From contig NC_135186.1 of the NCBI RefSeq assembly GCF_041146795.1, forward strand, positions 36,220,867-36,284,866: a stretch of DNA of 64,000 bases, given 5' to 3'. A program made the position numbers and the translations under genes. The notes beneath the pieces were generated by a model. It worked only from the letters and a program-made list of their open reading frames with translations, had not been told where the DNA came from and did no database searches. This document shows, piece after piece, positions 1 through 64,000 of the stretch (positions are counted from its first letter, which is position 1; every line of letters starts with the position of its first letter). The DNA is from Maylandia zebra (taxonomy: Eukaryota; Chordata; Actinopteri; Cichliformes; Cichlidae).

Positions 1-480
1 GAGCGACCATCTTTGAACAGAGGCGGTGGCTTACGACACCAGCTGTCTGCCATCTATAATCCAGTTTTGAGTTCCCTTCCCAGACGTCTTAACGCCCACT
101 CACATCCTGGGCCATCTGATCTCAGGAATTCGCTTGATAAGGTGGGGCCAGGTTTCACAATGAGCTCACCTGAAACCCTGGCTGATTGTGACCCACACCC
201 TCTTTCACACCTTGGCTCATGTAATTAGGTAGAGGATCATCAGGGGGTCCTTTGTCCCTCTTGGGGGGAAACTCCCACAGGGCTTAAATCTGGGACTCTC
301 CACCACTTGACTCTTAGATCTGAAGAAGCTTCTCGGATGAGAGGTGAAAAGTCTTCAAGCAACTTAAAGAAGTCCAGATGCTTTTCTTTCCAAGCTCCTT
401 AGAATACGATGACCTGGATGACTGAGAACCTTCACAGACATTTTTAGTGTTTGTAAGTTTTTTCTGGAAGCTGAAACATT
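1..480 (+). mobile_element. 3' end of a Penelope-like element
   Basis: The window opens inside a reading frame (frame 1, to the stop near 228) that starts ERPSLNRGGGLRHQLS. This resembles the C-terminal tail of fish Penelope-like retroelement proteins, just past the GIY-YIG endonuclease. The following 250 bases include a motif (about 318-400) on a DNA/RNA segment rich in GAAGAAGC and AAGTCCAG, which I associate with the 3' untranslated region of these elements. Only the 3' end is in the window, so reverse transcriptase and most of the nuclease cannot be judged. The family assignment comes from remembered family features, not a search. Confidence 0.65.
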
Positions 481-482
481 TA

Positions 483-640
483 ATTCTAGTAAGGCAAGGC
501 AAGGCAAATTTATTTGTATAGCACAATTCAACAACAAGGTGATTCAAAGTGCTTTACAGAGACATTAGAAACAAAAACAGATAAAAGGCATGATTTAAAA
601 TTGATTAAAACAAGCAAGCAAACAAACTAACTAGTAATTT
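483..640 (+). repeat. Interspersed repeat R2 (copy 1)
   Basis: This begins with an AAGGC short tandem run, followed by a segment on tatttgtatagcacaattc and a stretch ending in a GCAAGCAAACAAAC run. A near-identical copy lies at 44043-44240. It looks like the 3' tail of a non-LTR element or a SINE-like repeat. It lies in the intron just upstream of the kelch exon at 668. Confidence 0.6.
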
Positions 641-667
641 TGACTTAAACTTGATTTTAATTTCTAG

Positions 668-817
668 GTGTACATTTGTGGTGGTCTTACTGAAGATGAA
701 CCTCTGTCATGTGCTGAGTCCTACAACCCTGACACCAACCAGTGGACACTGATCACACCCATGGAAACCGGGAGGACTGGGGGAGCCGTGGTCGCCTACA
801 ATAACGAAATCTTTGTA
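668..817 (+). CDS. Kelch-repeat exon, KLHL10-like (penultimate exon)
   Basis: This 150-nt, phase 0/0 exon has an acceptor ttctag at 662-667 and a donor GTAAGA at 818. It encodes 50 residues: VYICGG, the glycine pair that opens a kelch blade, then ESYNP, QWTLITPM and GRTGGAVVAYNNEIFV. That is one full kelch blade of about 50 residues. Kelch-like proteins of the BTB-BACK-kelch type are usually substrate adaptors for Cullin-3 ubiquitin ligases, and the kelch propeller binds the substrate. The next exon, at 1052, continues the propeller. Earlier exons (BTB, BACK and the first blades) lie left of the window. The blade sequences resemble KLHL10, a testis-associated member, but other KLHL paralogues are possible. 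Confidence 0.8.
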
Positions 818-1051
818 GTAAGAAGAGCTTAAAACATACTCTTATTACGGACAGAAATTCAAACATGGAATGTTTACTGTACCTGTATTTGGGAGTCTGT
901 ATTATTTTCCAAGTACCATGTACTGGGTTATTGGAATGTGATTTCTATAATTACCCTAGAATCAGATATTTTGGAATCTGGAGACCTATTTACTTTTTTA
1001 CAACAGAACATTTTTACGTTACAGACTGTAACAAGTCCTTTGTCTGCACAG

Positions 1052-1351
1052 GTTGGTGGCTTTAACGGTATCACTCAGTTGCGTAGTGTCATCGCATATG
1101 ACCCAAGAACAAGACGCTGGCGCAACGTTGCTCCCATGTTACACCCTCGTCAAAACTTCGGCATTGCAGTGCTGGAGGACCAGCTGTATGTGGTTGGAGG
1201 TTACCACAATGGCGGCTTATTCTGCAATCTGGAGTGCTATGATGAAAAGACCAACAGGTGGTACATTGTCAGCGACAAAGGGATGACCCAAGGTGCTGTC
1301 AGTTGTTGCGTTCTGAAGCGACACCCCGATCTGACTGCTTATCTTCCATAA
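1052..1351 (+). CDS. Terminal kelch exon, KLHL10-like, with stop codon
   Basis: The acceptor is ctgcacag at 1044-1051; the exon encodes 99 residues and ends in TAA at 1349-1351. Two kelch blades are visible. The first starts VGGFNG and continues IAYDPRTRRWRNVAPM. The second starts VVGGYHNGG and continues LECYDEKTNRWY. A short C-terminal strand, GAVSCCVL, then closes the propeller. The NFGI, ECYDEKT and SCCV signatures are what make it look KLHL10-like. The exon is uninterrupted and has good splice sites, so the gene end appears intact. The gene converges with lhb, whose stop codon lies about 800 bp away on the other strand. Confidence 0.85.
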   Translation, partial: VGGFNGITQLRSVIAYDPRTRRWRNVAPMLHPRQNFGIAVLEDQLYVVGGYHNGGLFCNLECYDEKTNRWYIVSDKGMTQGAVSCCVLKRHPDLTAYLP

Positions 1352-1367
1352 TTATTTCACATAAAGA

Positions 1368-1396
1368 AATAAAGAAATACATTTTTCATCAATAAA
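1368..1396 (+). terminator. Poly(A) signals of the kelch gene
   Basis: Two AATAAA hexamers follow the kelch stop codon, at 1368-1373 and 1391-1396. They mark the likely 3' end and imply a very short 3' UTR of about 60 bases. Confidence 0.6.
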
Positions 1397-2149
1397 AAAC
1401 TGGCTGTTTCTCTGCTTAAGATCCTGAGGTCTGACATCCCAGTGAAAAAGTCTCTTTTAGCTGAACAGAGAACTTGAACTTTCTTTTCAACATGATGGGC
1501 ATTGCAGCTTCCACATTTTATGGCCACAAGGGAGGTTAACAGCTATGATATTAAGATCCCATTGGTAAAAGTCAAATCGTTTCTTCACTAATAGGTGATC
1601 CATTCAAGCCGCCATCTTCATCTCTACCACCAGCGTTTAGCCAGCTCAACCATCTTCAATGTAGTTTTCTTGCCTACTTTAATGTCCAATTAAAGTAGAT
1701 GAAATCCAATTAGAGTCACAAATTAGAGTTACTAAGGCTGACTGTAATCGGATCCACAGTTTATGAAGTGAATGCATCGTGTCACATCAGTAAGACTTGA
1801 AACTAGCAATGGGACATAAATTCTTCATAAACTGTTGAATTAGGTTATATATCACTTTACAGAAAGAACTTTTTTCCATGTAAATTTTACACAGATGTCA
1901 TTTTGAATCTCTGCTGGCCTTAGGATATGAGGAAAGTTAAAGTTACTCCAGCTGTGGCGTCAACTTTCAGACGTCAGGCGTCAATTACCTTTTATCTTTT
2001 TTTAAGACACTGTTTGAGAGAAATATTCATCATGTGTTTATTTCGATAGCAGAAACATTTTTTTTTTTTTGTAATTACTAGTTGATTCTAAACAACAGGG
2101 CAGCTTCCGTATACTCTGTATAATGTGTTTAAATATGATTGAGCTTCTT
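1397..2149. other. Intergenic stretch between the converging kelch and lhb genes
   Basis: I see no coding exon here. The region holds ordinary AT-rich sequence with a T run near 2059-2071. The last few hundred bases before 2150 are probably the lhb 3' UTR. Confidence 0.4.
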
Positions 2150-2383
2150 TTAGTAGTAGAAAGGGATGTCATTCATGCAGAAGTCAGGTTGCAGGCTCTC
2201 AAAGGTGCAGTCAGATGTGTCCATGGCACAGCGACCGCAGTGGCAACTCAAAGCCACAGGGTAGGTGACGATCGGGTCTACACCAGGTGGGCAGGCGGGA
2301 AGCTCAAATGTTTTATAGTACAGGTCCCGGTATGTGCACACATGCTGGTACACATTGCTGAATGGTATCTTGATGACAGGGTC
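2150..2383 (-). CDS. lhb: Luteinizing hormone beta subunit, last exon
   Basis: On the minus strand an acceptor (pyrimidine tract then AG at 2384-2385) leads into 77 codons plus TAA (2150-2152). The peptide begins [18 protein letters not shown] and ends [11 protein letters not shown]. It carries the cystine-knot cysteines, including [13 protein letters not shown], the beta-subunit seat-belt region that decides receptor specificity. MDTSDC and the ending identify it as LH-beta rather than FSH-beta. LH-beta pairs with the common alpha subunit in pituitary gonadotropes and drives ovulation, spermiation and steroid synthesis. Exon 2, which should encode the signal peptide and first cysteines, was not recognised at higher coordinates. 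The gene may have an expanded intron here or be broken. Confidence 0.85.
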
Positions 2384-3035
2384 CTAAAGGGAGGGGAAAT
2401 GAAAACAGTGTCCTTACAAAAATGTTGTTATAACACTACAGAAGCAACTGTTTTTAAACAAGAAATTCACCTAAAATGTTAAATGAAGTTTCAAAGTCCT
2501 GGTTTTAGGCATAAAGTCTTACTGTTAAACTGTTGTGCATCACAGTGAGGGAAAGTTGATGCTTTCAATGAACCATGTGCCAACACAGTGCAGGGGAGCT
2601 ACCTAAACGCTACTCCCACAGAGGTTGATTATCTTGTTAATAGTGTTACATCTTCAGTGCGTTCAAGTCTGCATACTGTGCTCCTCAAATTTAGAGCTAA
2701 TGGACTCCCTGGTATAACTCACAAAGGTACACCATAAAGTCATCAAATATACTTTTGGTTCTGAGGGATTTTTAAAAGTAGAAAGGGAGGCAGAGCCTTC
2801 AGCTTTCGGGGCCCTCTTCTGTGCAACCAGAGTCAGACACACTCTACTGTTAAGGCTTAAACCTTTTGGGTTTTTTTTTTCATAAAGCATATAGTTGGGC
2901 TGGATCAGGTGACTGAATCCTCCCTTAGTTACACTACAATAGGTCTAGCCTGCCGGAGGCTTCCCATGATGTGGTTTTATTGGATTTATTTTCTTATGCT
3001 CCACTCTGCTTTTAATCATTATTTGTTATTAATCT
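2384..3035. other. Upstream of the lhb last exon; expected lhb exon 2 not found
   Basis: In fish lhb the preceding intron is usually short. I looked on the minus strand for a signal-peptide exon ending in a CSGHC-like peptide and a donor, and found none. The sequence is AT-rich and unremarkable. Confidence 0.35.
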
Positions 3036-3039
3036 TTGG

Positions 3040-3332
3040 CTCTTTTCCACAGTGTGTCTTTTTTCCCGTCTTCCTCCCCTCACCCCAAACCAGTCACAGC
3101 AGATCGCTGTCTCTCCCTGAGCCTGGAACTCCTGGAGTGTTATTCCTGTTAAAAGGGAGTTCTTCCTCCCCACTGTCACTAAGTGCTTGCTCTAAGGAAG
3201 GGGGGGGGGGGGGGGTCATCTAATTGGTGGGATTTTGTCTGTATTATTATTGGGTTTTTGCCTTATGATATAAAGCACCTTGGGGTGACTGTTGTTGTGA
3301 TTTGTTGCTATATAAATTAAATAGAATTGAAA
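3040..3332 (+). repeat. Interspersed repeat R1 (copy 1, plus orientation)
   Basis: This repeat has a segment on CCTGAGCCTGG, a gap-prone block aaaagggagttcttcctcc, a G run at 3200-3216, and ends in ggtgactgttgttgtgattt followed by an ATAAAT-like tail. An inverted copy lies at 4607-4835 and partial copies at 10981-11036 and 11600-11755. It looks like the 3' portion of a widespread fish retroelement ending in a short AT-rich tandem tail. Confidence 0.65.
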
Positions 3333-4606
3333 TTTAATATATTCCTTTACTTTTGCTGAGAAACCAGAAAGTTTTTAGTATCTGTGACACAGATACAGGT
3401 GAAATACACTGACTTTCTTCCCAGTTTAGTCACTTACATGTTTATAATAAAGGTCTGGAGTCACATGACAAATATACTAGACACACAGCTTGACTTTACT
3501 GCAAACAGCAGCTGGCAGCATGTTTGTGACTTTATGAGTCATGAGTTTTTCTTTTTGAAATGACGTCATTTTGCTGAGCGCGGAAATCTAAATGCGGCGA
3601 TGGTTTCCACTATCAGCAAAGAATGGATGAATGAATGAATGAAAGACTGGAAATAAAAACAAACTGACTGACTGGTAAAAGCTGACAAGACTTGACCACG
3701 ACTCAAGGTTAACCTCCACCTAGATAGGCCAAAAGGGTGGATGAATTTATGTGTGTTTCTTTTTACAGGAGCAGAAGGATGACAGCAACATCTGAGGTTG
3801 CATGACGATTTAACTTTTAAATGCCACTTTCTGTGTTTGTGAATCTAACAGGTGTGTTGTTCAGGGGTTTGTGTTGCTCACAGAGATTACTGTGAGAAAG
3901 GGTGTATACACCTGTGCAGCGTTAACATTTGCATTTTCTTCTCTACAGCATTACAGTTCTTAATGTGCTTTGAATATGTGATTTATAACTGGACAAATAG
4001 TTAATGTTTTCTAATAATGTTTTCCTACTACAGGATTTCTGGGCTTATGTGTGAAGAAACTGTGTTTATAGGTTATGAGTTGGTGATGCTATTAAACTGT
4101 GTTCTTGGGAAAATGTTGAATACTACAGGGGAGTGAATATGGGGGGAGACACATCCGGTCTTGAAAACAGTGTGATTCTTTTTACAGGAAATCTTTTTAT
4201 AGCACCTCTGGAATGTGGAGGGCTGACGCCTAACCCGAGATGGTCAATGTGTTGCTAATGTTTGTTTTGCTTTTGTTAAGAGTGCATGTGGAGGATTCGG
4301 TACAAAACAGACAAGGGACATGAGAAAACAAATAAGAGATGCAGTTTTTATGGAACAGTTTAATAGGGGGCTCATAGTGATAAAACAAGTGGAGTGACAT
4401 TGCTTAAGGAAGTCACTGATTAAATTGTGGATAAAATAAATTGTGGCACTAATAGTGATTTAATGATTTGAGAAATCCTGAACATGATACTTGTCTGTTA
4501 TGCTGAATACTTTATCGCTTTCATGATTTATAGTTGGTTGTAAATAAGATGTTTGATTTAACAGATTTGTTTTCCAGGATACAGGTTCCAGGTGGAGCTG
4601 GGAGTT
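3333..4606. other. No recognisable gene; possibly decayed retroviral sequence
   Basis: There are no supported exons. The stretch leads into the old endogenous retrovirus around 5.05-6.2 kb and may contain unrecognisable remains of it. It holds a short ATGA tandem run (about 3623-3645). Confidence 0.3.
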
Positions 4607-4835
4607 AATTCAATTCAATTCAATTCAATTTTATTTATATAGCGCCAAATCACAACAAAAGTCGCCTCAAGGCGCTTCATAGATACAGAGAAAAACCCAA
4701 CAATCATATGACCCCCTATGAGCAAGCACTTTGGCGACAGTGGGAAGGAAAAACTCCCTTTTAACAGGAAGAAACCTCCGGCAGAACCAGGCTCAGGGAG
4801 GGGCGGCCATCTGCTGCGACCGGTTGGGGTGAGAG
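4607..4835 (-). repeat. Interspersed repeat R1 (inverted copy)
   Basis: It begins with AATTC tandem copies and continues tttatttatatagcgcc, aggcgcttcat and ccttttaacaggaagaaacc. This is the reverse complement of the repeat at 3040-3332. The AATTC run is the 3' tail, so the element is on the minus strand. It interrupts the older retroviral remains. Confidence 0.7.
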
Positions 4836-5049
4836 AAGCAGATGAAGTTAAATGAGCTTAACATGTAACTGCTGACTAATGTTTTTACACAGGGTTACAG
4901 GTTGGCGGGAGATTGTTTTAGAGAGAATGTGTAACATTCTTGTACAGGTCTCAGTAGGGAGTTGACACATGGCGGAAGCCAGGTGCAAGAGGAGGGTCAT
5001 TTTAATTTGTAGGTGTCGTGAGGTGCAGGAGATTGAGAGGAGTCTTCCC

Positions 5050-6180
5050 ACAGCAACGTTTTAAATAAAATGAGAGATTCATCGTGGACATTGAGGAAGA
5101 CAACTAAGGTGTACGACGTGCTCTGCCTTAAATCTTCAGCAGCGTTGGAACATGAGAACCTGAGGTATGAAGGGAGCGTGCCAAGCTCCAAAAGTGACGG
5201 CTCGTACCACAACAGCAGTCCAGTTGAAGGGGACAGGCGGGACCTAGTTCCATTGGTCTCAATGTGCAGTAGCAGATGAGAGTTTGGTGGAGACAAGCTC
5301 ATCTCCAAATAACACGGGTGGCAAAACAGAGGCAGAATAAACCCTCTGACCCGTGCAACGACTAACCAGTAGTCTACCTGGGAAGTTGAAGAAAGAAGAG
5401 AAGGATCGCAGAGCATCATTTCACTCAAAGAGGAGGTGGCTGCGTGGCCCGAGGAGTGAGACAATAAGAGGAGTGTTGGCCTTTTCGAGGCCAAAGAGGA
5501 GGAGTATAGAGATGAAATATTATTTTACATTCATAATCTATGTTACTATTCATAATCCTTATTATTACTGTTGCATCATTTATGATTTATCATTATTGTC
5601 ATTTCATTGACACATTTATTGAAACTGATGATGTTATATTAAAGTCTGTATTTCAGGTGTTAGCATAAGCACATAATAATCTTTCATTGCAGGTGCAACT
5701 GTAATCATGTTATACACATATTGCATAATTAAAGGGTTGAAGCTTGGTCAAGTTAATTAATGGTTTGAAGCTACGGGCAGCGCGATGTCTGGCCGATCAA
5801 TGGAGCAAAGTTCAGCTATTGAAAGGTTGCCTACATGTTTACAGTATAATTTACTACATATTGCCTGTGTGCATTCAGCAGCCTGCTGCATTGGAGTTTG
5901 CCTGGTAACAGATGACTCAAACGGAGTCAGGAAGTATACTTCTAAAATGTCTTTGTTTGTTGAGTGAGGTCATGTACTGAGGTTAAAATACAGACATAAG
6001 TCTGCCTGCACACAGACTTGTGTTGCTTGTAAACGGTATGCTCATGCTCTGTTCTGAAGTGCAGAGAGTAGAATAACAGGAAGCATCTGGAGGAACAGAG
6101 GAAGTAGCGGTTCCTTTTTTAGAATATGTCCTCACTGGAGTTACTGGTCATCATAAGTATAAATATCACACCCACCTATT
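5050..6180 (+). mobile_element. Decayed endogenous retrovirus: 3' end of pol plus LTR-like sequence
   Basis: Bases about 5160-5410 align by eye with the last part of the intact pol gene at 60050-60290. Shared landmarks are a stretch on ccgt/agtccagttgaa, the gagtttggtgga/gagcttggtgga segment, cagaggcagaataaacc, and the following gacc/cca-agtagt-cacctgg-a block. The old copy carries many substitutions, indels and stop codons. Downstream, around 5625-5745, an LTR-like segment (tgatgatgttatatt, aggtgcaactgtaatc, ttatacacatattgcat) resembles the start of the intact LTR near 50695-50760. No env is recognisable. This is an ancient relative of the intact element at 50.6-61.5 kb. Confidence 0.6.
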
Positions 6181-7817
6181 GTCAGGCGGGAGATTGAGCC
6201 TGATGTTTTGCAGAGCCCATCTTCACCACATATGTATTTTAATAAAATCATTTGTGTTGACCCACTATGGACTTTCTGTCCTATGTCTCTTCCTCAAAAA
6301 TTCGAACCGCGACAGTGGCAAATGTCAAACTCCTACAGTCTCCTCAGTTCTCCTCAAATGTTCTTGTCACATGCACAGTGAAGTTGCAGCTTGTTGGAAA
6401 CACAGTGCCATTCATCCAATCAGGCAGGGTGATGGGTTTGCTCTTCTTCTCTGATGCTGTTCGTCCACACTGCTGCTGCTTGCTGGGACTCTTTGCTCAG
6501 GACTTTGCTGCTGTCTCTTTATCTGCCATGTTATTGCTCTTTGGAGCTGCATTCCTTGTCTTCAGGGAGGAGTGAGAGCTCGCTTGTGAGTTTGAGAAAC
6601 ACATGGCACCGTAAATAAGTCAGCCAGAAACTTGGCCTGCATGTTTCCTTTCTTAAAAGCAGAAAATGAAATTGTAGTTGTTCTTGGCTGATCAACACAA
6701 AACCTTTTTCCTATGATTATTTTTCATCTACAATGTAAATTTTGTCTCTTTTTCACTCTTTTTTTTCTTTACAATAGCTGGTGACCTGCAGAATCACCGC
6801 TCTCACAATTGGAGGCAATTACTTTTACACAGCGCACAAAAACACTGTGACGTCAGACACATTCACACTCACTTTTTTCATGTGCATAAATAAATCATAT
6901 GGCTGGTGATATGTGCCATGGTGATCCATGAGTATGATCACAAGTTTATTTATTTTTCAACCCAACAAAACAAATAACAAAAACATGATGCAGTGGCAAA
7001 GACTTAAACTTACTTGGTGTTGCTTAGCATGTAATATCAGCCTCGAATCCCGCCGATCGTCATTCATCGAGGAGAGAAAACAGACAGCTAATCCACCTGC
7101 CCGATGACAAATTCTCACGTCTCGGGACTTTACTACAGGAACTTCCTGGCTGACCTCAGTCTTTCAGCGTGTCTCTTCTCCCCTCGGTGAATGTCGACTC
7201 CAGGGCTCCGGCTCTCGAAGGACCAATTAATGATAGGTTTGTAGCTTGAACCTATTCGCTGGAACGTTGAAGACAATATAATTACACAGCAAAAGCATTG
7301 AACACCAAGTAGGCAAAGTTCTTCGTGTTATTCATGCATGAGGGAGACGTGTCGTTCAAGTCGGGGGTCAAGTGTCGTTCCACCACTTGACCCCTGTCAG
7401 ACTCTCAGCCATGCCCGCCCACCTGCCTGCCCGGCTGGGTGACGAGAATCTCCCATCAGCCCTTTACAGCTGCGGGGCGAAAAAAAGAAGCAGAGAACTG
7501 TGTATTTGTACATTTTTTGATTTGTCTTTATGTTCAGCAGAGCTTCTACCACCCAGGCCAACCTGACCTGCCCCAATGCACCGCACGCATTTTAGTTGAA
7601 TTATTCTAATTCCTGAAGCCACATCAGTCCAGCTGATCCCAGAGAAACACTAAAACGTCCAGTAGATAGTCCGTACCGGTGCGAGGTCTTATAAAAACTG
7701 AAACTAAATGTTTGTCAAACAGTCTAAGAGCCAGAGAGTGAACTAATACACAAAACAACCAACCCTCAAACATGAGAGTGCTTCTGCTACATAACTGTGT
7801 TTGTGTTATTTTTGTAC
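6181..7817. other. No recognised gene
   Basis: I found no exon with good splice sites and a recognisable peptide. An 11-bp inverted repeat (ggggtcaagtg / cacttgacccc) lies near 7362-7392. The rest is unremarkable. Confidence 0.3.
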
Positions 7818-7901
7818 CTTGACCCAGTCCTCCATGTCGCCATCATCGATGACCTCCAAGATTTCCTGCTCCTCAATGGTCAGCTCGTCTGGCTGAGAAG
7901 C
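7818..7901 (-). CDS. SH3-domain exon resembling FCHSD (F-BAR and double SH3) proteins
   Basis: An 84-nt, phase 0/0 exon on the minus strand is bounded by a good acceptor (tgtctgtctgcag) and a GTACAA donor. It encodes 28 residues, ASQPDELTIEEQEILEVIDD then GDMEDWVK. The pattern of polar-P-DELT, then EE.EILEVI, then D-x-DWVK is the RT-loop, second strand and n-Src loop of an SH3 domain. The wording is closest to the first SH3 domain of FCHSD1/FCHSD2, which couple curved membranes to actin assembly. Neighbouring exons, which should finish the SH3 domain, were not found on either side. The exon could belong to a gene with very long introns or be an orphan. The SH3 call is firmer than the family name. 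Confidence 0.6.
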
Positions 7902-9108
7902 CTGCAGACAGACAAACACGTTAATTCAAATTAAAGCTGCGATGTAACAGTTTAACCATCTTCATTTCACCCGTGATGTATATTTTTCAAATACCGCCAC
8001 ACTGGTGAACGGACAAAAATGCTCACTGTGGCTTCAACAACATCAGCCAGAACACTGAAGAAAACACTGAGACCATGCCTGCATTTATACCACACTTTAC
8101 TCAGGACTCGGGTAATATAAAACAACTAATACTCCAAAGCAGCCCAAAACTCAGACTTACACTAGAATTTCTGTACAAATTCAGAGAGCAGGTGTTTTAA
8201 ACCTGGACACAGAATCATTAGTGCCACAAAGTTTGGGAAAGTAAATCTAAATGGGGGTTGAACACGACTGGAACTGATTAAAAACAGCCAAAACAAAAAG
8301 TGTCTTTACTTCAAAGTCAGAATTATAATTGGTGACATGTTAAAACAGAATCTAACATAAACATTCTTGTTTGGAAATAGCTCTAAGATGTTAGGAGAAT
8401 GTGGCAAATGAGATCACAGGATGGCAAAAATGTACTGTAAAATGATATGTTCTTGTTTCACTTGAACAATACCACCTATGTTTGCACTTATGTAAGAACA
8501 AGTATCACTGCTATGGAGTTTTCATGTTTTGCATGCAGACTCAGGGCTGCTAGTCTCCTCTTGGCATTTTCTTATTTAAACATTGGTGACTTAGAACCTC
8601 AAAGTTTAGCAGCACAACACTCTTTTTCCTTTTTCCATCAAACATTTCTTTCAGCCATCTGTTTTTATCAGTTTATATGTGGCTGTAATTAATCTACGGC
8701 AGACCCGACCATGTTTCCATGCTTTTCAGCATGCACTTTATTCACGCTTGTCGTTCACACACTGGCTGCAGCTTTCCAGCTTGCAGCCACAAACTCCAAC
8801 ATGAACAAACAGTCAGGACTGAATTCAGACTTTAAGCCAGCGAGGTGTGATTGTCGTCCACATGCGTCCGCCTACCTTGCAGCCGCACCGCAGACCACAC
8901 CCCACCACAGTGGCTAATATTTATTCAATAACCACAAAGTACAAAAGATAAGATTAGATATTTTATTTTTCAAAGATACATGATTATACATAGAATAAAG
9001 AAAGGTTCTATAAAAATTACACATGGTGTAGAAAAACATTATAACATACAAATGAATGTTTTATGAAAATCTGACATGTTTATTCAAAGCATAAGAATAA
9101 AAGTTTTA
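7902..9108. other. No recognised gene
   Basis: AT-rich sequence with no exon I can support. It ends at the TA target dinucleotide of the Tc1-like transposon. Confidence 0.3.
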
Positions 9109-9438
9109 TACAGGGAGTGCAGAATTATTAGGCAAGTTGTATTTTTGAGGAATAATTTTATTATTGAACAACAACCATGTTCTCAATGAACCCAAAAAAC
9201 TCATTAATATCAAAGCTGAATGTTTTTGGAAGTAGTTTTTAGTTTGTTTTTAGTTTTAGCTATTTTAGGGGGATATCTGTGTGTGCAGGTGACTATAACT
9301 GTGCATAATTATTAGGCAACTTAACAAAAAACAAATATATACCCATTTCAATTATTTATTTTTACCAGTGACACCAATATAACATCTCCACATTCACAAA
9401 TAGACATTTCTGACATTCAAAAACAAAACAAAAACAAA

Positions 9439-9954
9439 TCAGCGACCAATATAGCCACCTTTCTTTGCAAGGACACTCAAAAGCCTGCCATCCATGGATT
9501 CTGTCAGTGTTTTGATCTGTTCACCATCAACATTGCGTGCAGCAGCAACCACAGCCTCCCAGACACTGTTCAGAGAGGTGTACTGTTTTCCCTCCTTGTA
9601 AATCTCACATTTGATGATGGACCACAGGTTCTCAATGGGGTTCAGATCAGGTGAACAAGGAGGCCATGTCATTAGTTTTTCTTCTTTTATACCCTTTCAA
9701 ATTCAAATTTTATTTGTCACGTACACAGTCATACACAGTACGATATGTAGTGAAATGCTTGGACAACTGCTCGTGACCTAAAGAAAACAAAAAAGGAAAA
9801 GGCTATGAATAAGACAGGAAATAAATATGAAAAATTAAAAAGGGTAAATTTAACTAGGAAGGAATAAAATATAAATTAAGGTTAAAAATGAAATAACTGT
9901 ACAACACAAATTAGAATGAAGGGTAAATTTAACTGGGAAAGAATAAGATAAAAA

Positions 9955-10004
<50 letters not shown>

Positions 10005-10760
10005 TGCCAGCCACGCTGTGGAGTACTTGGACGCGTGTGATGGAGCATTGTCCTGCATGAAAATCATGTTTTTCTTGAAGGATGCAGACTTCTTCCTGTA
10101 CCACTGCTTGAAGAAGGTGTCTTCCAGAAACTGGCAGTAGGACTGGGAGTTGAGCTTGACTCCATCCTCAACCCGAAAAAGCCCCACAAGCTCATCTTTG
10201 ATGATACCAGCCCAAACCAGTACTCCACCTCCACCTTGCTGGCGTCTGAGTCGGACTGGAGCTCTCTGCCCTTTACCAATCCAGCCACGGGCCCATCCAT
10301 CTGGCCCATCAAGACTCACTCTCATTTCATCAGTCCATAAAACCTTAGAAAAACCAGTCTTGAGATATTTCTTGGCCCAGTCTTGACATTTCAGCTTGTG
10401 TGTCTTGTTCAGTGGTGGTCGTCTTTCAGCCTTTCTTACCTTGGCCATGTCTCTGAGTATTGCACACCTTGTGCTTTTGGGCACTCCAGTGATGTTGCAG
10501 CTCTGAAATATGGCCAAACTGGTGGCAAGTGGCATCTTGGCAGCTGCACGCTTGACTTTTCTCAGTTCATGGGCAGTTATTTTGCGCCTTGGTTTTTCCA
10601 CACGCTTCTTGCGACCCTGTTGACTATTTTGAATGAAACGCTTGATTGTTCGATGATCACGCTTCAGAAGCTTTGCAATTTTGAGACTGCTGCATCCCTC
10701 TGCAAGATATCTCACTATTTTTGACTTTTCTGCACCTGTCAAGTCCTTCTTTTGACCCAT
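9439..10760 (-). pseudogene. Tc1-like transposase, interrupted
   Basis: The N-terminal 250 codons (10760 down to about 10006) are open. They encode helix-turn-helix DNA-binding segments (LTGAEKSKIVRYL, SLKIAKLLKRDHRTIKRFI) and two catalytic aspartates of the DDE domain: D in VLWTDEM and D in FMQDNAPSH. The frame then runs into an inserted AT microsatellite and repeat. The last part resumes at 9697-9439 with TWPPCSPDLNPIENLW, which carries the third acidic residue, and ends GGYIGR. Both halves are otherwise well preserved. The insertion separates the second aspartate from the glutamate, so this copy cannot make active transposase. Confidence 0.85.
9698..10003. repeat. Insertion inside the transposase: repeat R3 plus AT microsatellite
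   Basis: The inserted block starts tttcaaattcaaattttatt, contains gtcacgtacacagtcatac, has an internal direct repeat (gggtaaatttaact near 9843 and 9921), then an A run and an (AT)n run at 9963-10002. A related R3 copy is at 41921-41990. The block looks like a retroelement 3' piece with an expanded simple tail. Confidence 0.6.
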
Positions 10761-10980
10761 TTTGCCAAAGGAAAGGACGTTGCCTAATAATTATGCACAC
10801 CTGATATAGGGTGTTGATGTCATTAGACCACACCCCTTCTCATTACAGAGATGCACATCACCTAATATGCTTAATTGGTAGTAGGCTTTCGAGCCTATAC
10901 AGCTTGGAGTAAGACAACATGCATGAAGAGGATGATGTGGACAAAATACTCATTTGCCTAATAATTCTGCACTCCCTGTA

Positions 10981-11036
10981 AAGCACCTTGAGGCTACTGT
11001 TGTTGTGATTTGGTGCTATATAAATAATAATAACAA
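10981..11036 (+). repeat. R1 fragment flanking the Tc1-like element
   Basis: This is the 3' end of repeat R1 (agcaccttgaggc, tgttgttgtgatttgg, ctatataaataataa). It sits directly beside the right TA of the transposon, suggesting that the transposon inserted into an R1 copy. Confidence 0.5.
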
Positions 11037-11599
11037 TGAAGAGGCCTGTATAACACACAGATTTTAGGCTGATAGCCATCTTCACATCTTACTTTCAGCA
11101 AGAAAGTAAGCATATTACTTTGGTTATTAACCACTAAGGTATTTTCTTTTTTTTAGCTGTAAACTAAAACAAAAACAAACAAAAAAAGAACACCTACAGG
11201 CAAAACTAGGCACAATTTAGCTCTATGACAGTACAGAGAAGCTGCCGTAGCGCAGTTAAAATAATGGCCAGCATATGGATTGACTACACACACACACACA
11301 CACAGACAGGAATAATTTACCAAAAACATTACATTACAGAGAACTGAACTTTTCTACAAACAGAGAGATCATAATGGAACAGAAACATCATAAGCAAGGA
11401 TGTTTCTGTTCTTTTTGCTTGTGAATGACCCCTCCAATAAAATGACTAGCTAGTGTTTACAGAAGTGAATATGCATATAACCTCACGTGGTTATTTAAGT
11501 TTTGTAATGAGTGCAAAAACAAAAACAACAGCAACAAAATCAACAACAACAATATTATTAATAATAATAATACCAGAAGAAAGGAATATAATAATGTAG

Positions 11600-11755
11600 A
11601 GCGAAAGATGGCTCCTCCTCCCTGAGCCTGGTTCTTCACGAGGGTTCTTCCTGATAAATTGAAGTTTTTCTTTCCCATTGTTGCCAAAGCACATTCTCAT
11701 AGGGAGTCATATCATGTTGGGGTTTTCAGTGTTTTCTCTCTATTAATGTAGGGTC
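11600..11755 (+). repeat. Degenerate R1 fragment
   Basis: It contains cctgagcctggttcttcac, ttcttcctgataaattgaag and ttgccaaagcacattctc, matching the middle of R1 with many changes. An AAC/ATA-rich simple stretch precedes it (11517-11570). Confidence 0.5.
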
Positions 11756-12012
11756 TTTACCTCACAAACAGCTTGTTCGCCTGGGCCATTCAGGCTGTTA
11801 ACAAACCCTATCCTCTTACGCTCCACCCCTGCCCACTCACCTCACCAATCTGACCCATGGTCTCAGTAACTTTCATATATTTTGCTTGATTGTATATATT
11901 TCTCCTGTTTGTTATTTATTCCTGCTGTTTTACTATTTATATCTTATACCCCCACAGTTGCTATGGAGCACTCATAATTTGGTTGTACATGTAAAATGAC
12001 AATAAAGGGCCA
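11756..12012 (+). repeat. 3' end of an L2/CR1-type LINE (relic)
   Basis: The block contains gccattcaggctgttaacaa, short AT-rich UTR-like sequence, and ends ggttgtacatgtaaaatgac followed by AATAAAG. This matches the usual ending of fish L2-type LINEs. No coding capacity remains. Confidence 0.4.
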
Positions 12013-14578
12013 GAGCACCTCTGACACTTTCTGTGTAATAAGCAGGAATGTAATAACAAGGCAGTGATAACTGATTAAAATGCATCAGGAAGTCTGGAAT
12101 GAACTGAAAACATGTATGCATACATAGTTGTGGGGAGTCCCCCTTACTGGGGGGGGGGCAGGATGACAGACCAGGGGGCTCCTCCAGACAGCATTTTCTA
12201 TCTCCCAGCTGGAGTTTTTGTTTGTCTGTGACTGGAGAGTCAGATTTTTGTTGAGCTTCACACTTGCAGACCTAAGTCAGTTTGCAGAGATCCCTCCCAC
12301 TCTGGCTTTTATGTCCTAGATTTCTTATCTGAAACAGTAATATTTCAGTGACTGCTGCTTGTACCACAGGTTAATACACGCTACTGATCCCTGATAGGAG
12401 AATCATCAATTTTGGCAACAAAGAAGCCTGGTGGATGTTTGTTTACAGTCTGATGATGGGACATCATGCTCTGCATCGTCAAAGTTTGCCTCCTCATTAT
12501 TATTCATACCCAGTAATGTGAAGTATGCTCATATCTACTATAACTGAACCAACCTGGTGCTCTTCATTTATGGAGGCTGTTGAGTCTGAATGTTGGATGT
12601 TGTGTATCTTGTGTTCTCTGGGCTTTGTTGTCCTCAGTCTTTTCGCAGGATCAGAAAACAAAACCAGGAGGCGCGTAAATGTTTCTTCAAATGTTTCTTC
12701 TGGATGATGATAAGACTGTGACACGGGATGCCACCTTTGGTCTTGTGATGAAGCAAAGCTCAGGAAGAAGTGGGATTAAATGGTACCCACATGTGTGCTG
12801 CTGAGAAGGATGTACAGGGGCACCTGCAGCCAAATCCAAGCCTCAGGTTAGTTGTAGTTGCAGAACGCTATAGGACTGAGACAGCTGAGGCATCAAATGT
12901 TTGATTAAACGGATGAAAAAGAGAAGTTTCTTCCCTATAATTATCACTTCTTAAAATCTGTAGCAACTTCAAGTCTTTCAGCATGCTGAGCATGCAAAGA
13001 ATGTGACAATATATTTTTGTTCAATATTTAATTTCTTTTAGTTGCAATTGTTAAATGAAAAAATATATATATTCTTATAATTTAGCAAACTAATTTATCA
13101 AAAAAAATATACATATATCTGTATTAGTTTTAATAAATTAATTTGACACCTGTATTGAAAATACCATATTGTATTCATACAGAATCAGTTTGGTATCATT
13201 GTTTGTCTGCTCACTGATTGTTGAAACTAAGAGCTACTTTGATCTGTTTAGATCTAAAGTATCCAAAGTTGAGCTCTGATGTTTCTTCACCCCTGTGTGT
13301 GTGATATGTGATTCCTACATGCTGGCAGAGCAGCAGTTTGTGCTCACAGATGGTGACGGTGTGGAGAGACGGTGGTGTTTCCTCAGAAGAACCAGCAGAG
13401 TCACTTGCTGACTGATGCTCATCTGCACTGCACAGAGGAAATCAACTGACCGAGGTTTGTCCAGTGACGTGTTATGAATGTATATTTGTTTTATGCTTAC
13501 AGTTATGTTTTTCTTGACAGAGGCTCTGCAGAGGTTAGACAAAGCAGAGAAAACATGTGCTTTACATTTTACTGTGATTTATTGAGATATTTGTTGCCTG
13601 ATGTTCAGCAGGAATGGAGAAATAGAATCAAAGGGAGATGTTTTTGATGTTTTTGTAATGATGTAAGTAAATCTTCAATATTATTTATTTGCTTGGTTAT
13701 ATTAGGAGTGTTTCTGAGTGAGGGGGGAGGAGTCATTATCCAGGTAAAGTGACGTAGATCAGTGGATACACTTGTCTCCTCTTTAAAGGAGACAATCCAA
13801 GTCATCCTTAAATGTTAGTGCTTTCAAATACACAAACATTTTTAAAGGACAAAAATGAACATCCAACTTTGACTGTAACACAAAATAAATCTTTCCATGT
13901 GTGTTTTCAAACTCTCAGATGGGCAGCATATCAGTCTTGGACTGTCTAACCTGCCGGAGCAGCACTGAATGACCACCACACATGAGCATGTTCCTGCAAC
14001 ATTCAGCATCTGATCCTTCATCTGTGTGCTTCTGCTTTTGGTAAGTAGAGTTACCCAACTCCAGTAACTCTACACACATGCCATCCATTTCTGACGGCCT
14101 GGTTACTTCCTGTCAGTTACTTTAGAAACCATGTGGTCACCTGACCTAACACTATTCAAGTGTCACATGTCAAACAGCTGGAGAGGAAACTACACCAGTG
14201 TACTGGGATGTTTCACCAACACGTGCCAGATGCTGTTCCTTCATGGTGACATCACAGAGACAGCCCCACCCACCTCAGGACCTCGCCATTTATCATGATG
14301 ATTATAATGATGACAGCGAGCGGAACTAAGACTGTAAAAATCCACGACCAGAATTTTTCTTTCTAATTATTAATGAATACTGAGAGCCTCTTTCTGTGTT
14401 TTGTATGTTTTGGGGTTGTTTTTTTTACCTCATTTGTTACTAACAAAGTTCACCAAACTCACACAGTTTACATTCTGTATGTTTCCATCTTTACCAGCCA
14501 CACTCTAATTGCATTTAAGAAAATAATCCTTAGAAATCGTCATTTTTCTCTTTTGTAATTGATGATAATTCAGTGAAT
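12013..14578. other. No recognised gene
   Basis: No exon can be supported. There is a short G run at about 12150-12159. Several short ORFs are open by chance and show no family likeness. Confidence 0.3.
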
Positions 14579-14740
14579 ATAAGATAAGATAAGATAACTC
14601 TTTATTGTCATTGCACAGTCATACATAGTACAGTAGTACAATGAAATTGGAAAAACTGTCCTACGTCGGCACTACATATAACACAACACGATATGACACA
14701 TCACAACGTAACAAACAACACAACACAGTAACACACTGCT
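14579..14740 (-). repeat. LINE 3' tail with ATAAG tandem repeats
   Basis: It starts with ataagataagataagataac, then ctttattgtcattgcacagtc. The same design ends the L2-type LINE at 44.83 kb. The tandem run is the 3' tip, so the element is on the minus strand and severely 5'-truncated. Confidence 0.6.
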
Positions 14741-15628
14741 TCCTTCTATTGCGTCACACATTGCTTTAAGTTTTTCAGTGTCCAGTTATTTTTTACTGCT
14801 GTTTAAATTCTCTGAATGTTTGACCCTGTAGACTGTTTGATGGACTGCTTGTCTTCCTGTTTGTAACCGCCGCCTGTTTTTTTTAATAAAGATTTGGATT
14901 TCTGACTTCAACACAGCCTCTGCGTGTCCTCCCTTTGAGTCCTCTTCCTCTGTGAACGTGTTGCATGTGTCACAGATTCATTTTATTAGCAGCTTTCCCA
15001 CAGTGAGTTGCATCAGCATTCATTCACAGCACATTTCAGAAGGATTCAGATTAATACAGTGATCTTATAGTCAGAATGATCCTGACAGAGTGCCACTGTA
15101 AACTATCTTTCATCAGGTAAATTTCAAAGTTCAGTATTTCAAAGCAGGAGTTATGAAGACTCATACTGGCATTAGGACTAATAATATGTACTTACAAAGT
15201 CAAAGTTTTTTAATTATGCTAGAATATTGGAAGACAATCAACTTTTAGTGTTTTCCGCATATTAATTATTCTGAAATAGAGACGTGACCCTAACTGTACA
15301 GAAGCAGTAAACAACTGACAATCTTAACAGACATCATTGGCCTGAGCCGTCATGCACAGTGAGTCTGATCCTTTGCTGTGAGAGTCTGACAAGCATGTTT
15401 CTGGTCAGTTTGGAAGAAATAATATCACAATGTTGATCTTTTTTTCAATATTCCTTCTCTTTTACAACACAAACTGTGATCAAAGGTACTTATGTTCACA
15501 GCATGTAACTATACTGACAGTCCAGGGCATTGTGGTCTGTTGAGCTAGGGTTAGCAATTCAGACATATGTAATCAATATTAAACGTCTCTGACGTGGGCC
15601 ACTGTCCACAGTGTTGGGAAATCCATAC
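14741..15628. other. No recognised gene; isolated poly(A) signal
   Basis: An AATAAAG motif at about 14885 follows a T run and could end a + strand transcript, but no coding sequence upstream could be assigned. The rest is AT-rich and unremarkable. Confidence 0.3.
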
Positions 15629-15773
15629 CAGGCTGGAACGAGTCAAGGTAGGTGAGCATCCACGAGAAGACACAGCAGATGCATCCTACTAATACTGACA
15701 GGACCAGGAGACTCCAGAAACCGAGCATCTTCTCTTCAGTGCCATCCTCGCCTGTCACCCTCTCTGCCCGCAG
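15629..15773 (-). CDS. ARL6IP6-like transmembrane exon
   Basis: A 145-nt minus-strand exon has an acceptor ending ctccatactcag (AG at 15774-15775) and a GTATGG donor at 15627-15628. It encodes LRAERVTGEDGTEEKMLGFW, then a hydrophobic span SLLVLSVLVGCICCVFSW, then MLTYLDSFQPG. The LGFW, CC.FSW and TY.DSF.PG pattern matches ARL6IP6, a small multi-pass protein of the endoplasmic reticulum and nuclear envelope that binds ARL6. The following exon, usually encoding the last two membrane segments, was not found at lower coordinates, and no upstream exon was found. If the donor is not used the frame reads on 16 codons to a stop near 15580. Confidence 0.65.
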
Positions 15774-15775
15774 CT

Positions 15776-17044
15776 GAGTATGGAGTAGATAAGGGCGCAG
15801 AGAAACCCTTATTACTAATTTGTATTATAATTCAATTTTCATGAAATATTCATATTCAGTATTGGTCCTTTTATATTAATAACCACGTATCCACCCAGGC
15901 TCATGGTGGGGCAGGGCTCTGTCCTGGGATACTTGAGTACAAGGTAATGTACACCCTGACCAGGTATCCAGTCTGTCAGAATTGTTTTCAATATTTGGTT
16001 CAAAAATATGAGTGACAACAAAAATCCAACTAGGATTCTTGCATATGATGAATGAAGTCTGTCTTTGACTGAATTGTCCAGCTGATCCATCAAACCCCCA
16101 GCAGGTGAACCTTATTCATGACATAACACCGCGACAATGTAAAAAATGAAACAGCAACAGTCTAAATGTAAAGTGCATTCTAAAGTCCTCTTCAATAAAT
16201 CATATGCAAAGAGTCATTCAGGACTGTAAAACGTGAACTACAGAACCCAGAGTCTTCATCATTAAATCTCTGGTTGCTTCGTTTTTCTATCCTATATCAG
16301 ATACTTTAAGGTTAGGTTAGGTAAACTTGCATTCTCATGGTGAGGCAAAATGCTTTATGTGTGTGTGTGCGTGTCATGAACGGCTATAAAAGGCCTATAA
16401 TTAAAGAACAAAGCGGGGTTTGAGTTCGAGTTGCGGCAGACTGTCACTACTTGTAAATGGAACGCAGCCTTCCTACGGCGGACAGCTAATAACAGGAATC
16501 GGACGCGGTCCACCCAAGTCCACAGCAACCACCATAGCAACCGCCTAGCATGACCTTAAAAACATATTCTGTCTTCATAACTATCAAAACCATGAAATGA
16601 TTTGCAAAGTGTGAAAGTGTTACAGCTGCAGAGAGCTATGGCGGTATCTTTGGAAGCTGTTTACACAGCTAATAATATACGATGTAACCATGGAGACAGT
16701 CAGTCACGTGAGCTAGCGGTGCATGTTTACTACAGTGAATAAGGTGATTGTGTGCACAGCGTCCACACGCTGCAGAGGGTAAAGACATTACTTCAATATT
16801 GTTTTATATTGATATATATTTGCCTTCTGTTGACCATCACCTCAGGTTCACCATTACAGTTTCAGCATACAGATGCACACTGTCTAAATATCAACACATT
16901 CAAAAACTCATGTCTCAGAAATAAGCACAGCTGTTCATGTTTGTCATTAGAGTTTTATTTGTAAGAAAATTATGAACTTCATATTGTGTATCAAATAAAA
17001 GAACATTTCACAACTCTGAGTCAACAGAAACAGGAAACAGAAAT
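15776..17044. other. No recognised exon; CpG-bearing patch
   Basis: From about 16400 to 16720 the sequence is richer in CG dinucleotides than its surroundings (cggacgcggtcc, cacgtgagctagcggtgc). That could mark a promoter, perhaps of the ARL6IP6-like gene on the minus strand, but no first exon could be read. Confidence 0.25.
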
Positions 17045-17049
17045 GTCTC

Positions 17050-17713
17050 TGAAGGAAATTTCCGTCCCCGGTTTCCTCCAAGGCGTGAGCGATAAGCAGA
17101 GTTTTGTCCTTTCCTTATAAGATTCCTAATTATTCAAAGTAACACTCAGGTATGCCGCTCAGCTGGGTTAGTTACGACGTCGGGAGCAGCTTGGGAGAAC
17201 AAGGAAACACAGACTGCTTCAGGTTGCCTTCCCAAATCGACTCAAAGGTTTATTTAGTACATAACAGCTTATATAGAGGAAAAAAAGGTTCGTGTGTCAG
17301 CAGGTTCCGGTACAGACCAAATAAGGAAACGTCTTCCTGCCTTCTGAGCAAAGAAGTATCCTTTGTGTAGTTTATCTCTTCAGTTACAATTTATGATCAT
17401 CCCAGCAAAATACACTCCTAGACATAGAATACAGAGTTCTTTCATTAGTGAATTCTGAAACAAACCACCTGGCCTTTAACGAGCCTTTTTCTAAGAGATA
17501 AAGAAGGGAGGATGGGAGTAAGGAAGTGGTCTCGTCTCTGTGGTATTTTCGACCTTGGGGTACCAGCCTGTGATTCTTACACATCAATTCTTGGGTCAGA
17601 GAGAAAGAGAAAAACAACTAGTAAATGGGCCTTATTGAGTAACTCTTTTCTGTATAATATCACTACAAAACAATATCCTGTAAATGCTACCATGGTATCA
17701 AAATATCACAACA
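17050..17713 (-). repeat. Solo LTR, family A, copy 1
   Basis: On the minus strand this 664-bp block starts TGTTGTGATATTTTGATACC and ends TTCCTTCA, the TG...CA ends of an LTR. It is flanked by GTCTC on both sides (17045-17049 and 17714-17718), a perfect 5-bp target duplication. A second copy of the same family lies at 23741-24419. No internal retroviral sequence is attached, so this is a solo LTR left by recombination between two LTRs. Confidence 0.88.
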
Positions 17714-17774
17714 GTCTCTAATGTAGACATGTACAGTGTAGTGTAAGCATTAAAAGATCATAAAAGAAAACACT

Positions 17775-20719
17775 CATAAGACCCTTATGAAAAGGACACC
17801 GAGGGAACAGTTTACCCTGCCCGGGATAGGGTTACCGGGGCCCCGCCCTGGAGCCAGGCCCGGGGAGGGTGCCCGAGGGCGAGCGTCTGGTGGCCGGGCC
17901 TTAGTCCATGGGGCCCGGCCGGGCACAGCCCGAAGAGGAGACATGGGCCCATCCTCCCGCAGGCCCACCACCCGCAGGAGGCGCCATAGGGGTCGGGTGC
18001 ATTGTGTGCCGGGTGGCGGCCAGGAGTGGAGGCCCTGGCGGACTGACCCCCGGCTGCCAAGACTGGCAATAGGGACATGGAATGTCACCTCTCTGGTGGG
18101 GAAGGAGCCTGAGTTAGTGCGTGAGGTTGAGAGGTACCGGCTAGATATAGTTGGGCTCACCTCTACGCATGGCTTGGGCTCTGGAACCAGTCTCCTGGAG
18201 AGGGGCTGGACTCTGTCTCAGTCTGGAGTTGCCCCTGGTGAGAGGCGGCGGGCTGGGGTGGGTATTCTAATATCCCCTCGGCTTGCTGCCGGTACGTTGG
18301 GGTTTTTCCCGGTGGACGAGAGGGTTTGTTCCCTGCGCCTTAGGGTCGGGGAACGGGTCCTGACTGTCATCTGCGCTTATGCGCCGAGTGGCAGTTCAGA
18401 GTACCCAGCCTTCTTAGAGTCCCTGGGGGGGGGGGGGGGGGGGGGGGGGGGGGTGCTGGAGGGTGCTCCACCTGGAGACTCTGTTGTCCTGCTGGGAGAC
18501 TTCAATGCTCACGTGGGTAACGACAGCGAGACCTGGAGGGGCGTGATTGGGAGGAACGGCCTCCCTGATCTGAACCCGAGTGGTGCTTTGTTATTGGACT
18601 TCTGTGCTAATCACAGTTTGGCCATAACGAACACCCTGTTCGAACATAAGAGTGTCCATAAGTGCACGTGGCACCAGGACGCTCTAGGCCGTAGGTCGAT
18701 GATCGATTTTGTAGTCGTATCAGCAGACCTGCGACCATATGTTCTGGACACTCGGGTAAAGAGAGGGGCTGAGCTGTCAACTGATCACCACCTGGTGGTG
18801 AGTTGGATCAGGTGGCGGGGGAGGACGCTGGACAGACCTGGTGCACCTAAACGCGTAGTGAGGGTGTGCTGGGAACGTCTAGCAGAGGCCCCAGTCCGCG
18901 AGATCTTCAACGCACACCTCCGGCAGAGCTTCAACAGCATTCCGAGGGAGACTGGGGACATTGAGTCCGAATGGACCATGTTCAGCGTCTCCATTGCCGA
19001 AGCTGCGGCATTGAGCTGCGGCCGCAAGGTGGTTGGTGCCTGCCGTGGTGGTAATCCCCGAACCAAATGGTGGACACCAGAGGTGAAGGGAGCCACCAGG
19101 CTGAAGAAGGAGTCCTATCGGGCTTGGTTAGCCTGTGGGACTCCGGAGGCAGCCGACAGGTATCGACAGGCCAAGCGGAATGCAGCTCGGGCAGTGGCTG
19201 AAGCAAAAACTCGGGTGTGGGAGGAGTTCGGAGAGGCCATGGAAAAAGACTTTCGGACTGCCTCGAAGAGATTCTGGCAAACCGTCAGACGTCTCAGGAG
19301 GGGAAAGCGGTGCTCTACCTGCACTGTGTATACTGCTGGCGGAGCGCTGCTGACGTCGACTGAGAAAATTGTCAGGCGGTGGAAGGAATACTTCGAGGAC
19401 CTCCTTAATCCCACTGACACGTCTTCCAAGGAGGAAGCAGAGTCTGGGGATGAGGGGAATGACCCGCCAATTTCCGGGGGCGAGGTCACTGAGGCAGTTA
19501 AACAACTCCTTGGTGGCAGAGCCCCCGGTGTTGATGAGGTCCGCCCCGAGTTCCTGAAGGCTCTGGACATTGTAGGGCTGTCCTGGTTGACACGCCTCTG
19601 CAATGTAGCGTGGAGATCAGGGGCAGTACCTGTGGACTGGCAGACCGGGGTGGTGGTCCCCATCTTTAAGAAGGGGGACCGGAGGGTGTGTTCCAACTAC
19701 AGGGGGATCACACTCCTCAGCCTCCCTGGGAAAGTCTATGCCAGGGTGCTGGAAAGGAGAGTTCGTCCGTTAGTCGAACCTCGGATACAGGAGGAACAAT
19801 GCGGTTTTCGTCCTGGTCGCGGAACACTGGACCAGCTCTTTATCCTCTCCAGGATACTTGAGGGTGCATGGGAGTTTGCCCAACCAGTCTACATGTGTTT
19901 TGTGGACTTGGAGAAGGCATTCGACCGTGTCCCTCGGGGTGTCCTGTGGGAGGTGTTGCGGGAATATGGGGTGTCTGGCCCATTGCTACTGGCCATTCGA
20001 TCCCTATACAACCGTTGCAAGAGCTTGGTTCGCATTGCCGGCAATAAGTCGGACTCGTTCCCGGTGGGTGATGGGCTCCGCCAGGGCTGCCCTTTGTCTC
20101 CGGTTCTGTTCATAATTTTTATGGACAGAATTTCTAGGCGCAGCCAAGTGGCGGAGGGCTTTCGCTTTGGTGGCCTCAGAATCTCATCTCTGATTTTTGC
20201 AGATGATGTGGTTCTGTTGGCTTCATCGGGTGAGGGCCTCCAGCTCGCACTGGAACGGTTCGCAGCCGAGTGTGAAGCAGCGGGAATGAGGATCAGCACC
20301 TCCAAATCTGAGGCCATGGTTCTCAGCCGGAAAAGGGTGGAGTGCCCACTCCGGGTCGGGGATGAGTTCCTGCCCCAAGTGGAGGGGCTCAGAGTAGAGC
20401 AGCTGCTGCTCCACATCGAAAGGAGCCAGCTGAGGTGGTTCGGGCATCTGACAAGGATGCCCCCTGGGCGCCTCCTGGGTGAGGTGTTCCAGGCATGTCC
20501 CACCGGGAGGAGGCCCCGGGGCAGACCCAGGACACGCTGGAGAGATTATATCTCTCGGCTGGCCTGGGAACGCCTTGGTATTCCCCCGGATAAGCTGGAG
20601 GAGGTGGCTGGGGAGAGGGAGATCTGGGCCTCTTTGCTTAGGCTACTGCCCCCGCGACCCGGCCCCGGATAAAGCGGATGAAGATGGATGGATGGATGGA
20701 TGGATGGATGGATGGATGG
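17775..20719 (+). mobile_element. Rex3 (RTE-clade) LINE
   Basis: The element is flanked by a perfect 13-bp duplication, AAAAGAAAACACT, at 17762-17774 and 20720-20732. It runs from a short 5' leader through one long ORF to a GATG tandem tail (about 20681-20719), the tail type of Rex3. It carries no internal interruption. Its length of 2945 bp is shorter than a typical element because of an in-frame deletion in the ORF. The clean duplication and open frame point to a recent insertion. Confidence 0.93.
17787..20672 (+). CDS. Rex3 polyprotein: endonuclease and reverse transcriptase
   Basis: The ORF of 961 codons starts at ATG 17787. After a basic, proline-rich start, an apurinic-type endonuclease follows: [17 protein letters not shown], and the DHHLV catalytic end. 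Reverse transcriptase begins near residue 570 with [10 protein letters not shown], then [23 protein letters not shown], the catalytic FADDVVLLA, and a C-terminal [12 protein letters not shown] and [12 protein letters not shown]. The protein nicks DNA and copies its own RNA at the target. Two oddities stand out. A 29-G run at 18425-18453 encodes extra glycines without breaking the frame. The RT thumb appears shortened: QVEG joins directly to [12 protein letters not shown] near 20385, where related proteins have roughly 100 more residues. Activity is therefore doubtful. Confidence 0.92.
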
Positions 20720-20732
20720 AAAAGAAAACACT

Positions 20733-21102
20733 AACATTTATGTGAAACTAATTGTAATAAAAAAATGAACAGGTGGTTAATAGATGTAAAAGAAAGAATC
20801 TGAAAACAACACTTTTTTGGTCTAAGTGATCAAAGTAGAAAACAAAACTGATGTTCAAAAACAAACCGTAGCTGCACTAATATTACACATCTCCATTGTT
20901 GTGGTGAACAGACATGTTGCTTTTAAAACCACATGCAGTGTGTGACCATGACTGTTCACTGAGACCATGGCTGTGTCCCAATTAAGAGACTGCATGCTTG
21001 AAGTACGCATTTTAAGTGCGGTTACGTCACCGCCACGCGACGACGGCTGTCCCAATTCGAAGTGTACTTCAAATGCATACTCCAAATGCGCCGTCGATTT
21101 CC
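20733..21102. other. Flank between Rex3 and the L1-type LINE; possible DNA-transposon fragment
   Basis: From about 20970 the sequence has ctgtgtcccaattaagagac, aagtacgcattttaagtgcg and tgtcccaattcgaag. This is wording I associate with non-autonomous hAT-like elements of fish. The L1-type LINE interrupts it. No terminal repeat pair was found, so this is only a suggestion. Confidence 0.3.
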
Positions 21103-22660
21103 TTTTTTTTTTTTTTTTTTTTCAAAATATTAAACTTTATTAAGAAACAGTATACAGAACATGTATACAATCAGAACAAAATTAACATATGCCAGGGGGT
21201 GTAATACAAAGAATTACATACATTCAAATAATTTGTAATTACTACAAATAGTAATAGTTTTCATAGCCTTTTTGTTAAGTGATCCACTAATCAATTTTAT
21301 GTAACATAAAACATCATTATAGTAATGTTTAAAATTAGGTTTTCTGTTACTGTATTTGCATTTGTGAAAATAAAATTTAGCTAAGATAACTAATAAGTTT
21401 ATTATAAAGTAAACATCTTTTTTTTGCCTTCGAAAGAAACAAAATACAACATTTTCCCATTTCACAGTAAAGTCATTATAGAGATGTCCAGCAATGAATC
21501 TACTGAAGTCTTTCCAAAATGTTCTAGCGTATGAACAGATCCAGAAGAGGTGTTGCACAGTCTCAGGATGGCTTCCACAAAATCCACAGTTCACATTTAT
21601 GTCCCTTTTGAACTTCGTCATGTAATGATTAGCAGGATAAAATTTATGCAATATTTTAAATGAGACTTCCTTCACTTTATTCGTTACCAGATACTTGTTA
21701 GGAATTGTCCATACTCTTTTCCAGTTAATGTCACTGACAAAGGAATTCCAATAAGAGACCACATGTGGGATAGTTAGAGATTCTGTCTGGAACAAAGCAC
21801 GAATATTCTTATTACTTTTACTGTGGTTTGTTAGACAGATTCTTCCTATGTGTGAATCTAAAGGGTTGGGGAGAGAAACAGATGATATGCAAGGTTGAAT
21901 ACCTTTAAAAAGCATTATAATACCCGTAGGTATTGCATCAAATAATATGGCATATTCTTTGGGTGTGGCTGGAAATTTATAGGTGTTTAAAAATTCTGAA
22001 TAGGACATGAGCTGCCCATTAGGATTAAACAGCTGATTCACTAAAACAATCCGTTTCTCAACCCACCTAGAAAAAAATAATGATTTATTTTTATACACTA
22101 TGTTCCTATTATTCCAAATTGAATACGTATGGGGTGTAAAGTTGTGTTTATATATAAGGGACCAAGCTAATAGAACTTGTTTGTGAAACATCGAGAGCTT
22201 TTCTGGAAGCTTATCTATATTATAATCACAACCTAAGATAAAACTTAGACCACCAAACTTAGAGAAAATGTAGTGAGGAATAAAATTCCAAATGGATACC
22301 GGATTTTTAAGAAAATGTTTAGCCCAATTAATCTTAAATGTATTGTTTAGAGTAGTAAAATCCATAACATTGAGACCACCGTGTTCATAGTCATTCATCA
22401 ATACACTTTTTCTGATGTAATGTGTCCGGTTTTTCCAAAGGAAGTTGAAGAGCATTCGGTCAATATCCTTACAAGTTTTGCCGTCCACATGCAGAGAAAT
22501 TGCTGCATAAGTCAGTCGAGACAGACCTTCTGCTTTTGAGAGCAATACCCTTCCTCTTATACTTAAATCTCTCTGCAACCATTGATTTAATTTGGTTTGA
22601 GATTTTTTAATAATTGGGGGAAAAATTAGTAAAATTCTGTCTTTTGTATCTTTGCAGATA

Positions 22661-23049
22661 TTCCCATCCATCCATTCGCTTCCGCTTATCCTTTTCAGGG
22701 TCGCGGGGGGCGCTGGAGCCTATCCCAGCTGTCATAGGGCGAGAGGCAGGGTACACCCTGGACAGGTCGCCAGTCTGTCGCAGGGCTAACACATAGGGAC
22801 AGACAACCATTCGCACTCACATTCACTCGCACATTCACACCTAGTGGCAATTTGGATTATCCAATTAACCTATCCCCACAAGTTGCATGTCTTTGGACGG
22901 TGGGAGGAAGCCGGAGTACCCGGAGAGAACCCACGCAAACACGGGGAGAACATGCAAACTCCACACAGAAAGACCCCGGCCTGATGGTGGAATTGAACTC
23001 AGGACCTTCTTGCTGTGCGGCAACAGTGCTAACCACCGTGCCACCGTTC
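22661..23049 (-). mobile_element. SINE-like element with a Rex3-type tail
   Basis: This 389-bp insertion inside the LINE ORF is flanked by a 12-bp duplication, TCTTTGCAGATA (22649-22660 and 23050-23061). On the minus strand it ends ggataagcggaagcgaatgg atgg, very similar to the end of the Rex3 element at 20660-20700 (ggataaagcggatgaagatg). That points to mobilisation by an RTE/Rex3 enzyme. It includes the block agttgcatgtctttggacgg and ccggagtacccggagagaac. It has no coding capacity. Confidence 0.8.
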
Positions 23050-23740
23050 TCTTTGCAGATAATCAGACCTAAATATGTTGCTTCATTTTTAACTGTTATA
23101 TTACAAATACTCTGAACATTACACTCTTTGACAGGTAATAACTGACATTTATTTAAGTTTAGGACCAATCCAGACCCTTTTGAGAAATCCTCTATTACAC
23201 GTAAAGCAATTGGCACTTGGCTGGCATTTTTAAGAAAAATTGTGGTATCATCTGCCAATTGACTGATGACAATCTCTCTGTCTGCTATGTTTATACCCTT
23301 CACAGGGCTATTCGAAATATGAGAGGCAAGAATTTGGGTGCAAAGTAAAAAAAGATAAGGGCTAATCGGGCAACCTTGGCGTACACCTCGATTAAGACTA
23401 AAACAAGAAGTGGTGCCATTTTTCATTCTAATAGAACTATTAGCATTGGAATACAGAGTTTTGATAGCTCTGCAGAAGATATCACCAAAACCAAATTTCT
23501 GAAGTGTAAGAAATATAAATTCATGCTCAATTGAGTCAAAGGCTTTATAGAAGTCCAGGAGAAGGATAAATGAGTCATCAGATATTAATGCTGAGTAGTC
23601 CCGAATATCCAAGACGAGTCTAATATTATTGGAGATGTGTCTGTTTGTCATAAAACCAGACTGTGTCTCGTCTACAATATCGTCCAAAATATATTTAATT
23701 CTTCTAGCTAGCAATAGAGCTAATATTTTATAATCATTAT

Positions 23741-24419
23741 TGAAAGAAAACTCCGTCTGTGAGGATCGGGTTTCCTTCGAGACATGGGCAGCGATAAGCA
23801 GAGTTCATCCTTTAACATAAACAAAATTAAAATATTCTCATGCATGATCAATGGTTAATCACGGTACCAGCTGGAGTACCGGGAGCAGTTTGGAAAAACA
23901 AGAAGACGCGGAGACTGTTCTAGGTTGTCATTCCAAACTGACTCAAAGGTTTATTCATCTTACAACAGTATATATAGAGGAAAAAGGTTCGTGTGTCAAC
24001 AGATTCTCAGTTCAAACCGGTACAGACCAAATAAGGAAACGTCTTCCTGCCTTGTGAGCAAAGAAGTATCCTTTGTGTAGTTTATCAGTTCAGCTACAAT
24101 TTATGATCATCCCAGCAAAATACACTCCTAGACATAGAATACAGAGTTCTTTCATTAGTGAATTCTGAAACGAACCACCTGGCCTTTAACAAGCTCCTTT
24201 CTAGGAGATAAAGAAGGGGGGATGGGAGTAAGGAAGTGGTCTCTGTGGTATTTTCGACCTTGAGGTACCAACCTGTGATTCTTACACATTAATTCTTAGG
24301 TTACAGAGAAAGAGAAAAACAACTAGTAAATGGGCCTTATTGAGTAACAGTTTTCCTGTATAATATCACTATAAAACAATATCCTGTAAATGCTACCATG
24401 GTATCAAAATATCACAACA
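23741..24419 (-). repeat. Solo LTR, family A, copy 2
   Basis: This 679-bp block is homologous along its length to the LTR at 17050-17713 and has the same TG...CA ends on the minus strand. It is flanked by ATTAT at 23736-23740 and 24420-24424, a perfect 5-bp duplication. Removing the LTR and one ATTAT restores the LINE frame around LLN-NDYK. It is therefore younger than the L1-type LINE. Confidence 0.92.
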
Positions 24420-25518
24420 ATTATTTAGGAGGCTTATTGGTCTCCAGTTGTCTATAAAAAGTAGGTCCTTCTTAGGTTTGGGAATTAAAGTAATAAGTCC
24501 CTGAGTAAGGCTGGGAGGAAGAGTGCCCCTTTTAATACTTTCATTATAAACCTGCAACAAAAAGGGTGCAAGCTGACAAGAAAATGATTTATAGAATTCA
24601 GCCACCAGCCCATCTGTGCCCGGAGATTTGTTGTTTTTAAGAAATTCAATAGATGTCAATATCTCTTTTTCAGTAATTGGACTGTCACAAAAAAGCCTAT
24701 CAGCACTTTTAATCATTTCAACATTGTTTACAGAGTCAATGAATTGGGTAGCGACCTTTGCGTTATAATTGGATTCATACAACTTTGAGTAGAAATTACA
24801 ACAAAATTGAGAGATAATTTTTGCATCATCACTGACCGTACCATTTATATTCAATTTATGAATAGTATTGGTTTTAGATCTATGTTTTTCTAAGTGGAAA
24901 AAATAAGCAGAATTCTGCTCTCCCTCCTCTATCCACCTTTTTCTTGAACGAACAAAAGCTCCTTCAGCTTTCTGGCGGTAAATCTCATCCAGTTTAGATT
25001 GAAAGGACCTAAGATGTAATCTATCCTCCTCCGAGACCTCGTCTGGTGGGAGTTGATATATTGCGGAAATTTGAACAATTAGATTTTCTTCTTCTGCTGC
25101 CCTTGACTTAGCTATTTTTGCCCCATACTGTCTCAACATTTTACTTGTCTCAAATTTAAAAATTTCCCAGTTTGTGCTATAGGAATTCTCAATATTAGCC
25201 TTGTGTATAAAGTGTTTTAACAGTCGTGTAATTTCAGATTTTACAATTGTATGGCTCAGAAGCGAGCTATTTAATTTCCAATAGGAGGATCTATTAATTG
25301 CAATAGTAGGAAAGAGTTGCAGATTAATATATATTGCTCTATGATCCGTAAGTGGAGTTGTAAGGATATTGACCGTAACACTGTCCTTTGATAGACTACT
25401 TGATATTAACCAGAAATCAATACGTGATTTCCTTGAACCAGAACGGTTACTCCAGGTAAAAGATATATCATCAGGAAATTTGTCTCTCCAAATATCAATT
25501 ACATTAAGTTTGATTTGT

Positions 25519-26494
25519 CACCTTCCTTACGTACTATTTTGGTACAGGAAGTGCTGAATGAAAACAGACCAACCATCAACTAGGGCTAGGGTTAGGGCAC
25601 AATTCAGTGTTGCTTAAAGAAATATCTAAATAACTGATCACTAATCAGTGCCAGTGTATTTAGATTTAAGAAATATTTAGATTAAATATCAATTTTATAT
25701 TAGTAAATATTTCAATTTAACATTCAGTCATAACACTTGAATTCAGATGTAAATGTTTGTAAAATTTCCTGTGAAAAAAAGGGCGTGTTGAAAACATAAT
25801 AATCAGAGCCCCATATCCTAAAGATTTTTTTAAACTGTAATTGCTAAAGTTAAGACATATATGGGATGGGTGGGGTTGAGTTGATAATAAATCAGTGCTA
25901 TCCAGTGACCAATAATAAAAGTTGTCATGTTAAATATAACAAGAAACTAACATCTAACCAGATTATTATGTTTGCAAAGATGGGAATTTCTGCAGAGTAA
26001 TATTTTATCAAAGGCTGTGTGAATGAGGAAATGAAACCAAGTCAGTCAGCTGGATCAGCTGTAGCAGGACAGGAGGAGTCAGAGAGAAACTCAGAGTTTG
26101 TTGAAGATAACTTGCCAGCATGCAGCTTCACTACTCAGGTGACTGTCTCAGAGATCTAGGTAACCCTCTTTGTCGAACAGAAAACCCAGTCGCCCCGATC
26201 TTTCACTAAGTCTCTTGTTTAAAAAAAATAATATTTTTATTAAATTGTTGGTAATCAGGTAACAAAGAAAATAATAAATTTAACAGTTACATATCAAAAA
26301 CAATCACACTTTTAAAGAGTCGATTGTGCCGTTCGAAATATAGAATTAGGGTAGAGTTAGGGTTACAATTGTCACCTATGATGGCTCAAACCCCAAAAGT
26401 TAAAAAAAAAAAGTCTAAAATTAGATCACAGTAAAATTCATTAACAAATAAGGAAATTTACTTTTTCATTTATTTGTTGAGGAAAATTACCCAC
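25519..26494. other. No recognised gene
   Basis: AT-rich sequence without supported features. The short ctagggctagggttaggg near 25580 is telomere-like in wording but far too short to mean anything. Confidence 0.3.
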
Positions 26495-27135
26495 TAGTGA
26501 GTGACAAAGGTTTGTAAATCTCTCTCTATATATATTTTAAAAAGTTCTCGCCACTCGCCATGCAGGTGGTCTTTATCCTTTAAGCCTGGATCTTCTACCA
26601 AAGGCTTGGGAGCTTGAGGGTCCTGCACAGGATCTTTGCTGTTCCTAGGACTGCGCTCTTTGGGACAGAGATCTTGGACGTTGTTCCTGCGATCTTTTGG
26701 AGCAACTCGCCCAGCCATGGGTCACTGTCCCAAGTGCTCTGACTACCAGGGATCACTGTTGCCCCACTGTTGCCTTCACCCTCCACCACGTTGTTTCATC
26801 CTGGATAGTGGTTCTGACACTCACTAGTTCTCAGTCACCTTCCTTAGCATACAATCTCAGGGTACTGGATTTGGGGTAAAAACTTCCATGCACGGTAAAA
26901 AGCTTTCTTATTTTGATGATAGTGGCTTCTACCTCTTTCTTTGGTCATCTTATTATCTAAGCAGGGTATCTGATAACCGGCAGGACGTAGGTGTTAATTG
27001 TATTCTTTCCATTCAGCTGACTCCTCAGGACTTGCCGGACCCTCTGCAGGTATGTTGCAGCTTTCCTAGCAGCCTTTTCATGATTTGCCTTTGTGATTGG
27101 ATTTGCCTTCCAATAGCACAATGCCCTTTGTTGTG
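26495..27135 (-). mobile_element. Dong/Rex6-type LINE relic
   Basis: The minus strand encodes a decayed SKISVPKSAVLGTAKILCR followed by TLKLPSLW (about 26595-26680). This matches the C-terminus of the better copy at 61.55-62.96 kb (SEISVQKSAVLGTAKILRR, LKLPGLW). The part at about 26860-27080 matches, in reverse complement, the region around 61795-62010. The roughly 760 bp between them is missing, and stop codons are frequent. This is an older, internally deleted copy of the same family. Confidence 0.7.
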
Positions 27136-27261
27136 ACTACTTTCCCTCTCATTGATACCATACAATTACACTCCGATATCATTGCTATAAGTGCTCGTGG
27201 TTGTGTATCACTTGTTTGATATCACATTCACTCCTTAATGTCATGAGGTTAGCTTCTAGAA
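27136..27261. other. Short spacer
   Basis: Nothing recognised. Confidence 0.2.
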
Positions 27262-27525
27262 TGAAAATTTTCATCAAACAAATTGAATGACAAATAATGA
27301 TTAAAAAACAAAACAAAACTGCATGACATCTGAAGCAAATATCACAAATTTTAAAAAATGAAGCAAATATGTTTCTGGATCCAGGAGCTAAATGCATGCA
27401 TATTATGAATTTAGTTCCTGACAGCCCTGTTTGTTTTTCTGTTTGTTTTTGGATGCCTCATTTCATGAGCTGTCTAAAAGAATAGTGTACTTTGTAAACA
27501 TATGTTATCAGCCAATTTGTAAATA
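27262..27525. repeat. Direct duplicate D, copy 1
   Basis: The segment tttcatcaaacaaattgaatgacaaataatg and gtttctggatccaggagct recurs at about 29058-29270 in the same orientation, including the later cagccaatttg. The two copies differ by substitutions and small indels. The source is unknown: either an unclassified repeat or a local duplication. Confidence 0.65.
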
Positions 27526-27776
27526 ACAGATTAGATCGTGTTACAGTATTAGCTAAGGTGAGAGCACAGATTGAGCTCAGATAAAAGCACTAGACATAAA
27601 GACATAAAGTGAGTAAAAAAACATCCTAAATGCATTTAGAATTTATTTAGAACTACAAATTAAATTTCTTTTAGCGATTATTGTTTTTTTTAATGTCCCA
27701 ATTCTAACCCTGCTCCTTTATCTGGGCTTGGACCGGCAAAAGTGACCCGAAATAGGCACTCTGGTGGAGTTACTTT

Positions 27777-27856
<80 letters not shown>

Positions 27857-27862
27857 GTGTGT
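27777..27862. repeat. (GT)n microsatellite
   Basis: About 85 bases of alternating GT with two interruptions. It creates long ORFs of Cys-Val and His-Thr repeats on the two strands that are not genes. Confidence 0.95.
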
Positions 27863-29057
27863 TTAAGTAGTTTTAAACCTTGTGAGCCACAAAACAACAT
27901 AACAGTAAAAGAAGAATTGATTGCGTTACAGTCATTGCGGGAGCAGAGGTTTCACTCATGCACGATCATTTGCAGTTTGGACGCATAGGTGGGAACATTT
28001 CCTGCCCTGATAGCAGCTGGGGGAGGACTATCCTCTGCCCGTGAGCGCTTTGGCACGGGCGAGGTGCCCACGGCAGCACCCGCTGCTTGTTGAGAAGAGC
28101 AATACATACTTTCACGTCAAAAGTTGTCATAAATAAGTCTCCAATAACACCAGAAAAAGTCACCAGATTTGATTTCATTTTGTAATTTTGCAAACAGGTT
28201 TTAATCAGGTTCGTACAGTTTTTGGGTTCGGGGACCTTAGTTTTACTGCAACTTAGTGTAGTATGGTACTGTAACATGTAGCTGACTTCACTAATGAACT
28301 GAATGAATCAAAACATGTAATAATCACAACCTACAGTTTTGAGATTTTCTTTTTTTTATTATTTTCTTGTAATATTACATTTTTGCTTCATTTCTATTTT
28401 TTCCTAAAATTATTATAAATAACAGCACTAGTAATATACAACATGATTTAAAATAAATAGTTTAATATGTGATATCGCAAATGCAAACTCATGTGTTAAT
28501 TATGTCTCAAAAGCCTTCAATTAAAGGTGTGATTATATAGTGTGAGTGTTGCTGGGCCCTGAGTTAATATGTTACCAAACAACAAAACACAAATATATTC
28601 TCCTTCCCCAGATCATCTGAGGTGTTCAACATGGGGCCTCACTCTTTTCCAGCAATAAGAAAACTAAAAAAACAAACCAATTAATGGCCATTTAATGATC
28701 TGAATAAAGTGAGATTATACCCACAGAGTCCAATTAACATGAAAAAAGGAAAACAGACAAGGGAATACATTCTGTGTATTTACAGGAACACATCAGAAGT
28801 TCACTTCATCCACTTTATGATGTTAGTTACACAGATATCTAAACAAATAACTATCAGATGAGTACCACAACTTTGGAACTTTTATAGCACTGGTAATATG
28901 TATAATAATACATAATACATAATAATTCACATAAACTTACCACAAAACATAAACCATGTTTGGCTCATTGTTTCTTTTCTGCAACAATGGTTCTTGGCAA
29001 TAAATTTTATACAACTGGAAAGCCCATTTATTTGCTTTTTACCAATGAACAATAAAA
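27863..29057. other. No recognised gene; includes a GC-rich hairpin patch
   Basis: Within AT-rich DNA, 28003-28092 is strikingly GC-rich and can fold (gcccgtg ... cacgggc is a 7-bp stem at about 28037-28060). No RNA family could be assigned. The rest is unremarkable. Confidence 0.3.
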
Positions 29058-29270
29058 TGTGAAATTTTTCATCAAACAAATTGAATGACAAATAATGATT
29101 AAAAAAAAAAACCTGCATGACATCCTAAGAAAATATCACAAACTAATAAAATAAAGCAGATATGTTTCTGGATCCAGGAGCTAAATTCATGCATATTATG
29201 GGAGAAATTTTCAGATTTGGCACCCCTGTTTGGTTTTCTGTTTGTAAACACCAGTCAGCCAATTTGAGGT
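29058..29270. repeat. Direct duplicate D, copy 2
   Basis: Counterpart of 27262-27525, about 1.8 kb away, same orientation, with a deletion near its right part. Confidence 0.65.
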
Positions 29271-29663
29271 ACTGAACGAAGACCATGAAGCACTGTCTGC
29301 CTCAACAAGGACAATCATCAACACATTGAAGTTTATCAAGTGTATGATCTACATTTCTCTCAAAGAAACCAGACAGACAGGTTTGTGACTCAGAAAAAGC
29401 AATCAAGGAAGTTGGTTTCTCATTTGATGCTGTAGTCTGTATGTGAAGGTGTGCTGCAAAATGATTATGCTCTCCTGACAAGAGGCTTTACAGACGGCAA
29501 CAACGGCAAAAGGTAATCAACTTAATGTAGAATTTCCATTACTCAGTGTCTTTTATATTGTATTATTATTCCTCATATCTTCAGACCAATTTTAAAAAAG
29601 TATCCTAGAATGTTTACCGACATATCTAATATCTAGCTATTTTGCATTTACTGCTATTCAATA

Positions 29664-29700
29664 AGCAGTATTGAATAGCATACTGCTATTCAATACTGCT
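29664..29700. repeat. Perfect 17-bp inverted repeat with 3-nt loop
   Basis: agcagtattgaatagca, loop tac, then its exact reverse complement. A third partial copy (ctgctattcaata) sits just upstream at 29651. This is probably a snap-back replication product and does not look like a terminator or a regulatory site. Confidence 0.85.
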
Positions 29701-29782
29701 AAAAACAAACAAATAATTAACTTTGCAAGCAAACAGCAATAAATTAAATATTTTGAATGTTTGCTATCTGTTATCGTATGAC

Positions 29783-30541
29783 TGTCACGATCCTGGGTCC
29801 TAGGACCCAGTGTTTTGAGTTTTAGTTCATTTTGATGTTTATAGTATGTTTAGGTCATTAGGCCTCCTATGTTGATTTGCTTATTAGTTCCCCCTTGTGT
29901 TTCAACCCATGTTAAGTCTCCCCTGCCCTTCATGTCTCTCTGTGCCCCCTCTGTTCTGTTTATGGTGTGTCTTTGCATGTTTGAGTTTCTTGTTTTCTGT
30001 CACCCTGCATTGTGCATTATGTTCTCATGGTTGGTCTTTTGTTACTCCCTCTAGTCTAGTCTCTTGTGTTCAAAGCTGAGTATTTCCCTCTGTGTATTTT
30101 GGTTCTTAGACCTCTGCCTTATGGTTTGTCTCTGTTTCTTAGTTGCTGTCTCCACTGTGTCTAGTTCGCGTCTCTGTGTGATACTTCCTGTTTTACTTTG
30201 AAGGTCCATGCCTCATGTGAGTGTTTCTAGTTTTGCGTCTCTGTCTCGTCCAGTCCTGATTTCTCCCAGCTGTGCCCTCCTTCTGTGTCTCATTCCCTCG
30301 TTATCCCTCTGTGTATTTAAGCCCTGTGTTTCTCTTTGTCAGTGTTGTAGTCTCCACCATAGCTGTGTGATTTTTCCCTGTGGCTCCTTGTGCTTTAGTT
30401 TTCCCAGTTTAGTCTATTTTGTATTGTTTTTCGTGTCCCACTCCACGCCAGCAATAAAGCTGTGTTTTTTGAGTTTACCTTTTGTCTCTGTGAGTTTGCG
30501 TTTGGGTCCTACTTTTGCCTGCACACAGCCGTACTGTGACA
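29783..30541 (+). repeat. Gypsy-type solo LTR
   Basis: This 759-bp block starts TGTCACGATCC and ends CGTACTGTGACA, and is flanked by ATGAC on both sides (29778-29782 and 30542-30546). It has a TATA-like tgtatttaag near 30310 and an AATAAA near 30453. The TGTCACG...CTGTGACA ends are typical of teleost Ty3/gypsy LTRs. There is no internal sequence next to it. Confidence 0.88.
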
Positions 30542-30546
30542 ATGAC

Positions 30547-31077
30547 AGCTGAGACAAGCTTACAACTCCTGCTACCCCGAATAGGGTATGTTGAGGAAGA
30601 CGGATGGATTAATGGATGGATGACTGGAGATGATACACTTTTCAATTCAGGAACAAACATCAATAACATCAATAACAGATCTGAGACAGTCTCAGGGGTA
30701 CACATGCGCATTAACTTATTAGTTTCCTTTTAAAATAAATTATAAGACAAAAATCTTATTAGTAAGGTTGAACTCTTGGGGTATAATGCTGCTAAGAACT
30801 GTGAAACATTTATCGAGTTCATGATCCAGAACAACTAATAAACATGGGCACATTTCAGCAAACCAAACGCCATCTTCACCTAAACTTAGACTAATCTCAT
30901 TGTTACGTTTTTATGTCTGTGTCATTTCTCTAACTTAACGAAATTCTACTCACACTGTGCTGCTAAAGTCAAAAGTGAGTGTTTAAATTCTTTACCACTG
31001 CTGTACATATAAACTTTATTTTAATGCACTTAGTATGTATTGCACAACACAGTGTCTTTGTTTCAAAGTCTGACATA
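30547..31077. other. No recognised gene
   Basis: It starts with a short imperfect GGAT-type tail (about 30600-30625). Otherwise nothing is supported. Confidence 0.3.
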
Positions 31078-31720
31078 ATTAGGGATGGGTATCGAAACCC
31101 GGTTCTTGTTGAGAACCGGTTCCCACTGTTTCAATTCCTTGAAATTGTTTGCCATTTTTGCAAATGATTCCCTTATCGATTCCAGTTACCGCGAATGATG
31201 TCACCACGTTGCGGAGCGTCATTTACCTGTCAGGAAACACGGCGCCTAAGCAGCTCAAACGCTCAAATGTTTTGTTATACTTTATGAGAACAGGGCAACT
31301 TGCAATACTTGCAAAGTAGATATTTCATTTAAGGGAGGAAACACTATGAATATGCAAAAGCATTTGCTCGCGATGACCTTAAATGAATGTCATGTTTTTA
31401 ACCCTTTCAGGCTCAAATTAAGTTTTTTGTTGCTAATGCACAACCAAGTCCTGCAGTGGTACTTCTGAGTAAAACAAACTCATAAAATATGTATGTGGGG
31501 TAATCAGATTGTTAGTTTTTAACTGTTGCAAATCAGCAACGCCTGCCTCGAGACGGTTAATTCCGCCCCGGACTCGTGAATCACAACCCAGCAGCAGCGG
31601 TGACGTTGCACGTCCTCTCCCGTTAATGCAGCAGGTAAATAATCAACTAACAGTGCATATTATGTTAGCGCGATCTGCCTTATTACAAAACCTGCCATTA
31701 CTGTGTGTTGCATTTAGGTG
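31078..31720 (+). mobile_element. hAT-like transposon relic with BED-finger remnant
   Basis: The left part (attagggatgggtatcgaaa) resembles the start of many fish hAT elements. Around 31285-31375 a broken frame reads like RTGQLAIL ... GGNTMNMQKHLL, which resembles the end of a BED zinc finger (the MxxHL signature). Around 31540-31640 there is PRTRESQPSSSG. Stops and frame changes show that it is dead. No right-end inverted repeat was found. Confidence 0.55.
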
Positions 31721-31755
31721 ACCATGATGAGAGAGAGCCTCTCTCATCATGGTCA
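31719..31755. repeat. Perfect 17-bp inverted repeat with 3-nt loop
   Basis: tgaccatgatgagagag, loop agc, exact reverse complement. It has the same architecture as the hairpin at 29664-29700. Confidence 0.85.
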
Positions 31756-32049
31756 GAGTCTGGCTGGCTCAGATGCTGGCAGTTCTCGCTGCAGTCTACG
31801 GGTAGTGTCTCCTTTCAGGCCAGGATAGACGAATGTCACCGAGCAGTGACTAAGTTTGAGGTAAAAGGCTTGCACTGTTAGGAGTTGGGTTCTGGTTATG
31901 TGGTGTTTTTGTCTGTATGTGTTTTTTGGTGCCTCCCTTTTTGTATAGGTAGGCGGGGCAGTGAGTCACTGAACCTGGCACACCTGTTAATCATCAGATG
32001 CAGTAGCGGTTTTTGATACGGGCAACACAGGCGGTTGCCTCCCAGTCAA
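31756..32049. other. No recognised feature
   Basis: Nothing supported. Confidence 0.2.
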
Positions 32050-32345
32050 CACACATATGTGGGGCCTAAATAGGGAGCAGCAGGTCTAATATTTGGGGCC
32101 CACTTGGGAAACCCAACTAGGGTCCAGCTAATTTTGTCCTCAGTTTCCATGGTGGCCCCAAATGTGTTTTCCTAGATGGGTTTATGCTGGGTCCCAAATC
32201 AGCCCCAGACAACAAATGAGTATGGGGCCCAGATGGATAGAAGCAGGTCTGATACTTGGGGCCCACTTGGGTTACCAACCTGGGACACAGCTATTTTTGT
32301 CTTCAGTTTCCATGGTGGCCCCAAGTGTTTTTGTCCAGATGGATA
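32050..32345. repeat. Two-unit tandem repeat of about 170 bp
   Basis: ggtctaatatttggggccca at about 32082 recurs as ggtctgatacttggggccca at about 32253. The shared blocks agtttccatggtggcccca and gcccacttggg keep the same spacing. Two and a partial units are present. They lie in one orientation and are diverged. Confidence 0.65.
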
Positions 32346-32499
32346 ATGAAAGTAAGCTATAATTTAAATCACCTGTACAACAAAGCCAGTTTATCTTTTT
32401 TTCCCCTACAGTTTATAGGAAAAACAAATGCAGCAAACCACAGCTTCTCACTCATTCACCAATCCATTGGTCCTGAAAGAAATAAAATAAAATAAAAAA

Positions 32500-33303
32500 T
32501 TAGTGCATTTTTACAAACAAAATCAGATTTGCGATAGTACTGGAGTTGTTTTGGAGGTTGTGCTGTTCAAGTTGTTTGACCTCCTACATTGAACTCTTTG
32601 AAGACCATGAGTATTCATGGAAACAGAAAAGCTATTTACAAAAGGATTTACCAAGTAGGCACTCAAAAATACATACATGAGGTGATCAGGGGAAGTGGAG
32701 ACACATGAGGACACAGCTGACTAGAATGAAACATAATGACATTAAAGGGGAGAGTAAGACTAAACACGTAGTACAAAGAAACACAAGACCTTTCAAAGTA
32801 AAATAGGAGCCATGGGGACACGAGCCAACAGGGAATACTTAACACAGGGATGACTACATAAATGGATCTACTAAAATGGCCTGTATTTATATAGCGCTTT
32901 ACTAGTCCCTAAGGACCCCAAAGCGCTTTACATATCCAGTCATCCACCCATTCACACACACATTCACACACTGGTGATGGCAAGCTACATTGTAGCCACA
33001 GCCACCCTGGGGCGCACTGACAGAGGCGAGGCTGCCGGACACTGGCGCCACCGGGCCCTCTGACCACCACCAGTAGGCAACGGGTGAAGTGTCTTGCCCA
33101 AGGACACAACGACCGAGACTGTCCAAGCCGGGGCTGGAACCGGCAACCTTCCGATTACAAGGCGAACTCCCAACTCTTAAGCCACGATCGCCCGTACTAA
33201 ACAAGGACTAAAGAAACCTAGAAGCTAATACCAAAGAAAGAAACAATGAATATCAAAATACAAGGAAAACTCAGAACGCTGGGTCACACGACCCAATACC
33301 GTG
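32500..33303 (-). repeat. Decayed gypsy-type LTR containing a SINE
   Basis: The minus strand starts TGTCACGGTATTGGGTCGTG at 33303, the same kind of start as the intact gypsy LTR at 29783. It continues through a diverged LTR-like body, interrupted by the SINE at 32877-33195. The far end is unclear, near 32500-32600. Confidence 0.5.
32877..33195 (-). mobile_element. tRNA-derived SINE, full-length copy
   Basis: On the minus strand the element opens GGGCGATCGTGGCTTAAGAG, which contains an RNA polymerase III A box (TGGCTTAAGAGTTGG), and a B box GGTTCCAGCCCC follows about 45 bases later. The body then runs to a tail reading ctatataaatacaggccat. A 5'-truncated copy is at 34805-35003. Such SINEs borrow a LINE enzyme to move. 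Confidence 0.85.
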
Positions 33304-33693
33304 ACACAACTGTGATAAGAAAATTAAAACATCAGTTACTATTTTCTTATCTAAGAACAGGAAAGATTATTGGCACTCGAAAATTCTCATACTGTATATA
33401 GACCATCAGTTTTTTGTTTTTTTGTTTTTTTGCTTAGTATTACAAGTTGTTGACTTTGACAATGTTTGAAGTTAAACATTTTTAAAACTCTGTTTGCATG
33501 CTAACAAATAAACATTGACAGGCTGGTATGATCCAAATACATTTAAACAAGTTGAGCAGCACATTATCTGGAAGGCAGAAAACCTTTTGCCTTCCTGTTG
33601 GCTCCCATTTACAGAAGGAATGCCAGCAGCATGACACCGTGAATAATGACTGATTTTATTAAAAGGACTTGTGTTCTTTTCTCTTTAGTTAGG

Positions 33694-36600
33694 ATGACAT
33701 TACGAAAGGTCTCGTTATGCATCGTTATTCTCCTAGTCATATGGAACTGTCTTAAGTATGAGAGACACAGAGAGTTTCTAAACGGCTTCTTTGAGGTAAG
33801 AATAAAAATGAATGAATGTATAATGATGAAAAAATACAGTGAAACAAATCATTTTCCTCCTGGATTTTCTTCCAGGAGTTAATGAGTGCAGAAGAATCCA
33901 GCATTCATCTAAGACAAAAAAGAGAAAGTGAGTAAAATTTTAGCAGTGTTACTACAACGTAACACATGTTTGTTGACTAATAATATAATTATATAATAAT
34001 TGTATTTATTAAAAAAAAACATGCTTTGCAAAGTGCTTTGAAAAACTAGACGAGGGAGGATATTCAATGAACAAGCAGAACTGAATAGCAATAACAGTAT
34101 CTGACCAAGTCCAGATTATCAGTGTTATCATTGCTTTATGGTTTGTTTGGGTTTTTCTTTTTTTTTCTTTTTTTTTACCTTTAGCTTCATCAAATTCCAC
34201 TGAGTATGAGTTCCAAGCTGTTATAAGCGTCTCAAATCTGGAACAATTCCAGTCGATACTGAACACTCTCAGTTTTCCTTTATTGATCAGTGCCACTGGT
34301 GAGATTACAAGCATTAATACAACAACAGGTAAAACATCCATTTATGTTGCATCTCCATTGCTTGCCAATCTTATTCACTCAAAGTGTCACATTGAACCAT
34401 TGTGTTGTGTTCTTCTCAGTGTGTTCACCAAACATAACTGCAAACATAACTGGATACCAGTGCACATGTGAGGAGAGCTTTGCTTGGTCATATAACAAAT
34501 GCATTGACTATGAGGCCTGTGATGCCATCGTTGGTGATACGTGTGGATGCATTAATGGACTTCCAGCAGATGGGCAATATTGCCAGTTAAAAACCAGCAA
34601 CCCAGGTAGGACTAGGCAAACATGTATCACATGTGATAGGTAAGTAAGTATGTAATGTAAATGTAAGTACATTTATCCAGCATATGTAGTTAGACTGAGG
34701 TTTCTACGTCTGTGTTCTGTGAAAGGATTTAATAATGTAATTTTTTTTAAAGTGTAAAGGATGTTGATTTGAATTCTATCCTAAAGCCATAACTTTGTAT
34801 AAAAATGGTAAATGGCCTATATTTATATAGCGCTTTACTAGTCCCTAAGGACCCCAAAGCGCTTTACATATCCAGTCATCCACCCATTCACACACACACA
34901 TTCACACACTGGTGATGGCAAGCTACATTGTAGCCACAGCCACCCTGGGGCGCACTGACAGAGGCGAGGCTGCCGGACACTGGCGCCACCGGGCCCTCTG
35001 ACCATTTGTATGAAATTTGTTTCAAAGGTTCAGTTGCTGTAGTCGCAATTTTCTTGTTTACGAGAGATATTTAAAATTTATGAAATGTTTGAGAAATGTT
35101 TTCTCAGTGTCAACACTAGCTACACCAACAGCTATATCACTAAATGATATATCACATGTAATTTAATATACATGTGATATATGTATTTCACATGTATATT
35201 ATATATATAAAGTTGCAACAGAAGTAGAAACATCTTAAATAAATGGGGTGCTTGTTTTTTGTCTCCTCTACAGTGCCAGTGGAGTATGATATAGACTTTA
35301 ACTTGCTCTTGCCAGTATCCAGCCTGCCCCCAAATTTCATTGATCTGTTCAGAAACTATGTGGGAAATTTGTCATTCCCCAAAACCATCACTCAGTCTTT
35401 AATAATTGAAGACTTGAACTTCACCACATGTAAGAATTTTGTACTCGGACAGATTTAAATGTGTTCATACTCTGGTGCATGGTTTATGAGGTGTGTTTTG
35501 TCATTGTTTTGAATGACTTTAACAGGGTGCTATCCAAACTCCACCGGAGGAATGCAGTGTCAGTGTGAGGACCACTTTGGTTGGTCATGTGAAAAGTGTG
35601 GCCTATACGGTGCATGCAGTAATGTCACCTCACAAGCCTGTGGATGCATCAAAGGGCTTCCTCCTGATGGAGAGTTCTGTGAACCAAACGCAAGTAAGAA
35701 ACTTGCAGCTGAAGAAATAGAAGCATTTTAGAAGCATATTAAAGAAACATTAACAGATCTAACATTGCGTTCAAAATCCTTACTGACATTGCTATGACAT
35801 AACCAAAAGTTATGGACTTCCTCTGAGTGGGGAGTTCTGGCAACCAATCACAAGTAAGAACTGCAATTGTCTAGCTGTTGGATGAACAGACTACTTCCTT
35901 TATCAAATAGATGAATGAACTTTTCAACTGTCTGATTACCTAACATTGTGTTATGAGAGTGATTAGACATTAGATATGAATTGCTCTGTGGAAACACACT
36001 GCAATTAATTCTATACTCACTGTATTAAAGAAACATTAACACACCTAACACTGCATTCATTATCCTTGCTGACATTTCTATGACATAACCAAAGTCATGG
36101 CGTTTAGTTTCTGGCTTGAAATTTAAATAATTAAACATGTAATGTTTTTCCACAGGTGTCGCTCCTTGCCCAACACCACCTCCTGGTATGACAAACATCT
36201 TTGTTATTCATTTGTGGAAGCACAGTTCAATTCATTCTATACACACTGTATTAAATTATCTGATTGTTTGTGTTCAAAGACACAAATGATCTTGTTATGT
36301 TTAATTTGTATTTTGGGTGTGTTATCAAATATCAATATGTAAGAAGTTATTTTTACAATGGAAAGTGTATACAATATGTTATTTAGAGAGAAAAACGTGG
36401 AGGCCATCAATTTGGCAACAAAGAAAACACTTTCAAAAGATATGGCTACTGTTGTGCTTTAGCTCAGCCGCTGCTAATTTTCTAAAACTTACCAAGTAGC
36501 TTTTTAGGCATTGACCTAAACCCATGTGTTGGTAATGGATAAACCTGGACAAGTAACATACTTTAATAAGTAATGCATTCTTAAATGATAAAGGTATTTG

Positions 36601-38099
36601 AAAATCTGTAACATGCATGAGTCGAACTTGGGTCAGTTTTACATTTTCACGTAAATATAGTTTCCCATCATTGCAACAGTTGTATGTGATGGATTTCCCC
36701 TTTTCTCCTTCACAGCACCAGTGGACTTTGATATAGACCTTGAACTGCACATCCCAGCATCTAGTGTGCCCCAGAATTTCAGTGTTGTGCTCAGAAATAT
36801 TCTGAGAAATTTCTCCTTCCCCAAAATCATCACTGGGTCTTTAACACTGAAAGACTTGAACTTCACCACATGTAAGGACCTGATCTTATTTGACTTTTGC
36901 ACTCCAACACATTTAATGCTGTTCATATGGTGCTGTATGACTTGTGAACTGTGTTTTGTTATTCTTTTAAATGTCTTGAAAAGGGTGCTATCCAAACTCC
37001 ACTGGAGGACTCCAGTGTCAGTGTGAAGACCAGTTTGCTTGGTCATGTGGCAAGTGTGATGAGTACGGCGCATGCAGTAATGTTACCTCACAAACCTGTG
37101 ATTGCATAAAGGGATTTCCTCCTGATGGAGAATTCTGTGAACCAGTCACAAGTAAGGACCTTGTCGTTTTTATAACAAGATGTATTTTTTTTATTCACTT
37201 TAAATTCATCAAGTTTGCGTCATGAGTGTTCTCCGTGTCACTAAAACAATATAAGGAATTCTTGAATGTTTCTCCACAGATATCATTCCCTGTCCACCAA
37301 TGCCAAACACAACAACACCAGATCCTACAACTACAACACCAATGCCAAACACAACAACACCAGATCCTACTACTACAACACCAATGCTAAACACAACAAC
37401 ACCAGATCCTACAACTACAACACCAATGCCAAACACAACAACACCAGATCCTACAACTACAACACCAATGCCAAACACAACAACACCAGATCCTACTACT
37501 ACAACACCAATGCTAAACACAACAACACCAGACCCTACTATAACAACACCAATGCTAAACACAACAACACCAGATCCTACTACAACAACACCAATGCTAA
37601 ACACAACAACACTGATTCCAAACACAACTACACCAGATCCTACTACAACAAAACCATTACCAACAACTGCACCAACACCAATTCTAACCAATACAACAAT
37701 TCTGATGCCAAATACAACCACACCAATGACAGACACAACAACACGGGTTTCGAGTACTACAAGAGTGCCAACTACTACAACCACAGCGATGTCAACTACA
37801 ACAACAACAGCAAACACAACTACTACAATAACACCAACTACTGCTTCTGTTACAACAGATCAATTGACCATAAATGTGGAATTTAGTGACACATACAATA
37901 ATCCAAACAGTGTTTTTTTCAGAAATGTTAGCACTGCTGTAAGTCTCAATTAGCCCCATCTTTGTGTCATTCAATTTTCACATAATCTCAAACTACTCAA
38001 TTCAGGTGGTTTAATTCATGTTTGGCAATGTCACTATCTCAAACAGATTCAAGCAGAAGCACAGAAGAACAAAATCACAGCACAATTAATTAAATTCCG
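33694..38099 (+). CDS. Multi-exon extracellular protein resembling the N-terminus of subfamily F adhesion GPCRs
   Basis: Eleven exons with consistent phases: 33694-33795 (ATG at 33694 just after a ctctttag acceptor; signal peptide VSLCIVILLVIW), 33876-33927 (ends RQKR, a furin-like site), 34185-34328, 34420-34605, 35274-35429, 35526-35693, 36156-36185, 36716-36871, 36984-37151, 37280-37938 and 38047-38099. They encode a secreted-type sequence with cysteine modules (CTCEESFAWSYNKC, TCGCINGLPADGQYC), many N-glycosylation sites, a Thr/Pro-rich mucin stretch and the start of a SEA-like fold (LTINVEFSDTYNNPNSVFF). The wording resembles fish ADGRF receptors, which sense ligands through a long ectodomain. 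The GAIN/GPS and seven-helix exons are not in the window, so a truncated or soluble relative is possible. An upstream ATG at 33646 is also in frame. Confidence 0.65.
34420..34605 (+). CDS. First cysteine module exon of the ADGRF-like gene
   Basis: Acceptor tctcag at 34414-34419 and donor GTAGGA at 34606. The exon encodes VCSPNITANITGYQCTCEES followed by FAWSYNKC and TCGCINGLPADGQYC. Eight cysteines in a compact EGF-like spacing suggest four disulfides. The same module type returns twice downstream with a different wording (WSC.KC), so this is the most diverged of three. Confidence 0.7.
34805..35003 (-). mobile_element. tRNA-derived SINE, 5'-truncated copy
   Basis: Nearly identical to the tail two-thirds of the SINE at 32877-33195, but missing the tRNA-like head. 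It lies in an intron of the ADGRF-like gene, antisense to it. Confidence 0.85.
35147..35182. repeat. 14-bp inverted repeat
   Basis: atatatcacatgta and its exact reverse complement are separated by 8 bases. A partial third copy (cacatgtatat) follows. AT-rich intron sequence; probably structural only. Confidence 0.7.
35274..35693 (+). CDS. ADGRF-like gene, duplicated module 1 (two exons)
   Basis: Exon 35274-35429 encodes VPVEYDIDFNLLLPVSSLPP then LIIEDLNFTT. Exon 35526-35693 encodes WCYPNSTGGMQCQCEDHFGW then SCEKC, GACSNVTSQACGCIKG and PPDGEFCEP. A codon split across the junction restores TGG (W). The pair is repeated at 36716-37151 with high similarity in sequence, exon length and intron phase. 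That shows a duplication of the whole two-exon unit. Confidence 0.75.
35738..36100 (+). pseudogene. Decayed copy of the module in an intron
   Basis: At 35815-35865, cttcctctgagtggggagtt and ccaatcacaagtaagaac resemble the end and donor of the module exon (cttcctcctgatggagagtt, gtcacaagtaagg). A stop codon and lost cysteines rule out function. The flanking sequence aaagaaacattaacagatct (35738) recurs at 36025 as aaagaaacattaacacacct, bracketing the decayed unit. Confidence 0.55.
36716..37151 (+). CDS. ADGRF-like gene, duplicated module 2 (two exons)
   Basis: Exon 36716-36871 encodes APVDFDIDLELHIPASSVPQ then LTLKDLNFTT. Exon 36984-37151 encodes WCYPNSTGGLQCQCEDQFAW then SCGKC and GACSNVTSQTCDCIKG. 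Compared with module 1, the acceptor at 36983 has a weak pyrimidine tract. A short linker exon, 36156-36185 (SVAPCPTPPPG), sits between the modules. Confidence 0.75.
37280..37938 (+). CDS. ADGRF-like gene, mucin-type threonine exon running into a SEA-like start
   Basis: Acceptor tttctccacag and donor GTAAGT at 37939. The exon opens NIIPCPPMPN, followed by 14-residue repeats (PMPNTTTPDPTTTT and variants) and looser Thr-rich sequence. It ends TINVEFSDTYNNPNSVFFRN then VSTA. The repeat is an expected target of dense O-glycosylation, which would make a stiff stalk between the cysteine modules and the next domain. The 53-nt exon at 38047 continues IQAEAQKNKITAQLIKF. Confidence 0.75.
37297..37640 (+). 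repeat. 42-bp coding minisatellite
   Basis: About eight units of a 42-base repeat (14 codons) with a few variants, including one contracted unit. Because 42 is a multiple of three and no stop occurs in any frame of the unit, long ORFs appear in other frames and on the opposite strand. Confidence 0.9.
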
Positions 38100-38431
38100 G
38101 TAAGTCACATTATCTTTTTTAATATACCAATCCTAACAATTGTTTCTTTGTTTAGGTTTTTTTGTTTGTTTGTTTTTTTACAGTTGTTACAGTCTTTGAA
38201 AAGTTTCTCCTCTGTGTCAACACTGCAAGTCAAAAGAAAATATCATTATGTGGCTACCTTGAAGCTTCTTAACATAAATGCCCTACAAAAAAGGGATAAC
38301 TACAACCTAAAGTTCCACTACCCATGAATCACTTACACACACACCATACTGGCAAAAACATCTAGTATAACATCTGTATAATCATCACCTTATACAGAGG
38401 CAGATTGAGACTCTAATACAGGCCAAGAACT
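38100..38431. other. Region after the last recognised ADGRF-like exon
   Basis: A T-rich stretch and AG at about 38178 or 38201 could open one more exon. The second choice gives FSSVSTLQVKRKYHYVATLK and a stop near 38325, which would end the protein without a membrane receptor part. This is a weak call. Confidence 0.35.
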
Positions 38432-38800
38432 TGACTTACAGTTTTTTACAGCCGCTAGGACACATTTCTCAATACTTAGGTCACTTTTGCAAAACTCTTC
38501 ACACAATTCTCCTAACTGACCTTCAGCTTGGCAAAGCAGTTCATTTCACATTCAAAATGCACTACAACTACCAAAACACTTTATTCAGGTCTCAAATAAA
38601 TTCATTCTTCCAGAACACTAGCAAAGGTTGACAGCCGACAAACACACTTTGTCACCCACAAAACAATGACCTAAAAAACACTAGCAACATGTAGCATTAC
38701 ACAGTGTTTTCTTGTGTAAAACAAGGACACATCTCTGTTTATAATTTCAATATATGTTACTGGAATGAATCAGACATCATGCAGAATTCGTCAATATTTG
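38432..38800. mobile_element. Left end of a Tc1/IS630-like non-autonomous element
   Basis: It starts acttacagttttttacagcc and continues cacttttgcaaaactcttca, the same wording as the left end of the element at 39092. No matching right end was found, so it is truncated or interrupted. Confidence 0.45.
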
Positions 38801-39091
38801 TTTATGTATTTTTAGTTTTTTGCACTAAGTAATCCCAAAATACAAGAATTTGTATACACACCATCCACTGATACACATACAATAGTAATGCTAATCTACT
38901 CGGTCTTCTCCATTTGGCCACAGGTTCCCATCCACATCACATCTTATGTCATCTAGGGAAATACACCTAGGAAAGAATCTTCTGGCATGCCAGAATTGAA
39001 GGAGTTGAAAAATTGAAGGAGTAACACCTGTGTAGATGTTCATCTACAATGAGAATCAGCTGTGGCTGGTTAAACTGCATTTTTAGATTTA

Positions 39092-40392
39092 CAGTTTTTT
39101 CTGATTGCTTAAGCACATTTTTTGTAACTATTGGCTAATTTTGCAAAACTCTTCACACAAATAAGAAAACCTGTCACCCAATAATCAAAACATTGTAGTT
39201 CTCTTGCAAAAGCAAACACAGCTAGATTAACTCTTCACACCTTCGTAAAAATGGTGTTTCCGTATCAAACAGTACACACAAGCCATCATCTACTAAGCAC
39301 ACAATGCGCCAACTGCACATTGATGGTATGAATACAAAACACATCTGGCTTTTGCTTTCTCTGTGCACAAGGTAGGCTATGTCAGTTTGAGCTCATACTT
39401 CTGTCATAGATCCATAAGCATGGAGGGATCCAAACTTCAAGTACTGGTGTTTATTCAAACACATCAAAACAAACACAAGTGTTTATTTCCAAGTATAGGA
39501 TTATTTGCAATCGCCATAATGACTATATGGGTTACTTGGTCTGCAGTGAACATGCTTCCTCTGCCCCAGCATCTGGTCATCTAGCAATTCTGTAAAGTAA
39601 CAATTTCAGTATTTTTACATCAATGGTATTGGTGTGTTTCTCATTGGCATATGGCAGTGCTACAAATCTTTGTGCGAAGTGACTGTACTAACCGATTCTC
39701 ATTTCAAGATGTCCTTATGGTGCTTGCTACAGTGTAGCGGCTCGAGTTAGGCTGGACCCGTTGGCCAGCTACCCTCAGGGTCATTCCACGGTTGATTACA
39801 TGGTCCACTATTGTAGCTCTGATGTCATCAGCAATTCTATTTCTTACTCTTCCTACCCTTCCTCTCCCCCCTCCTCATCTTCCTCTCCCCCCTCCTCATC
39901 TTCCTCTCCCCCCTCCTCGTCTTCCTCTTGCTCCTCCTTGTCCTTGTCATCCTCTTCATCCTACTTCTTCACCTCCACGTCCTCTTCTTCGGCTTCCTCT
40001 ACTTCTCACTCTTTCTGCTCCCTCCATTGTACTCCGCACACACAGCTTACCTGTATTATAGTGCTTAGGCTGATTGCAAAGTGAACTAATTATCTAAAAA
40101 AGTTTTCACATGTGAAAGTGTGCCAGACAGTTGGCAAATTAGTGTTAATGATAGCCATACATGTGTATACTTTTGCTAGGAGTGTGTTGGAAATTTGGTA
40201 ATTGAGTGTTGTGCAGTGAATTGTGCCTACAGTTTTGCAAAGTGTGTGTTACAAAATTGCAAACTGAGTGCAAAGCAGTTTTTGTGCTTTTAGTTTTGCA
40301 AACTCAGTGAGTGGTTTTGCTATAAGTCTGAATAGTTTTAGAGATTGTGCTACAGGAATCACAGTTAGGGTTTAAGCATTCAGAAAAAACTG
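39092..40392 (-). mobile_element. Tc1/IS630-like transposon with inverted repeats, internally decayed
   Basis: The left end CAGTTTTTTCTGATTGCTTA and the right end, whose reverse complement reads CAGTTTTTTCTGAATGCTTA, form terminal inverted repeats. TA dinucleotides flank both ends (39090-39091 and 40393-40394). The 1301-bp element holds only a fragment of a transposase frame on the minus strand and cannot move by itself. Confidence 0.75.
39700..40060 (-). pseudogene. Transposase N-terminal fragment
   Basis: On the minus strand, after a Glu/Asp/Gly-rich stretch (complement of the CCT/CTT-rich tract 39840-39990), the frame reads RNRIADDIRATIVDHVINRG then MTLRVAG. This is a helix-turn-helix segment of the IS630/Tc1 type seen in this fish family. 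The catalytic domain is absent. The serine/proline-rich ORFs on the other strand are its shadows. Confidence 0.55.
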
Positions 40393-40399
40393 TAAAGAA

Positions 40400-40640
40400 T
40401 AATATAAGTTTCTACATGCTCCAGAAACCTTCAGATAAAACTCAGCACTTTTCCTCGACATTTTGCCGCAACATTTCAAAGAGCCGTAAAGTAAATAAAC
40501 GGCAGACGTTTCATGCATACGCAGTACAGGAACGTAGCTTTTTCAGTGTGGATGAAAACAACTGAAAATGATAGTGTGGACGCGGAGTGTTTCTAGACAT
40601 AAACACCGTTTTCAAATTTATCCAGATTAGTGTAGACGTA
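40400..40640. repeat. MITE-like fragment
   Basis: The stretch gatgaaaacaactgaaaatg, agtgtggacgcggagtg and agattagtgtagacgtagcc has the wording of short non-autonomous DNA elements common in fish. No terminal repeats were defined. Confidence 0.35.
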
Positions 40641-41920
40641 GCCTAAGCTGGTGGTGAGGAAATTCACGTAAATCCAGATGAGGCAACCCAGGAGCAATCG
40701 TAGAGGTAGGCACATTCAACTGCCACATCTATAAAATCAGTTTTCCTGAGTCATCTATGGACTTGGTGAATAGCAAGGTTAAACTTTAGTGCCCAGGAAA
40801 ATAGGTCCCAGAGATCTGTTAATTTTAAGAGCTAGAACAACCTGTAAGAAGCATTATGAGATGTGATATTCATACCCTAGTTTTACTTTTGATGCTTCAC
40901 AAAGAGTTAAAAGAAAAAAAAGGATTGTCCACAATATTAGACTTTAAATGGAGATTGGCATTTGCTTTGCCATGCCTAATCCTTCAGTGCTCCTCACTTT
41001 AAAAACAAAGCAGATGGAACATTTTGAGGAAGAGTTTGCTCTCTAAATGGTTCATCTGCTTGTGACAAAATCCGGAGAGCAGTTCTTTATTAAGAGAAAC
41101 ATCACTTTATACGCTTTCACAAACTTTACTCTCCCCTTTCCCTAGTCCTGTTGAAATCACTTTTGACCCAAATGACACCAGTTGCATCATGCTTAACTCC
41201 TTTTTTTACTGTTCATCGTGACCTTTGTACAAAAACACCTCCTATTCATGATACTATTGCACTTCATTCATTCAGAATCATTACAGAATGATTACTTCCA
41301 CTTATTTTGTTACATTTATAATCCTGAATTTTAAGAAAATAACCATAGCGCAAACAAATTTTATATATTCCAGAACTCCATACTTTACCAATAATTATAC
41401 GGCTAAAGATTCAGCACCTTATTTAGACCGACTCAGGCGGATGAGGCTTTGAGGATTTCAGTCTCTTCAACAGTCAGTCGTATACAGTTTTTCTGGCAAC
41501 CACCAGAGCAAGATCGTATACAGAGAAGCGTTATTAATCACTCCAGTGCTCTTGAGTCTACTGGCAGCATGCTTTACACCACCACATCCTACACTTTGCA
41601 TTGCAATTGATGATGTAAGGCTTGGCCATGGAAACCCATTCCATGAAGCTCTCTACACATTATTCTTGAGCTAACCTGGAGGCCACATGAAGATTAGACA
41701 GATTTGTCTAAGTATCTGACAAGTCATTGGCTGTAACAATTGACTCTGCTGAAACTTGGCAACATCTGAGCACTATTTTATATTACCCATCACATAAAAT
41801 CCCCACTGATTGTTTGCCACTAATAATTGTCTCTAGAATATTCAGTACTAAGAAAGGTTCACAGCTGTACCATTCTAGAATTCACTGAGAATGACCCATT
41901 TTTTCACAAATGCTAGAGTT
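40641..41920. other. No recognised gene
   Basis: Nothing supported in this stretch. Confidence 0.3.
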
Positions 41921-41990
41921 CAAATTCAGATTTTATTTGTCACATACACAGTTCAACATGTAGGGAAATGCTTGCGCCCAAGATTTAAGT
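41921..41990 (-). repeat. R3 fragment
   Basis: ttcaaattcagattttattt and gtcacatacacagttcaac, followed by gggaaatgcttg, match the start of the insertion at 9698. Confidence 0.6.
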
Positions 41991-43180
41991 GGGGGAGTGA
42001 AAACCTTTGGCAATATTGTGTATCTAGTGAGCGACAGTTCTCTGTAATAAATAAATAAATGAATGAATTTTAAAAATGCATTGCTAATATCAAAGCTCAG
42101 AGGAAAGTGCCCTAACTGCTTTGAGCAGATAGGAGGGAAACAGCAACTCAAATAACCACTTGTTGCAACTAAGCAGTGCTGGGGAGTAACGGAATACATG
42201 TACCAGCGTTACGTATTTGAAATACAGAACATGAGTAACTGTATTCCATTACAGTTACCATTTAAAATGATGATATTCAGAATACAGTTACAAATAAAGG
42301 AATTACACAGCGGTCTTTTCCTGTTTCATATGTTAGGCAATGCCCTCTCTATTTTTGGTAATTCCACGCCAGTGGAAACCCAAACAAAAATGCATTAAGA
42401 GGATCTAATGCCTGGGTCTCAATCTTGCAGCCCATGTCACCCCTACTTGCGGCCTGCATAATGACATGAAGAAATATTTTTCAAAATTATTATTCAAAAA
42501 ATTATTTAACCCACTGGGGTCGACGGACACGCCGGCACGTCAAAATCGCATGACCAATTTAAGATGAAACAGCAACAAGATGCAGCAACCCAGAGTCTCC
42601 TTTTCAACCAATACCAATACTTTGTTCAAAAACTTAATGTGTTATTGTATTTCAAATTATAGCTTCATAATGATTACAGGACATCAGACTACTTGTTCTC
42701 ATTGTTTAGTTATAAGAATAATCACATAGAAATTAAAAAACCTGAAGTTGTGTGTTAATTGACGCTATTTGAACACGTATATCTTTTCATTTTACATGTA
42801 TATACTTGCCTGGATATTTCAACAAAAACATTCAACATTCACACTTTCACTCATTCACAGAAGTGCTCTGCCACACTACAAAGGCAATCAGGCAGCTAAC
42901 TGGGGAAAGGGTAGTGTGCCGTGACTTATGAGATGAAATCTCTGAACACATTTTAATCACCACTATATCACTGTGATTGTGATCACTGTGATCTACATGT
43001 GTTTTGAAACTGGGTTTTTGGCGACCTGGTATATGTCAGTGTTTCTGTCTGTAGAGCACACAAAAAGGTTCAGACATTTTTCATTGTGCATGGTTGAGGT
43101 TTATTTTTTCCAAAGGAAAATAGGTCTACATATTCAACTTGAACGATAAAAGCAAAGTATCGATCCAATTTCCTTTCCTT
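41991..43180. other. No gene; possible piggyBac-like end at 42507
   Basis: At 42507 a TTAA is followed by CCCACTGGGGTCGACGGACA. The TTAA plus CCC start is the layout of a piggyBac-type end, but no partner end was found. The rest is unremarkable. Confidence 0.3.
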
Positions 43181-43995
43181 CCTTAAACAGCTCCATTTCC
43201 TTCCAATTCACCTCTGTGTCAATTTCAAGATCCTGCTTCTTACTTTCAAAGAGCTTCATAACCTCGCTCCTCCATATTTATCTGATCTTCTCCATATGTA
43301 TGCCTGACTACAGACCTGTTGGGTCTAACACTTAAACGCCGCTGGCTCAGAGACCAATCATTTGTGTACGACCACAGTGCTTTTTGTCTTTTACTTGCTG
43401 CAAGGGGAGCCTGAGCTCTTCATCTGATCTCAGCCAACTCCAAACTCTGGGACCCCTCTCACAGTCCTTTTATTAACATCAGTATTTACACAAACATCTC
43501 ATTAATCATGCGACAGATAAGACACCCACCTGTGAACATGGGACGTGTGTGTCTGCGATGTGTGAGCATGTGATGTCACCAATATCCTCAGTCACCCCAT
43601 ATATGGCGTAACATTTTAACGAACCAGTGTTTAGAAAACAGAGCTGAGCATTCTTGCTAAAGATCTAATCACCTTGCTAAAGATCTAATCATCTTGCACA
43701 ATGACAACCATATTGATGCACAATTCTCTAACAGGACTTTTAGTTGCTCTGCCCCAAGACTTTAGATGCACTTCCACCAGCTCTTCAAACTACAAACTCT
43801 CTCTGTACTTTTAAAACACGTCTCAAAACCCATCTATTCAGAACTCCATACCCTTTTATACTTGTTTATATACTTTCATGCTTGTTTTTTTTTTTACCTT
43901 ATGTTTAAATTTTGTTTTGCTATACTTTATTATATTGTATTGTTGTATTATTGTAAGGTGACCTTGGGGGTCTTAAAGGCACCTATAAATAAAAT

Positions 43996-44027
<32 letters not shown>

Positions 44028-44039
44028 GTTATTATTAAT
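43181..44039 (+). pseudogene. L2-type LINE C-terminus (relic) with an (ATT)n tail
   Basis: The frame reads LHFLPIHLCVNFKILLLTFK then ELHNLAPPYLSDLL at 43186-43295. After an insertion it resumes with RLW- and SVFKTRLKTHLF-like wording (about 43740-43840, frame-shifted). The tail is a run of ATT at 43998-44036. It matches the same C-terminal motif as the LINE at the right edge (LHWLPVRQRIDFKVLMLVYK). Confidence 0.6.
43317..43733. repeat. Putative solo LTR inside the L2 relic
   Basis: The block starts TGTTGGGTCTAACAC and ends CTCTAACA (TGTT...AACA ends), about 417 bp, separating two parts of one LINE frame. The flanking 5-mers (agacc, ggact) do not match, so either the duplication has decayed or the boundaries are off. 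It includes a direct repeat, ttgctaaagatctaatcacc. Confidence 0.4.
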
Positions 44040-44042
44040 AAT

Positions 44043-44240
44043 AAGGCAAGGCAAGGCAAGGCAAGTTTATCTGTATAGCACAATTCAACAACAATGTGAT
44101 TCAAAGTGCTTTACAGAGACATTAGAAACAAAAACAAATAAAAAGCATGATTTAAAATTGATTAAAACAAGCAAACAAACAAACTAATTAACAAACAAAC
44201 AAAACAGTATATAAAATCAAAACAGATAAAATCAGAACAA
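44043..44240 (+). repeat. Interspersed repeat R2 (copy 2)
   Basis: GGCAA tandem start, then tttatctgtatagcacaatt and agtgctttacagagacatta, as in copy 1 at 483-640. Confidence 0.65.
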
Positions 44241-44282
44241 TAGATAAAATCAGTAGTTAAATGTAAGTTTTGAAATTTAAGC

Positions 44283-44820
44283 TTAAAAGTTTTCTTCTAC
44301 AACATCAGCTGTAACTGCTGCTACTTCACTGATGAACAGTTTAAGCACACCATCAACACGGAAAATAAATTATCAATAATCCATTTTAATAGCAGAAGTC
44401 TGTATGCCAACTTCAACAATATAAAGGAATATCTAAATGAGTTGGCAAATCCATTTGGAATTATTGCCATTTCTGAAACATGGATCAATGCGGAGAAAGG
44501 AATGGACTTTGGACTGGAGGGATATGAAGTGAATTTTGTAAATAGAAGGAACAAGAGTGGAGGGGGAGTAGCTGTGTATGTGGATAAAAACCTAAACTAC
44601 AAGGTGGTAGAAAGTATGACAACTGTAATTGATAATTTACTAGAATGTATAACAATTGAAATTTATAAGGAAAAAGAAAAAAATTTAATAATTAGCTGTA
44701 TATATAGAACACCTGGCTCTAGTATTCAAGTATTTAATGACTTCATAGAGGAAATATTCTCTAAAACAAATCAAAAAGTTATGTTGGTGATTTTAATATT
44801 GACCTGTTGAATCCAAAAAA
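44283..44820 (+). pseudogene. LINE-A endonuclease, first part, frameshifted
   Basis: Endonuclease motifs: LSIIHFNSRSL, IIAISETWI and KSGGGVAVYV, then ISCIYRTPGS. At about 44780 a small indel shifts the frame. The expected GDFNID reads in the next frame (gtgattttaatattgac) while the first frame stops at 44810. The sequence continues past the L2 insertion at 48072. Confidence 0.8.
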
Positions 44821-44829
44821 GCATAAAAT

Positions 44830-47800
44830 AAGATAAGATAAGATAAGATAACCTTTATTAGTCCCACACGTGGGAAATTTGTTTTGTCACAGCAGGAAGT
44901 GGACAGTGCAAAAGTTATGAGGCAAAAATTAGAATACAATAAGAATAAATACAGTACACAACTGTACAGAATAGAATAAAATAAAATACTATATACAGTA
45001 GAATAAAATAAAATAAATATACAATAAGATAAAAATAGAATACAAATACAAATACTATATACAACTGAGTAAAAATACAACGATGACAGAAAGGATTATT
45101 GCACTTAGTATTATTGCATATGTATGGATGTGTGTGCTTGATCAGTTAAAGTCTTTGTTGTGGAGTCTGACAGCAGTGGGGAGGAAAGACCTGCGAAATC
45201 TCTCCGTCCCACACCGTGGGTGCCGCAGTCTCCCACTGAAGGAGCTGCTCAGTGCTGTCACAGTCTGCTGCATGGGGTGGGAGATGTTGTCCATCAGGGA
45301 TGACAGCTTAGCCGCCGTTCTCCTGTCACTCACCACCTCCACTGGGTCCAGAGGGCATCCTAGAACAGAGCTGGCCCTTCGGATCACCCTGTTCAGTCTC
45401 TTCCTGTCCCCAGCAGAGATGCTGCCGCCCCAGCAGACCACACCATAAAAGATAGCAGAAGCCACAACAGAGTCATAGAATTTCTTCAGGAGTGGGCCCT
45501 CCACTCCAAACGACCTGAGTCTCCACAGCAGGTACAGCCTGCTCTGCCCTTTCCTGTAGAGGGCGTCTGAGTTATGAGTCCAGTCCAGTCTATTGTTCAG
45601 ATGAACACCAAGGTACCTGTGGCTGTCCACAGCCTCAATGTCCATACCTTGGATGTTCAGTGGTTGCAGTGGAGAATGCTTGTGCCTGCGGAAGTCTACC
45701 ACCAGTTCCTTGGTTTTACTGGCGTTGATCTGGAGGTAGTTCAGCTGGCACCAGTCCACAAAGTCTTGGGTCAGACCTCTGTACTCCTTGTTGTCCCCAT
45801 CAGTGATGAGGCCGACTATTGCAGAGTCATCAGAGAACTTCTGCAGGAAGCACTGGGTGGAATTGTGGGAGAAGTCTGCAGTGTAGATGGTGAAGAGGAA
45901 CGGAGCCAGAACCGTTCCCTGTGGGGCCCCCGTACTGCAGACGACCCTGTCCGACACACAGCCCTGAGTCCTCACATACTGTGGTCGGTCGGTGAGGTAG
46001 TCCAGGATCCAGGTAGTGAGGTGATGGTCCACTCCAGAGTTCACCAGCTTGTCCTTTAGAACCGAGGGAAGAATGGTGTTGAAGGCACTGGAGAAATCAA
46101 AGAACATGATTCTCACAGTGCTTCCAGCGGTCTCCAGGTGAGCGAGGGAACGATGTAGGAGGTGAATGACGGCATCATCCGCTCCAATGCCAGGCTGGTA
46201 GGCAAACTGAAGTGGGTCCAGTGATGAGCTTATTAGGCGCCGAAGCTGAGCCAGGACCAACCGCTCCAGGGTCTTCATCAGGTGGGATGTCAGAGCCACC
46301 GGCCTGTAGCTGTTGAGGTCCTTGGGGCGTGAAGTCTTTGGCACTGGTACAACACAGGAGGTTTTCCAGAGCTGTGGGACTCTTCCCAACCTCAGGCTCA
46401 GGTTGAAGAGGTGCTCCATCACCCCACACAGTTGGTCCGCGCAGGACCTGACGACCCTCGAGCTGATGCCATCTGGACCCGCTGCCTTCTTGCCATTAAT
46501 CCTCCTCAGTTCCCTCCTAACCTGGGTGGTTGAGAGAGACAGGCTGGAGCCTTGTGTTGAGTGTGTATTGGATGCTGTTGTTGGGGGTGGGGGGGAGTGA
46601 GCAGGGTGAATAGAGGAGGTGTGAAGTGTCTGAGGTGGAACAGCAGCAGTGGGGGTGGGTGAGTCTGCAGCCGATGTTGCAGACTGCCTCATGGCTGAGT
46701 CAAATCTGTTGAAGAAATGATTCAGTTCATTTGCCCATCTCACATCCCTCCCAGGCAGAGAGTTCTGCTGTTTGTGGCCCGAGATGGTTCTGAGGCCTCT
46801 CCAGACTTCACCAACGTTGTTTTGTTGAAGCTGGTTCTCCATCTTCTGCCTGTAGCTCTCCTTCCCATTCCTTATCAGTCCCCTCAGCTCTCTCTGCACC
46901 CTTTTCAACTCCTCTTTGTCTCTGGATTTGAAGGCCCTCCTCTTCTGCTTGAGGACGGTTTTAATTTCTGGGGTAATCCAAGGTTTGTTGTTGGAGAAAC
47001 ACCGTACAGTCCTGGTAGGTACAGTGTTATCCACACAGAAGTTTATATAGTCAGTAATGCATGTAGTAAGGCTGTCGATGTCCTCACCGTGGTCATCACA
47101 AATCACCTCCCACACAGTCGACTCAAAACAATCCTTAAGAGCCTCCTCGCTCTCCTCTGACCATCTCTGTACTGTGCGGGTGGCTGGTGGCTCCCTGCGC
47201 ACTAAGGGCTCATACACAGGGACAAGGTGCACCAGGTTGTGATCAGATCTGCCCAGGGGAGGGAGAGGTGATGAACTGTATGCCTCTTCTGCATTGGCAT
47301 ACAGTAAGTCCAGTGTTTTATTGACTCTGGTTGGGCAGGTCACATACTGGGTGAAGGTGGGCAGTGTGGAGTCCAGTGAGGCATGATTGAAGTCCCCTGA
47401 TATTATGAGAAGGGCTCTCGGTGATTGTGTTTGCAGTCTGCTGACCACAGAGTGGAGAGAGTCACAGGCTGCATCCGCGTTGGCCGAGGGGGGGACATAC
47501 GCTGTTATCGCGATAACATGCGAGAACTCCCGGGGCAGGTAGTACGGACGCATGCTAATGGCTAACAGCTCAATGTCTCTGCTGCAGAGTTGCTCTTTTA
47601 CAGTGATGTGCCCAGGGTTACACCATCTGTCGTTCACAAAAACTGCCAGTCCCCCTCCTTTCCTCTTACCGCTGTCTCTGGTCCTGTCCGCTCGCAGCAG
47701 CTGGAATCCCGGTAGTGTCACGCTTGTGTCCGGAGTTAGCGATGTTAGCCACGACTCCGTTAGCATCATGATGCTACATTGCCGGTACTCCCTCTGTGAC

Positions 47801-48059
47801 CAGGTTAGCGACATGAGCTCATCCATCTTATTGGGCAAAGATCTTACGTTTCCAATAATTACAGAAGGAAGAGATGGTCGATAACGTCTCCTTCTCAGGC
47901 GACGGCGCTCCTTCCCAGCACGACACCCCCGTCTTTTCCTCCTCAGCTCGCTGGGAATATCGGGTCTGTCCGCCGGCAGTACCGCTGCAGGACTCAGCGC
48001 TAACAGCTGATCCTTACTGTAAACAAAGGATCTCTGCTCTGGGTCCCCAGACACGGGTG
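44830..48059 (-). mobile_element. L2-type LINE with ATAAG tail
   Basis: The minus-strand element has a tandem ATAAG/CTTAT tail at its 3' end (44830-44852) and a 970-codon ORF. It sits in LINE-A between an aaaaaagcataaaat / aaaaaagtagaaat pair (44815-44829 and 48060-48073), an imperfect target duplication. Its 5' end lies right at the ORF, so it is probably slightly 5'-truncated. Confidence 0.88.
45142..48054 (-). CDS. L2-type LINE ORF: endonuclease and reverse transcriptase
   Basis: The open frame of 970 codons has no ATG at its first position (GTG at 48052-48054), so the true N-terminus is probably missing. Endonuclease motifs: VRSLPNKMDEL, LTESWL, GDFNHASL and the closing SDHNLVHL. A serine/proline/threonine-rich linker (about residues 470-520) leads to the RT: GKKAAGPDGISSRVV, VVPVPKTSRP, PVALTSHLMKTLERL, the FFDFSSAFNTI block, GAPQGTVLAPFLF, catalytic FSDDSAIVG, and the C-terminal FYGVVCWGG and FRRSFLP. 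The catalytic box has FSDD instead of the commoner FADD. Apart from the missing start it looks intact, so this copy may be recent. Confidence 0.88.
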   Translation of the reverse strand: MSGDPEQRSFVYSKDQLLALSPAAVLPADRPDIPSELRRKRRGCRAGKERRRLRRRRYRPSLPSVIIGNVRSLPNKMDELMSLTWSQREYRQCSIMMLTESWLTSLTPDTSVTLPGFQLLRADRTRDSGKRKGGGLAVFVNDRWCNPGHITVKEQLCSRDIELLAISMRPYYLPREFSHVIAITAYVPPSANADAACDSLHSVVSRLQTQSPRALLIISGDFNHASLDSTLPTFTQYVTCPTRVNKTLDLLYANAEEAYSSSPLPPLGRSDHNLVHLVPVYEPLVRREPPATRTVQRWSEESEEALKDCFESTVWEVICDDHGEDIDSLTTCITDYINFCVDNTVPTRTVRCFSNNKPWITPEIKTVLKQKRRAFKSRDKEELKRVQRELRGLIRNGKESYRQKMENQLQQNNVGEVWRGLRTISGHKQQNSLPGRDVRWANELNHFFNRFDSAMRQSATSAADSPTPTAAVPPQTLHTSSIHPAHSPPPPTTASNTHSTQGSSLSLSTTQVRRELRRINGKKAAGPDGISSRVVRSCADQLCGVMEHLFNLSLRLGRVPQLWKTSCVVPVPKTSRPKDLNSYRPVALTSHLMKTLERLVLAQLRRLISSSLDPLQFAYQPGIGADDAVIHLLHRSLAHLETAGSTVRIMFFDFSSAFNTILPSVLKDKLVNSGVDHHLTTWILDYLTDRPQYVRTQGCVSDRVVCSTGAPQGTVLAPFLFTIYTADFSHNSTQCFLQKFSDDSAIVGLITDGDNKEYRGLTQDFVDWCQLNYLQINASKTKELVVDFRRHKHSPLQPLNIQGMDIEAVDSHRYLGVHLNNRLDWTHNSDALYRKGQSRLYLLWRLRSFGVEGPLLKKFYDSVVASAIFYGVVCWGGSISAGDRKRLNRVIRRASSVLGCPLDPVEVVSDRRTAAKLSSLMDNISHPMQQTVTALSSSFSGRLRHPRCGTERFRRSFLPTAVRLHNKDFN

Positions 48060-48071
48060 AAAAAAGTAGAA

Positions 48072-50453
48072 ATGACCGACGAATTCCTAAACACTATGTA
48101 CAGTTTGAGTTTACATCCTAAAATAACCAGGCCTAGCAGAATTACACCACATTGTGCCACCTTACTTGACAATATTTTCACTAACAATATGGAAAACAAC
48201 ATTGTGAGCGGATTATTAATTAATGACATCAGTGATCACCTACCAGTTTTTGCAGTTTATGACACTAATTATAAGAAAAATCAGCATGAAGAACAACTGA
48301 GATACAGACGTGTAAGGACAGAAGAAACTATGACTGCATTTAAGAACGATCTATTAAATCAGGACTGGGACAATGTGTACAAAGAAGCTGATATTGATAT
48401 TGCATATGGCATATTTTTAAGAATATTCATGGAGTTGTACGATAAAAACTGTCCAACAATAAAATACAACAGAAAGCACAAATATTCAGATAGACCATGG
48501 CTCACTAAGGGTTTACAAAATGCATGTAAAAAGAAAAATACACTCTATAGGGAATACCTAAAACAAAGAACAAAAGATGCTGAAAATAAATATAAAAAAT
48601 ACAAAAATAAGTTGACCAATATTATACGTGTATGTAGAAAGGAGTATTATAGTAAAATATTGAACAACAATAAACATAATATGAAAGGAATATGGGATGT
48701 TTTAAACGGTATCATTAAAAATAATTCTGGACAACAAAGTTATCCACAATACTTTATCGATAATGGCAATATTATGGAAAACACTGCTGATAAGGTCAAC
48801 AGCTTTAATCATTATTTTGTAAATATTGGACCAAAACTGGCAGAACAAATTCCTGAGTCACTGCCATCAGTAGAATGTAGTGAAAACCTGATTGATAGGA
48901 ACCCTAACTCAATGTTCCTCACATCAGTGGAGGAAAAAGAAATAATTGACATTGTACACATGTGTAAATATAAAACATCTACTGATTGTAATGATATTGA
49001 CATGAAAATCGTCAAGAAGGTCATTGAAGGAATTGTAGGACCTCTAACATATATTTGCAACTTATCATTTCAGACGGGAAAAGTGGCAAACAAAATGAAA
49101 ATAGCTAAAGTTGTGCCGCTGTATAAAACCGGGGATAGACGCCACTTCACAAATTACAGGCCTGTTTCTTTACTACCACAATTCTCCAAAATCCTAGAAA
49201 ACCTGTTTAATAAACGATTAGACAAATTCTTAGATAAATATAAATTACTCTCTGACAGTCAATATGGATTCAGATCAAAAAGATCAACATCTCTGGCATT
49301 AATCGAATCAATTGAGGAGATTACGAATGCTATAGATCAGAAACAGTATGCAGCTGGAGTATTTCTGGATCTCAAGAAAGCATTCGACACAATCAATCAT
49401 GACATATTAATTAATAAACTGGAACGGTATGGGATTAGGGGGGTTGTACTGCAATGGGTGAAAAATTATTTAAGTGACCGGAAACAATTTGTGAAGCTGG
49501 GTGTCCATTCCTCATCATGCTTGGACATTGCTTGTGGTGTTCCACAAGGCTCTGTACTGGGTCCAAAATTATTTATTATTTATATAAATGATATTTGTAA
49601 GGCATCTGATATATTAAAATTTGTATTATTTGCAGATGACACAAATATTTTTTGTTCTGGGGGGAATCTAAAGGAGCTGCTGGATACAATTACTTCAGAA
49701 ATGTGCAAAATTAAAAAATGGTTTAACAGGAACAAACTATCGCTAAATCTAAGTAAAACTAAAATTATCTTATTTGGGAATTCCCTTAGAAATGCACAAG
49801 TGCAGATTCATGTAGATGGTGTGGAAATTGAAAGAGTACTTGAACATAAGTTTCTTGGTGTGATTATAGATGATAAATTAAACTGGAAATCTCATATAAA
49901 TCATATACATAACAAAATTTCAAGAAGTGTCTCAATCTTGAGTAAAGTAAAACACATTCTGGACCACAAATCACTCCACATTCTCTATTGTTCCCTGATT
50001 GCACCGTATTTGAATTACTGTGCAGAGGTTTCGAGCAATACTTACAAATGTTCGCTATCATCAATCTTTATATTACAAAAAAGGGCCATAAGGATAATCC
50101 ATAAAACTGGTTACAGAGATCATACAAATCCACTATTCTTAAAATCAAAAATTCTAAAATTCACAGATCTGGTTCATTTTCTCACAGCACAAATTATATA
50201 TAAAGCAATAAATAACCTGCTTCCTGACAATATTCTAAAAATGTTTTCTAAAAGGGAACGGGGATACAATTTGAGGGGGGAATTAAATTTAAAACATCCT
50301 CGTATCCGTACAACATTAAAAAAATTTTGCATCTCTGTGAGTGGAGTGAAGCTGTGGAACAGACTAAGTAAAGATATGAAGCAATGTCCAAGCATGGCGC
50401 AGTTTAAAAGCGGTTTAAGGATACGGTTTTTACAGGGTACAGGGAAAAGGTAG
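48072..50453 (+). pseudogene. LINE-A reverse transcriptase, second part
   Basis: After the L2 insertion LINE-A resumes at MTDEFLNTMYSLSL, then LLDNIF and the endonuclease end SDHLPVFAVY. The RT follows: VVPLYKTGDRRHFTNYRPVS, YGFRSKRSTSLAL, FLDLKKAFDTINHDIL, GVPQGSVLGPKLF and catalytic FADDTNIF. The C-terminus, ILQKRAIRIIHKTGYRDH and SGVKLWNRLS, ends at 50453. This half has no internal stop. The open stretch upstream to 47874 is antisense L2 sequence and does not belong to the gene. Confidence 0.85.
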
Positions 50454-50519
50454 AGATTTGATAGGGTGTTCTTGTCTAATATTTTCATGTGTGTGCGCAT
50501 GCACGGGTTTGTTGGTATG

Positions 50520-50520
<1 letters not shown>

Positions 50521-50594
<74 letters not shown>
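50521..50594. repeat. (TA)n microsatellite, left of the retrovirus
   Basis: About 74 bases of TA directly abut the 5' LTR. A second run (61505-61554) abuts the 3' LTR. The retrovirus evidently inserted inside one TA array, which hides the exact target duplication. Confidence 0.95.
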
Positions 50595-50597
<3 letters not shown>

Positions 50598-51472
50598 GGG
50601 GATGAACAGAAAAGTATTTTACCAGCATAATATAATCTGCAGTATGATCATTGCTTTAACAATGTAACAGATAGCTTTAAGATGGCCTTAAGATGTTTAT
50701 GATGATATTAACTTTATATCTCAGGTGCAGTTATAACTATTTTATACATATTGCATATCTGTGCTTATTTGAGTTGATGTTCAGGTTCTTTAAAGGTTTT
50801 AAGCCTCACTGACGTGACTGTTCAGGTGATACATGCTGAGGGAAAACTAGAACATAGAAGGAATTGCAATACATGCTTACAAAACACTTATATCAGGTCA
50901 TTTTATATTAAGGTTTTAGTAGAGGTTCTTGGTTAAAACATTTATTTGGTAGAAGACATACACATAGTCTCAGTGAGCTTCTGGTCTAGTGAAAGGTCAG
51001 AAGTGCAACAGGTGAATTGAGAAAGAGCATTTGAGGACGAGACACAGACAGTAGGAGGTGAAGAGGTGACACAAAGAGCATGTGAGGTCAACACGTACAC
51101 ACACATTAGTTAAGATTTATTTAGAGGAGAGATTAGTTAGGTCTAGACGAGAAAGAGGAACAATTCATTTTAAGATAAGAACGGAAAGTACCAAGCCATG
51201 AAAATAGAAGATGATTTTCTGGGTGAAAAGTCATGATGATGTTGATCTGATCTATGTATAAAATGTACCGGTGACGCATGAAGGGGCGTCAGTAAACAAA
51301 CCCTGATGTTATAAAATAATTGTTTGTGCCTTAGTAAGTTGAAGATCAATTGCTGTTTTCAGTGATCTTCCCACGTGTGAATTAAAATCTTCGTTTGACT
51401 TCACCCGGCCGGACCAGTGTGGTTATTTTTCGATCACCTCTTGTACCCTTTCTCAACTTTTGAATCTTAACA
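50595..51472 (+). repeat. 5' LTR of the retrovirus
   Basis: Starts TGTGGGGATGAAC and ends GAATCTTAACA. A TATA box (TATAAAA) is at 51257-51263 and an ATTAAA poly(A) signal at 51381-51386. This gives a U3 of roughly 690 bp and a short R. The CCCGGCCGG and following segment would lie in or next to U5. Confidence 0.93.
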
Positions 51473-51495
51473 TTTGGGGGCTTCGTCCGGTGGTT
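51473..51495 (+). other. Putative primer-binding site
   Basis: Just after the LTR and two T residues the sequence reads TGGGGGCTTCGTCCGG. It resembles the tRNA-Pro binding site of gammaretroviruses, with one extra T. The primer tRNA is therefore a guess. Confidence 0.5.
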
Positions 51496-53734
51496 GAGTA
51501 AGGGAGAAAAGTGGAGGTGTGAGCGGTGGTCCGAGGTGGTCAGACGGGCAGACTTGGCCAGTGGTCAAAAGTGAGTGGACGCACGCCGGCGCATCATATT
51601 TAAAAAAGGTAAGACACTACCTGTTGAATTATTTCCAAAGTGTGTCAAATTGGGCTGTGAAAATTAAAAGTCTACCCACTGAAATTACTGGTGCATGTCT
51701 GTTTTGATTTTGATAAGAATCTGAGGATTTAAAGCAGTTGGACTGCTGGTAATGATTGAATGCGGTTGGACCGTTTAGTATGTTAGGGAATCTGCTTATT
51801 TTTTGGTTATAAGGTTGGACCTGCTTCAGTTATACACTTGTTTTGGGTGTTGATTGTTGTTTCAAAGTATTATAAATTATTTTAGAACGGAACCGTGGGG
51901 GTTCTAGGAAGCGCAGAGCCCGGAGGTTACGCTCCCTCCTTGTCGTGGACGCGCGACATTGACCTCTCGGCGAAGAGGGATAGTTCAGTGTGGCTTAACT
52001 GTGGGGTACAGGGCATCCTGGAATTAAGCTAGGAGTTAGAGTCTCCTTACCGTTTGGAACGGTATCTGCGCTTTTTTGGGCAGCAAAGGTTGGACCTTGG
52101 GTGTTGGACACTTTTAAATTGAGTTAGGGATTTTAGAAATGAGGCCAGAAACAGTTAAAGTCTTGATACTGGTTAATTGATCGCAAAAAACTCAGGGAGT
52201 TTATCGGTTAGACTGTTATGTTAAATTTGTCGAAATTCGATAGGTGTTAAAACGTTTAAAATCTGTGCAGTTGTAAATATAAGACGTCTCTGTAATAAAA
52301 AAAGATCTCTGTGGGTCGAGTCAGCAATGCACTGACTGCCTGCTGCCATTTTTAGATGGAGAGTGTGTGTGCATGCAAATGAGGCAGCTGATGCAGAGCG
52401 CATGAGAGGACTATGCTTTCGGTTTCGTGTGTTATTCAGCTCTATAACTATTGTTTGCAAATGTGGATAAATGTCTGCAATTAAAATGCTGGCTTAGTAA
52501 ATAAAAACATTGTAAATATATGAATGGTGACAGCGTTTCAAAATAGAATATAAGAATTGTTTGTGTGTAAAACCAACGTTTAGGTAAGAAGATTTAAGGT
52601 GGATTTGAAGGCATAAACAAAAAAATAAAAGGGTTACAGTCTGCAAGTGTTGTTAATTCATGAGCTGACTGGATGCAGAGTAAGTGGAGTGGTCATCCTG
52701 AGAGGATTGAATGATGCTCTAACTCTGTGGTCAAGTCAGACATAGGCTTTAAGTAACCATGAGCCACTAATAAGCGTGACAGATTAATGAGTATGTGTAA
52801 ATTGAACTTGTTAAATAGCCTTAATAGAAGTAACTCAATGAACACGCAATAAAGTGGACTTTTTAGGGGTAGTTTACCACTGATACCATAAAAAGCAACT
52901 TAATTAGTAGTTCAATAACAAATTTTAAAGATAACCTTTGTTATTTGATAAGAGAGAGAAAAATTCAGGTTACATATAGTAAATAAATAAGGAAATGTTA
53001 ATCTCTGCGTCATTCCACACTGAAATTTCAATTGTAGGGGATCATTTGGAGGTGAATTGTGTAGGACACGGGGAGACAGAAGAATCTCCCCATGAGTTTT
53101 CGGTGCGCATAGAAATTGAGGAGGCTGAACTGGAAGCCTGCCTGGGTCGTTGTTTTTGTTTATTTGAGGGTCTGCTGGAAATTTGTGAGAACGACCACCT
53201 TGATATGTGGGAGCCTTCTCGGGCAGCGATTTTTTTGTTAAACCTGTGGCAGGCTGTGCAAAATGGAGAAAGCTTTGACATAATGACATAAAGGTGATTT
53301 CTTGGTTTTAGATTTATTAGTACGGGACAAGTTGAGGGACCCTTGAGGGTGTGTTGCTGTAAAGTATATAAGGGACGCGCAGTGCCGTTAATGGGTTTAA
53401 AATAAATGAAAAAACGGAAAACACTAATCCGAGGAACTATTGGAGAGGTAAGTATACGGAGGTGAGCGCGTTGCGCATAAGGGTTGCTGGTGTCATATAT
53501 TAACACTTTGAGGGCGAATAATTTTGATTGAGTGTTAACGCTTGAGAACGCGAGGACAGCGTTTAAAGTGCTGGGTTAAACTTTGTGTGTCACCGAGCAG
53601 GGGAAGAGGAGCCAGTGGTTGCGAGAACAGCGAGACGAAGACTGAAACCGAAAGTTAAGCGTGTCTGGGTGACCTAGACCTAGAAGGTGGAGTCGACCAA
53701 CGCCGTTGGAAGAGGTAAGTCTGTGTTTCAGAGA
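51496..53734 (+). other. Long retroviral leader with two splice-donor-like sites
   Basis: About 2.2 kb lies between the primer site and the gag ATG. GAGAG|GTAAGT at 53448 and AAGAG|GTAAGT at 53715 are consensus donors; the second lies upstream of the gag ATG (53735). Spliced messages were probably once used for env. A 98-codon ORF is embedded at 52995-53291. Confidence 0.55.
52995..53291 (+). CDS. Leader ORF of the retrovirus, 98 codons, unknown function
   Basis: This ATG-initiated ORF lies upstream of gag and encodes an acidic protein (MLISASFHTEISIVGDHLEV ... EIEEAELEACLGRCFCLFEG ... LLNLWQAVQNGESFD). It has a cysteine pair (CLGRCFC) and a helical C-terminus with W and L heptad-like spacing. 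I recognise no family. Some epsilonretroviruses carry an accessory gene in this position (orfC of the walleye viruses), but there is no visible sequence relation. It could also be an incidental ORF: 98 codons in a 2.2-kb leader is suggestive only. Confidence 0.4.
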   Translation: MLISASFHTEISIVGDHLEVNCVGHGETEESPHEFSVRIEIEEAELEACLGRCFCLFEGLLEICENDHLDMWEPSRAAIFLLNLWQAVQNGESFDIMT

Positions 53735-56125
53735 ATGGCTGACAGCTCGGGTGCGACACCTAGTGGGAAAAGGGGATGCAAACCTCTGAAGGATCAGCTT
53801 GAACAGCTTAAGAAAGCTATTCGTTTGGCTTCACCTGGAGCATTAAAAGCAGCAGAGAAAGAGTGCCAAGCGATGGAGGTTGAGGTAAGCAAACTTATTA
53901 CATCTCAACAGAAAGGGCTGGGTGATAAAATAGCTCTGAGCCTGGTGTTAAAAACTGAGGGAAAGAGATGTGAACAGAAATTGAAACAATTTGAAGAGGA
54001 GTCCAAGGGACATTCAGTGAACAGGAAAGCCAGAGGAGAAATTAAGGACCTAAAAGAAACTCATGACAGGTGCTGTAAGTGGCTGTTCCTGTGGAGGGCA
54101 GCCTCTTCCTGGATGACAGAAGAGGATGACACAGGAAAATCAGGAGACATGGTGAGTATAATGGAGTCTTTGAAACATTTGAAGGAGGAAAATAAGAAGC
54201 TAAAGGACCAAGTGAAGGACTTGACTCCGAAGGTAGAAGAGGCTAACAGGTATTACACACCGAAACTATATCCTTGGGCCGAATTGGCACGTTGTGCACC
54301 ACCACCACCATATGTCATGCCTGTAATGACCCTTGGAGGGGGACAAGTTCGTGGTCCTGATGGACAGACTGGAGTTGTCCTTGGCGGAATAGCAGATGTT
54401 GAATATACTACTACTCCCCTGAATATCCCTGAAGAAGGGATAAGGGCAGTGGAATGTCAGTCCCAAGATATGGGAGGGAGAATGATAGCCTCAGCTGCAG
54501 ATGAAGGCTCGACCTCGCCTCCCAGTTTGGTGGATAGTGGAAACATCATACGGGCCGAAGTGTCTACAGTGGAACAGCCAAAGCAGGACGGGGAGGCCAA
54601 AAGGACCCCTAGAATGAAGGACAAAATACCACAAGGAGTGATAACCAAGGGAGAACATTGGGAAGGAGAAGTGTATGGACAAATGCATGAGCCCCCACGT
54701 GCGTTAATAGAGGCATTAACGGCATTGGAGGTTATAAAGCAGAGAGTAATGCAGGGAGGGCCAGAAGAGGAGAATGAAGACCGTGCGAGGTCATCAGAAG
54801 AAGAGGATGATGAGGAGGACGAAGATGGAGGAGCTGAGCCCCAACCAAGTACAAGCTTAATTTTGAGGAAAAGAAGTGTGAAGAGAGATCAAGCACAGAG
54901 ACGGCCCATATTTAAGAGCTCAAAGGGAAAAGAAAAGTTGAGGAAGAGTAGAAAAGTGAGTTTTGAACAAGGAGCTCCTGACCCTGGTTTAAATCTGCCT
55001 CTAATAGCAGGTCCAAAGAACGAACCAGTTTATCGCGCCTATAAGGTGAGAGATTTGGAAGCATTGGTTAAACAACTTCCACCAATAACTGAGGGAGGAG
55101 CTAGCTGGTTGAGAAGGCTGGGCGCGCTGACCGAAGGAGAAGAATTAGCGCTGGGCGATTTTCGCGCTTTGGCCGGACGTTGTATGCTGGGTGGTGGGTT
55201 AGCAGATGTAGAGCAGATAGCGCAAACAACCAGATATGCAAATGACCTACAATACCATGAGGTGCAGAATGACTTAGCAGATGCAGTCCGGGAGAAGTAC
55301 CCAACTCCTAACTCTGGAGCCATTCCAAAAATTATTTGGGATCCTAAAAACACACCCAGAGAGTTTTTAGCTAAAGCAAAGGAACAATGGTTGTTAGAAA
55401 CAGGAATACATCCGGGGAAGGAGGGTGAAAGTAGAGCGTGGTTTCGTTCGGCAGTGCTGGCAGGGCTGCCCAACCAGGTTGCAGTTGACTTGGAAAAGAA
55501 CCCAGATTTTGCCGTTGCAGACTCGGTGCAGTGGGAGAGACATGTGACCCACAGACTTCAGCAGGAACAGGATTTGGCAAACAAACAAAAGAAAGAGTTG
55601 GAGGAGGCACAGGCGCAACTGGTAAAGATACAGCTGACGGAGGCGAGAAACAAGGCAGGAGACAGAAAGAAAGAGGATAAAGAGAGCGCAAGGAAAATAA
55701 TGGTGGCAAGGCCCCAGCCTGATCCTGTGCCTGACTGGCCAAATCAGGATCCAGGTCTCTACCCTGACGATCGTTGGCCCGCCAATGCACCAAGGCAGCG
55801 TCAACCAGTGGGGAATTGGGGGACCGGTGGACTGCAGAGAGGGCGTGGTGGATCCGTGAGGGGAGGACAAAGGGCTCGGAATCCGGGGAATCCTGGCAGT
55901 GTGTCTTGGACTGCGTGTCTGAGATGTGGAGCAGAAGGACACTGGGCCCGAGATTGCCCTGAACCGCCGCAGAACTATCAGGGGCGAGGCTATCGATCCC
56001 AGGCACGAGGAGGCCCAAGACAAAGAGCTGCTTACGGGGGAGCACATCAAGCTCCAAACCCGAATGCAGCACCAGCCGCCCAGTACCCAGTAGCTGACTG
56101 GGGCTGGGAGAGGGAGCAATACTGA
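53735..56125 (+). CDS. gag: Gag polyprotein
   Basis: 796 codons from ATG 53735, in a good context (gagaATGGC). The frame is open upstream to 53687, but without an ATG. The N-terminal third is rich in charged helices and probable coiled coil (LKKAIRLASPGALKAAEKEC; SLKHLKEENKKLKDQVKDL). A proline patch CAPPPPYVMP follows, which could act as a late domain. An acidic run, SSEEEDDEEDEDGG, lies near residue 360. The capsid-like part includes YKVRDLEALVKQLPP and FLAKAKEQWLLETG. One CCHC zinc knuckle, CLRCGAEGHWARDC, is encoded at 55916-55957. Gag assembles the particle and packages RNA. The frame ends in TGA at 56123, continuous with pol. Confidence 0.92.
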   Translation: MADSSGATPSGKRGCKPLKDQLEQLKKAIRLASPGALKAAEKECQAMEVEVSKLITSQQKGLGDKIALSLVLKTEGKRCEQKLKQFEEESKGHSVNRKARGEIKDLKETHDRCCKWLFLWRAASSWMTEEDDTGKSGDMVSIMESLKHLKEENKKLKDQVKDLTPKVEEANRYYTPKLYPWAELARCAPPPPYVMPVMTLGGGQVRGPDGQTGVVLGGIADVEYTTTPLNIPEEGIRAVECQSQDMGGRMIASAADEGSTSPPSLVDSGNIIRAEVSTVEQPKQDGEAKRTPRMKDKIPQGVITKGEHWEGEVYGQMHEPPRALIEALTALEVIKQRVMQGGPEEENEDRARSSEEEDDEEDEDGGAEPQPSTSLILRKRSVKRDQAQRRPIFKSSKGKEKLRKSRKVSFEQGAPDPGLNLPLIAGPKNEPVYRAYKVRDLEALVKQLPPITEGGASWLRRLGALTEGEELALGDFRALAGRCMLGGGLADVEQIAQTTRYANDLQYHEVQNDLADAVREKYPTPNSGAIPKIIWDPKNTPREFLAKAKEQWLLETGIHPGKEGESRAWFRSAVLAGLPNQVAVDLEKNPDFAVADSVQWERHVTHRLQQEQDLANKQKKELEEAQAQLVKIQLTEARNKAGDRKKEDKESARKIMVARPQPDPVPDWPNQDPGLYPDDRWPANAPRQRQPVGNWGTGGLQRGRGGSVRGGQRARNPGNPGSVSWTACLRCGAEGHWARDCPEPPQNYQGRGYRSQARGGPRQRAAYGGAHQAPNPNAAPAAQYPVADWGWEREQY

Positions 56126-56160
56126 CGGAGCCCGGAGGAACTGAACAGCGTGGGTACGGC
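56120..56160 (+). promoter_or_regulatory. Gag-pol stop-codon readthrough site
   Basis: The gag stop reads TAC TGA CGG. Pol is in the same frame: no stop occurs from 56126 to 60325. UGA followed by CGG is a known leaky context in several readthrough viruses. Gammaretroviruses also join gag and pol by readthrough, usually of UAG with a 3' RNA pseudoknot. The GC-bearing 3' flank could fold, but I did not compute a structure. Confidence 0.75.
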
Positions 56161-59100
56161 AGAACCCATGCTGTCAATGACCGTTGAAGGCACTGAATTG
56201 CCCTTCCTGGTGGATACTGGAGCAACATACTCAACACTGAAAGACACACCAGACAGTGCGACACTCTCCTGTCACACAGTTAATGTGGTAGGCTTTTCCG
56301 GGATTCCAATGACACTGCCATTGACAGATCCAGCATTGACACAGCTGGGAAAACAGACTTTGAAACACCAATATGTGGTGTCCTCACAGGTGCCTGCAAA
56401 TCTCATGGGCAGGGACCTGCTTGTGAAACTGGGAGCCACAATCATGTGCTCACCAGATGGACTGATTGTTACTCTGCCTGGAGGAAAAGAATTCCCGTGT
56501 CTGGGATCACCTTCAAAGACTCAATATCTAGTCCAGAACTCTGAACAACCCACAGCCGAAATCTACTGGGGGAGGCTAGTGGAAGAAGGCATTCTGAGAC
56601 ATTATCAGCTATGGAAACCCTGGATAATGAGCCTGGCCGTCTATTCCCCTCCGCGAGATCCTTTCCACGTTACACTCTTTTATGATAGGGAAGATAACGA
56701 TATCTATCGGGAACAGTTCCAGTCTGATCTTGAGGGACAGACGTGGAATGTGCAAACACATAACATTTATGTTGGACCAGAAGGTGTGGCCGCGGCTGTG
56801 AAATTTACGGATGAACAACTGCCTTGGTACAATGTGGGAGAGGATTCAGCCCCTCACATTACATTGGCGGTCCACGAGGGTCATGGGCTAAGAGATCTGG
56901 GACCAATGGTCAAGCGGGCGCTGGACAACGCATGCTGGCAAAGCACCCAAATTCCAAATGTCTGGTATGCACCAAAATGTAAAATATATCGCATAACTTG
57001 TTTGTCCAACGATGCAGTGATCTTAGAACATAAAGAAATCTCCAGAATACAGGGCAGGGAAAGAATGGATCATCCTGATGCAGTAGCTGAGCTCTCAAAA
57101 TTGCCTGATACTTTGTGGTCCGCAGGGCCCACAGATGTAGGTCTAGCTAACTGTTCGCCTGTCCTGTTCCAGCTGAAGTCTGACACACCAATTAACAGAC
57201 CACAATACAAGCACAAAACTGAAGCAGAAGAAGGTATAGCTGAAACCATTGAAGGACTGTGGAAGGCAGGAGTGCTTGAGCCCTCATGGTCATTTTGGAA
57301 CACACCTATTTTGCCAGTAGAAAAACATGGGACAGGGAAGTACCGTATGGCACATGATTTGAGAGCAATAAATGCCATACTGAGGACTGACACTGTGCCT
57401 GTACCAAATCCCTACACGGCTCTGACCGAAATTACTGGGGACCAAAAGTGGTTCACATGTATTGACCTAGCGAATGCATTCTTTTGTCTCCCACTGCACG
57501 AGTCACTCAGAGACATTTTCTCATTCACATACAGAGGCCGGAAATTTAGGTACACACGCCTACCACAAGGCTTTGCACTCTCACCAGGTATTTTCAATCA
57601 GGTGTTAAAAGAGGCATTGTCCCCATGTCAACTGCCAGAGGGCTGTACATTAATACAGTATGTTGATGATCTTCTTATTGCAGCCCCGTCAGCAGCGGCC
57701 TGTACGGCAGCATCGCTCGTGGTGTTGAACAGATTGGCGGAGTGTGGCTTCAAAGTGAGTAAAGAAAAACTGCAGTTGGTACGGCCAGAGGTAACATTCC
57801 TGGGCCGGGTGATCGCACACAGATCAGTGGGGTTAATGAACACACACAGAGACCAAATTCTGACACATCCAAAACCAAGAACTGTGAAGGAGTTGCTTTC
57901 CTTTCTTGGCTTGACAGGTTACAGCAGGCAGTTCATTCCGAACTATGCGGGTAAAACTGCCCCTTTAAGGGACCTGATCAAGAAAGTTGGTGTCCGAAAT
58001 CTGAAGGCTGAGTTGCCTTGGACGCCGGACACAGAGACAGCGTTCATTTCGCTAAAACAGGATTTGTCAAGAGCCACAGATCTGGCCACTCCTAACTATG
58101 ATGAGGCATTTTATCTTGATGTTTCAGAAACAAAGGGAGTTGTGAATGGTGTGTTGTTTCAGAAAAAAGGGGGAGGTAGGGATGTACTTATGTATGTCAG
58201 CATAAGATTAAATTCAACAGAAGCAAGGCATCCCACATGTACACAACACGCAGCAGGAGTAGCAAAGATAATTCAGAAAACAGCACACATAGTGAGGGAA
58301 CACCCACTGAAAGTGCTTACCACACACAGTGTAGTGGCCTATGTGAACTCACAGGTATTCACAATGACTCCACTGACGCAACAAAGGTTGAGCAAAATTT
58401 TAGAGGCGCCAAATTTGATATTCACACATGAAGGAATAAATATGGCAGACCTAATGGGGTCAGGAGAACCACATGACTGTATTAAGAAAGCCCAGGTTGA
58501 AGGAAAAATCAGGGAAGACCTAAAGGCAGAGCCCATACTTGGAGCTGAGGATTGGTTCACAGATGGATGCTGCCACAGAGATGAAGAAGGATTGAAAGCG
58601 GGCTATGCAGTAGTCTGTAGAGTAGGAACTGAGTTTCAGGTGAAAGAAGCAGGAAAAATTGAGGGACAACAGTCGGCCCAGAGAGCTGAAGTGATAGCCC
58701 TAACTCGAGCCCTGAGGCTGGCTAAAAACATGAGAGTGAACATCTACACTGACTCAGCATATGCGTTTGGAGCAGCTCATGTGGAACTGGCTCAGTGGAA
58801 GAGAGCCGGGTTCAGAACGGCCACTAATGCACCCATCTGTCACAAAAAGGAAATGGAGGAACTGGAAAAGGCCCTGGAGGACCCAGACGAGGTAAGTATT
58901 ATAAAATGCAAAGGCCACTCACAAGCAGACAGTATGGTGGCAAAGGGAAATCAGAAAGCTGATGAAGCCGCAAAGGAAGCAGCGGGCTACAAAGGACAGA
59001 GACAAATGGTGCAGGTAACCCCAGAAGAGGAGGTTAGCACTAACAGCATGGAAGAAGTTAGACAGGCTCAGGAGGAGACATCCCCAGAGGAAAAGGGGGT

Positions 59101-60328
59101 GTGGGAAAACAAAGGAGCCTGGCAAGATGGCGGTTTGTGGAGGGGGCCAGATGGGCGTCCCGCTTTAACGGCCAAAATGGCGGAACAAAAGGTGAATGAG
59201 GCTCACGGGCTTGGTCACGTGGGAGTGAAACAGATGGAGAGAAATTTGTGCCGATGGTGGCATCCTGATTTGAGAAGGATGATACTAGAAAAGGCCAGAA
59301 CGTGCCTAATTTGTGGGGCACACAATCCAAAGCCAGCAGTAAAACCTGAGGCTGGTAAGTTTCTCATGCCAGAAAGGCCAGGAGAGGAGGTCGTGATTGA
59401 TTATACCGACATGATTGATACAGGCCCAGGTGGGGTGAGGTATTTGTTGGTGTGTGTGGATGTTCTGACTGGATGGCCCGAAGCATGGGCGACCAAACGT
59501 GAAGACGCGAAAAGTGTGATTAAGTGCTTAATCAATCATTACATTCCAAGGCATGGGTTTCCCAAGAGAATTAGATCAGATAATGGTACTCACTTCAAGA
59601 ACAAAGATTTGCAAGAGGTAGAGAGGATGTTGGGAGTGCAACATAAGTTCGGGACGGTCTATCATCCTCAATCTCAAGGAAAAGTAGAGAGGATGAACCT
59701 AAATTTGAAAAACAAGTTGGCTAAAATCTGTGCGCAGACAGGGCTAAATTGGGTCGCAGCCCTGCCCATTGCTTTGATGACCATAAGATGTTCTGTTAAC
59801 CAATCCACAGGTTTCACCCCTTATGAGCTGCTGACTGGGAGACAGTTTCCAGCACCCTGGACAGTGGTCCCGGTGGAGCAGCCCAGGACAAGCAACAGGT
59901 CTCATGCAGAATATTTTAATGAGTTGAAGGCTCTTGTGTCCAGCTTTACAAAACAGGTCACTTGTGAGAGACCCACGGGGAACGGAGAGGTCCCGGACGC
60001 AAAGGCAGTGTGGCTAAAGGTCATTAAGCGAAAGTGGAAGGAGCCCCGCTGGACTGGTCCGTATGAGGTGACCGCCCGGACGGCTACAGCAGTCCAGCTG
60101 AAAGGGAAAGGCGACACCTGGTACCACTGGTCGCAGTGTGCACCCGCACACGAGAGCTTGGTGGAGGAAAATTCGTCTTCAAGGAACGCAGGTGTCAAGG
60201 AACAGAGGCAGAATAAACCTCTTCACCTGTGTAACGGGCCGACCAGTAGTCCACCTGGAAGGCCGAAGAAAGAAGAGCAGCCTAGGAGGAGATCGCCGCG
60301 CCTACAGAAAGGAGTGGTAACAAATTGA
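56126..60328 (+). CDS. pol: Pro-Pol polyprotein: protease, 2H-like domain, RT, RNase H, integrase
   Basis: Residues below are counted from codon 56150. Protease: LVDTGATYS with D22-T-G, and LMGRDLL (85-91). A 2H phosphoesterase-like segment (about 150-295) follows. RT: LPQGF at 471, catalytic YVDDLL at 504-509. RNase H: D805, E847, D868 and D938 in the usual contexts. Integrase: H1019, H1023, C1052, C1055 (HHCC), then D1084, D1144 and E1180 with exact 35-residue spacing, and a GPY-type end (WTGPYEV). Stop at 60326-60328. All catalytic residues are present and no frame break is seen. The protein is made as a readthrough product of gag and matures into enzymes that copy and integrate the genome. 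Confidence 0.93.
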   Translation, partial: RSPEELNSVGTAEPMLSMTVEGTELPFLVDTGATYSTLKDTPDSATLSCHTVNVVGFSGIPMTLPLTDPALTQLGKQTLKHQYVVSSQVPANLMGRDLLVKLGATIMCSPDGLIVTLPGGKEFPCLGSPSKTQYLVQNSEQPTAEIYWGRLVEEGILRHYQLWKPWIMSLAVYSPPRDPFHVTLFYDREDNDIYREQFQSDLEGQTWNVQTHNIYVGPEGVAAAVKFTDEQLPWYNVGEDSAPHITLAVHEGHGLRDLGPMVKRALDNACWQSTQIPNVWYAPKCKIYRITCLSNDAVILEHKEISRIQGRERMDHPDAVAELSKLPDTLWSAGPTDVGLANCSPVLFQLKSDTPINRPQYKHKTEAEEGIAETIEGLWKAGVLEPSWSFWNTPILPVEKHGTGKYRMAHDLRAINAILRTDTVPVPNPYTALTEITGDQKWFTCIDLANAFFCLPLHESLRDIFSFTYRGRKFRYTRLPQGFALSPGIFNQVLKEALSPCQLPEGCTLIQYVDDLLIAAPSAAACTAASLVVLNRLAECGFKVSKEKLQLVRPEVTFLGRVIAHRSVGLMNTHRDQILTHPKPRTVKELLSFLGLTGYSRQFIPNYAGKTAPLRDLIKKVGVRNLKAELPWTPDTETAFISLKQDLSRATDLATPNYDEAFYLDVSETKGVVNGVLFQKKGGGRDVLMYVSIRLNSTEARHPTCTQHAAGVAKIIQKTAHIVREHPLKVLTTHSVVAYVNSQVFTMTPLTQQRLSKILEAPNLIFTHEGINMADLMGSGEPHDCIKKAQVEGKIREDLKAEPILGAEDWFTDGCCHRDEEGLKAGYAVVCRVGTEFQVKEAGKIEGQQSAQRAEVIALTRALRLAKNMRVNIYTDSAYAFGAAHVELAQWKRAGFRTATNAPICHKKEMEELEKALEDPDEVSIIKCKGHSQADSMVAKGNQKADEAAKEAAGYKGQRQMVQVTPEEEVSTNSMEEVRQAQEETSPEEKGVWENKGAWQDGGLWRGPDGRPALTAKMAEQKVNEAHGLGHVGVKQMERNLCRWWHPDLRRMILEKARTCLICGAHNPKPAVKPEAGKFLMPERPGEEVVIDYTDMIDTGPGGVRYLLVCVDVLTGWPEAWATKREDAKSVIKCLINHYIPRHGFPKRIRSDNGTHFKNKDLQEVERMLGVQHKFGTVYHPQSQGKVERMNLNLKNKLAKICAQTGLNWVAALPIALMTIRCSVNQSTGFTPYELLTGRQFPAPWTVVPVEQPRTSNRSHAEYFNELKALVSSFTKQVTCERPTGNGEVPDAKAVWLKVIKRKWKEPRWTGPYEVTARTATAVQLKGKGDTWYHWSQCAPAHESLVEENSSSRNAGVKEQRQNKPLHLCNGPTSSPPGRPKKEEQPRRRSPRLQKGVVTN
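56600..57034 (+). other. 2H phosphoesterase-like domain inside pol
   Basis: Between protease and RT lies a segment of about 145 residues found in no standard retroviral pol. It has two H-x-T motifs: FHVTLFYD (H173, T175; codon at 56666) and PHITLAVHEG (H236, T238; codon at 56855), 63 residues apart, each in a beta-strand-like hydrophobic setting. Helical MVKRALDN follows, then strand-like KIYRITCL. Paired H-x-[T/S] is the catalytic signature of 2H phosphoesterases (LigT-like, AKAP7-like), which cleave 2',5'- or cyclic phosphodiester bonds. Function is inferred from motif and spacing only. Confidence 0.6.
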
Positions 60329-60399
60329 GAGTTTGAAAAGGGGTGGTTTAAATAAAAAGAGTAAAAAAGGGAAAGTGGAAGGGGCTTGCTCTGTCAATT

Positions 60400-60576
60400 A
60401 TGTTGTCTCTATCTGTATTGGTGGGTATTTTGATGACCTGTGGTTGTTGTCTCATTCCTTGTGCCCGAAGGTTGGTAGAGAAAGTGATTGTAAAGGCAGT
60501 GGACCCTGGGGCGGTGGCCCCTATGTCCATGATGCCGATGATGGATCTGGAAGTAGTCGAGTGGACTGAGGAGTGA
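60400..60576 (+). pseudogene. Env remnant: membrane anchor and cytoplasmic tail
   Basis: A 58-codon frame starts at ATG 60400 and encodes a hydrophobic span LSLSVLVGILMTCGCCLIPC, then basic ARRLVEKVIVKA and a tail ending EVVEWTEE. The span followed by CGCC and basic residues matches the end of gammaretrovirus-type transmembrane Env. The frame is open for about 16 codons upstream and then stops. The surface subunit and the fusion-active ectodomain are absent, so the element cannot make an envelope. Confidence 0.75.
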
Positions 60577-60609
60577 ACAACAACCTGTGTATCGACCTCT
60601 GGTGTGCCA

Positions 60610-60626
60610 GAGGTCGAAAGGGGGAT
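60610..60626 (+). promoter_or_regulatory. Polypurine tract
   Basis: gaggtcgaaagggggat ends directly at the 3' LTR start. The purine run primes plus-strand DNA synthesis. Confidence 0.8.
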
Positions 60627-61503
60627 TGTGGGGATGAACAGAAAAGTATTTTACCAGCATAATATAATCTGCAGTATGATCATTGCTTTAACAATGTAAC
60701 AGATAGCTTTAAGATGGCCTTAAGATGTTTATGATGATATTAACTTTATATCTCAGGTGCAGTTATAACTATTTTATACATATTGCATATCTGTGCTTAT
60801 TTGAGTTGATGTTCAGGTTCTTTAAAGGTTTTAAGCCTCACTGACGTGACTGTTCAGGTGATACATGCTGAGGGAAAACTAGAACATAGAAGGAATTGCA
60901 ATACATGCTTACAAAACACTTATATCAGGTCATTTTATATTAAGGTTTTAGTAGAGGTTCTTGGTTAAAACATTTATTTGGTAGAAGACATACACATAGT
61001 CTCAGTGAGCTTCTGGTCTAGTGAAAGGTCAGAAGTGCAACAGGTGAATTGAGAAAGAGCATTTGAGGACGAGACACAGACAGTAGGAGGTGAAGAGGTG
61101 ACACAAAGAGCATGTGAGGTCAACACGTACACACACATTAGTTAAGATTTATTTAGAGGAGAGATTAGTTAGGTCTAGACGAGAAAGAGGAACAATTCAT
61201 TTTAAGATAAGAACGGAAAGTACCAAGCCATGAAAATAGAAGATGATTTTCTGGGTGAAAAGTCATGATGATGTTGATCTGATCTATGTATAAAATGTAC
61301 CGGTGACGCATGAAGGGGCGTCAGTAAACAAACCCTGATGTTATAAAATAATTGTTTGTGCCTTAGTAAGTTGAAGATCAATTGCTGTTTTCAGTGATCT
61401 TCCCACGTGTGAATTAAAATCTTCGTTTGACTTCACCCGGCCGGACCAGTGTGGTTATTTTTCGATCACCTCTTGTACCCTTTCTCAACTTTTGAATCTT
61501 AAC

Positions 61504-61504
<1 letters not shown>
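60627..61504 (+). repeat. 3' LTR of the retrovirus
   Basis: 878 bp; I saw no difference from the 5' LTR when comparing line by line. TATAAAA is at 61289-61295 and ATTAAA at 61413-61418. It is followed immediately by the right TA array. Confidence 0.93.

Positions 61505-61554
<50 letters not shown>
61505..61554. repeat. (TA)n microsatellite, right of the retrovirus
   Basis: About 50 bases of TA, the continuation of the array at 50521-50594, leading directly into the Dong/Rex6-type fragment. Confidence 0.93.
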
Positions 61555-61559
<5 letters not shown>

Positions 61560-62962
61560 CCAAGAGTGAACGAGACATCGATTCACTGATCCACACTACC
61601 AGGCTATACAGCAATGACATTGGAATGTCGTTCGGACTGGAGAAGTGTAGTCGGATGGTAACAAAGAGAGGGAAGGTAGTCAGAACAGAGGGGATTGAAC
61701 TACCAGAAGGCAACATTGCAGACATAGAGGACAGTTACAAGTACCTGGGGATCCCGCAGGCAAATGGGAACCATGAAGAGGCCGCTAGAAAGGCTGCAAC
61801 CACCAAGTACCTGCAGAGGGTCAGGCAAGTCCTGAGGAGTCAGCTGAATGGTAAGAACAAGATCCGGGCCATCAACACATACGCCCTGCCCGTGATCAGG
61901 TACCCTGCTGGGGTAATAAGCTGGCCAAAGGAGGAGATAGAAGCCACTGACATAAAGACAAGAAAGCTCCTGACCATGCATGGAGGGTTTCACCCCAAGT
62001 CCAGCACCCTGAGGCTGTATGCTAAGCGGAAGGAAGGGGGCCGGGGACTGGTGAGTGTCAGCACCACAGTCCAGGATGAGACAAGGAACATCCAAGAATA
62101 CATTGGGAAGATGGCCCCAACTGACCGAGTGCTCAGTGAATACCTCAGGCAGCAGAAACCCAAGAAAGAGGAGGGAGACGAGGAACCATCATGGAAGGAC
62201 AGGCCCCTGCACGGTATGTACCACCGGCAGATAGAGGAGGTGGCTGATATCCAGAAATCCTACCAGTGGCTGGACAAAGCTGGACTGAAAGACAGCACAG
62301 AGGCACTAATCATGGCAGCACAAGAACAAGCTCTGAGTACAAGATCCATAGAGGCTGGGGTCTATCACACCAGGCAAGACCCCAGGTGCAGGCTGTGTAA
62401 AGATGCCCCAGAGACTATCCAGCACATAACAGCAGGGTGCAAGATGCTAGCAGGCAAGGCATACATGGAACGCCATAACCAAGTGGCCGGCATAGTGTAC
62501 AGGAACATCTGTGCCGAGTATAACCTAGAAGTCCCGAGGTCAAAATGGGAGATGCCCCCAAGGGTGGTGGAGAATGACCGAGCTAAGATCCTGTGGGACT
62601 TCCAGATACAGACGGACAAAATGGTGGTGGCTAACCAACCGGACATAGTGGTGGTAGACAAACAGAAGAAGACGGCCGTAGTGATCGATGTAGCGGTTCC
62701 CAATGACAGCAATATCAGGAAGAAGGAACACGAGAAGCTGGAGAAATACCAAGGGCTCAGAGAAGAGCTCGAGAGGATGTGGAGGGTGAAGGTAACGGTG
62801 GTCCCCGTGGTAATCGGAGCACTAGGTGCGGTGACTCCCAAGCTAGGCGAGTGGCTCCAGCAGATCCCGGGAATAACATCGGAGATCTCTGTCCAGAAGA
62901 GCGCAGTCCTGGGAACAGCTAAGATACTGCGCAGGACCCTCAAGCTCCCAGGCCTCTGGTAG
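61553..62962 (+). pseudogene. Dong/Rex6-type RT C-terminus with restriction-like endonuclease
   Basis: 469 codons read from an incidental ATG in the TA array. It starts YAKSERDIDSLIHTTRLYSN, the segment that normally follows the YMDD-type box, so palm and fingers are lost. It then has EDSYKYLGI, a zinc knuckle CRLCKDAPETIQHITAGC (near 62390-62441), and a restriction-like nuclease core PDIVVVDKQKKTAVVIDVAV, where PD and a later D are spaced as in R2/R4-type enzymes. It ends TLKLPGLW. The part present is open and well preserved, but without the RT core it is dead. Confidence 0.8.
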
Positions 62963-63164
62963 AGGACCCGAGCTTGAAGGATAAACCGCCCGCAGGGGCG
63001 TGCTGGGTGTTAATTATATATAATTGTAGGCTGTGTATCCTTGAGGTGTTAATGGGGTTATTGAAAATGTGTATATGTGCGTATGTGTGTATATACGTAT
63101 GTATGGATAGATAGAAACATATATGTGTATATATTTAAAAAATAAAAAATAAAAATTACACATA
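61553..63164 (+). mobile_element. Dong/Rex6-type LINE, 5'-truncated
   Basis: The fragment begins immediately after the RT catalytic box and runs to the C-terminal stop at 62962, followed by a 3' UTR of about 200 bases (ccgcaggggcgtgctgggtg, then AT-rich with an A-rich end). It lies in a TA-rich stretch. Bombyx Dong elements are known to prefer simple AT-rich repeats such as TAA. A similar preference here would explain the site but is not shown. Confidence 0.75.
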
Positions 63165-63404
63165 ACACTGTAATTGCAAGGAGGTATTTCTGTAGTCTAT
63201 TGATACTAGATAGTGGAAAAGGGGTGGGATTAAATAAGCTTATGCTTCTTCCTGCTCCTTTTTGAACATGGACGTTATTTGGAGTTGTGGTTGCTCGTTT
63301 TCCTTTTGTTTGCTTTGTTCATTTGTCTCTTTTAATTCTATTTTTTTTATACTTTTTCAACATGTTCAAAATAAAGATTCAATCAATCAATCAATCAATC
63401 AAAG
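63165..63404 (+). repeat. LINE 3' UTR with AATC tandem tail (probable end of LINE-A)
   Basis: ggaaaaggggtgggattaaa, taagcttatgcttcttcctg, and ttcaaaataaagattcaatc followed by AATC repeats (about 63379-63402). I associate this UTR with the fish LINE type of LINE-A. If that is right it completes the nest. Confidence 0.5.
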
Positions 63405-63422
63405 TGTGGATTTGGTGCTTTA

Positions 63423-64000
63423 TTAAAATGCAGCTGAGAATAGGTGAGTCTTCAACCTGGATTTAAATAAACTGAGTGTTTCAGCTGATCTGAGGCTTTC
63501 TGGGAGTTTGTTCCAGATATAAGGAGAATAAAAGCTGAATGCAGCTTCTCCGTGTCTGGTTCTGACTCTGGGAACTGATAAAAGACCAGATCCAGATGAC
63601 CTGAGGGATCTGGAAGGTTCATACTGGGTCAGGAGGTCACTGATGTATTTTGGTCCTAAACCATTCAGAGCTTTATAGACCAGCATCAGAACTTTAAAGT
63701 CTATCCTCTGACGGACAGGCAGCCAGTGTAAAGACCTCAGAGCTGGACTGATGTGGTCCACTTTTTTGGTCTTAGTGAGGACTCGAGCAGCAGAGTTCTG
63801 AATGAGCTGTCTGATGGATTTTTTAGGTAGACCTGTAAAGATGCTGTTACAGTAATCAAGCCTACTAAAGATGAATGCATGGACTAGTTTTTCCAGGTCC
63901 TGTTGAGACATCAGATCTTTTATCCTTGAAATATTCTTGAGGTGATAGTAAGCTGATTTTGTTATTGTCTTAATGTGTTTTTCTAAGTTTAGGTCTGCAT
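63423..64000 (-). pseudogene. L2-type LINE RT C-terminus, continuing past the right edge
   Basis: Minus-strand frame from the window edge to the stop at 63423, with no internal stop. Motifs: LVHAFIFSRLDYCNSIFTGL, QNSAARVLT, ALRSLHWLPVRQRIDFKV, NGLGPKYISDLL, ending SLFKSRLKTHLFSAAF. It is the C-terminal part of an L2-type RT protein. Catalytic motifs would lie to the right of the window. A short TGAT-type tail region lies just beyond the stop, shared with the neighbouring AATC run. Confidence 0.75.

Follow-up and report, generated by a model that had tools for sequence, protein, structure and literature searches.

The 2H superfamily of phosphoesterases is defined by paired motifs (PMC5434554, PMC3290555), and domains of this kind have been noted before in fish retroviruses. 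A 2H domain has been reported in walleye dermal sarcoma virus (Mazumder et al. 2002, as cited in PMC9503650), and a CNPase gene has been described in epsilon-like endogenous retroviruses of ray-finned fish (Basta et al. 2009, as cited in PMC4977317). As both reviews cite such earlier cases, the kind is already known; the review passages in question make no statement on the placement of such a domain between protease (PR) and reverse transcriptase (RT), on the breadth of its occurrence or on the conservation of its motifs, all of which the original papers may contain. As for CNPase itself, the enzyme is described as activating water through His309 and donating a proton from His230 to the leaving 3' oxygen; two threonines hold the phosphate, with Phe235 and Val321 sandwiching the base (PMC3290555).

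Here we describe a domain of this kind in the pol gene of an endogenous retrovirus of the cichlid Maylandia zebra. The provirus lies in a window of 64,000 nucleotides (contig NC_135186.1, positions 36,220,867 to 36,284,866), which is the whole stretch of DNA that was analyzed, and its features are collected in Table 1. As judged from the sequence and a predicted model, the domain is almost certainly a 2H phosphoesterase, and we estimate a probability of roughly 0.7 that it is, in addition, an active CNPase-type phosphodiesterase carried in Pol between PR and RT.

Table 1. Features of the provirus and of the putative phosphoesterase domain in its pol gene (window coordinates)
Feature	Coordinates	Strand	Basis
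5' LTR (extent of exact repeat)	50593..51474	+	882-bp direct repeat, 100% identical to 60625–61506
gag frame, TGA stop at 56123–56125	53684..56125	+	813-aa open frame; zinc knuckle PF00098, 1e-05
pol frame	56126..60328	+	1400 codons without internal stop; Pfam RVP, RVT_1, RNase H-like pieces, RNase_H, rve
Aspartic protease, pol residues 4–98 counted from 56150	56159..56443	+	PF00077, E 9.9e-12 (N-terminal 450 residues searched)
Predicted 2H phosphoesterase domain, CNPase-like, pol residues 121–303 (183 residues)	56510..57058	+	Conserved motifs, predicted fold
First putative catalytic motif, H173-V-T175	56666..56674	+	Conservation; aligned to first HxT of human CNPase 1woj
Y178, 5 residues past the first His, at the place of mouse CNPase base-stacking Phe235	56681..56683	+	Ungapped profile alignment
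Second putative catalytic motif, P235-H236-I-T238-L239	56852..56866	+	Conservation; aligned to second HxT of 1woj
RT, RNase H-like tether and most of RNase H	57092..58900	+	PDB and Pfam matches; the searched stretch ended at 58900
Integrase zinc-binding and core domains	59174..59668	+	PF17921 (below cut-off), PF00665
Polypurine tract adjoining 3' LTR	60616..60624	+	Purine run in sequence
3' LTR (extent of exact repeat)	60625..61506	+	882-bp repeat

The identity of the two LTRs suggests that the provirus is a recent insertion and a young copy. It sits as if it had been inserted into a LINE, at the (AT)n run that forms the left flank of the 5' LTR. Ahead of the provirus, 47859–50453 holds an RT frame (PF00078); behind it, the frame at 61496–62962 matches zf-RVT weakly, under the cut-off. 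A short relic far from the provirus, at 5191–5292, is 76% identical to the end of its integrase. The roughly 2.2 kb between the 5' LTR and gag (51475–53683) hold no plus-strand frame of at least 150 codons. Since gag ends in TGA and pol goes on at once in the same frame, Pol would appear to be made by read-through of the stop codon rather than by frameshifting. No env gene follows pol in this copy, the distance from the end of pol to the 3' LTR being only 296 bp (60329–60624). PF00429, an env family, is present in the related gene model P0027.

Apart from the domain of interest, pol is, as the first-pass annotation had stated, regular: PR, RT, RNase H and the integrase core all exceed their Pfam cut-offs, and the zinc-binding part of integrase falls just under its own (22.9 versus 25.5 bits). 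The Pfam match to RT starts at residue 390, and a search of the PDB pushes the N-terminal start to about residue 315; the tether is assigned because PF17919/PF17917 precede RNase_H. The closest solved RT is 4hkq_A (RT/RNase H p80; 6.6e-97), which we take to be gammaretroviral, and the entries 4hkq, 5dmq and 4mh8 are nearest by a wide margin (the match to Pr125Pol, 7o24, is 4.4e-48). The closest solved integrase is that of PFV (1.4e-27). With its LTRs, its gag and a pol containing PR, RT, tether, RNase H and integrase, the element can be classed as a gamma/epsilon-like retrovirus, a placement made by way of the closest solved RT. We also considered the Lokiretroviruses, whose RT is described as lying outside the canonical retroviruses and whose env resembles the fusion proteins of Mononegavirales (PMC9040795, PMC10996621). 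We think membership in that group unlikely in view of the RT match; the present copy is without env.

It had been noticed in the first-pass annotation that the region between PR and RT contains two H-x-T pairs, H173/T175 and H236/T238 (counted from 56150). The translation agrees exactly, with the histidine codons starting at 56666 and 56855, and each of the two H-x-T/S motifs is followed by a hydrophobic residue, as in the 2H superfamily. The motif count alone is weak evidence and proves little: among 20,000 shuffles, two H-x-T motifs arose by composition in 145 residues in 3.8% of cases and two H-x-[T/S] motifs in 12.3%. The motifs are evidently real because they are conserved across divergent relatives, and a chance origin is ruled out by this conservation together with the fold.

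When this part of pol was searched against 5.8 billion proteins, 51 of 156 candidates were relatives at an E-value of 0.01 or better. The domain's best relative in the database (98%) was protein P0002 of Maylandia zebra. A further search from P0048 retained 17 of 758 candidates, three of which (P0053, P0054 and P0055) were new and were added to the alignment, and a search from P0052 found only P0052 itself among 937 candidates. Scans of IMG/VR returned 120 pattern stretches for the domain and 12 for the RT piece, none of which was confirmed as a relative. The hosts found in the two relative searches include cichlids, Brienomyrus, Takifugu, Centropristis, Scomber, Xiphophorus, Cynoglossus and Xyrichtys, as well as Metynnis, Astyanax, Corythoichthys, Syngnathus, Gymnodraco, Synchiropus and Merluccius. 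Of the 54 relatives, 44 matched all three pieces from the window, and every one of these showed the order PR, domain, RT; the other ten, in which the protease match, the RT match or both are missing, are probably partial or mis-modelled genes. Several retroviral pol models of Sarotherodon galilaeus (P0008, P0018, P0020, P0022–P0024, P0026–P0028, P0044, P0046 and P0049) carry host-gene names such as tenascin and butyrophilin, which is probably an annotation artefact.

An alignment with the pol of other fish retroviruses had been proposed as a check on whether both His-x-Thr pairs are conserved, and in it they are kept with few exceptions. In the window and the 51 proteins, 50 of 52 rows retain the first histidine and 51 of 52 its threonine, and the second histidine is present in all 49 rows that reach it, with position 238 being threonine in 36 and serine in 13. 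When the three added proteins are included, the counts become 53 of 55 and 54 of 55 for the first pair and 51 of 52 and 52 of 52 (threonine or serine) for the second; these 52–55 rows are not independent, as many are close cichlid copies. The exceptions are P0015 and P0053, which have tyrosine in place of the first and the second histidine, respectively; P0049, which is without the first motif and looks chimeric; and P0044, P0046 and P0047, in which the second motif is missing (a regular-expression count found it absent in 4 of the 54 relatives). In a smaller alignment (A1), the window was combined with 24 of these 51 proteins, hand-picked for spread and completeness; close copies were omitted, as were P0015, P0035, P0044, P0046, P0047 and P0049. 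Across its 25 rows, domain residues D50, H53, T55, G92, A94, P115, H116 and L119 are invariant, which applies to this set only, since no row with a broken motif is in it. Fifteen rows of A1 are less than 70% identical to one another, and among these H173, T175 and H236 are invariant, position 238 is threonine (eight rows) or serine (seven), the middle residues of the motifs vary and position 178 is tyrosine in 14. Invariant columns in this set number 13 of 183, including three of the four catalytic positions. Meanwhile, in 14 divergent full-length pols that matched all five pieces and were less than 60% identical in the domain, mean identity to the window by best local alignment was 45% in the domain, lower than in PR (52%), RNase H (53%), integrase (52.5%) and RT (62%). 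Judged from proteins only, the domain thus appears to evolve faster than its neighbors in Pol but not to be decaying.

The first-pass annotation had also suggested a profile search against the 2H families. In it, 2H families were the commonest Pfam matches of the members, and the member from the window fell below the cut-off of PF13563. The sole Pfam match in the gap between PR and RT up to an E-value of 10 was 2_5_RNA_ligase2 (PF13563), at 0.13 and about 12.7–12.8 bits versus a cut-off of 27; in a family as diverse as 2H, membership is not defined by a match above a curated cut-off. Among 25 members, Pfam gave 2_5_RNA_ligase2 in 12, LigT_PEase in five, CNPase in two and Acb1 in one, all of which we take to be 2H families. 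Nine other families (XisH in three members, Integrin_b_cyt in two and seven in one each) were probably matched by chance. In a distant set of 11, LigT and XisH were each matched by two members, and 2_5_RNA_ligase2, CNPase and three unrelated families by one each, with no Pfam match for P0054. PHROGs gave the phage family phrog_755, "RNA ligase," in 10 of the 25 members (best 0.0011) and eight other families in one member each; NCBIfam gave no match. A single-sequence search of the PDB was set aside, its sole match (0.35) being an unrelated enzyme. Two profile searches of the PDB up to an E-value of 10 matched CNPase only, the first with both of its two chains (0.13 and 2.1) and with both motifs in register with human CNPase 1woj, and the second with all 19 of its chains (best 0.021), the matches displayed spanning the first motif only. 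Taken singly, the E-values to named families are weak; the 2H assignment gains its weight from the fact that the two commonest Pfam families are both 2H families and that both motifs align with 1woj.

In the predicted model, the fold is of the two-lobed 2H kind and each motif lies at the start of a central strand (domain residues 53–59 and 116–122), and this is also reflected in the fold matches. The predicted fold is that of the CNPase-type catalytic domain rather than of the LigT type. AKAP7 was absent among the 50 fold matches listed in each of two comparisons, from which nothing is concluded. The folded core comprises pol residues of about 134–298 (56549–57043), and so the interval originally assigned to the domain (56600..57034) marks the right segment and is slightly short: a start at 56600 leaves out the first strand as well as the beginning of the first helix.

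How might the domain act? In the 1woj alignment, with mouse numbers carried over, H173, T175 and Y178 fall on His230, Thr232 and Phe235, and H236 and T238 fall on His309 and Thr311. By analogy, His236 would activate water and His173 would protonate the leaving 3' oxygen, with Thr175 and Thr238 holding the phosphate and Tyr178 stacking on the base, such that a 2',3'-cyclic phosphate would be opened to a 2'-phosphate and a free 3'-OH, as by CNPase. Residue 248, a lysine or arginine in most members, falls on Val321, and because of this replacement the contact to base or RNA would be somewhat different and the substrate may differ from that of CNPase. We infer that the domain is translated within Gag-Pol by read-through of the gag UGA, enters virions at the level of Pol and is either freed by the protease or left at the N-terminus of RT. 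Its most likely role would be to act inside the reverse-transcribing particle on RNA or small nucleotides, ridding them of the 2',3'-cyclic-phosphate ends that host metal-independent RNases would leave. The purpose for the virus may be the healing of RNA ends in the particle, the removal of nucleotide signals or both.

Other activities can be envisioned for the domain. Of the interpretation originally offered, the 2H domain is borne out by motifs and fold, whereas the idea that it destroys 2-5A survives only as a rival; a 2',5'-phosphodiesterase that blocks RNase L in the manner of coronavirus NS2 or rotavirus VP3 is, in our judgment, improbable. We hold it just as improbable that the target is a cyclic-dinucleotide alarm, for example 2',3'-cGAMP from cGAS sensing viral DNA. 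Phage Acb1, itself a 2H protein that cuts cyclic nucleotides, provides the precedent for such an enzyme, but the predicted fold is nearer to CNPase than to Acb1, and the PADLOC families match none of the 25 members.

Slightly less probable still is that the domain has lost its enzymatic activity and acts instead as a spacer or as an RNA-binding or Gag-binding piece. The folds of enzymes are often retained as binders, and host CNP, a 2H protein, appears in a list of HIV-1 MA binders as an inhibitor of particle formation (PMC7471995), from which it follows that a 2H fold can meet Gag. The catalytic residues are, however, among the most conserved of the domain, and a spacer would have no need of them. 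We favor an active CNPase-type phosphodiesterase.

To our knowledge, few extra enzymes are found inside retroviral Pol, dUTPase being the usual one. If a CNPase-type domain keeps its catalytic residues in fish that are distant from one another, these viruses would be expected to depend in some way on cyclic-phosphate ends or related nucleotides. More speculatively, and on balance doubtfully, PR-2H-RT could be a standing module of a broad lineage of teleost retroviruses, exogenous ones included, whose virions would carry an enzyme for editing RNA ends or removing nucleotide alarms within the reverse-transcribing particle, a catalytic accessory function inside Pol. The chemistry is testable on the isolated domain, since a coupled assay on 2',3'-cNADP+ exists (PMC5434554).

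Finally, we compare the domain with its known counterparts. The catalytic domains of vertebrate CNPase and goldfish RICH are 13–16% identical to the pol domain; CNPase has an N-terminal P-loop kinase-like domain, whereas here a retroviral protease takes that place, and there is no P-loop family among the Pfam matches of pol. Among viral proteins, the best fold match is the BFVD entry Q2VF30_1 (E 4.8e-16; TM 0.89 by query length), which may come from salmon swim bladder sarcoma virus; 194 columns of its 1072-residue model align at 29% identity. The second and third are two walleye virus entries (2.9e-10 and 1.5e-9), which were also found for a distant homologue; they are 15–19% identical and bear the library name "Envelope polyprotein," so that their gene may differ from Pol. 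The elements of Basta et al. share with the present one the CNPase assignment, ray-finned fish hosts and an epsilon-like type, but for those the review speaks of additional open reading frames (PMC4977317), whereas here the domain is inside the pol frame itself, between PR and RT.
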